A DNA stretch of 32,812 nt, from the NCBI GenBank assembly GCA_002457235.1, contig NTJV01000007.1, positions 1 through 32,812 of the forward strand, given 5' to 3'. The position numbers were made by a program, and so were the translations under genes. The DNA comes from Puniceicoccaceae bacterium MED-G32 (GTDB lineage Bacteria > Verrucomicrobiota > Verrucomicrobiia > Opitutales > Coraliomargaritaceae). Below the pieces are notes generated by a model. That model saw only the letters and a list, made by a program, of their open reading frames with translations, had not been told where the DNA came from and did not search any database. Shown piece after piece: positions 1-32,812 of the stretch (positions are counted from its first letter, which is position 1; each line of letters begins with the position of its first letter).

Positions 1-2
1 CT

Positions 3-104
3 CCAGAGCAATCTCAGATTAGTGTACGCATAGGCTTGGTTGGCAATATGCCAGAATCGCAAGTCATTTTAGCAGAAATCGAAGATATGATCCTTGACCA
101 ATAA
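3..104 (+). CDS. C-terminal fragment of an unidentified protein
   Basis: An open frame enters from the left edge and stops at TAA (102-104). It gives the last 33 residues of a protein, ending in MILDQ, with a hydrophobic beta/loop stretch (VRIGLVGNM) followed by an acidic helix-like tail. I do not recognise the family from this fragment. It lies 35 bases upstream of the PfkB-family kinase on the same strand and may share its transcript. The continuous frame to the window edge and the same-strand neighbour support it as a real gene end, but no function can be assigned. Confidence 0.55.
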   Translation, partial: PEQSQISVRIGLVGNMPESQVILAEIEDMILDQ

Positions 105-139
105 TTGGTTTGAGGCACCACCCTTCTATCTCAAATAAA

Positions 140-1123
140 ATGAAAAGAATAATTGGTTTAGGAAGCCCAATTATTGACGAAATTGCTTTCGTAGACGATG
201 CCTTCTTAGAAAACATCTCAGGTTCTAAAGGAGGAATGGAGCTTCTTGCTGAATCTGAACTCGAGTCAATTAAGTCCGAAATCAACCAAGAACTAGTTCA
301 AATTACGGGTGGCTCCGCTGGAAATACAATCTTTGCCTTAGCGCGTTTAGGCATACAGACCAGCTTTATCGGGAAAATTGGTAACTGTGCATCAGGCGAC
401 TTTTATAAAGAATCGTTAGCCCAATATGGTGGAAGCACACAATCATTCAAGATAGGCAACATACCAAACGGGAAATGCCTCTCTTTAGTCACCCCCGATG
501 GTCAAAGAACCATGCGAACATCGCTTGGAGCAGCCATGACACTTGCTGAAGATGAACTCAACCCCTCAGACTTTCAAGATTATGACCACCTACACATTGA
601 GGGATTCTTAATCCTAAATAAAGATGTACTCCACAAGTCCTTAGATTTAGCAAAAAGCAATAATTTAACTGTTAGCTTTGACCTAGCTTCCTTTGAAATA
701 GTCAATCAATCAAAAAGTGAGCTTAAGGAAATTCTTAAAAATCATGTTGATATGGTTTTTGCCAATGAAGACGAAGCGGCGGCTTTCACTCAACTTCCCC
801 CTGCTCAATCAGAAGAATCAGTCAAAATCCTGAATGAACTGTGTGAAACTGCAGTAGTTAAGCTAGGTGCCCAAGGTAGCCTTATCGCAAAAGATCAGAC
901 AATCATACATTCGGAAGCAATTCCTGTTAAAGAAGTTATAGATACAACGGGTGCAGGTGATTTCTGGGCAGCTGGATTTTTACATGGATGGGCTAACAAT
1001 CAATCAATTGAAGATTCTGCTCAATTAGGAGCATTGATGGGAGCTTCTGTTATTCAAAACCATGGAGGCGCATTAAGTCATAGACAATGGGATGATATTC
1101 TTAAATCAATCCAAACAACCTAA
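140..1123 (+). CDS. PfkB-family carbohydrate/nucleoside kinase (adenosine kinase-like)
   Basis: Cytosolic ATP-dependent kinase of the ribokinase/PfkB family, which phosphorylates a sugar or nucleoside hydroxyl. The 327-residue protein has the N-terminal GGSAGNT glycine-rich substrate-binding motif and the C-terminal signature DTTGAGDFWAAG, whose anion hole GAGD falls near residues 271-274 with D274 as predicted catalytic base. The length fits a complete protein. I chose ATG at 140 because MKRIIGLGSPIIDEI matches how the family begins. An in-frame TTG at 110 would add ten residues without family support. The layout resembles adenosine kinase-like members more than ribokinase, but the substrate cannot be read from sequence. 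proA follows after 9 bases, so the two are probably co-transcribed. Confidence 0.85.
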   Translation: MKRIIGLGSPIIDEIAFVDDAFLENISGSKGGMELLAESELESIKSEINQELVQITGGSAGNTIFALARLGIQTSFIGKIGNCASGDFYKESLAQYGGSTQSFKIGNIPNGKCLSLVTPDGQRTMRTSLGAAMTLAEDELNPSDFQDYDHLHIEGFLILNKDVLHKSLDLAKSNNLTVSFDLASFEIVNQSKSELKEILKNHVDMVFANEDEAAAFTQLPPAQSEESVKILNELCETAVVKLGAQGSLIAKDQTIIHSEAIPVKEVIDTTGAGDFWAAGFLHGWANNQSIEDSAQLGALMGASVIQNHGGALSHRQWDDILKSIQTT

Positions 1124-1132
1124 TTCTCAAAT

Positions 1133-2407
1133 ATGAATGATCAAAATTTACAGCATTTAATCGAATCAATATCACAATCTGCCCGCAAAGCTTCGCTTGA
1201 GCTTACCACTCTGACCAGCGAAAAAAAGAATCAATTTTTATACGATTTAGCCGATGCTCTAGAGGCTAACATAGAAGGTATTTTAGAAGCAAATGCTGTC
1301 GATATTGATAATGCAAAATCCATGGACTTAAGTCCTCCAATGATCGAACGTTTGCAATTCACTAAAGATAGGATTAATCAAATGGCAGTTGGCGTTCGGC
1401 AAGTTGCTGAATTATCAAACCCTGTAGGTGAAACAATCGAACAAATGAATCCACCAAGAGGTTTTGATCTACGAAAAATTCGAGTTCCTATTGGTGTAAT
1501 TGGAATCATCTATGAATCCCGACCAAATGTAACAGTGGATTGCGCTATTTTATGCTTAAAATCAGGTAATGCTTCTATTTTAAGAGGCGGTAAAGAAGCC
1601 TTCAGTAGTAATACTTACTTAATAAAAATCATTCAGTCTTGCTTAACAAAAAACAATATCAACCCAAATGCAGTTCAACTAATTCCAACAACTGATCGTG
1701 ACGCATTGAAAGAATTACTAAAACAAGATCAGTATGTTCACTGCATCATTCCTCGAGGAGGTGAAGGACTTATTCGCTTCACAGTCGAAAATAGTCGTAT
1801 CCCAGTAATTAAACATTACACTGGTGTTTGTTCTGTCTATATTGATGGAGTTCATGATTACGAAAAAGCAGAAAGCATTACCCTTAATTCAAAGTGTCAA
1901 AGACCGAGTGTGTGTAATGCAGCTGAGAATTTACTCATACACCAAGATGCACTATCTTCACTACCAAGATTAGCACAAGCCCTCCATGAACATGGTGTTG
2001 AGCTAAGAGTCGATTCAGCCGCTAAAGCAGCTTTAACCGGAACAGGCATTCCGATGATCGATGCTCAAGACCAAGACTTTGGCGAGGAATATAACGACTT
2101 AATTATTTCTATAGCAGTTGTTCCTAATATGAAGGCTGCCATTGAAATCATTAATACACGAGGCTCAGCGCATACCGATACTATTGTCACAGAAGATGCT
2201 CAAAATGCCCAAGATTTTTTAAATGAGGTCGATTCCTCAACCGTTTTACACAACGCAAGTACTCGATTTAGTGATGGCTTTGAATTTGGACTTGGAGCAG
2301 AGATTGGAATCTCAACGGATCGTCTGCACGCTCGTGGCCCAATGGGCTTAAATGAGTTATGTACTTATAAATACATAGTACATGGCAAAGGCGAAATCAA
2401 AGACTGA
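1133..2407 (+). CDS. proA: Glutamate-5-semialdehyde dehydrogenase (gamma-glutamyl phosphate reductase)
   Basis: Second enzyme of proline synthesis. It reduces L-glutamyl 5-phosphate to glutamate 5-semialdehyde with NADPH in the cytosol. At 424 residues it is the usual ProA length. Family hallmarks include [12 protein letters not shown] near residues 122-134, RGGKEA near 151-156, and [10 protein letters not shown] with the predicted catalytic cysteine at C261. The C-terminal GPMGL region is also present. It starts at ATG with no Shine-Dalgarno sequence (AT-rich leader) 9 bases after the PfkB-family kinase. Its pathway partner proB lies about 12 kb away at 14632-15408 rather than adjacent. The stop is only 3 bases from the convergent rlmN stop. 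Confidence 0.95.
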
Positions 2408-2410
2408 GCA

Positions 2411-3565
2411 TTAATCTTCAATAATTGGCTTAATGAATGGGCTACTAGGTGAAGGCTCCTGCTCAGCCATTTTTAATTCCTTCTTTAATCTCAATTGTCC
2501 ACATGCCGCATTTATAGAATGTCCTTTTTCTTGGCGAATCGTAACCGATACATTCGCTTCCTTTAAAATTTGAACAAATTTATTTTGGCGAGAGATACTT
2601 GGGCGCTTCCATTCCAATCCTTCTACTTTATTATAGGGAATACAGTTTACATGTGCATGTAAACGTTTGGCAATTTTGACTAAAGCCCGAGCTTGCTCAA
2701 GGCTGTCATTAACCCCATCAATTAAGATAAACTCTAATGTTACCATGCGACCATGAATTTCACGAAATTTTTCAATCGCAGGAATTAAAACCTCTAACGG
2801 ATAACGTTTATTAATGGGCATAATTTGATTACGCACTTCATTGGTCGCACCATGTAATGAAATTGCTAGTCGAATAGACAATGCTTCAGTCGCTAACTTT
2901 TCAATTTCAGGTGCAAGACCTGAAGTAGAAACTGTGATTCTTCTAGCACCAATATTTAAGCCCCATGAAGCATTCATAATCTTCAGGACACTGACTAATT
3001 CATTATAATTAGCTAAAGGCTCACCCATGCCCATAAATACGATGTTATCAAAAGAAACCGATTCATTAGGGTCATGAGTTTCCTTCGGACTATCGATACG
3101 AGACATATGCAGCAATTGAGCAACAACCTCTGATGCAAAAAGATTTCGCTTAAAGCCAGCAAGCCCAGAAGCGCAAAATTTACAGCCATAAGCACAGCCT
3201 ACCTGAATAGAAACGCATACGGTTTTTCTCGATTTCTTTACTCCTACACCCTCTTGTGGAGCTCGAATCAAAACTGTCTCAATCAATTGTTTATCTTCTA
3301 ATTGAATCAAAAACTTTTGAGTTATGTCGTTTGACTGCTTATCGAGTAAAATTTTTGTAGGATCGATCACATAATTAGTACGTAACCACTCTACAAATAC
3401 TTTAGGCAGATTCCTCATAGAATCCCAATCACTTATTCGCTTCTTAAAAATCCAATCAAAAACTTGTTTCGCCCGATACTTAGGAAAATCAGCGGCCAAT
3501 ATCTCGGATTCAAAACTTTCAAGGTTTTCTCCTAATAAACTTTTCTTCTCTGGAACGAAACGCAT
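2411..3565 (-). CDS. rlmN: Dual-specificity 23S rRNA/tRNA A-C2 methyltransferase (radical SAM)
   Basis: Radical-SAM enzyme that methylates C2 of adenine 2503 in 23S rRNA and, in studied bacteria, adenine 37 of some tRNAs. The 384-residue protein carries the CxxxCxxC cluster motif at C124, C128 and C131 (CAYGCKFC) for the [4Fe-4S] centre. C117 in KTVCVS is also present. The methyl-carrying cysteine is C355 in NAACGQ, so both catalytic cysteines are intact. GGEP-like MGMGEPLANY and the AISLHG segment are typical of RlmN. An acidic, proline/serine-rich tail of about 20 residues follows the conserved end. It is divergent from radC (89-base gap) and convergent with proA (3-base gap), so it is probably monocistronic. 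Confidence 0.95.
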   Translation of the reverse strand: MRFVPEKKSLLGENLESFESEILAADFPKYRAKQVFDWIFKKRISDWDSMRNLPKVFVEWLRTNYVIDPTKILLDKQSNDITQKFLIQLEDKQLIETVLIRAPQEGVGVKKSRKTVCVSIQVGCAYGCKFCASGLAGFKRNLFASEVVAQLLHMSRIDSPKETHDPNESVSFDNIVFMGMGEPLANYNELVSVLKIMNASWGLNIGARRITVSTSGLAPEIEKLATEALSIRLAISLHGATNEVRNQIMPINKRYPLEVLIPAIEKFREIHGRMVTLEFILIDGVNDSLEQARALVKIAKRLHAHVNCIPYNKVEGLEWKRPSISRQNKFVQILKEANVSVTIRQEKGHSINAACGQLRLKKELKMAEQEPSPSSPFIKPIIED

Positions 3566-3629
3566 AGATAATTTTTAAATTGGCCGAAACTGAATATTTT
3601 ACATACTAGTAATAAAGAGAACGCTACTT

Positions 3630-3645
3630 ACTTAAGCCCTTAAGT
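3630..3645. repeat. 16-bp inverted repeat just upstream of radC
   Basis: ACTTAAGCCCTTAAGT has two perfect 7-bp arms around a CC centre, ending 9 bases before the radC GTG. The centre is too short for an RNA hairpin loop, so a dimeric protein-binding site is more likely than a terminator. It lies in the divergent spacer between rlmN and radC, so it could influence either. I infer this from symmetry and position only; each arm also contains the self-complementary hexamer CTTAAG, which raises the odds of chance symmetry. Confidence 0.3.
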
Positions 3646-3654
3646 CTAGAAAAA

Positions 3655-4365
3655 GTGACGACCTACCCCACAATTCCACTTAAAGAAATAGAAATCGAGG
3701 AACGACCGCAAGAAAGACTCCTTCGATTAGGTGCAAGTGCTTTAAGTGATAGTGAGCGATTAGCCATGATTCTCCGGAGTGGGACAAAAGGTACGAATGT
3801 TTTAGTTTTAGCCAAGAAAATCCTCAAAGAAGCAGGTTCTTTACAAAATTTGGCTAAATATAACTTAGAGGATTTTGTCAAAATATCTGGTATAGGTCAG
3901 GTAAAAGGACTTCAACTGTTGGCGATTATTGAGCTTTCTTAGCGTATAAACTCTTCAACGGAAAAACAGCCTTTACTGAATTCTCCCGAAAAAATATACC
4001 AATTTTTAGAAAATAAATCGAAAAAGCTAGATATCGAAAAAGTATGGGTTCTCTGCCTTAATCGAAAAAATTACTTAATTAATTTCTATGAGATCACATC
4101 AGGAATCGCTACTAGTTCATTAATTCATCCAAGAGAAATTTTCAGGGTCGCTATTCGTCTAGGTTGCACTGCTATAGTCGTTGTTCACAACCATCCCAGT
4201 GGTGACCCTAGCCCAAGCAAAGCAGATAACGAAGTGGCAAAAACCCTACTTGAAAGCTCAAAGATCATTTGTATCGAGCTACTAGACTTCATGATCCTTG
4301 GGAAAAAATCAATCGATCCCATGCAACAAGGATACTATAGTTTCCGAGAAAATAATTTACTCTGA
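3655..4365 (+). pseudogene. radC: radC (JAMM/MPN domain protein) interrupted by one in-frame TAG
   Basis: RadC family (UPF0758): an N-terminal helix-hairpin-helix domain followed by a JAMM metal-binding domain; the cellular role is unclear. Reading starts at GTG 3655 and runs 95 codons through EERPQERLL, LRSGTKGTN and SGIGQVKGLQLL, then hits TAG at 3940-3942 inside what is normally the AIELSRR-type segment. The same frame continues without another stop for 140 codons to TGA at 4363-4365, encoding the rest of RadC including the intact JAMM signature HNHPSGDPSPSKAD. There is no frameshift, just one stop codon. Other genes here (proB, lspA, ruvA, TPR gene) end at TAG, so TAG is a normal stop in this genome. 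CAG or AAG to TAG would each be a one-base change. The last 9 bases overlap the convergent gatB stop. This is a recent nonsense mutation or a sequencing error. Confidence 0.88.
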
Positions 4366-5826
4366 CCCTTGAATTAGTTTCTGCAACAAAGCATCTAAGG
4401 TAGCTGGATTCGCTTTGCCTTTAGTTGCTTTCATAATTGGGCCTTTAAGTGCATTAATTGCTTTAGCATTTCCCTCTTTATACTGAGCGACTGCTTTTGG
4501 ATTATTCGCAATTGCCTCCAAGCATAAAGACTCAATTGCTGAGTCATCATTATTTTGACTCAAATCCTTTTTCTCTATTATTGTTTTGGGAGAGTCACCA
4601 GAATGGAACATTTCTGAAAAAACGTCTTTAGCAATTTGTTTTGAAATAATTCCTGATTCCACTACCTCAACTAATTCGGCAATAAATTCTGCCTTCATTT
4701 TTGTATCACTGATTAATAAAGCTGAGTCACCCACTTCGGAATTTGCGGATAATTCTCTCAAAAGATCATTAACGATATAATTTGCAATCGCTTTGGGCGA
4801 ATCATAAACACTCAATGCCGATTCGAAAAAATCGCTCAATTCACGATCTGCACAGAGCACAGAAGTAATCGTATAAGGCAAAAAATACTTCTCCTGATAG
4901 CGACGTTGTCGATCAAAAGGACGTTCTGGCAAAGCTTCTCTCAAGGACTCGATTCGTTTTCTATCCATGGAAACTGGCATTAAATCGGGATCAGGGAAAT
5001 AGCGATAATCATGTGCTTCTTCTTTGCTTCTCAACGAAAAACTAACATTCTTTGTAGCATCCCAGCGGCGTGTTTCTTGTATTACAGATTCACCAGCTTC
5101 TAATATTTTTGCCTGTCGCTTTATCTCATACTCAATTGATGCTCTAACATTTGAAATTGAATTCAGATTTTTCATCTCCGTTCGTGTACCTAAAACATCT
5201 GAACCTTTAATGCGTAATGAAACATTGGCATCACAACGCATTTGCCCTTTTTCCATATCGCAGTCTGAAATGCCAGCAAAGGTAATCAGATTCCTAAGTG
5301 CATTTAAAAAAGCAACCGCCTCTTCAGAAGAATAAAGATCGGGCTCAGTTACAATTTCAGCTAAAGGAACGCCAGCACGATTAAAATCAATTAAACTATC
5401 AAAAGCAGTATGTGATAACTTTCCAGGATCCTCTTCTAAGTGGATACGATTGAGTTGAACCCAGCGATGCGTACCCTCAATATTTCGCGCCGCACCCGGC
5501 AATTCGATTTCAACAGAGCCTCCAATGCACAATGGTTGTTCATTTTGTGTTAGCTGATAATTCTTAGGTGAATCTGGGTAAAAATAATTTTTTCTATCCC
5601 ATTTGCATACCTCTGCAATCTCACATCCAAGCATCAAGCCAAGCTGAGCACAACGCTCGATAGCCTCATAGTTCAAAACAGGTAAAGTTCCTGGCAAACC
5701 TAGTACTACAGCATCTGTCAAGGTATTGGGATCTGCTCCGTACCGATAAGGAGCAGCCGTAAACATTTTTGTTTTCGTCTTAACTTGAACATGGATTTCT
5801 AATCCTATAACGACTTCATACTTCAT
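4357..5826 (-). CDS. gatB: Asp-tRNA(Asn)/Glu-tRNA(Gln) amidotransferase subunit B
   Basis: GatB is the kinase/tRNA-binding subunit of GatCAB. It activates Glu or Asp on misacylated tRNA(Gln)/tRNA(Asn) with ATP, then ammonia delivered from GatA completes amidation. The 489-residue protein opens with YEVVIGLEIHVQVKTKTK, the standard GatB start, and contains the CKWDRKNYFYPDSPKNYQ catalytic cradle motif, HLEEDPGKLSH, and the MRCDANVSLR segment. The C-terminal YqeY-like helical tRNA-binding tail is complete, ending KLIQGSE. It is the last gene of the run, 11 bases after gatA. Its stop overlaps the convergent radC frame by 9 bases, leaving no room for a separate terminator. Confidence 0.96.
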   Translation of the reverse strand: MKYEVVIGLEIHVQVKTKTKMFTAAPYRYGADPNTLTDAVVLGLPGTLPVLNYEAIERCAQLGLMLGCEIAEVCKWDRKNYFYPDSPKNYQLTQNEQPLCIGGSVEIELPGAARNIEGTHRWVQLNRIHLEEDPGKLSHTAFDSLIDFNRAGVPLAEIVTEPDLYSSEEAVAFLNALRNLITFAGISDCDMEKGQMRCDANVSLRIKGSDVLGTRTEMKNLNSISNVRASIEYEIKRQAKILEAGESVIQETRRWDATKNVSFSLRSKEEAHDYRYFPDPDLMPVSMDRKRIESLREALPERPFDRQRRYQEKYFLPYTITSVLCADRELSDFFESALSVYDSPKAIANYIVNDLLRELSANSEVGDSALLISDTKMKAEFIAELVEVVESGIISKQIAKDVFSEMFHSGDSPKTIIEKKDLSQNNDDSAIESLCLEAIANNPKAVAQYKEGNAKAINALKGPIMKATKGKANPATLDALLQKLIQGSE

Positions 5827-5837
5827 TATTTAATCTA

Positions 5838-7301
5838 TCAAATTTTCGGCCTCATGTTTTTAAATTCATGATTTTTTTCAAAATCATGTGCGATGGATAA
5901 AATATCGGATTCTCCAAAAGCTTTTCCAATCACCTGCATACCTATTGGTAAATCATTTTGAGTCATTCCTACAGGCAATGAAAGTGCTGGCAAACCAGCC
6001 AAGTTAACAGAAATTGTATAAATATCATTTAAATACATTGCTAAAGGATCATTGTTTTTTTCGCCACGTTGAAAAGCGGGTGTTGGGGAAGTCGGAGTAA
6101 TAATTGCATCCACTTTAGTAAAAGCTTGTTCAAAATCTTGACGAATGAGCGAACGCACCTTTTGCGCTCTTAAATAATACGCATCATAATAACCAGAACT
6201 CAAAACGTATGTCCCCAAGATAATGCGACGTTTTACCTCTTCTCCAAAACCTTCACCTCTACTTTTAGAAAAAAGCTCTAACATATTTTCAGCGTCTTTA
6301 CTTCTATGCGAATAACGAACGCCATCAAATCGCGCAAGATTTGAAGAAGCTTCAGCTGTAGCAATAATGTAATAAACAGGCACACATAATTCTGAATGCG
6401 GTAATGAAATCTCCTCAATGGCGTAGCCCTTCGAACCATACCAAGCAATTGCTTTTTCAACCGCCTCTTTAACTTCTTGATCAATGCCTTGTTGAAAGAA
6501 TTCTTTAGGAACACCTAAGGTCATTTTTTTTGTTGGTTGATCCAAAGCCGAGGAATAATTGACCTTTGGTTGATTCAAAGATGTTGAGTCGAGAGGATCA
6601 TGACCAGTAATTGTTTCTAATAATAAAGCTGAATCTTTCACATTGCGTGACAAAGGACCAACTTGATCTAAAGAAGAGGCAAAGGCAACTAAACCATAAC
6701 GAGAAACAAGTCCATAAGTAGGCTTCATGCCGACTACACCACAAAAAGCTGCGGGTTGACGAATCGAGCCACCCGTATCTGTACCTAAACTAACGATTGC
6801 TTCACCTGCAGATACTGCAGCGGCACTTCCACCTGAAGATCCTCCTGGAATACAATCTAGATTCCAAGGGTTAGCCGTAAAACCATAAGCTGAATTTTCG
6901 GTTGATGAACCCATAGCAAACTCGTCCATATTAAGCCGACCCCAAATAATTGCACCAGCCTCTTTCAACTTTGTAATACATGTCGCATCATAAGGCGAAT
7001 GATACCCCTCTAACATCTTTGAGGCACAGCGAAGCGATTGATCCTTCACAGCTAAAATATCTTTTATCCCAACTGGAATTCCATCAAATGGACCTAAGCT
7101 TTCACCTCTAGCTCGGCGTTCATCTGATGCCCTTCCCTGCTTAAGTGCGTCCTCAACGTCTCGATCAACAAATGCATTTATCTTTAGTTCAACTGCATCG
7201 GTTCGATCTATCACCGATTGCATCAATTCAACTGCACTGAATGCTTTAGACTCTAACCCTTGATTTAAGGAAGCAATATCCGAATAAAATAAATCGCTCA
7301 T
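5838..7301 (-). CDS. gatA: Asp-tRNA(Asn)/Glu-tRNA(Gln) amidotransferase subunit A
   Basis: GatA is the glutaminase subunit that releases ammonia from glutamine for GatCAB. It belongs to the amidase-signature family. The Ser-cis-Ser-Lys triad can be placed at K80 (GIPVGIKD), S155 (GGSSGGSAAAV) and S179 (TGGSIRQPA) by matching to characterised GatA proteins. At 487 residues it is full length. The start ATG is preceded by AGGA about 3 bases upstream, one of the few SD-like sequences here, although closer to the start than optimal. It sits between gatC (11 bases upstream) and gatB (11 bases downstream) in the usual C-A-B order. Confidence 0.96.
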   Translation of the reverse strand: MSDLFYSDIASLNQGLESKAFSAVELMQSVIDRTDAVELKINAFVDRDVEDALKQGRASDERRARGESLGPFDGIPVGIKDILAVKDQSLRCASKMLEGYHSPYDATCITKLKEAGAIIWGRLNMDEFAMGSSTENSAYGFTANPWNLDCIPGGSSGGSAAAVSAGEAIVSLGTDTGGSIRQPAAFCGVVGMKPTYGLVSRYGLVAFASSLDQVGPLSRNVKDSALLLETITGHDPLDSTSLNQPKVNYSSALDQPTKKMTLGVPKEFFQQGIDQEVKEAVEKAIAWYGSKGYAIEEISLPHSELCVPVYYIIATAEASSNLARFDGVRYSHRSKDAENMLELFSKSRGEGFGEEVKRRIILGTYVLSSGYYDAYYLRAQKVRSLIRQDFEQAFTKVDAIITPTSPTPAFQRGEKNNDPLAMYLNDIYTISVNLAGLPALSLPVGMTQNDLPIGMQVIGKAFGESDILSIAHDFEKNHEFKNMRPKI

Positions 7302-7312
7302 TTTCCTATATT

Positions 7313-7609
7313 TTATTCTACTACTTTAGGGACAACGACTTGATCTTCCCGGCTTTCTGGTGCCATTTTATTTAAAATATCTTTTGAAAAAACAGCACCT
7401 GGTTCATCTCCTTCGCGCCAAACATTATCCACCTTATGGGCATGGGCCATTGGCTCAATTCCTTCCACGTTCACGCTATTTAATTTCTCAAAATAAACTA
7501 ATATATCATTTAACTGCCCGGAAAGCTTAGACTTATCCTCTTCGGATAATTCCAATCGTGCTAATTGTGCGACATAATCAATATTTATTTTTTTATCTGA
7601 TTTTGGCAT
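7313..7609 (-). CDS. gatC: Asp-tRNA(Asn)/Glu-tRNA(Gln) amidotransferase subunit C
   Basis: A small scaffold subunit that wraps around GatA and GatB and stabilises the amidotransferase. The 98-residue protein shows the conserved N-terminal VAQLARLELSEEDKSKLSGQ helix and the downstream GIEPMAHAHKVDNVWREGDEP segment typical of GatC. The start ATG has no SD sequence (leader AAATAATTAAT). It follows pheT after 5 bases and precedes gatA by 11, so translation is very likely coupled. Confidence 0.95.
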   Translation of the reverse strand: MPKSDKKINIDYVAQLARLELSEEDKSKLSGQLNDILVYFEKLNSVNVEGIEPMAHAHKVDNVWREGDEPGAVFSKDILNKMAPESREDQVVVPKVVE

Positions 7610-7614
7610 ATTAA

Positions 7615-10065
7615 TTATTTTCTGATTTGGTAGTCTGTTTGTTCAAGTACTGCAGATTGAACAGCCTCAAATAAAGCATTCACCTCTTTATCTTTTAGCG
7701 TCCGATCTTGCGCTCTGAATTTCATGCTTACCGCAAAGCTTTTCTTACCTTCTTCAAGACCTTCGCCCTCATACACATCAAAAACCTCGACTGATTCGCA
7801 AGCAAAACTCTCTATTGATTGTTCAATAAAACCTTTGATTGTTTTGAGGACTTCACTGGCAAGCACTGACTGATTAACGACTAGGGATAAATCTTTCATA
7901 GAAGCAGGCTGATTACTTAATGCCTGATAACGAAAGCGTTTCATTTCTTTTTCAAATAATTCAGTTTGAATTAGTAGAGAACCAGCAAAAATCGGATACG
8001 ATAGACCCCAACACTCTTTAACATTTTTCATATTCAAAAGTCCGACACTTGCTTCAAAGCCTTCCTTTAATAAATCACCAGCTTGTGCTGAATGCATGGG
8101 TTGCCAAAACTCACTTGTCTCAATTGGAGACCACTTTCGCTCTTTTACCTTGAATGGTAACAAATGAAATAAATCTTCGGTACAAGCTTTAGCCGAATAA
8201 AAATCGAATTTTTCTCGCTCGAGCCACTTTCGATCCAAATTTTTACCAAGCGCAATGAAGCCAACTGAAATTAATTCTACGAGTTGCCCCTCCAATACTC
8301 GGAACACACGTCCTCGCTCAAAAAACTGAGTCGTTAAATTCTGACGTGCGAGATTTAAATCTAAGACATCTAGAAGTCCAGGAATTAAAGAATTTCTCAA
8401 ATGACTTTGATCACTCTGTAGTGGATTCTCTAGTTTTAATTTTAAAGTCTCTTCGTGACCCTTTCCTTGAAAAAATGCTACTTCATCTTGATTTCTTAAG
8501 GTGTAAAGAAAGGCTTCATTGAAACTTTTGCCTGTCATGTAAGTTCCAACAGAATCATTAAACTGATAAATAGGATGGTCGCTTGCATTGATCCCGTTGA
8601 CTGAAATAGATTGAGCAGGAATTTTATCCGTTCCAAAAATACGAATAAACTCTTCGTAAAGATCAACTGGACGAGTGACATCTTTACGATAAGTCGGTGG
8701 CGTGATTAACCAATTCGACTCTGAAGATTTATCTACCTTAAAATTCAAAGACTCAAAGACCGATTGTACCTCCGTATCTTGTACTGAAAACCCGATGAAA
8801 GAACGCATTGCTTCAGGAGAAAACTCAACACTTTCTGTAGACTTGTCTACCGAACCAATTTGCACTCGTTTGCCTAGGAGCGACCCGCCCGCCACTTCAA
8901 GAATCAAATCACAGGCACGCTCAATACCATATTGCACACCTTGAGGATCTACTCCTCGTTCAAATCGATAAGAGCTATCTGTACTTAGGTTTAATTTCCT
9001 TGCTGTTTTACGAACTGAAGACGGATTAAAATAGGCTGACTCAAGAATAATTGATTGAGTACTTTCATCGACTTCAGCGTCAGCAGAACCCATAACACCT
9101 GCTATTGCGACTGGTTTTGCATCATCCGCAATTACAACCATAGAATCATTTAAACTATGTGTGTTTCCATCTAAAGTTTTGATCTTCTCTTCCTTAAAAG
9201 CGTGACGAATTAGCAATGATTGTCCGCTCACTTTTGCTGAATCAAAAGCATGAAGAGGTTGTCCAGTTTCATGGAGAACATAATTTGTAATATCAACAAT
9301 GTTATTAATCGACCTAAGTCCAACAGACTCCAAAGATTGCTTTAACCATTCAGGACTAGGTCCAACCTGAACACCTTCAATGCATATTGCAGAATATTCG
9401 GGACAAATATCCGTGGCCTCGACCATTAATGATTTAAGAGTAGTATTAGGTTCCAAGGTATCAACAGTTGATAAGTTCGATTTAATTTTTGGAACATCAA
9501 CAGATCCGCCAAAACGTGCCACTAATTCACGGGCTAATCCAATGTGACTGAGTACGTCAACGCGATTTGGAGTTACTTCTAAGTGAAAAATAATGTCTGT
9601 ATCAGAATAAAGAGTATTTAATTCAGTACCAAGGGCTATTGATGAATCAAGAACCATAATGCCATCATGGTTTTGACCAATATTCAATTCCTTAGCAGAA
9701 CAAAGCATACCTTCTGATTCAATACCTCGCAGCTTTGACTTTTTTATTTTAAAATTTCCAGGCAGTACTGCACCAGGTAACGCAACCATGACGCGATCAC
9801 CCGCATTAAAATTCTTGGCGCCACAAATAATGGAATGAGACGCTTCATCCTCTGCTGTCTTAACTTTACAGAGTCTCAAACGATCAGCATTTGGATGTGC
9901 TTCAAATTCAATCACCTTACCTACGACAACCTGTTCCATTTGCGGCGGCCCGAGAACCTCTGTTTCCTCGACATCAAAACCAATCAAAGGAAGTGCATCC
10001 AATATTGCCTCAGAACTAACCTCTGATTTGAAATACTGTTTAAGCCAATTATAAGAAATCTTCAT
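7615..10065 (-). CDS. pheT: Phenylalanyl-tRNA synthetase beta chain
   Basis: Beta subunit of the (alpha-beta)2 PheRS, which carries the editing site and tRNA-binding modules. The 816-residue length is normal. From the N terminus: an EMAP-II/OB-type tRNA-binding domain (HPNADRLRLCKV near residue 57, with ICGAKNFNAGD following), the B3/B4 editing domain, the B5 domain, the inactive synthetase-like core, and the C-terminal ferredoxin-fold anticodon-binding (FDX-ACB) domain, which ends close to the C terminus. It sits 5 bases after pheS and 5 bases before gatC. No gap or frameshift is seen. Confidence 0.96.
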   Translation of the reverse strand: MKISYNWLKQYFKSEVSSEAILDALPLIGFDVEETEVLGPPQMEQVVVGKVIEFEAHPNADRLRLCKVKTAEDEASHSIICGAKNFNAGDRVMVALPGAVLPGNFKIKKSKLRGIESEGMLCSAKELNIGQNHDGIMVLDSSIALGTELNTLYSDTDIIFHLEVTPNRVDVLSHIGLARELVARFGGSVDVPKIKSNLSTVDTLEPNTTLKSLMVEATDICPEYSAICIEGVQVGPSPEWLKQSLESVGLRSINNIVDITNYVLHETGQPLHAFDSAKVSGQSLLIRHAFKEEKIKTLDGNTHSLNDSMVVIADDAKPVAIAGVMGSADAEVDESTQSIILESAYFNPSSVRKTARKLNLSTDSSYRFERGVDPQGVQYGIERACDLILEVAGGSLLGKRVQIGSVDKSTESVEFSPEAMRSFIGFSVQDTEVQSVFESLNFKVDKSSESNWLITPPTYRKDVTRPVDLYEEFIRIFGTDKIPAQSISVNGINASDHPIYQFNDSVGTYMTGKSFNEAFLYTLRNQDEVAFFQGKGHEETLKLKLENPLQSDQSHLRNSLIPGLLDVLDLNLARQNLTTQFFERGRVFRVLEGQLVELISVGFIALGKNLDRKWLEREKFDFYSAKACTEDLFHLLPFKVKERKWSPIETSEFWQPMHSAQAGDLLKEGFEASVGLLNMKNVKECWGLSYPIFAGSLLIQTELFEKEMKRFRYQALSNQPASMKDLSLVVNQSVLASEVLKTIKGFIEQSIESFACESVEVFDVYEGEGLEEGKKSFAVSMKFRAQDRTLKDKEVNALFEAVQSAVLEQTDYQIRK

Positions 10066-10070
10066 AGTCT

Positions 10071-11117
10071 CTAATCACTGAATTGTCGTAAAAAACGGAT
10101 ATCATTTTGATAATAATAACGAATATCGTCCACACCTTGTAAAATCATGGCAATACGCTCGATACCCATACCAAAAGCGTAACCGGAGTATTCATTTGGA
10201 TCTAAGCCAACGGATTTGAATACTTCAGGGTCTACCATACCACAACCCATAATTTCCAGCCATTGGTTGCTTAACTTCCCTAAGTTTGGAGAATAGAAAT
10301 CCATCTCAAAACTCGGCTCAGTAAAAGGAAAAAAGCTGGGCCTTAATCGTGTTTTTGCCGAATCACCAAAAACCATTTTTACAAAATAATCTAACGTTGC
10401 TTTTAAATCAGTTAAAGAAACATTCTTATCGACATAGAGCCCTTCAATTTGATGGAAGTTAGCACTGTGCGTAGCATCCGGAGTATCTCTTCGAAAACAG
10501 CGCCCTGGAGCAACAATACGTATTGGTGGCTTTTCCTTAAGCAAAGTACGAATCTGAACACTCGAAGTATGGGTGCGAAGCAAATATTTTTCATCTGATT
10601 CTTTAGAGACATTAGCCATTTGAATTGCATTAGGCAGAAAATAAGAATCTTGCATATCTCTAGCCGGATGATCCTTAGCAATATTTAAGGCATCAAAACA
10701 GTAATACTCTGTTTCTAGTTCCGTTCCCTCTACCACAGCGAAACCAATTCTATTAAATAATTCAACAATCTGATCCCGGACTTGAGCAATTGGATGAAGG
10801 ACCCCCTTTTCTGAATCTGGACTCGGTAGAGTTGGATCTATTGTCGGCCCTAAACTTGAAAGTAATTCTGATTCTTCGATACGCTTATTCGCCTCATCCA
10901 TGCTCGCCTGAATCACTTGTTTCGCTTCATTAATCTTCTTACCCATTGCTGGCTTTTCTTCCTTGGGAACTTTTCCCATAAGTTTCATTACATCGGTCAA
11001 CTTGCCTTTAGGGCCAGATATTGTTGACTTAAAGGAATCAAATTCTGCACGACTACCCAACTTAGGGCTCATTTCTTTGACCTCTAGAACTAAGGAATCT
11101 AGCGTTTTTTCAATCAT
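10071..11117 (-). CDS. pheS: Phenylalanyl-tRNA synthetase alpha chain
   Basis: Catalytic subunit of PheRS, a class II aminoacyl-tRNA synthetase charging tRNA(Phe). The 348-residue protein has an N-terminal coiled-coil tRNA-binding arm (about residues 1-90, rich in K/E) and the class II core: motif 2 around RTHTSSVQIR and GRCFRRDTPDATH, HQIEGLYVD, and motif 3 as GMGIERIAM near the C terminus. It starts at ATG with no SD sequence. The 74-base gap to rsfS is the largest in this minus-strand run, so an internal promoter is possible, though I see no convincing -35/-10 pair. Confidence 0.96.
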   Translation of the reverse strand: MIEKTLDSLVLEVKEMSPKLGSRAEFDSFKSTISGPKGKLTDVMKLMGKVPKEEKPAMGKKINEAKQVIQASMDEANKRIEESELLSSLGPTIDPTLPSPDSEKGVLHPIAQVRDQIVELFNRIGFAVVEGTELETEYYCFDALNIAKDHPARDMQDSYFLPNAIQMANVSKESDEKYLLRTHTSSVQIRTLLKEKPPIRIVAPGRCFRRDTPDATHSANFHQIEGLYVDKNVSLTDLKATLDYFVKMVFGDSAKTRLRPSFFPFTEPSFEMDFYSPNLGKLSNQWLEIMGCGMVDPEVFKSVGLDPNEYSGYAFGMGIERIAMILQGVDDIRYYYQNDIRFLRQFSD

Positions 11118-11191
11118 AGGTTATTCGTCATTACACAATTAAGATAGAACATAAAGAGTTGTTAGAATGATCAATGAAATAAAGCTAAAAT

Positions 11192-11566
11192 TTAGGAAAA
11201 ATCGACTTCCACTGCATCTTTCCAAAGCTCTTCCAATTCATAAAATGATCGCATCTCTGTAGTTTGGATATGAACCATGAAGTTAAAAGCATCCAATACC
11301 ATCCAACCGCTCGATGATTCATTGTCATTCCCAATAACCGGGATCCCTTTTTCTTGAATCATTTTATCTAAATTAATTTTCAAGGCTTTTGCATGCGGTT
11401 CAGATATCGCAGAAACAAGAATAACAAAATCAGTAACCGAAGATTGTTCACGAATATCAAAGATACGAATATCATTTCCTTTTTTATCCTCTAATACTTC
11501 GATAATTAATTTGAGTTCTTCTTTAACCTCACCCAAATCATTTAATATATTTTTTTCTTCCGACAT
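11192..11566 (-). CDS. rsfS: Ribosomal silencing factor RsfS
   Basis: The RsfS/Iojap (DUF143) family binds ribosomal protein uL14 on the 50S subunit and blocks joining of the subunits during starvation. The 124-residue protein has the family pattern: IRIFDIREQSSVTDFVILVSA in the middle, NDNESSSGWMVLDAFNFMVH toward the C terminus, then the RSFYELEELWKDA end that corresponds to the conserved R-x-F-Y-x-L-E-x-L-W motif. It lies 11 bases downstream of nadD, a very common bacterial pairing, which supports both calls. Confidence 0.93.
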   Translation of the reverse strand: MSEEKNILNDLGEVKEELKLIIEVLEDKKGNDIRIFDIREQSSVTDFVILVSAISEPHAKALKINLDKMIQEKGIPVIGNDNESSSGWMVLDAFNFMVHIQTTEMRSFYELEELWKDAVEVDFS

Positions 11567-11577
11567 ATAAACTACTC

Positions 11578-12204
11578 TTATTTAGAACTTTGATACATAT
11601 GATGCTTTTCAATAAAAACTTCAACACTTCGAGGAACAAGATTCTTAATTGGTTCACCTTGATCACATAAATTTCGAATCTTTGTAGAACTCATATCCCA
11701 ATAAGGCAAATTTAAAACCTCATACTCTATTACTATTTCTTTACTTGAAATGATCGGAGCCGATTCTACGGAAAAGCCACATCTAGGATACACTAGGAAC
11801 TTGAGTGCTTTAATCAAAGCCTCTACTCTATGCCAATTTAATAACTGGTGAAATTGATCCGCACCAATAATAAAATAGATATCTGTGTCCATTTTCTTTA
11901 AATATTTCTCAACGGTATCGATTGTATAGCTTATGCCTCCACTCTTAAGCTCTAAATCATCTAATGAAAAACCATCTATTCCCTCAATAGCTTTGAGGAT
12001 CATTTCTTTACGCTGAAGGTTGCTTGCTAATGGATTATGAGATTTTAAGGGCGATATTGCATTAGGAATAAAAACCACTTCATCAATCGTTTCTAATTGG
12101 AGCACAGATTGGGCTATAGCCATATGGCCACAATGTATTGGATCAAAGCTTCCACCAAATAAAGCCTGACCTCCTTTTAAATTTTCATTGTGTTTTTTTT
12201 GCAT
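11578..12204 (-). CDS. nadD: Nicotinate-nucleotide adenylyltransferase
   Basis: Transfers AMP from ATP to nicotinate mononucleotide, giving deamido-NAD in NAD biosynthesis. The 208-residue protein carries the nucleotidyltransferase signature GGSFDPIHCGHMAIAQ near its N terminus and the MSSTKIRN motif (the ISSTxIR-type ATP-binding signature) near the C terminus; FIIGADQFHQLLNWHR is also characteristic. The first 12 residues (KKHNENLKGGQ) precede the conserved start, so translation could begin slightly downstream, but no better start codon is available. It is the first gene of the minus-strand run and is divergent from the ExoD-like gene, with 41 bases between the starts. Confidence 0.94.
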   Translation of the reverse strand: MQKKHNENLKGGQALFGGSFDPIHCGHMAIAQSVLQLETIDEVVFIPNAISPLKSHNPLASNLQRKEMILKAIEGIDGFSLDDLELKSGGISYTIDTVEKYLKKMDTDIYFIIGADQFHQLLNWHRVEALIKALKFLVYPRCGFSVESAPIISSKEIVIEYEVLNLPYWDMSSTKIRNLCDQGEPIKNLVPRSVEVFIEKHHMYQSSK

Positions 12205-12245
12205 AAATAGCTTCCAATAAGAAAAAATCTAAGCTAACTAAAGCA

Positions 12246-12911
12246 ATGCAAAAAAATCCTGTCAAAGATGATAATGAGCAGATCCATGGAGATAGCTTAA
12301 AAGAGGTTTTAGAGCAAACTTTGGAAAACACCCAATTTCAAAGCTTAAAGATTTCAGAACTTTTCAATCATTTAGGTTCTAAGGGATTTGGAATTATACT
12401 TGTTTTCTTATCCCTTCCGAGCGCATTGCCCGTTCCCGCTCCAGGTTATAGTACTCCATTTGGCATAGCTATTGTATTAATTGCTTTTCAAATACTTATC
12501 GGGAAAGATGCACTAAAAACGCCCAAATCTATTCAAAATATTGAATTTCAGCCTAAGCTTGTGCAAAAGATTCTTGGCTTCGCTATTGCATGTTTAAAGA
12601 AGATTGAACCCTTTATTAAACCTCGCTTATTGAAATTTCAATCCAAGCAAATGCGACCTCTAATCGCAATCAATCTTATTCTACTCGCTATATTGATGAT
12701 TTTACCGATACCGTTGACGAATACTTTACCTGCAATGGTTATTTGCCTACTTGGCATCAGTATTTGTGAAAGCGATGGCTTATTAACTCTGATCTCTATT
12801 ATTTTAAGTCTCTTTGCATTAGCAATTTATGCATTTATAATCTTTGCAATAATTGCATTTGGACCGGAAGCAATTCAAAGCATTTCAAATTGGATATTTA
12901 ATAATTCCTAA
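12246..12911 (+). CDS. ExoD-family integral membrane protein
   Basis: Member of the ExoD family (exopolysaccharide synthesis ExoD, PF06055), known by name from rhizobial exopolysaccharide mutants but without an established biochemical activity. The 221 residues include a soluble N-terminal helix region (1-45) and about five to six membrane segments near 47-66, 72-86, 139-155, 161-173 and 180-206. A proline-rich re-entrant-like motif appears twice, LPSALPVPAPG (57-67) and LPIPLTNTLPA (153-163), consistent with an internal duplication. No exopolysaccharide genes flank it, so the neighbourhood does not support that role. A strong hairpin follows 5 bases after the stop. Confidence 0.8.
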   Translation: MQKNPVKDDNEQIHGDSLKEVLEQTLENTQFQSLKISELFNHLGSKGFGIILVFLSLPSALPVPAPGYSTPFGIAIVLIAFQILIGKDALKTPKSIQNIEFQPKLVQKILGFAIACLKKIEPFIKPRLLKFQSKQMRPLIAINLILLAILMILPIPLTNTLPAMVICLLGISICESDGLLTLISIILSLFALAIYAFIIFAIIAFGPEAIQSISNWIFNNS

Positions 12912-12951
12912 AAAAAATTCTCCCTTTCAGCATTCGCACGAAAGGGAGAAT
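12911..12951 (-). terminator. Rho-independent terminator, minus-strand orientation
   Basis: A perfect 12-bp stem (12917-12928 pairing with 12940-12951; arms ATTCTCCCTTTC and GAAAGGGAGAAT) with an 11-base loop. Seven A residues on the plus strand (12911-12917) give a U-tract immediately after the hairpin when read on the minus strand. It therefore best fits termination of minus-strand transcription coming from tRNA-Gln, about 160 bases upstream. In the plus direction it sits 5 bases after the ExoD-family stop but has no U-tract, so it may only weakly act as a bidirectional element. Confidence 0.75.
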
Positions 12952-13111
12952 CAGCCTTTACCCTAACACCAATTTAGGTAAAAAAATTAATTCATTAATA
13001 CCAATTCGAGTCTAAAAAGAGAATTTTATTCCCAATTTTTTAGTAATTCTAGAAATAAAATAAAAAAATTCTAGAGATTAAAATATTTTCACTAAAAATA
13101 AGTAAAAGAAA

Positions 13112-13185
13112 TGGCAGGCCGATAGGGATTCGAACCCCAAATGACTGTACCAAAAACAGTAGTGTTACCATTACACCATCGGCCT
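13112..13185 (-). tRNA. tRNA-Gln (anticodon UUG), CCA encoded
   Basis: A full cloverleaf folds on the minus strand: acceptor stem AGGCCGA/TCGGCCT (7 bp), D arm GTGT...ACAC, anticodon stem ACTGT/ACAGT with loop TTTTGGT giving anticodon UUG, 4-base variable loop, T stem TGGGG/CCCTA with TTCGAAT loop, discriminator G73 and an encoded CCA (13112-13114 as TGG on the plus strand). UUG reads CAA and CAG. The first acceptor pair is A1-U72 rather than the U1-A72 usual for bacterial tRNA-Gln. No other tRNA is adjacent. Confidence 0.96.
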
Positions 13186-13195
13186 AGAAAAGTGA

Positions 13196-13224
13196 AATAG
13201 AAACAAACTAAAGGTAATCGTCAA
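13196..13224 (-). promoter_or_regulatory. Predicted sigma70-type promoter for tRNA-Gln
   Basis: On the minus strand, TTGACG (plus 13219-13224) and TCTATT (plus 13196-13201) are separated by exactly 17 bases. The -35 matches the TTGACA consensus at 5 of 6 and the -10 matches TATAAT at 4 of 6. The tRNA 5' end lies 10 bases beyond the -10, allowing a very short 5' leader. It stands back-to-back with the predicted pyrH promoter, whose -35 is also TTGACG. Confidence 0.5.
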
Positions 13225-13256
13225 GAAATCTATGTAAGAAACTTTCAATGAGAAGG

Positions 13257-13285
13257 TTGACGAGTTTAAAAAAGTAAGCTTTAAA
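13257..13285 (+). promoter_or_regulatory. Predicted sigma70-type promoter abutting pyrH
   Basis: TTGACG (13257-13262) and TTTAAA (13280-13285) are spaced by 17 bases (5/6 and 4/6 matches to consensus). The -10 ends only 9 bases before the pyrH ATG, so a normal start point about 7 bases downstream would give a leader of just a few bases. The region is AT-rich, which raises the chance of spurious -10 matches, so the -35 and spacing carry most of the weight. Confidence 0.45.
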
Positions 13286-13294
13286 GAGTTTTTA

Positions 13295-14038
13295 ATGGAA
13301 GATAATAAAATTAAAAAAGAGCCTAAATTTAAACGCATAGTTCTCAAATTAAGCGGAGAAGCTTTAAGGAATACAGTCGATGGTGACCCTATCGATGCCT
13401 CTATACTAGAAACAATCTGTAATGAAGTAAAAGAGGTTGCAGCGGCTGGGGTAGAAATTGGACTCGTTATTGGTGGCGGTAATATCTTTCGAGGTCTAAA
13501 TGGCTCTGAAATGCGAGGCATTGACCGAACCACTGGTGATTACATGGGGATGCTATCAACCGTAATCAACGGATTAGCGATTATGGATTGTCTCGAAAAA
13601 ATGGGAGTGACTGTTCGCCTACAAAGTGCCATTCCAATGGACAAGCTAGCCGAACCCTTCATATTAAGGCGCGCAACCCGTCACCTAGAGCGTGGACGAG
13701 TCGTCATATTTGCTGGAGGCACAGGGAACCCCTATTTCTCAACCGATACTACTGCAGCTTTAAGAGCCAGTGAAATAGGCGCAGATATTTTATTTAAAGC
13801 GACAAAGGTTGATGGTATCTACGATAAAGACCCAGTTAAAGAACCCGATGCTGTCAAGTACGACCACATCCCTTACATGTCTGCTCTAAAACAAGGTTTA
13901 AAAATCATGGACTCTACAGCTTTTTCATTGTGCATGGAAAACAAAATGCCAATATTAGTACTTAGCATGCGAGAATCAGGGTCTATCCTCAGAGCAGTGA
14001 TGGGCGAATCAATTGGAACTTTAGTTAACGACGAATAA
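13295..14038 (+). CDS. pyrH: UMP kinase
   Basis: Phosphorylates UMP to UDP with ATP; bacterial hexameric amino-acid-kinase-fold enzyme. At 247 residues it is full length. Motifs are RIVLKLSGEAL (phosphate/ATP binding), VIGGGNIFRG, RATRHLERGRVVIFAGGTGNP, TTAALRASEIGAD, and VDGIYDKDP. About 14 charged residues precede the conserved core start. The ATG lies 9 bases after a predicted -10 box and lacks an SD sequence. It is first in the pyrH-frr-proB run; pyrH-frr is among the most conserved bacterial gene pairs. Confidence 0.97.
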   Translation: MEDNKIKKEPKFKRIVLKLSGEALRNTVDGDPIDASILETICNEVKEVAAAGVEIGLVIGGGNIFRGLNGSEMRGIDRTTGDYMGMLSTVINGLAIMDCLEKMGVTVRLQSAIPMDKLAEPFILRRATRHLERGRVVIFAGGTGNPYFSTDTTAALRASEIGADILFKATKVDGIYDKDPVKEPDAVKYDHIPYMSALKQGLKIMDSTAFSLCMENKMPILVLSMRESGSILRAVMGESIGTLVNDE

Positions 14039-14049
14039 ATAAAGATATT

Positions 14050-14607
14050 ATGGAAACAACGCCTATTTTTGATAAGCTTAAATCAGATATGAACAAAACT
14101 ATTGAGCACACGCTGAATGAGTTTAATAATCTACATACTGGGAAAGCATCCCCGGCGATGCTAGATGCGGTAAAAGTGAACGCTTATGGAAGTACCATGT
14201 CACTCAAAGAATGTGCTGCTGTAACAACCCCTGATGCAAAAACCATTGTAGTTCAGCCTTGGGATAAAAGCATTGCGGGAGATATAGAAAAAGCGATCCA
14301 AAATGCCAGTTTAGGGCTTAACCCAATTGCTGATGGCGGAATCCTCCGAGTACCAGTCCCCGAATTAACAGGTGATCGCCGACAAGAACTTGTAAAAACG
14401 GCTGGTTCGATTGCTGAGGATGGGAAAATTCGTATCCGACAAATTAGACGCGACACTTTAGATCAATTAAAAAACGCACAAAAAGAAGGGCTCTCTGAAG
14501 ACGACTATAAGCGTCACGAAAAAGAAGTTCAAAAAGAGCACGATGACTTTATTCAAAAGATAAATGATTATCTAGGTAAAAAAGAAGCGGACTTAAAACA
14601 AATTTAA
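14050..14607 (+). CDS. frr: Ribosome recycling factor
   Basis: RRF splits post-termination ribosomes together with EF-G. The 185 residues match the canonical length. Characteristic segments are the N-terminal helix (MNKTIEHTLNEF), the TGKASPAMLDAV motif, the domain II strand VVQPWDKSIAGDIEKAI, RVPVPELTGDRRQELVK, and the C-terminal three-helix bundle. It starts 11 bases after pyrH without an SD sequence. Confidence 0.97.
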   Translation: METTPIFDKLKSDMNKTIEHTLNEFNNLHTGKASPAMLDAVKVNAYGSTMSLKECAAVTTPDAKTIVVQPWDKSIAGDIEKAIQNASLGLNPIADGGILRVPVPELTGDRRQELVKTAGSIAEDGKIRIRQIRRDTLDQLKNAQKEGLSEDDYKRHEKEVQKEHDDFIQKINDYLGKKEADLKQI

Positions 14608-14631
14608 AGCACTTCATTTTATTCAATTATT

Positions 14632-15408
14632 GTGGTCCCTCTCTCACAGGCTAAAAAAATTGTCATCAAATTAGGCACAGGTATACTGCGTACTGATCAA
14701 GGATTAGTTAACAACACCTGTATTGAAACGATTTGTAAAGCAGTGGACCATCTAAAAAGCCAAGGAATTGATGTCATTCTAGTCAGCTCTGGTGCAATAG
14801 GCTTAGGCATGGCACGATTAAAAATCAAAAAGCGCCCTACCGCATTAAATGAACTTCAGACCTGTGCAGCTATTGGACAATCTCAATTAATCAATTTATG
14901 GCAAAATAAATTTGACTGTTATGACTTAACAGTAGCCCAAATATTGCTCACACAAGATGACCTTTCATCATCTAGTCGTCATTCAGCCGTAGTAAATACG
15001 ATCAATAATATTTTGTCCACGAATGCCATTCCCGTTGTCAATGAAAACGATACAGTAAGCTCTGAGGAAATTAAGTTTGGCGACAATGATACCTTATCTG
15101 CACTTGTTGCAAAAGCGATTGGAGCAGACCTTTTGCTCATTTTATCAAATGTTTCAGGCTTATTGGATCCGAATAATGACAATGCGGTTATTCCAGTTGT
15201 TAGCGAAATCAATTCAGAAATCAAAGCATTAGCTAGTGGCACACAAAATGAAATGTCTGTAGGAGGCATGGTGAGCAAACTCACTGCTGCACAAATAGTT
15301 ACGGAAAACAATTGCGGTATGTTTATAGGTAGAGGAGATGATCCAGAACTTTTTCAAAAAATACTCCAAGGCGAAAATGTAGGAACTTACTTTCCTCCCC
15401 ATAGCTAG
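14632..15408 (+). CDS. proB: Glutamate 5-kinase, catalytic domain only (no PUA domain)
   Basis: First enzyme of proline synthesis, which phosphorylates L-glutamate at the gamma-carboxyl. The amino-acid-kinase domain is clear: KKIVIKLGTGIL at the N terminus, VSSGAIGLGMARL, NENDTVSSEEIKFGDNDTLSA, and GTQNEMSVGGMVSKLTAA toward the end. At 258 residues it stops where the catalytic domain ends, lacking the C-terminal PUA domain present in the 367-residue E. coli enzyme. Short ProB proteins are known in other bacteria, so this need not be a truncation. The start is GTG at 14632, 24 bases after frr; no ATG gives the conserved N terminus. The stop is TAG. Confidence 0.93.
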   Translation: MVPLSQAKKIVIKLGTGILRTDQGLVNNTCIETICKAVDHLKSQGIDVILVSSGAIGLGMARLKIKKRPTALNELQTCAAIGQSQLINLWQNKFDCYDLTVAQILLTQDDLSSSSRHSAVVNTINNILSTNAIPVVNENDTVSSEEIKFGDNDTLSALVAKAIGADLLLILSNVSGLLDPNNDNAVIPVVSEINSEIKALASGTQNEMSVGGMVSKLTAAQIVTENNCGMFIGRGDDPELFQKILQGENVGTYFPPHS

Positions 15409-15462
15409 CCATTAACTTAACTAAGCCTTATTAGTATATTTCTGAAGCTCACGGACAAATCC

Positions 15463-17040
15463 TTATTGAATCAAGGAATCCTCAGACATCGCTTCAGGTT
15501 TATTAAGGCCCATCAAATCCAACAAAGTTGGAGCTATGTTTCCTAAACAGCCTTCTGATTTAAGCACCAAATCTTTGCAACCTGTTCCATAAAGCACAAC
15601 TTCTACAGGGTTAAGAGTGTGGGCAGTATGGGCTGAACCAGTTGTTTCATTCCATAACTTGTCGGAATTACCATGATCCGCTGTGATTAAGGCTTTACCC
15701 GAAACTGTATCCAATGATTTCAAAATATCTTTCAGGCACTCATCCACTACTTCACAAGCTTTGATACATGCCTCAACTACACCAGTATGCCCTACCATAT
15801 CAGGATTAGCAAAATTAACGATGATTAAACCATATTTCTTGGACTCAATCGCTTCAATCGCAGCATCACGAACCGCATAGGCGGACATCTCTGGCTTCTC
15901 ATCATAAGTGGAACATTCTTTGGGACTAGGAATCAAAGCTCGATCCTCCAAAGGAAATGGCTCTTCGCGATAGTCATTAAAAAAGAAGGTTACATGAGGA
16001 AATTTTTCAGTTTCCGCACACCTGAACTGAGGGATATTCTTTTCTGAAACATAGGCACCTAAGATAGAGTCCATTTTTTCCGGTTTCATAAATATCACGT
16101 TAGGACACAGGCCTTTTTGATATTCGGTCATTGTTACGTAATAAATGGATTTCTTTTCCCCACGATCAAATTCAGAAAAATCATTTTCAATAAAGGCCCT
16201 AGTCAATTCTCGCGGACGATCCCCCCGAAAATTAAAAAAGATAAGCGAATCATCATCATCAATACTAGCTAGAGGATTTCCATCATCTCCTAAAATTATA
16301 GAAGGCGGACAAAACTCATCACCTACAGTATTTTCTTTTTCTGGGTGATCGTAATGGTGTTGTATAGCCTCTGTAGCAGAGCTAAAAGTCAAATCCGTAG
16401 CTATACCAGTTAAAGCATTGTAAGCCCTTTCCACTCGATCCCATCGATTGTCTCGATCCATTGACCAATAACGCCCCATTATCGAAGCAATTTTTCCGAC
16501 TGAATGCTCCCTCATAAATGACTCGATAGACTCAATAAAACCTTTGCCCGTAAACGGACCTGTATCGCGACCATCTGTAAATGCGTGTAAATAAATATTT
16601 TTTACACCTGATTTCTTTGCCAGTAAAATTATACCAAATAAATGATCTAGCATTGCATGAACGCCAGCATCAGACACTAAGCCCATCAAATGTAAATTCG
16701 AACCCTTATCCTTTACTTGAGAAAATGCGCTTTGCAAAACTGCATTATCCTCTACTTGGCCTGTTTCAATTCCTTTATTAATTCGAACGATCTCTTGATC
16801 TACAATACGCCCTGCACCAATATTTTGGTGCCCAACTTCAGAATTCCCCATAATCCCCTTAGGAAGACCGACTGCCAACCCTGAAGCTTCAATTTCAGTC
16901 CTTGGCCATTCAGCCGTCAAAGTATCTGATGTCGGTGTATTCGATAATTTAACCGCATTATACGCATTTTCACTTTCATTATGATTTTCGCCCCATCCAT
17001 CTCGGATAACGAGCACTACTGGCTTGTATTCTTTTTCCAT
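15463..17040 (-). CDS. gpmI: 2,3-bisphosphoglycerate-independent phosphoglycerate mutase
   Basis: Interconverts 3- and 2-phosphoglycerate in glycolysis/gluconeogenesis using metal ions (Mn or similar). The 525-residue protein belongs to the alkaline phosphatase superfamily: metal-binding DGWGENH (D14), nucleophile serine S67 in [24 protein letters not shown], then [14 protein letters not shown] and [11 protein letters not shown] carrying the remaining metal ligands. The length is normal for GpmI. It lies 31 bases downstream of the antiporter gene on the same strand, so co-transcription is possible. The 54-base gap to the convergent proB contains no strong hairpin. Confidence 0.96.
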
Positions 17041-17071
17041 ATTTTTTTAAAATCAAACATTAGAATTGTGA

Positions 17072-18061
17072 TTATTTTAATCCAATCAAAACAATCACAA
17101 GTATATATAAAGTTATTAAAACGACACCTCGCTTCATGCCAATAAGCGAATCTGTTTTTCTCAAAAAGAAAAATAAAAGTATCGTAGAAAATATCAATAG
17201 AGGGAACTCAACCCAAAAGAAGCTCGAGCTCACAGGAAATGGATAAAAGCAAGCTGAAGTACCACCAATAAGAGCAAGGTTGAATAAGTTGGAGCCAATC
17301 ACATTTCCAATACAAAGAGAATTTTTCTTTGCAAAACTCGCAGAAACTGAAGCCGCTAGTTCTGGCAAACTCGTTCCCAATGCCACGACAGAAAATCCAA
17401 CAAATACTTCACTCACTCCAATTCTCAAAGCCAGTTGCTGAGCACTGCTAACTAGACACTGCGCACCCAAGGATAAAAATATAGTGCCTAAAATAATCCA
17501 GATTAAAGCAAACATAAGATTTGAGCGAGAAGCCGACTTGAAGCTCAAATCCTCATCCAAATAGTTATTCGAAGATTCTTTTAATGAATTACGAACTACC
17601 CATACAACATAAGCAAAAGCTATACTCACTAAAATAATACCTTCAATCCTTCCGAATCCGCCCAGAGCAAACAGAACAAATAAAAATGTTAAAAAAATCA
17701 AAAATGGTAATTCTTTTCTAATCAGCCGAATATCTGAAGCTAAAGGAGCAATCAAAGCGGATATACCTAAAATGAGCCCAATATTCGCAATATTACTCCC
17801 AATAATACTTCCTAATGCTAAATCAGCACTTTCTTGTATTGCGGTCAAACAAGTGAACATCTCAGGCATTGATGTAGCAATAGAAACAACTGTTAATCCA
17901 ACAATCAGTGGGCTGATGTTAAAGAAACTAGAAATCCCGATAGCACCATCAGTCAGCCAGCGACCACCTAAAACCAAGCCTGTAATCCCAATCAATACAA
18001 AGAAAAACAGAAGAATTGTTGGCATAAAGCTGAAATCAAAACTGACTAATAAACCGAGCAT
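17072..18061 (-). CDS. CaCA-family sodium/calcium antiporter (YrbG-like)
   Basis: Inner-membrane cation exchanger of the CaCA superfamily, probably exchanging Ca2+ for Na+ or K+. The 329-residue protein has about ten membrane segments in two inverted halves. The two alpha-repeats are visible as SIIGSNIANIGLILG (about residue 83) and NVIGSNLFNLALIGG (about residue 252), each preceded by a conserved acidic patch (SMPEMFTC and SLPELAAS) that supplies the ion-coordinating glutamates. The start ATG is preceded by AGGA with 5-base spacing (plus 18067-18070), one of the best SD-like sites here. The actual ions transported cannot be told from sequence. Confidence 0.88.
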   Translation of the reverse strand: MLGLLVSFDFSFMPTILLFFFVLIGITGLVLGGRWLTDGAIGISSFFNISPLIVGLTVVSIATSMPEMFTCLTAIQESADLALGSIIGSNIANIGLILGISALIAPLASDIRLIRKELPFLIFLTFLFVLFALGGFGRIEGIILVSIAFAYVVWVVRNSLKESSNNYLDEDLSFKSASRSNLMFALIWIILGTIFLSLGAQCLVSSAQQLALRIGVSEVFVGFSVVALGTSLPELAASVSASFAKKNSLCIGNVIGSNLFNLALIGGTSACFYPFPVSSSFFWVEFPLLIFSTILLFFFLRKTDSLIGMKRGVVLITLYILVIVLIGLK

Positions 18062-18073
18062 TATGATCCTATT

Positions 18074-18097
18074 GAAAAGACAGAACTTAGTCTTTTC
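18074..18097. repeat. Perfect 8-bp inverted repeat in the antiporter/ileS divergent spacer
   Basis: GAAAAGAC (18074-18081) and GTCTTTTC (18090-18097) are exact reverse complements separated by 8 bases. It begins 12 bases upstream of the antiporter start codon and about 100 bases upstream of ileS. It could be an operator for the divergent pair or a small hairpin in the antiporter leader. No U-tract follows in either direction, so a terminator is unlikely. Confidence 0.35.
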
Positions 18098-18196
18098 GCA
18101 AGAATAATAAAAAAATCGATAAAATTAAGGTGTATGCTTGACTTGCTCATGCAAAAAAACAAACTCCGCAAATCTTGCACTTTTTGCATTACAATC

Positions 18197-21016
18197 ATGT
18201 CGATTGACCTAAAAAATACACTTAATCTACCTCAGACCGAATTCCCAATGCGGGGTGATTTGGTACGCAGGGAACCCGAAAGAATTTCACATTGGAACAA
18301 GCTCGGTCTTTATCAAGCCATTGCCGAAAAAAATAAGGGCAATGAGAGCTTCATTTTGCATGATGGCCCACCTTTCACTAATGGTAATTTACACTTAGGT
18401 CATGCACTAAATAAAACTCTAAAAGATACCATTCTTAGATATAAATGGATGCAAGGTTACAATGCTCCATATATACCAGGATGGGACAGCCATGGATTGC
18501 CCATTGAATATAAAGTTTCTAAGGAGCTTCAAGAATCGGGTAAAACTGACTATACTGTACTCGAAGTCAGAGAAGAATGTGCCCAATTTGCAAATAATTT
18601 TAAGCAAATACAATCAAAGCAATTTTCACGTTTAGGAGTCTTAGCTGATTGGGAAAATGAATATTGGACAATCCATCCAGAATACGAAGCCGAAGAACTT
18701 AGAACATTTGCTAAGTTTGTTGAAAAAGAACTCGTATACCGCAGCAAAAAGCCAGTTTATTGGTCTATTCCCTGCAAAACGGCACTTGCTGAAGCCGAAA
18801 TCGAATACAAAAACCATAAAAGTATCTCAGTTTACATCAGCTTTGCATTAAACGAAAAGGCAAAACAAACCCTTCAGCTGACTGAAGACGCTAGTTTTGT
18901 CATTTGGACGACCACCCCTTGGACACTTCCTGCAAACCTAGCAGTAGCAGTTCACCCAGAAATTGAATATGCTTTAATCGAAACTAATAAAGGGAATTTA
19001 ATTATCGCCAAAGATTTAATCGAAACGACGACTGAAACTTGTTCACTTGAAAACGCAAAGATTCTGAAGACTTTTAAAGGTCAGTCATTAGAAAATTTAC
19101 AAACCCAACACCCTTTTATAGATCGCTTAAGTCCAGTTGTGTTAGCCGACTATGTAACAACGGAAAGCGGAACTGGTTGCGTTCACACAGCACCAGGACA
19201 CGGTCTAGATGACTATCTAACAGGACTCAAATACAAGCTTGAAATATATTGTCCACTCGATGATGAAGGCAGCTATATAAATGATGGACAAATACCCGAA
19301 ACTCTTATTGGACAATCTGTTTTAGAAAAAGAAGGCTCTATCAGTGATGCCAACCGAGCTGTCTTAAAAATATGTGCTGAAAACAATAGCTTACTGTCCA
19401 AAAAAACCATTGAACACAGCTACCCGCATTGCTGGCGTTCCAAGACTCCTGTGATTTTTAGAGCCATGGATCAGTGGTTTATTGCTCTCGATAAAGACAA
19501 AACTCGTGACAAGGCAATCGAACAACTTTCTAAAGTAAGATTCATCCCAGAATGGGGAGAAAAACGAATGCGAGCAGCTGTAGAAAATCGTCCTGACTGG
19601 TGTATAAGCCGACAGCGTTCTTGGGGCGTACCTATACCAGCATTTTATGACGAAGACGGAAATGCTTACATTGATGCAAAAGTTACTGAACAAATCGCAG
19701 ACAAAGTCGAAACCCAAGGAACTAACTTATGGTTTAAAGAATCAGCAGAGACGATTTTAGAAGGTATTCAATGCCCTGCTGATTGGCCCAGCACTGAAAA
19801 TCTCAAATGCGGAATGGATACTCTTGATGTATGGATAGATTCTGGATGCAGCCATCGTTCAGTCTTACAAAAAAGAAGTAATTTATATAGCCCTGCTGAT
19901 CTTTACTTAGAAGGAAGCGATCAACATCGAGGCTGGTTTCAGAGTTCACTTTGGACCGGAATTATTGCTGATGATGCTGCACCTTTTAAAAGTATTTTAA
20001 CCCATGGCTTTATTGTAAAAGAAGATGGCACTAAATTATCTAAAAGCGATGGCGCTGCACGACCACTTGAAGTATGGATCAAGAAATATGGTGCTGATAT
20101 TATTCGTCTTTGGATTTGCTCACAAGATTATCGTGGAGATGTACCTGTATCTGATAAAATTGTTAGTAATGTTGCTAATAACTATAGAACGATACGAAAT
20201 ACTTTAAGATTTCTAATTGGAAATCTACATGACTTTAATCATGAAAAGGATGCGGTCGCTTTGGAGGACTTACACCCTCTAGACCAATGGGCACTTCATC
20301 AATTATCTCAATTGGTTGAACAAGTTACACAGGCTTATGATGCCTACGAATTCCATCGTGCATTTAAGGAATATATTGATCCCTTCTGTGCGAATACCCT
20401 CTCAGCAACCTATCATGCAATCTTGAAGGATAGACTCTATACTATGGCGCCAAATGACCCAAGTAGACGTTCTTCCCAAACTGTATTGCACCACATATTC
20501 TCTACCTTTACTAAACTAATTGCTCCCTTGTTACCCTTCACGGCTGATGAAGCATATGCTTTCTTCGATACAAATACAGATTTTGCTGATAGCTCGATAG
20601 CATTGAAAGAGTGGCCTAAGAAAAATAAAGACTGGGAATTCAAGCAATCTGCTGATGATATCAACCAACTTCTCAAATTCTTAAATAATCACCTTAACGA
20701 AAAATTAGAAGCACTACGTCAAAAGAAAACCATTGGTCAAAGCTTAGATGCTAAGGCAATGATATCAGGCCCAAGTAGCGATCCAATGATTCAGTTACTC
20801 AAAAAATACGAAGAAGATTTAGCTGAATTATTTATTTTATCACAAGTCGAAGTATCACTTGATGAAAACAAAAGTGACCTAGAAATATCTGTAGCTCATG
20901 CCGATGGAGAAAAATGTCCAAGAAGTTGGCGTTGGGTTCCTGAGCTTGTTGATACTGATCAATGGGGACCTGTATCACCTCGATGCAAAGAGGCCCTTAA
21001 AGCCCTCAACCTATAA
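18197..21016 (+). CDS. ileS: Isoleucyl-tRNA synthetase with degenerate C-terminal zinc ribbon
   Basis: Class I aminoacyl-tRNA synthetase charging tRNA(Ile), with a CP1 editing domain that hydrolyses Val-tRNA(Ile). From ATG 18197 it is 939 residues, as expected for bacterial-type IleRS. HLGH (66-69) and KLSKS (613-617) are the nucleotide-binding signatures; TTTPWTLPANLAVAV and GTGCVHTAPGHG mark the editing domain; WDSHGLPIE is also present. The family's C-terminal CxxC...CxxC zinc ribbon reads CPRS...SPRC here: C907 and C930 are kept while S910 and S927 replace the other two. I preferred this start over ATG 18134 because MSIDLKNTLNLPQTEFPMRGD is where the family begins; the 21 extra residues look non-conserved. 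The DksA-like gene and lspA follow. Confidence 0.96.
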   Translation: MSIDLKNTLNLPQTEFPMRGDLVRREPERISHWNKLGLYQAIAEKNKGNESFILHDGPPFTNGNLHLGHALNKTLKDTILRYKWMQGYNAPYIPGWDSHGLPIEYKVSKELQESGKTDYTVLEVREECAQFANNFKQIQSKQFSRLGVLADWENEYWTIHPEYEAEELRTFAKFVEKELVYRSKKPVYWSIPCKTALAEAEIEYKNHKSISVYISFALNEKAKQTLQLTEDASFVIWTTTPWTLPANLAVAVHPEIEYALIETNKGNLIIAKDLIETTTETCSLENAKILKTFKGQSLENLQTQHPFIDRLSPVVLADYVTTESGTGCVHTAPGHGLDDYLTGLKYKLEIYCPLDDEGSYINDGQIPETLIGQSVLEKEGSISDANRAVLKICAENNSLLSKKTIEHSYPHCWRSKTPVIFRAMDQWFIALDKDKTRDKAIEQLSKVRFIPEWGEKRMRAAVENRPDWCISRQRSWGVPIPAFYDEDGNAYIDAKVTEQIADKVETQGTNLWFKESAETILEGIQCPADWPSTENLKCGMDTLDVWIDSGCSHRSVLQKRSNLYSPADLYLEGSDQHRGWFQSSLWTGIIADDAAPFKSILTHGFIVKEDGTKLSKSDGAARPLEVWIKKYGADIIRLWICSQDYRGDVPVSDKIVSNVANNYRTIRNTLRFLIGNLHDFNHEKDAVALEDLHPLDQWALHQLSQLVEQVTQAYDAYEFHRAFKEYIDPFCANTLSATYHAILKDRLYTMAPNDPSRRSSQTVLHHIFSTFTKLIAPLLPFTADEAYAFFDTNTDFADSSIALKEWPKKNKDWEFKQSADDINQLLKFLNNHLNEKLEALRQKKTIGQSLDAKAMISGPSSDPMIQLLKKYEEDLAELFILSQVEVSLDENKSDLEISVAHADGEKCPRSWRWVPELVDTDQWGPVSPRCKEALKALNL

Positions 21017-21049
21017 ATTTATTAATTCCAAACTGAATATCTATTTATC

Positions 21050-22141
21050 ATGGCAACTCAAAAAACGAATAAAAATAAAAAAGTAACTACCAAGAAAGCT
21101 GTCAAAAAAGTGGCTAAAAAAGCCACCAAGAAAGTGGCAGCTAAAAAAGCTACTATTACAAAGAAGCCCACTAAAAAAGTCGCAGCAAAAAAGGCTTCCA
21201 CCAAGAAGACCGCTTCAAAAGCTTCCACCAAGAAGACCGCTTCAAAAAAAACTGCTGTAAAGAAGACTCCAGTAAAAAAGACTGTAGCTAAAAAAGTAAC
21301 TAAAGCTGTCATTAAGAAATCTGCTACTAAGAAAATTGTGAAAGCAAAACCAGTAGCTACAAAAGCGAAGAAAAAAGCTTCATCTAAAGCAACCATTTCC
21401 AAGTCGGTACAATTAAACTCAGATCAAGGAGAGAAATCAGATAATACAAGAAATGCACCTATCGTCTTTTCTCTCGAAGATGTTGAAGCCCTTGTTGCCA
21501 ACAGAAAGGAAGATGCCAGTGAAGCAAAAACTAAGGTAGCCAAAAAGAAAGCTTCAAGCAAAGCCACAAAAGCAGTTAAAGTTAAACCCGCTAAAGTTCA
21601 AAAGCACGCCGCTGCTTCAATTGCTGATATCCTTGGATTTAATCCCAACCAGAAAAAATCTTCTGAGAATGTATCAGAAAAGGATATCCCAGCTAAATGG
21701 AAAAAATACTATAAACTATTACTCGAATTAAGAGACCATGTTAAGGAAGAGTTAGCCTTACACACTTCAGAAACTTTAAAACAGTCATCCAAGGAAAACT
21801 CAGGAGATTTATCTGGCTATGGTAGCCATCAGGCGGATGCAGGTACCGAGACTTTTGACCGAGACTTTGCATTGGGAATTCTATCGAATGAGCAAGACGC
21901 TTTAAATGAAATCGAAGAAGCTATTTACCGAATTAAAAATGGCACTTATGGTATTTGCGAAGAGACTGGTAAACCGATTAATAAACAACGTCTGACAGTC
22001 GTCCCATTCACACGATTCTCATTAGAAGGACAAGTTGCATTTGAAAAAAATAACCGTAAGCGTCGAAATAAATTAGTGACTGGACTCTTCGAAGATAATT
22101 CAGATTCATTAAATCTTGGTTTAGACTCAGACGATGAGTAA
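21050..22141 (+). CDS. DksA/TraR-family protein with histone H1-like lysine-rich N-terminal tail
   Basis: The 363-residue protein has three parts. Residues 1-120 are almost only Lys, Ala, Thr, Val and Ser in KKA/KKT/KKV repeats, like the H1 C-terminal tail and chlamydial Hc proteins, and should bind DNA or RNA. Residues 121-215 are a linker with a second basic patch (160-185). Residues 216-335 are a DksA/TraR domain: a coiled coil with an acidic tip region (QADAGTETFDRD, 261-272), then YGICEETGKPI and PFTRFSLEGQ, the zinc-finger region. Of four zinc cysteines only C303 remains; T306, S324 and G327 occupy the others, as in zinc-free Bacillus YteA/YocK-type relatives. It likely binds RNA polymerase or nucleoid. 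It lies 33 bases after ileS and 23 before lspA. Confidence 0.85.
   Translation: MATQKTNKNKKVTTKKAVKKVAKKATKKVAAKKATITKKPTKKVAAKKASTKKTASKASTKKTASKKTAVKKTPVKKTVAKKVTKAVIKKSATKKIVKAKPVATKAKKKASSKATISKSVQLNSDQGEKSDNTRNAPIVFSLEDVEALVANRKEDASEAKTKVAKKKASSKATKAVKVKPAKVQKHAAASIADILGFNPNQKKSSENVSEKDIPAKWKKYYKLLLELRDHVKEELALHTSETLKQSSKENSGDLSGYGSHQADAGTETFDRDFALGILSNEQDALNEIEEAIYRIKNGTYGICEETGKPINKQRLTVVPFTRFSLEGQVAFEKNNRKRRNKLVTGLFEDNSDSLNLGLDSDDE
21194..21247 (+). repeat. Perfect 27-bp tandem duplication in the lysine-rich tail
   Basis: Bases 21194-21220 and 21221-21247 are identical over 27 bp, encoding ASTKKTASK twice (residues 49-57 and 58-66). Identity at every third codon position is unlike the surrounding KKx repeats, which vary in codon use, so this is probably a recent in-frame duplication by slippage or unequal recombination. 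Unit length is a multiple of three, so copy-number change would not break the frame. Confidence 0.9.
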
Positions 22142-22164
22142 TTCTCTTCTGATTCTATTTTACC

Positions 22165-22683
22165 ATGTCTAAAATTTTATATTTTCGATTATTTGGAATC
22201 GCGGGATTTACCTTAGTTTTCGATCAAATAACTAAAGTTTTAATTCAATATTCGATACCATTCGAAAGTAGCTACTTTCCTCCAGATCGAGTTACCGTTG
22301 TTGAGGATTTCTTTTATTTAGTTCATATCGGAAATAAAGGAGCGGCATGGGGTATGTTTTCTGAATACAGTGGAATTTTAACTCTCTTATCATTTGCTGT
22401 GCTTCTTTTTATATACTTTTTTAGAAAACATTTAGAATTACATAATGGCTCGGTACAGGTTGCTTTCGGGTTACTTATTGGGGGTATATTGGGTAATTTA
22501 ATCGATCGAATTCGAGTGGGTCATGTAATTGATTTCATTGATGTTCATTTACCATTCACTCTGCCTTATATTTTGCCTTCTGGGCGTTGGCCTGCATTTA
22601 ACATCGCAGACAGCGCCATCGTCATTGGAATGTTGTTTTATTTATTCTTAAGTCTATCCTTCACCAATAAGAAAATTCATTAG
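22165..22683 (+). CDS. lspA: Lipoprotein signal peptidase (signal peptidase II)
   Basis: Inner-membrane aspartic protease that removes signal peptides from prolipoproteins after lipidation. The 172 residues span four membrane helices (about 6-24, 69-86, 96-113, 146-168). Predicted catalytic aspartates are D123 in GHVIDFIDVH and D149 in FNIADSAIVIG; GNKGAAWGMF and GNLIDRIRVG are further family motifs. It follows the DksA-like gene by 23 bases. It implies lipoprotein maturation, consistent with the probable lipoprotein at the right end of the window. The stop is TAG. Confidence 0.96.
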   Translation: MSKILYFRLFGIAGFTLVFDQITKVLIQYSIPFESSYFPPDRVTVVEDFFYLVHIGNKGAAWGMFSEYSGILTLLSFAVLLFIYFFRKHLELHNGSVQVAFGLLIGGILGNLIDRIRVGHVIDFIDVHLPFTLPYILPSGRWPAFNIADSAIVIGMLFYLFLSLSFTNKKIH

Positions 22684-22750
22684 ACATTTTCTAAGGAACT
22701 CACTAGATTTTCATCGACTTAAACTAATAGCACCTCTAACTAATTAAATT

Positions 22751-23641
22751 ATGGCGACACATGTATTTAAAGGAACCTATACAGCACTGGCTACCCCATT
22801 TAAAAACAATCAAGTTGATTTCGATGACCTTGCCGCATTAATCGAGCATCAAATTCAGGGTGGCATTAGTGGTCTTGTCTCTGTAGGAACAACCGGTGAA
22901 TCTCCTACTTTATCCCATGATGAACATTTATCGACTATCAAAGCGACTGTGGATCTCGCTGAAGGAAAAGTTCCCGTTTATGCAGGCACAGGTTCAAATT
23001 CTACATCAGAAGCGATAGAATTAACCAAAAAAGCAGACAAAGCTGGAGTGGATGGATTTTTACTAGTCGCCCCTTATTATAATAAACCCAGTCAAGATGG
23101 GCTTCTCGCTCACTTTAGTGCTATTGCTGAAGTTACAGATAAACCCATTATTTTATACTCCATACCCTCACGTTGTGGCATAGAAATATCGGTAGAGGTA
23201 ACTGCAAAATTATACGAAAAATACAAGCATGTATGTTGTATGAAAGCAGCTGAAGGATCTTGTGATAAAGTTGCACAATATGTTAAAGCTCTTGGAAATG
23301 AATTCAGTGTCCTTAGTGGAGATGATGGATTAACACTGCCTTTTATGACTTGTGGCGCTAAGGGTGTAATTTCCGTAGCTTCAAATCTAATTGTTCGCCC
23401 TCTTGTTGAAATGGTCAATGCAGCAAACGAGAACGATTTCGCTAGTGCTCAAACAATTTTCCTTAAATATTATCACTTCTTCAATGCTATATTTCTCGAA
23501 CCCAATCCAGTACCGATTAAATATTGCTTAAAGCAAGCTGGCATCCTTAATTCGGATGCAGTTCGTTTACCGCTTTCATCTCTTCAAGATAATACAAAAA
23601 AGGTACTTGATTCCCTTCTTAAAGAATTTCAAATAGTATAA
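22751..23641 (+). CDS. dapA: 4-hydroxy-tetrahydrodipicolinate synthase
   Basis: Condenses pyruvate with aspartate semialdehyde at the entry to the DAP/lysine pathway. A 296-residue TIM barrel with Schiff-base lysine K165 (CCMKAAEGS), proton-relay tyrosine Y136 (IILYSIPSRCG) and the substrate-binding GTTGES motif (46-51). The IPSRCG segment carries S and C where many enzymes have IPGRTG. The 67-base gap from lspA could hold its own promoter, but I see no convincing pair. Its TAA overlaps the dapB ATG by one base (TAATG), so the two are translationally coupled. Confidence 0.96.
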   Translation: MATHVFKGTYTALATPFKNNQVDFDDLAALIEHQIQGGISGLVSVGTTGESPTLSHDEHLSTIKATVDLAEGKVPVYAGTGSNSTSEAIELTKKADKAGVDGFLLVAPYYNKPSQDGLLAHFSAIAEVTDKPIILYSIPSRCGIEISVEVTAKLYEKYKHVCCMKAAEGSCDKVAQYVKALGNEFSVLSGDDGLTLPFMTCGAKGVISVASNLIVRPLVEMVNAANENDFASAQTIFLKYYHFFNAIFLEPNPVPIKYCLKQAGILNSDAVRLPLSSLQDNTKKVLDSLLKEFQIV

Positions 23642-24384
23642 TGGATTCTACTATTAAAATTTTACTTATAGGAGCAAAAGGCAGAATGGGCCAAGCCATA
23701 ATTGATTCTGCACCATCACAAAATGCTGAAATAGTCGGAGCTTGCGATGTTAATGATGACCCATCTCAATTGATTAATGACTGTGATGTCATTATTGATT
23801 TTAGCTTTTATCAAGCCACACTCGAAATCGCTAAACTCGCAGTAAAACACAAGAAAGGTTTAGTCATTGGCACAACTGGACATGATCCTAGCGCTAAGGC
23901 AAAAATAGTAGATACTCTTTCTGACAAAATCCCAGTAGTTTGGGCAGGTAACTATTCAATCGGGGTCAATACATTAAATTATTTAACAAAGAAGGCAGCA
24001 AAATTACTACACGAACAATTTGAAGCAGAAGTTCTAGAGATGCATCATCATGACAAAAAAGATGCACCTAGTGGTACTGCTGAACGCCTAATTGAAATTT
24101 TAAAAGATCAATACAATTTGAATTCAGAACAGTGCATCCATGGTAGAGAAGGACAAGTCGGAGCAAGACCCAAACAGGAAATCGGAGTACATGCCCTAAG
24201 AGGTGGCGATATTGTTGGAGAACATACTGTATTTTTTTGTGGACAAGGCGAGCGAGTTGAACTCACCCATAAAGCCACTGATAGAAAAATCTTTGCACAA
24301 GGCGCCCTATTCGCCGCACACTGGACTAAGACGGCAACTAATGGACTTTTTAACATGGAAGATGTCTTAGGTATCTCTGAATAA
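23641..24384 (+). CDS. dapB: 4-hydroxy-tetrahydrodipicolinate reductase
   Basis: NAD(P)H-dependent second step of the DAP/lysine pathway following DapA. The 247-residue protein shows the Rossmann signature GAKGRMGQ near the N terminus, the VVIGTTGH-type segment (LVIGTTGHD), the catalytic/substrate motif HHHDKKDAPSGTAERL and the C-terminal GLFNMEDVLG. It overlaps dapA by one base and is followed 12 bases later by ruvA. No SD sequence is visible; coupling to dapA probably feeds its translation. Confidence 0.96.
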   Translation: MDSTIKILLIGAKGRMGQAIIDSAPSQNAEIVGACDVNDDPSQLINDCDVIIDFSFYQATLEIAKLAVKHKKGLVIGTTGHDPSAKAKIVDTLSDKIPVVWAGNYSIGVNTLNYLTKKAAKLLHEQFEAEVLEMHHHDKKDAPSGTAERLIEILKDQYNLNSEQCIHGREGQVGARPKQEIGVHALRGGDIVGEHTVFFCGQGERVELTHKATDRKIFAQGALFAAHWTKTATNGLFNMEDVLGISE

Positions 24385-24396
24385 TCGACTCGTTTA

Positions 24397-25005
24397 ATGA
24401 TTGCTTATCTTAAAGGAACCGTTCTTGAAGCAAATCCTCTAGAACTAATACTTGATGTTCAAGGTGTAGGATATGCCATACAAATACCTATCACAACAGC
24501 TGAAAAAATTCCGCCCATTGGGCAAAATTGTGAATTATTTATCCACTCGGTTTACAGAGAGGATAGTGCTTCACTTTACGGATTTATCTCAAAAAATGAT
24601 AGAGATTTCTTTCGCCTGATCATCGAAAAAGTATCAGGGATCGGTCCGAGAATCGCTTTGAGTATACTGAGCAAAATGTCGGTAGAAATTCTACAGAATG
24701 CGATCTTTAATCAAGATACGAGTCTTTTGTCCCAATGCCCTGGTATTGGTAAAAAGACTGCAGAACGCTTAGTTATTGAGTTAAAAGATAAAGTAAACGC
24801 TAAGAGCCAGCCTTTAGCTACAGGAAATACTACTGGCAATTCAAAGACTCCTTTATCAAATTCGAAATATCAAGATGCCGTATCCAGTTTGATAACCTTA
24901 GGCTATAAGTTACCTGAAGCGGATAAACGAGTATCTAAGGCACTGCAAACCCTCGGTGCAGATGTGCCAACAGAAACGATTATAAAAGAAGCCTTAGGGT
25001 CTTAG
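24397..25005 (+). CDS. ruvA: Holliday junction branch migration protein RuvA
   Basis: RuvA binds Holliday junctions as a tetramer and loads the RuvB helicase for branch migration. The 202 residues show domain I (MIAYLKGTVLE to VYREDSASLYGF), domain II with tandem helix-hairpin-helix motifs (KVSGIGPRIALSIL and CPGIGKKTAERLVIELKD), a flexible linker rich in N/T/S (about 137-153), and domain III (SSLITLGYKLPEADKRV) that contacts RuvB. ruvB and ruvC are not in the window. Its stop (TAG) is 9 bases from the convergent ribD stop. Confidence 0.96.
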   Translation: MIAYLKGTVLEANPLELILDVQGVGYAIQIPITTAEKIPPIGQNCELFIHSVYREDSASLYGFISKNDRDFFRLIIEKVSGIGPRIALSILSKMSVEILQNAIFNQDTSLLSQCPGIGKKTAERLVIELKDKVNAKSQPLATGNTTGNSKTPLSNSKYQDAVSSLITLGYKLPEADKRVSKALQTLGADVPTETIIKEALGS

Positions 25006-25014
25006 ATTAAAACC

Positions 25015-26139
25015 TTAAAAATTTTGAAGATTACCTGTAATTAAAGTATCTTCTCCAAAGTGTATTCGCTTTAAATTAATAAGGCGAACACTCTCATCCA
25101 TCAATTCAGAAAAACGCTCAACACCAAGCGAATGCCCCTTTTGATCCATCAAGAATTTAGGCGATTGATAGATGTACATATAGTCCACTAAACCATTAGA
25201 TATCATATGCGTTGCTAATTTTGCGCCAGGCTCGATAAAAACACCGGGTATTTCTTTTTTCGCACAAAGTTTTAGAAATTCACTTATATCTAACTTGCCT
25301 TCAGATTCACTTATTTCCCAAGCTTGAATACCCATTGCTTCTAGTGCTTCTACTTTATCTCTAGATGCTTCCGTGCCATGGACAACTATAGTTTCTAGCT
25401 TAAAATCATCGGTAAACAAATGATAATTTTTATAATTTTCTAAATCACGCAATGCACGATTGAAAACAAAACGCCGAGAACAAAATACCTCATCATTTAG
25501 ACGACTGGTTAACTGAGGATTATCCGCTGAAACCGTATTTTGACTGACCGCTATCGCCGGAAACAACTTTCGCCAATTCATAACATCATTTCTAGCCAAC
25601 TCTCCTGTAATCCATTTTGAATGGCCGGTAGAAGCAGCCATGCAACCATCTAATGTCATAGCAATTTTTAGAGCACATAAAGGCTTTTGATGTACTATCC
25701 AATGATTGAAAATTACATTCATTTCCCTGCAAACCTCTTCTAATACTCCAACTTTGACTGAAATCCCAGCAGATTTCAAAAGTGTAACACCGTAGCCAGA
25801 ATGATTAGGATTAGGGTCTAACGTTCCGATGACGACATGCTTTATTCCTGAAGTGATAATTGCATTAGTACAAGCACCAGTACGACCTGCTGTAGAACAA
25901 GGTTCTAATGTAATAAATAAAGTTGTATCTGCTTTAGGTGTTCCCTTGTAAGACTCTAGGGCAATAATTTCTGCATGCTTTCCGCCAGACCTTTGATGAT
26001 AACCTTCCGAAACAACCTTTCCTCCTTCAACTATAACCGCACCCACCATAGGATTAGTATGTGTTTGCCCCCATGCCTTTTTCGCTAAGTAAATTGCATG
26101 CTCCATATGTGAAATGATTTTTTCAGGTTCTTCTATCAT
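25015..26139 (-). CDS. ribD: Bifunctional riboflavin biosynthesis deaminase/reductase
   Basis: Converts the first pyrimidine intermediate of riboflavin synthesis by deamination followed by NADPH-dependent side-chain reduction. The 374-residue protein has an N-terminal cytidine-deaminase-fold domain with zinc ligands H55 (KHAEIIALE, E57 as proton shuttle), C81 and C90 (LEPCSTAGRTGAC), and a C-terminal DHFR-like reductase domain from about residue 150 (LKIAMTLDGCMA, HSKWITGELAR). Its ATG overlaps the upstream hydrolase stop as ATGA, so the pair is translationally coupled. An internal start at M12 would also fit the family. Other rib genes are not nearby. Confidence 0.94.
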   Translation of the reverse strand: MIEEPEKIISHMEHAIYLAKKAWGQTHTNPMVGAVIVEGGKVVSEGYHQRSGGKHAEIIALESYKGTPKADTTLFITLEPCSTAGRTGACTNAIITSGIKHVVIGTLDPNPNHSGYGVTLLKSAGISVKVGVLEEVCREMNVIFNHWIVHQKPLCALKIAMTLDGCMAASTGHSKWITGELARNDVMNWRKLFPAIAVSQNTVSADNPQLTSRLNDEVFCSRRFVFNRALRDLENYKNYHLFTDDFKLETIVVHGTEASRDKVEALEAMGIQAWEISESEGKLDISEFLKLCAKKEIPGVFIEPGAKLATHMISNGLVDYMYIYQSPKFLMDQKGHSLGVERFSELMDESVRLINLKRIHFGEDTLITGNLQNF

Positions 26140-26768
26140 AATCTCACAAATGGATTTTCTTGTTTTTCAGCTAATACTGAGGTTTTGGGTCCGTGCCCTG
26201 AATAGAGAGTAGTACTGTTCGGCAAAGAATAAATTTTTTTCAATATTGAATTTTTTAATATTTCAAAATTACCACCTGGTAAATCACAACGACCGATTCC
26301 ACGATTAAAGATAGCATCACCTACAAAAGCTAAAGACTCCTTCTTTAAATAAAATAAAAGGCTTCCTGGACAATGACCAGGCACTTCAAGAACCTTCATT
26401 TCAATTCCAGCAATGTCTAAATGCTGATTTTCTTCGAGCCATTGATCAATTACAAAGCCTTTAAATTCAATTCCGGGAATTGAAAAAGATGCCATTACTT
26501 CAGGGTTTTCAAATAATAATTTGTCCGCCTCATGTCCCATTACCTTTACACCTGCTTCAGCAAAGTGATGGGCATCTAAAATATGATCCCAATGCCCATG
26601 AGTTAATAATAGCGCGTTTAAATTACATCCCAGTGAATCACTAAGACTTTTTGCCCAAGCAAAAGCACCTAAAGGAGCATCAACAACAAATGCCTGCTTT
26701 AAATCTTCATTAGCAACAAAGTAAGCATTTGTTCCAATTGGTTGTAATTCTGCACACTCTAAAAACAT
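26136..26768 (-). CDS. Metallo-beta-lactamase-fold hydrolase (glyoxalase II-like)
   Basis: A 210-residue soluble hydrolase of the MBL superfamily with all binuclear metal ligands visible: THGHWDH (H57, H59, D61, H62), H132 in VPGHCPGS, D151 in FVGDAIF, and H192 in LYSGHGP. The small size and the GRCDLPGG segment resemble YcbL-type glyoxalase II-like proteins, often annotated hydroxyacylglutathione hydrolase; a thioesterase on small metabolites is plausible but the substrate is unknown. It overlaps ribD by 4 bases and is divergent from the TPR gene across a 77-base spacer. Confidence 0.88.
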   Translation of the reverse strand: MFLECAELQPIGTNAYFVANEDLKQAFVVDAPLGAFAWAKSLSDSLGCNLNALLLTHGHWDHILDAHHFAEAGVKVMGHEADKLLFENPEVMASFSIPGIEFKGFVIDQWLEENQHLDIAGIEMKVLEVPGHCPGSLLFYLKKESLAFVGDAIFNRGIGRCDLPGGNFEILKNSILKKIYSLPNSTTLYSGHGPKTSVLAEKQENPFVRL

Positions 26769-26806
26769 TAATTTCTATAATTTAAGAACATAAAAATAGA
26801 ATTATA

Positions 26807-26835
26807 TTGGCAAATACAATTGAATAAATTATCAA
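26807..26835 (+). promoter_or_regulatory. Predicted sigma70-type promoter of the TPR gene
   Basis: TTGGCA (26807-26812; 5 of 6 to consensus) and TATCAA (26830-26835; 4 of 6) are separated by 17 bases. The -10 ends 10 bases before the ATG at 26846, so the transcript would begin within a few bases of the start codon. This arrangement repeats the one at pyrH. AT-rich context limits confidence. Confidence 0.4.
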
Positions 26836-26845
26836 TTACCTACAA

Positions 26846-27706
26846 ATGAAGGACCATCTTTCGCCATGTGCTTTGATTTACTGTCTCTTTTTTCTTACTC
26901 TGAATGGACAAGTAGAGACGATATTTCCAGATCAGCCTGATATTATTTTAGTCCAAACAGATCGTTTAGATGCATTTCAAAATTTAGAGGCCGGAAATTA
27001 TGAATTAGCTTTAGAGCAATTCGATCAACTTCTCAAAGAAAAACCCAATTATATTTCTGCCTTAATGGGTAAGGCAAAGAGTCACTTACAATCTGGCCAA
27101 TATCAAGAAGCCTACGATACCTATTTAAAAGTTTTGGCGAAAGACCCATCAGATCATTATTCATTGAAAGGGATAGGAAATGCTGCGTTGTTTCTTGATC
27201 AAGCTGACATTGCCTTATCTTACTATAAACGAGCTCTAGTTTTCAAACCCTCTGATGCACAGCTTTATGAAGCAATAGCCATTTCACAAATGTGTACTAA
27301 TGATTATCTAAATGCAGCAGAGTCGGCAAAAATGGCATCTTTAATGTATAACAAAAAGGGCATAGAAGCTCCCTATTCTTTAATTCTAGCCTATTTTTCC
27401 TACGCTCAGATAAATGACAAAGAGAATATGCAACAAGTATTAAGCTATGGTAAGAAATTTAATTTCAAGCAGAGATGGCCTACTCCAGTAGTTCAATACA
27501 TAAAAGGCGAAATTAACGCTTCCGAACTCATCAGCCTTGTTCAATCAGAAAAAGAAGAAATAGAAGCTCATACCTACATTGGATTAAAGCTTAGACTAAA
27601 TGAGCAATTTGATGAATCGGAAATACACCTAAGTTGGGCAAAAGATTCAGGACGAAATGATATTTTAGAAACCTTAATTGCCAAACACATACTAAGGCAA
27701 TCCTAG
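26846..27706 (+). CDS. Exported tetratricopeptide-repeat protein
   Basis: The 286-residue protein begins with a probable signal peptide (residues 1-22: charged N-terminal KDH, hydrophobic ALIYCLFFLTL core, cleavage likely near LNGQ). TPR units follow at about 41-69, 70-103, 104-137 and 138-171, with the usual spaced G, A, Y and P residues (for example GQYQEAYDTYLKVLAKDP). The C-terminal third is helical and may contain further degenerate repeats. TPR arrays mediate protein interactions; the partner is unknown. It is preceded by a predicted promoter and is convergent with murJ, with 7 bases between stops. Confidence 0.8.
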   Translation: MKDHLSPCALIYCLFFLTLNGQVETIFPDQPDIILVQTDRLDAFQNLEAGNYELALEQFDQLLKEKPNYISALMGKAKSHLQSGQYQEAYDTYLKVLAKDPSDHYSLKGIGNAALFLDQADIALSYYKRALVFKPSDAQLYEAIAISQMCTNDYLNAAESAKMASLMYNKKGIEAPYSLILAYFSYAQINDKENMQQVLSYGKKFNFKQRWPTPVVQYIKGEINASELISLVQSEKEEIEAHTYIGLKLRLNEQFDESEIHLSWAKDSGRNDILETLIAKHILRQS

Positions 27707-27713
27707 GAAAGTG

Positions 27714-29273
27714 TCAGTCGTGCATTTTATTATCGGTTTTAGAGAATTTTATGAAAGAAAGATCTGAAATTTTAAAAAAATGAAGCACTAGAAAGTAGCC
27801 AAATACGCTTAGAGGTATCAACGTAAAAACCGATATAAATGCATCTATTTTATGAGTATAATCAAGGTACGATACTACTCCTTTACCCAGAAGACTGATT
27901 ATTAGAATGACCAATAACCCTATAAAAATAGGTAAAATAATCTCTTTTAATCCTTTGTTGAATGAAATCCAATAGCTTTTCTTCATCGCTCTTAATATAA
28001 AGACAGTATGTAAAATCGCCGACAAAAGATTGGCTAAAGCTAAACCATAAACGCCCCAGATATTCATAAATAAAAGACTGAAAACGGTATTTAAAATCAA
28101 AAAATAAATCGATAAACGAACGGGTAATTTCATGTTTTTACCAGCGTAAAAACAACGAACGGCATACGTAGTTATCGAATAAAACGGCAGCGCTATCGAA
28201 TAAATAATCAAAATTGGAACAGTTGCTCGAACATCGGAGAGCCCGAAAGAACCCCATTCAAATAGTACAATTAGGATTTCTTTAGATAACACCAATAAAC
28301 CGACAGCAGCTGGTAAAACAATGATTAAAATAAAGCGCAGACCCTTAAGAATAACATTAGCAAACGAGTCCAATGTGCTACTTTCAAATGTTCGAGACAA
28401 AACAGGAAAAAATACAGTCACTACAGCGATTGTAAAAACTCCCAAGGGCAATTCCATCATTCGACTTGATACATACAAAAAAGATACCGCGGTATCATCT
28501 AAAGTATTAGCTAGTAAACGACTGACTAAAATATTGATCTGCAAAACGGCAGCACCTAGTAGGCTGGGAAAAAATAATGACTGAAAAGATTGAAATGATT
28601 CAGAAAATTCAACGGCTTTATTAGTCCTACTAAGAGTCCATCCCTGATTTTTTAAATCAATCAAGGGTAAAAGTAATTGAAGTAAGCCACCCAGCAAAAC
28701 ACCTCCACAAAGCCAAACAATAATTCCTGACTCATCAGTTCCACGGAAGATTCCAATTAAAACAGCCAATATTAATACAAGATTGAACAGTACCGGAGCA
28801 AAGGAGGCCGAAAAAAAGCGTCCAAGAGAATTCAAAGCACCACTAAAAATGGCCGCTAAACAAATAAAAATCATATATGGCAAGAGCCATTGAAATATTT
28901 TAAAAGAAAGTACCCACCGTTCAGAGAAAGTATCAATGCTTAAAAACAACTGTACTAGAATAAATAAAGCAATGGCCAGACCAGTTAGTAAAAAAGTCCA
29001 TCGTACAATAAAATGACTAAAAAAAGCCAAGGCTAATTGGACATTCTTTTTTTCAATAACTGTAGAAAAAACGGGGATAAAAGCTGAAGACAGAGCACCT
29101 TCACCAAAAAGACGACGAAACAAATTGGGTATAGTAAATCCGACAATAAAGGCTGAACTCCATGCACTAGCACCCAATGCGGCAAAAATTAAAACATCAC
29201 GAAGTAATCCTGTCACACGAGATAACACGGTAGTCAGACTGACTGAGGCTACATTTTTAAGATCTTTGCTCAA
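27714..29273 (-). CDS. murJ: Lipid II flippase MurJ
   Basis: Polytopic inner-membrane MOP-superfamily protein that flips lipid II to the periplasmic face for peptidoglycan assembly. The 519-residue protein has about 14 membrane segments. Recognisable motifs are VASVSLTTVLSRVTGLLRDVL at the N terminus (family start), FTIPNLFRRLFGEGALSSAFIPVF, PLGVFTIAVVTVFFPVLSR, and FYAGKNMKLPVRLSI. The start is TTG at 29273 (CAA on the plus strand); no ATG upstream matches the conserved N terminus. Its presence with DapA/DapB indicates a peptidoglycan wall. The gene is alone on its strand between two plus-strand genes. Confidence 0.94.
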   Translation of the reverse strand: MSKDLKNVASVSLTTVLSRVTGLLRDVLIFAALGASAWSSAFIVGFTIPNLFRRLFGEGALSSAFIPVFSTVIEKKNVQLALAFFSHFIVRWTFLLTGLAIALFILVQLFLSIDTFSERWVLSFKIFQWLLPYMIFICLAAIFSGALNSLGRFFSASFAPVLFNLVLILAVLIGIFRGTDESGIIVWLCGGVLLGGLLQLLLPLIDLKNQGWTLSRTNKAVEFSESFQSFQSLFFPSLLGAAVLQINILVSRLLANTLDDTAVSFLYVSSRMMELPLGVFTIAVVTVFFPVLSRTFESSTLDSFANVILKGLRFILIIVLPAAVGLLVLSKEILIVLFEWGSFGLSDVRATVPILIIYSIALPFYSITTYAVRCFYAGKNMKLPVRLSIYFLILNTVFSLLFMNIWGVYGLALANLLSAILHTVFILRAMKKSYWISFNKGLKEIILPIFIGLLVILIISLLGKGVVSYLDYTHKIDAFISVFTLIPLSVFGYFLVLHFFKISDLSFIKFSKTDNKMHD

Positions 29274-29392
29274 AGGAATGGATAAAGTGTACTACAATAG
29301 GATGGATTCTGTAAAATTGAAGCAAATTATTTATAGAAAAAACGATAAAGCTCGATTTATTCGATGAAACAAATAAAACAATAAAATTAACT

Positions 29393-29398
29393 TATAAT
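29393..29398 (+). promoter_or_regulatory. Candidate -10 element upstream of pta
   Basis: A perfect TATAAT lies 25 bases before the pta ATG in the 150-base murJ/pta divergent spacer. No acceptable -35 hexamer is found 16-18 bases upstream, so this is a weak prediction in an AT-rich spacer. If real, the leader would be about 19 bases and lacks an SD sequence. Confidence 0.3.
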
Positions 29399-29423
29399 TT
29401 ATCTCAAAAGTTCGTTTAATAAA

Positions 29424-30503
29424 ATGTCATTAATCAATAATCTATGCATGCGACTGGAGCGTCATCCGAAGAGAGTTGTCTTCCCCGAGGGTAATGATGT
29501 TCGAATTCTTCAAGCTGCACGAAAGTTTGCTGTTAAAAAATTAGGCATCCCAATTCTCTTAGGAAATCGAATAGAAATAAAAGAGCTTGCGAATAAATTA
29601 GATATTAAAATGGAGCATATTCGTATTATTGACCCTCTAAAATCAGAGGAAAGGCCACGTTTCAAACAATTCTTACATTCCATTTACCGTTTTAAAGATA
29701 AGGGCGAAATTGATTTAGAAGCACTCCTTAATAAAAATACTTACTTTGCCGCGTTAATGTTAGCCACGAGCCAAACAGATGCGATGGTGGCTGGAGCAAA
29801 TTCACAAGCTTCAAGTTCATTAAGGCCACTATTACAGGTCATCCCCTTTCAAAATAAAAATAAGTTAATTTCATCGCTTAACATTTTTGATTTAGAAGAT
29901 CAAACCACAGGAAAAGACAAAGAGCTTTTCCTAGCTGATTGTGCAGTCGTACCCGAACCTAGCATCGAACAACTTGCTCAAATTGCGATTAATACTGCTG
30001 CGCTCAGTTATCAATTAACCAACAAAAAACCCAAAGTCGCATTTCTCAGCTACTCAAGTCAATCCATTGGGAAAGACTCACATGCATCTATACAAAAGAT
30101 GAAAGCGGCGACTCAGCTAGCAAAGCAATTAGCCAAGTCTATCTCTATTGATATGGACATAGATGGGGAACTCCAATTAGATGCGGCTCTAGACCCAAGA
30201 GTAGCTGAAAATAAATCACTCAAAGGCTCCGTTGCTGGAAATGCCAATGTGCTTATATTCCCCGATCTGCAATCCGCTAACATCTCTTCCAAGGCGATTA
30301 ATTATTTTACCCATAGCCGACAATACGGCCCCATTTTGACAGGTTTCTCAAAACCTGCGGCTGAAATCAGTAGAGGCACTTATGCAGGAGATATCTTTGG
30401 AACTGCTGTTATGGTTGCTTCACAAGCCATAGACCATGATTTATTATACCCTACTCCAGATAATGCTCTCAATGAAGATATCAAAGACATTTTAAAACAG
30501 TAG
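29424..30503 (+). CDS. pta: Phosphate acetyltransferase, catalytic domain form
   Basis: Interconverts acetyl-CoA plus phosphate with acetyl phosphate plus CoA. The 359 residues correspond to the PTA/PTB catalytic domain alone, like short class I Pta proteins and unlike the ~700-residue E. coli enzyme. Evidence: RVVFPEGNDVRILQAA at the N terminus, TDAMVAGANSQASSSLRPLLQVI, FLADCAVVPEPSIEQLA, VAFLSYSSQSIGKDSH, DGELQLDAAL, NVLIFPDLQSANI and GPILTGFSKPAAEISRG. The next gene, 13 bases on, encodes the P-loop and DRTGG modules that form the N-terminal half of long Pta. ackA is not in the window. A phosphobutyryltransferase activity is possible but the motifs favour Pta. Confidence 0.9.
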   Translation: MSLINNLCMRLERHPKRVVFPEGNDVRILQAARKFAVKKLGIPILLGNRIEIKELANKLDIKMEHIRIIDPLKSEERPRFKQFLHSIYRFKDKGEIDLEALLNKNTYFAALMLATSQTDAMVAGANSQASSSLRPLLQVIPFQNKNKLISSLNIFDLEDQTTGKDKELFLADCAVVPEPSIEQLAQIAINTAALSYQLTNKKPKVAFLSYSSQSIGKDSHASIQKMKAATQLAKQLAKSISIDMDIDGELQLDAALDPRVAENKSLKGSVAGNANVLIFPDLQSANISSKAINYFTHSRQYGPILTGFSKPAAEISRGTYAGDIFGTAVMVASQAIDHDLLYPTPDNALNEDIKDILKQ

Positions 30504-30516
30504 GATAAAAATTATA

Positions 30517-31680
30517 ATGGACATTCAATCACTATTCGAAGGCCCTGATGACTCAGAAATATTAACAAAGCCTAGAAACAAAATCACAAAAAGAATCTTT
30601 ATTGCCGCTACCCGAATGAATGACGGCAAAACAACAACAAGTCTTGGGCTTTATTCTGCTCTCAGTGATGGAAAAAAGAAAATTGGGTATATCAAACCAG
30701 TTGGACAAAGATTTGTTGATATCAACGGAGAAAAGATTGATGAGGATAGTTTTCTTCTTACCGAAACCTTTGATGTTTCTGTTCCGATTCAAGCAATGAG
30801 TCCAATAGTTGTGGATAAGGATTTCACTAAAGATTATTTGGATGATTCGAAATCTATTTATCCAAAAATCGTCAATCGTTTGTGCCGTTCCTTTGACCGA
30901 GCTGCCTACGAAAAGGACTATATTATCATTGAAGGAACTGGGCATGCTGGAGTTGGCTCTGTATTCGATTTATCGAATGCCGACGTAGCGAAAATGCTTA
31001 ATGCCAAAGCAATTATTATTGCTAGTGGTGGTATCGGAAGGCCCATAGATGAAATTGCTTTAAACCAAGCTCTTTTTGAAAAAGCAGGAGTCGATATTAT
31101 TGGGGTCATTATAAATAAAGTTCAGACGGATAAGCTTGATTTTATTAAACATTATTGCGGACAGGCTCTTGAAAAAATGAACTTGAAGCTCCTTGGAATC
31201 ATTCCGGAAAACGCTAAACTTTCAGAACCTAGTTTATCCCAAATTTTTCATGAGATAAAAGGAGAATGCCTAAATACAACAGATAATATCCAGTCTAAAA
31301 AAATTAAAAAAGTGGTTATTGCCGCAAAAACTGGACTCAGCACTATTGATGATATCGAAGATGGGACATTGATTGTTTCGTCTGGAGATAGAGAAGACAT
31401 CATACAGCCCTGCATTAAATCAAATAAAGCATCTATGTTGTCTGGCATCATTTTAACTAATGCAATCAAGCCCAATGATGCTACATTAGCTGATATTCAA
31501 GCATCCGAAATCCCTTTTATTCTTTCAAAGGATAGCAGTTATTCTGTTATCAGCCGTATGAATAAAATGAATATTAAAACGCAACCACACGACGTTGATA
31601 AAATTTCCATCATAAAAGAAATTCTAAAATCGAATATAGACCTAAAAGAAATAGAGGAAGCTTTTAAGTTAAGCCTTTGA
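30517..31680 (+). CDS. Pta N-terminal-like P-loop and DRTGG domain protein
   Basis: The 387-residue protein matches the N-terminal regulatory half of long Pta: a BioD/cobyrinic-acid-synthase-type P-loop domain (about 28-235) and a DRTGG domain (about 260-360). The P-loop reads ATRMNDGKTTTS, keeping GKT but with T instead of the first G of the Walker A pattern; IIIEGTGHAGVGSV is the Walker B-type/active-site segment. The DRTGG core is TLIVSSGDREDII near residues 283-296 followed by SGIILTNAIKP. In long Pta these domains mediate allosteric control and oligomerisation, so this is probably a separate regulatory partner of the upstream catalytic Pta. It overlaps the convergent chelatase gene by 12 bases. 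Confidence 0.82.
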   Translation: MDIQSLFEGPDDSEILTKPRNKITKRIFIAATRMNDGKTTTSLGLYSALSDGKKKIGYIKPVGQRFVDINGEKIDEDSFLLTETFDVSVPIQAMSPIVVDKDFTKDYLDDSKSIYPKIVNRLCRSFDRAAYEKDYIIIEGTGHAGVGSVFDLSNADVAKMLNAKAIIIASGGIGRPIDEIALNQALFEKAGVDIIGVIINKVQTDKLDFIKHYCGQALEKMNLKLLGIIPENAKLSEPSLSQIFHEIKGECLNTTDNIQSKKIKKVVIAAKTGLSTIDDIEDGTLIVSSGDREDIIQPCIKSNKASMLSGIILTNAIKPNDATLADIQASEIPFILSKDSSYSVISRMNKMNIKTQPHDVDKISIIKEILKSNIDLKEIEEAFKLSL

Positions 31681-32532
31681 CTGATCCTCTAAAACAGATT
31701 TTACTCTATCCTCTAGAATAGAGTAAATTAAAGGGTGAGAAGCTATTAAATCTGTTTTTATAAAATTTTTGATTTTTGCATCATCTACTAAACCCTGTAA
31801 GATTTCGTCAACATCACCTCCCTCTCCAGCATGACGACCGGGCAAAAGGAAAAACATTGCGACTACCAAGGATTCTAAAGATTTCCCTATGGATGTTTTT
31901 TCAAAAGAAATCGTTTCAAGTAAAGGATCATTAAATGCGTAAGCAACTCCTTCTCTTCGCTCCATCGAACATGCAGTAGCTGTACTCACTGAATCACCTA
32001 ATAATTCTTTCAATTGATTCGTTACTGTATTTCTCAAGATAGATAACTTTTCGATAGGCGAACCGTGATCCACAAGAACCAGATTAGTTGTATCACTCAG
32101 TTTATTGTATTTGAGTGTAAGCTTTACCTGATCGGCTAAAATTCTTGCTAGTCGATGATCCGGATGATTTACATCCCAACCGGCTAAAGGTGGAGCAACT
32201 AAAATCTCAATTTCTGGACATAATAACTTCGCCTCTTCAATTAATTCCATCAAATACTCTGTAATCGCTAAACTCGGCCCTAAAAATAATGGGAGACAGA
32301 TGAAATGGCGCTCCTCATTCGTGATACCTAGCTTAAAACGCCTTCGAATAATCGTAGCAGGTTCACCATTTAATTTTTCTGCATCAATTTTATGAGAATG
32401 GAGCAAACTCACTCCCTCAACTCGCATTCCTAGTTGTTTCCCTAATTTTTTTGCAATCTTCCGAAGAGCAAAAGTTGAATCGGGCCGAAAAGAACCATTA
32501 TCAAAAAGAAGTACTGTATATTGTTTTTCCAA
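31669..32532 (-). CDS. CbiX/SirB-family chelatase-like protein, two domains
   Basis: The 287-residue protein has two tandem CbiX-type halves. The C-terminal half keeps both expected metal-binding histidines: H156 in LVDHGSPIEKL and H234 in FFLLPGRHAGEGGDVDEI. In the N-terminal half the equivalent sites are lost: LLFDNGSFRPDS has N12 for His, and LPLFLGPSLAITE lacks the His near residue 86. The family inserts Co or Fe into sirohydrochlorin or related tetrapyrroles. No cobalamin or siroheme gene is adjacent, so the metal and substrate are uncertain. The start is TTG at 32532 (CAA on the plus strand), giving MEKQYTVLLF; the next in-frame Met is about 35 residues in. It overlaps the convergent DRTGG gene by 12 bases. 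Confidence 0.8.
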   Translation of the reverse strand: MEKQYTVLLFDNGSFRPDSTFALRKIAKKLGKQLGMRVEGVSLLHSHKIDAEKLNGEPATIIRRRFKLGITNEERHFICLPLFLGPSLAITEYLMELIEEAKLLCPEIEILVAPPLAGWDVNHPDHRLARILADQVKLTLKYNKLSDTTNLVLVDHGSPIEKLSILRNTVTNQLKELLGDSVSTATACSMERREGVAYAFNDPLLETISFEKTSIGKSLESLVVAMFFLLPGRHAGEGGDVDEILQGLVDDAKIKNFIKTDLIASHPLIYSILEDRVKSVLEDQSKA

Positions 32533-32596
32533 AATTTATTAGGTAGAATATTAGAAAAGGATTGCGACTCAAATTAAATCCTAATAAATACTAGAT

Positions 32597-32812
32597 ATGT
32601 TAAGATTCAATAGCACTCTATTACTATTTCTATCTCTGAGCATTTTTTGTGTATCTTGTTCAACGACTAGACAAGATAGGCCAACTCCATCTGGACCTAT
32701 CGGATTAAGTGAAACGATTTTTGATGATGGTTCTACGTTAAATTTTGGTCCTGATGCAGGAAACTTAGAAACTAGAAATGGTAAATTTAGCAACGAGCTC
32801 TATAATGGGAAA
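32597..32812 (+). CDS. Probable lipoprotein, N-terminal part (runs off window)
   Basis: From ATG 32597 an open frame of 72 codons runs exactly to the window edge. It begins MLRFNST with a hydrophobic run LLLFLSLSIF and then CVSC, so C21 is a likely lipid-modified cysteine, although -3 is C rather than the usual L/V/I. The mature part is polar and rich in T, G, P and N (STTRQDRPTPSGP), typical of an extended outer-membrane lipoprotein linker. LspA elsewhere in the window would process it. No known domain can be recognised in the visible part. A weak TTGCGA (32562-32567) and TAAATA (32585-32590) pair with 17-base spacing lies upstream. Confidence 0.65.
   Translation, partial: MLRFNSTLLLFLSLSIFCVSCSTTRQDRPTPSGPIGLSETIFDDGSTLNFGPDAGNLETRNGKFSNELYNGK

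Follow-up and report, generated by a model that had tools for sequence, protein, structure and literature searches.

DksA is an RNA polymerase-binding protein and the textbook partner of ppGpp. A zinc site formed by four cysteines (C4) is usual in the DksA/TraR superfamily, yet it is dispensable, being absent from DksA2 and from the Chlamydia protein. The structures of these zinc-deficient relatives from Chlamydia trachomatis and Pseudomonas aeruginosa have already been solved. In E. coli DksA, roles have been assigned to the residues at the ppGpp contact positions, and the K98A and R129A variants still bind the polymerase and shorten the lifetime of promoter complexes but do not support ppGpp (PMC7676912). 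Moreover, the activity of E. coli DksA increases when the N-terminal 18 residues are removed, and docking models place its N-terminal helix in a clash with the rim helices (PMC4370453). It has also been reported earlier that RSH enzymes are missing from PVC bacteria (PMC3153485). Basic tails have been described on other proteins. For instance, CarD is functional with its native HMGA-like tail, with histone H1 or the C-terminus of H1 in its place, and partly even without a tail (PMC8156234). Lysine repeats are present on the Streptomyces proteins TopA, HrdB, Ku and HupS (PMC7398561), and such tails are thus a recurrent add-on.

Here, we describe a DksA-like gene from the metagenome-assembled genome (MAG) of Puniceicoccaceae bacterium MED-G32 (671 kb, 71% complete); its closest named relatives go under the names Puniceicoccaceae, Opitutales or Opitutia. 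The window is the whole stretch of 32,812 nucleotides that was analysed. New here are the replacement of the ppGpp site-2 residues in a lineage in which the synthetase is mostly missing, the matching tail of RpoD and the order-wide FSLEDV helix. The features of the locus are summarised in Table 1.

Table 1 Features of the DksA-like gene and its conserved neighbours in the window
Feature	Position	Strand	Evidence
ileS, conserved neighbour upstream of the DksA-like gene	18134..21016	+	profile match, locus comparison
DksA-like gene, 363 aa, stop included	21050..22141	+	ATG start; profile matches, predicted model
Tail, residues 1-120, Lys/Ala/Thr-rich, disordered, net +46	21050..21409	+	composition; pLDDT <50
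27-bp tandem duplication within the tail	21190..21247	+	sequence repeat
Helix motif FSLEDVEALVANRK, residues 140-153, kept in the window's order	21467..21508	+	alignment of relatives, model
Segment AASIADILGFNP, residues 188-199, aligned with E. coli DksA N-terminal SLSILAIAGVEP	21611..21646	+	alignments; PRK10778 match
DksA coiled coil and globular domain, residues 213-340	21686..22069	+	profile, model, structural comparison
Degenerate zinc site C303, T306, S324, G327	21956..22030	+	alignment to zinc ligands
Acidic C-terminus, residues 346-363, low confidence in model	22085..22138	+	alignment, model
lspA, conserved neighbour downstream of the DksA-like gene	22165..22683	+	profile match, locus comparison

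Family identity and predicted fold

The original prediction had proposed a DksA-type domain at the C-terminus, and this assignment is borne out by the Pfam profile of the DksA/TraR superfamily (PF01258), which is matched with 28.9 bits versus a cut-off of 24.9; the protein is the sole match to this profile in its MAG. The best NCBIfam match is yteA (TIGR02890; 9e-26, residues 216-339), although its 90.9 bits remain below the cut-off of 134.4, and the match to the NCBIfam model DksA_like (5e-15) is under the curated cut-off as well. The cut-offs of the DksA equivalog models are not reached (TIGR02420, 45.6 versus 115.5 bits; NF033459, 55.7 versus 105 bits), and the protein has no Pfam match to CarD_CdnL_TRCF at E<=10. 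The PRK10778 profile match begins at residue 183. Among the PDB sequences, those of 6ptg from C. trachomatis (2.6e-17) and of 4ijj, the DksA2 from P. aeruginosa (9.5e-11), are matched.

An AlphaFold model, built from an alignment of 14 window/locus sequences and reaching a mean pLDDT of only 54, predicts with moderate confidence a disordered tail, a helix comprising residues 142-154 and a hairpin with a globular part as in DksA. The predicted fold is thus a DksA fold, and DksA entries are top-ranked in both structural comparisons; the chains 4ijj_B (Z 10.1), 1tjl (Z 9.0) and 5vsw_M (Z 8.8) were found with the model, DksA2 being the best PDB match of the fold. The non-DksA rows of the structural alignment are helical hairpins without family meaning. 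Because of the low mean pLDDT, and because a Z score of about 10 is indecisive alone for helical hairpins, the family assignment comes mainly from the sequence. Judged in this way, the protein is the Verrucomicrobiota orthologue of DksA and belongs to the branch of YteA and the Chlamydia protein. At the tip of the coiled coil, the D74 position is occupied by aspartate in 75 of 82 aligned rows, with a register that moves by one residue between alignment methods. D263 is invariant in alignment A2, the tip register differing by one in the E. coli alignment, and the tip of the window protein carries H in place of D71 and G in place of A76.

Distribution, neighbourhood and conserved motifs

The gene is present in 55 of 57 relatives and in 184 of the 194 Verrucomicrobiota genomes sampled. 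In close relatives, tail and DksA domain are encoded by a single ORF and not by separate genes. The order ileS, DksA-like gene, lspA is found in all those of the loci L032-L044 whose contigs span both sides, and the ileS/lspA setting recurs in 6/7 further families of the order. Across the phylum, lspA lies near the gene in 35 of 60 loci. The gene represents an ordinary DksA homologue that nearly all Verrucomicrobiota possess and not a one-off fusion.

The layout is the same in close relatives: behind a basic tail of variable length come the helix motif FSLEDVxALxAxRK and a basic linker, then the segment AASxADILGFNP, which precedes the DksA domain and the acidic C-terminus. Of 33 order-level ORFs, 32 contain a loose FSLEDV pattern, which also occurs in seven other families of the order but in none of the 53 loci outside it. 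In the window protein, a second basic stretch, weaker than the N-terminal tail, covers residues ~160-187. In alignments with E. coli DksA, the counterpart of the AASxADILGFNP segment is the stretch 11-22 (SLSILAIAGVEP), where the PRK10778 match also starts, and the AASLADILGFNP motif is therefore ruled out as a novelty. It is missing from most Verrucomicrobiota outside the order, with the exception of one further clade, so that loss elsewhere or convergence are both possible. Since the segment corresponds to the N-terminal segment of DksA and since the deletion of 18 residues affects the E. coli protein, the tail is attached to a part of DksA with a regulatory function, which it may modulate. 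The C-terminus is conserved, of the DDDE type and of a charge opposite to that of the tail; it could serve for intramolecular shielding of the basic tail.

Zinc site and ppGpp site

The residues C303, T306, S324 and G327, which the original prediction had named exactly, correspond in the alignment to the zinc ligands C114, C117, C135 and C138 of E. coli DksA. Among the ligand patterns seen in 82 aligned rows are CTSG (21), CCCC (19) and CSTC (15), and the first zinc cysteine is present in all 82. By parsimony, the number of cysteine ligands changes 13 times on the domain tree, from which the ligand columns were excluded and which has few columns and many unresolved forks. C4 members in the families f34, f42, f44, f61 and f62 have basic tails. 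Because many lineages with all four cysteines are also tailed, the loss of zinc and the tail are separate events. The idea that both form a meaningful combination finds no support, and that of a single linked invention had to be given up, as C4 lineages bear tails of the same kind and the zinc state has changed repeatedly.

At the ppGpp contact positions L95, K98, R129 and K139 of E. coli DksA, the window protein has A284, E287, V318 and Q328, respectively; according to the alignment, the site-2 residues are thus not kept (K98E, R129V, K139Q). Among the 82 aligned rows, K98 is replaced by E in 71, R129 by V, I or L in 71 and K139 by Q in 69. The losses of the zinc site and of the ppGpp site are likewise separate, because DksA2 retains the residues of the ppGpp site. 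Profile searches detected a RelA/SpoT domain in 11 of 14 controls but in none of 19 near genomes, among them that of the window itself, and in 4 of 60 genomes across the phylum, leaving 56/60 without it. A non-exhaustive search of the open-access literature found no work tying the absence of RSH enzymes to an altered DksA site.

The basic tail

The N-terminal 120 residues had been described as a lysine-repeat tail, which is confirmed. Lysine, alanine and threonine account for 38%, 18% and 16% of the residues, aspartate and glutamate are lacking altogether, and the pI is 11.7. The 46 lysines correspond to a nominal binomial P of 4e-23 versus a background of 6.8% lysine, which was taken from the remaining ORFs of the window, and the most lysine-rich stretch of 100 aa holds 42 lysines versus at most 14 in the other window ORFs. 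The likeness to histone H1 holds for the Lys/Ala-rich, disordered composition but does not extend to the profiles of linker histones, Hc1 or HC2, for which the Pfam search at E<=10 gave no match to the protein. Searches of the open-access literature brought up no lysine-tailed DksA.

Most Verrucomicrobiota lineages carry a K/A/P-rich tail on the DksA-like protein. These tails occur at 40-68% GC across the phylum and their lysine content is uncorrelated with GC (rho -0.14, P 0.33), which rules out that they are a by-product of AT bias. Several apparently tail-less members (f23c, f36, f79, f81, f89) are first-ATG artefacts, as their open frames extend upstream into basic sequence. The tail might be near-neutral low-complexity sequence whose length changes through slippage and tandem duplications and which is tolerated on account of its disorder and of its position away from the domain's working face. 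Indeed, its length ahead of the FSLEDV motif ranges from 51 to 231 aa within one family, it is very short or missing in L040, L152 and the families f30, f35, f41 and f54, and the 27-bp tandem duplication fits a drift of tail length by slippage. However, such tails recur phylum-wide regardless of GC, they nearly lack acidic residues and the same tail type is borne by RpoD. Moreover, in two close relatives lysine columns are kept more often than other columns (40/47 versus 54/83, P 0.015), a difference that depends on the alignment of repetitive sequence. A near-neutral tail is thus an unlikely explanation. We rather favour the view that the tail is probably an accessory of drifting length that has no separate histone function.

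The original prediction had also offered a structural nucleoid protein that uses the DksA fold as a module, which would make it an H1 analogue. The composition of the tail would suit such a role, as would the lack of an HU/IHF match (PF00216) in the MAG, a negative that is limited by its incompleteness (71% complete). This reading fits poorly, however, and appears very improbable, because the DksA domain is conserved far better than the variable tail, almost tail-free members exist, the ileS/lspA neighbourhood is shared with C4 members and histone-type profiles are not matched.

A matching tail on RpoD

With the tail alone as the query, only two loci were matched in the same genome, the DksA-like gene and the start of rpoD. 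The RpoD protein of this genome (L155:1468-1989, G000:C18) begins with KKA sequence of some 120 residues, followed by region 1.1 (PF03979, 2.4e-15), and its gene sits behind a dnaG-like ORF. RpoD tails are found in most members of the family and in much of the phylum, though not everywhere; for instance, in two f13 genomes DksA bears a tail and RpoD does not. The lengths of both tails are correlated in 11 genomes of the family (rho 0.73, P 0.01, kinship uncorrected) but not across the phylum (rho -0.16, P 0.25), where a co-scaling of the tails thus fails. The RpoD tails of family f34 (L214, L223; genomes G066, G168) are His/Ala/Lys-rich and not Lys/Ala-rich.

Polyphosphate is a serious alternative partner of the tail. 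The non-covalent lysine-polyphosphate modification needs lysine-dense stretches, with positives having nine lysines in 20 aa (PMC12077175), and the H1-like protein AlgP has been found with polyphosphate granules (PMC9239181). In a lineage in which no ppGpp synthetase was detected, starvation might even be sensed via polyphosphate instead of ppGpp. However, the same tail on RpoD suits DNA at least equally, and it seems rather improbable that another polyanion, either polyphosphate or rRNA and ribosomes, is the main partner.

Proposed role

The DksA-like protein is probably a ppGpp-independent regulator of the secondary channel, to which the polycationic tail adds non-specific affinity for nucleic acids, so that it would work like CarD. 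The coiled coil would enter the secondary channel of RNA polymerase, and the globular domain would fold zinc-free like those of DksA2 and the Chlamydia protein. Like the K98A and R129A variants from E. coli, the protein may destabilise promoter complexes with no need for ppGpp. The flexible tail, which adjoins the N-terminal segment of DksA, would bind DNA or RNA non-specifically and thereby raise the local concentration or the residence time of the factor at the transcribing polymerase, in the manner of the HMGA/H1-like tail of CarD. Thus, the initially proposed regulator that acts on the polymerase and is at the same time anchored to nucleic acid stands as the best mechanism left, with both the tethering and the binding to the polymerase as presumed parts. 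A more tentative idea, which we regard as possible but doubtful, is that in Verrucomicrobiota without ppGpp synthetases the H1-like tails of two polymerase-bound factors, the DksA-like protein and RpoD, link transcription to the nucleoid or to condensates of polyanions and replace part of the tuning by ppGpp.

The chief interest lies in a ppGpp-blind site where the synthetase is largely missing and in H1-like tails on two transcription factors, the DksA-like protein and RpoD. As nearly every genome of the phylum retains a DksA-type protein although the contact residues are gone and most genomes also lack the synthetase domain, a ppGpp-independent role of DksA can be tested directly. If the tails of the DksA-like protein and RpoD do bind DNA, they would represent a further bacterial case, after CarD, in which the polymerase is regulated via a histone-like disordered tail.

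Comparison with known systems

The nearest solved relative by sequence is the DksA-type protein from C. trachomatis (6ptg). In it, too, the first zinc cysteine is the only one left (pattern CSTS); it has the tip HQAD-GT, but it comprises 132 aa in the PDB chain and lacks both the lysine tail and the FSLEDV motif. The DksA2 protein from P. aeruginosa (4ijj), which is the top structural match, has a zinc-free DksA fold as well. In contrast to the window protein, it contains two cysteines, retains the K98, R129 and K139 positions and the DxxDxA tip, and is untailed. Moreover, DksA2 is a second paralogue for zinc starvation (PMC9213440), whereas the window gene is the sole copy. E. coli DksA shares the coiled coil, the globular domain and an N-terminal segment like SLSILAIAGVEP, but it possesses the C4 zinc site and the ppGpp site-2 residues and has no tail. 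The Bacillus YteA family (TIGR02890) is the best NCBIfam match, yet below the cut-off, and its model leaves the tail uncovered.

Two further systems carry comparable tails. CarD from Myxococcus xanthus resembles the DksA-like protein only in the way it works, combining a polymerase-binding domain with a basic, disordered HMGA/H1-like tail that can be swapped for histone H1; its polymerase-binding domain is unrelated and acts on the beta subunit, and its tail is C-terminal. The Streptomyces proteins TopA, HrdB, Ku and HupS bear H1-like lysine repeats on DNA-transacting proteins, a primary sigma factor among them, but the host proteins are others and do not include a DksA.
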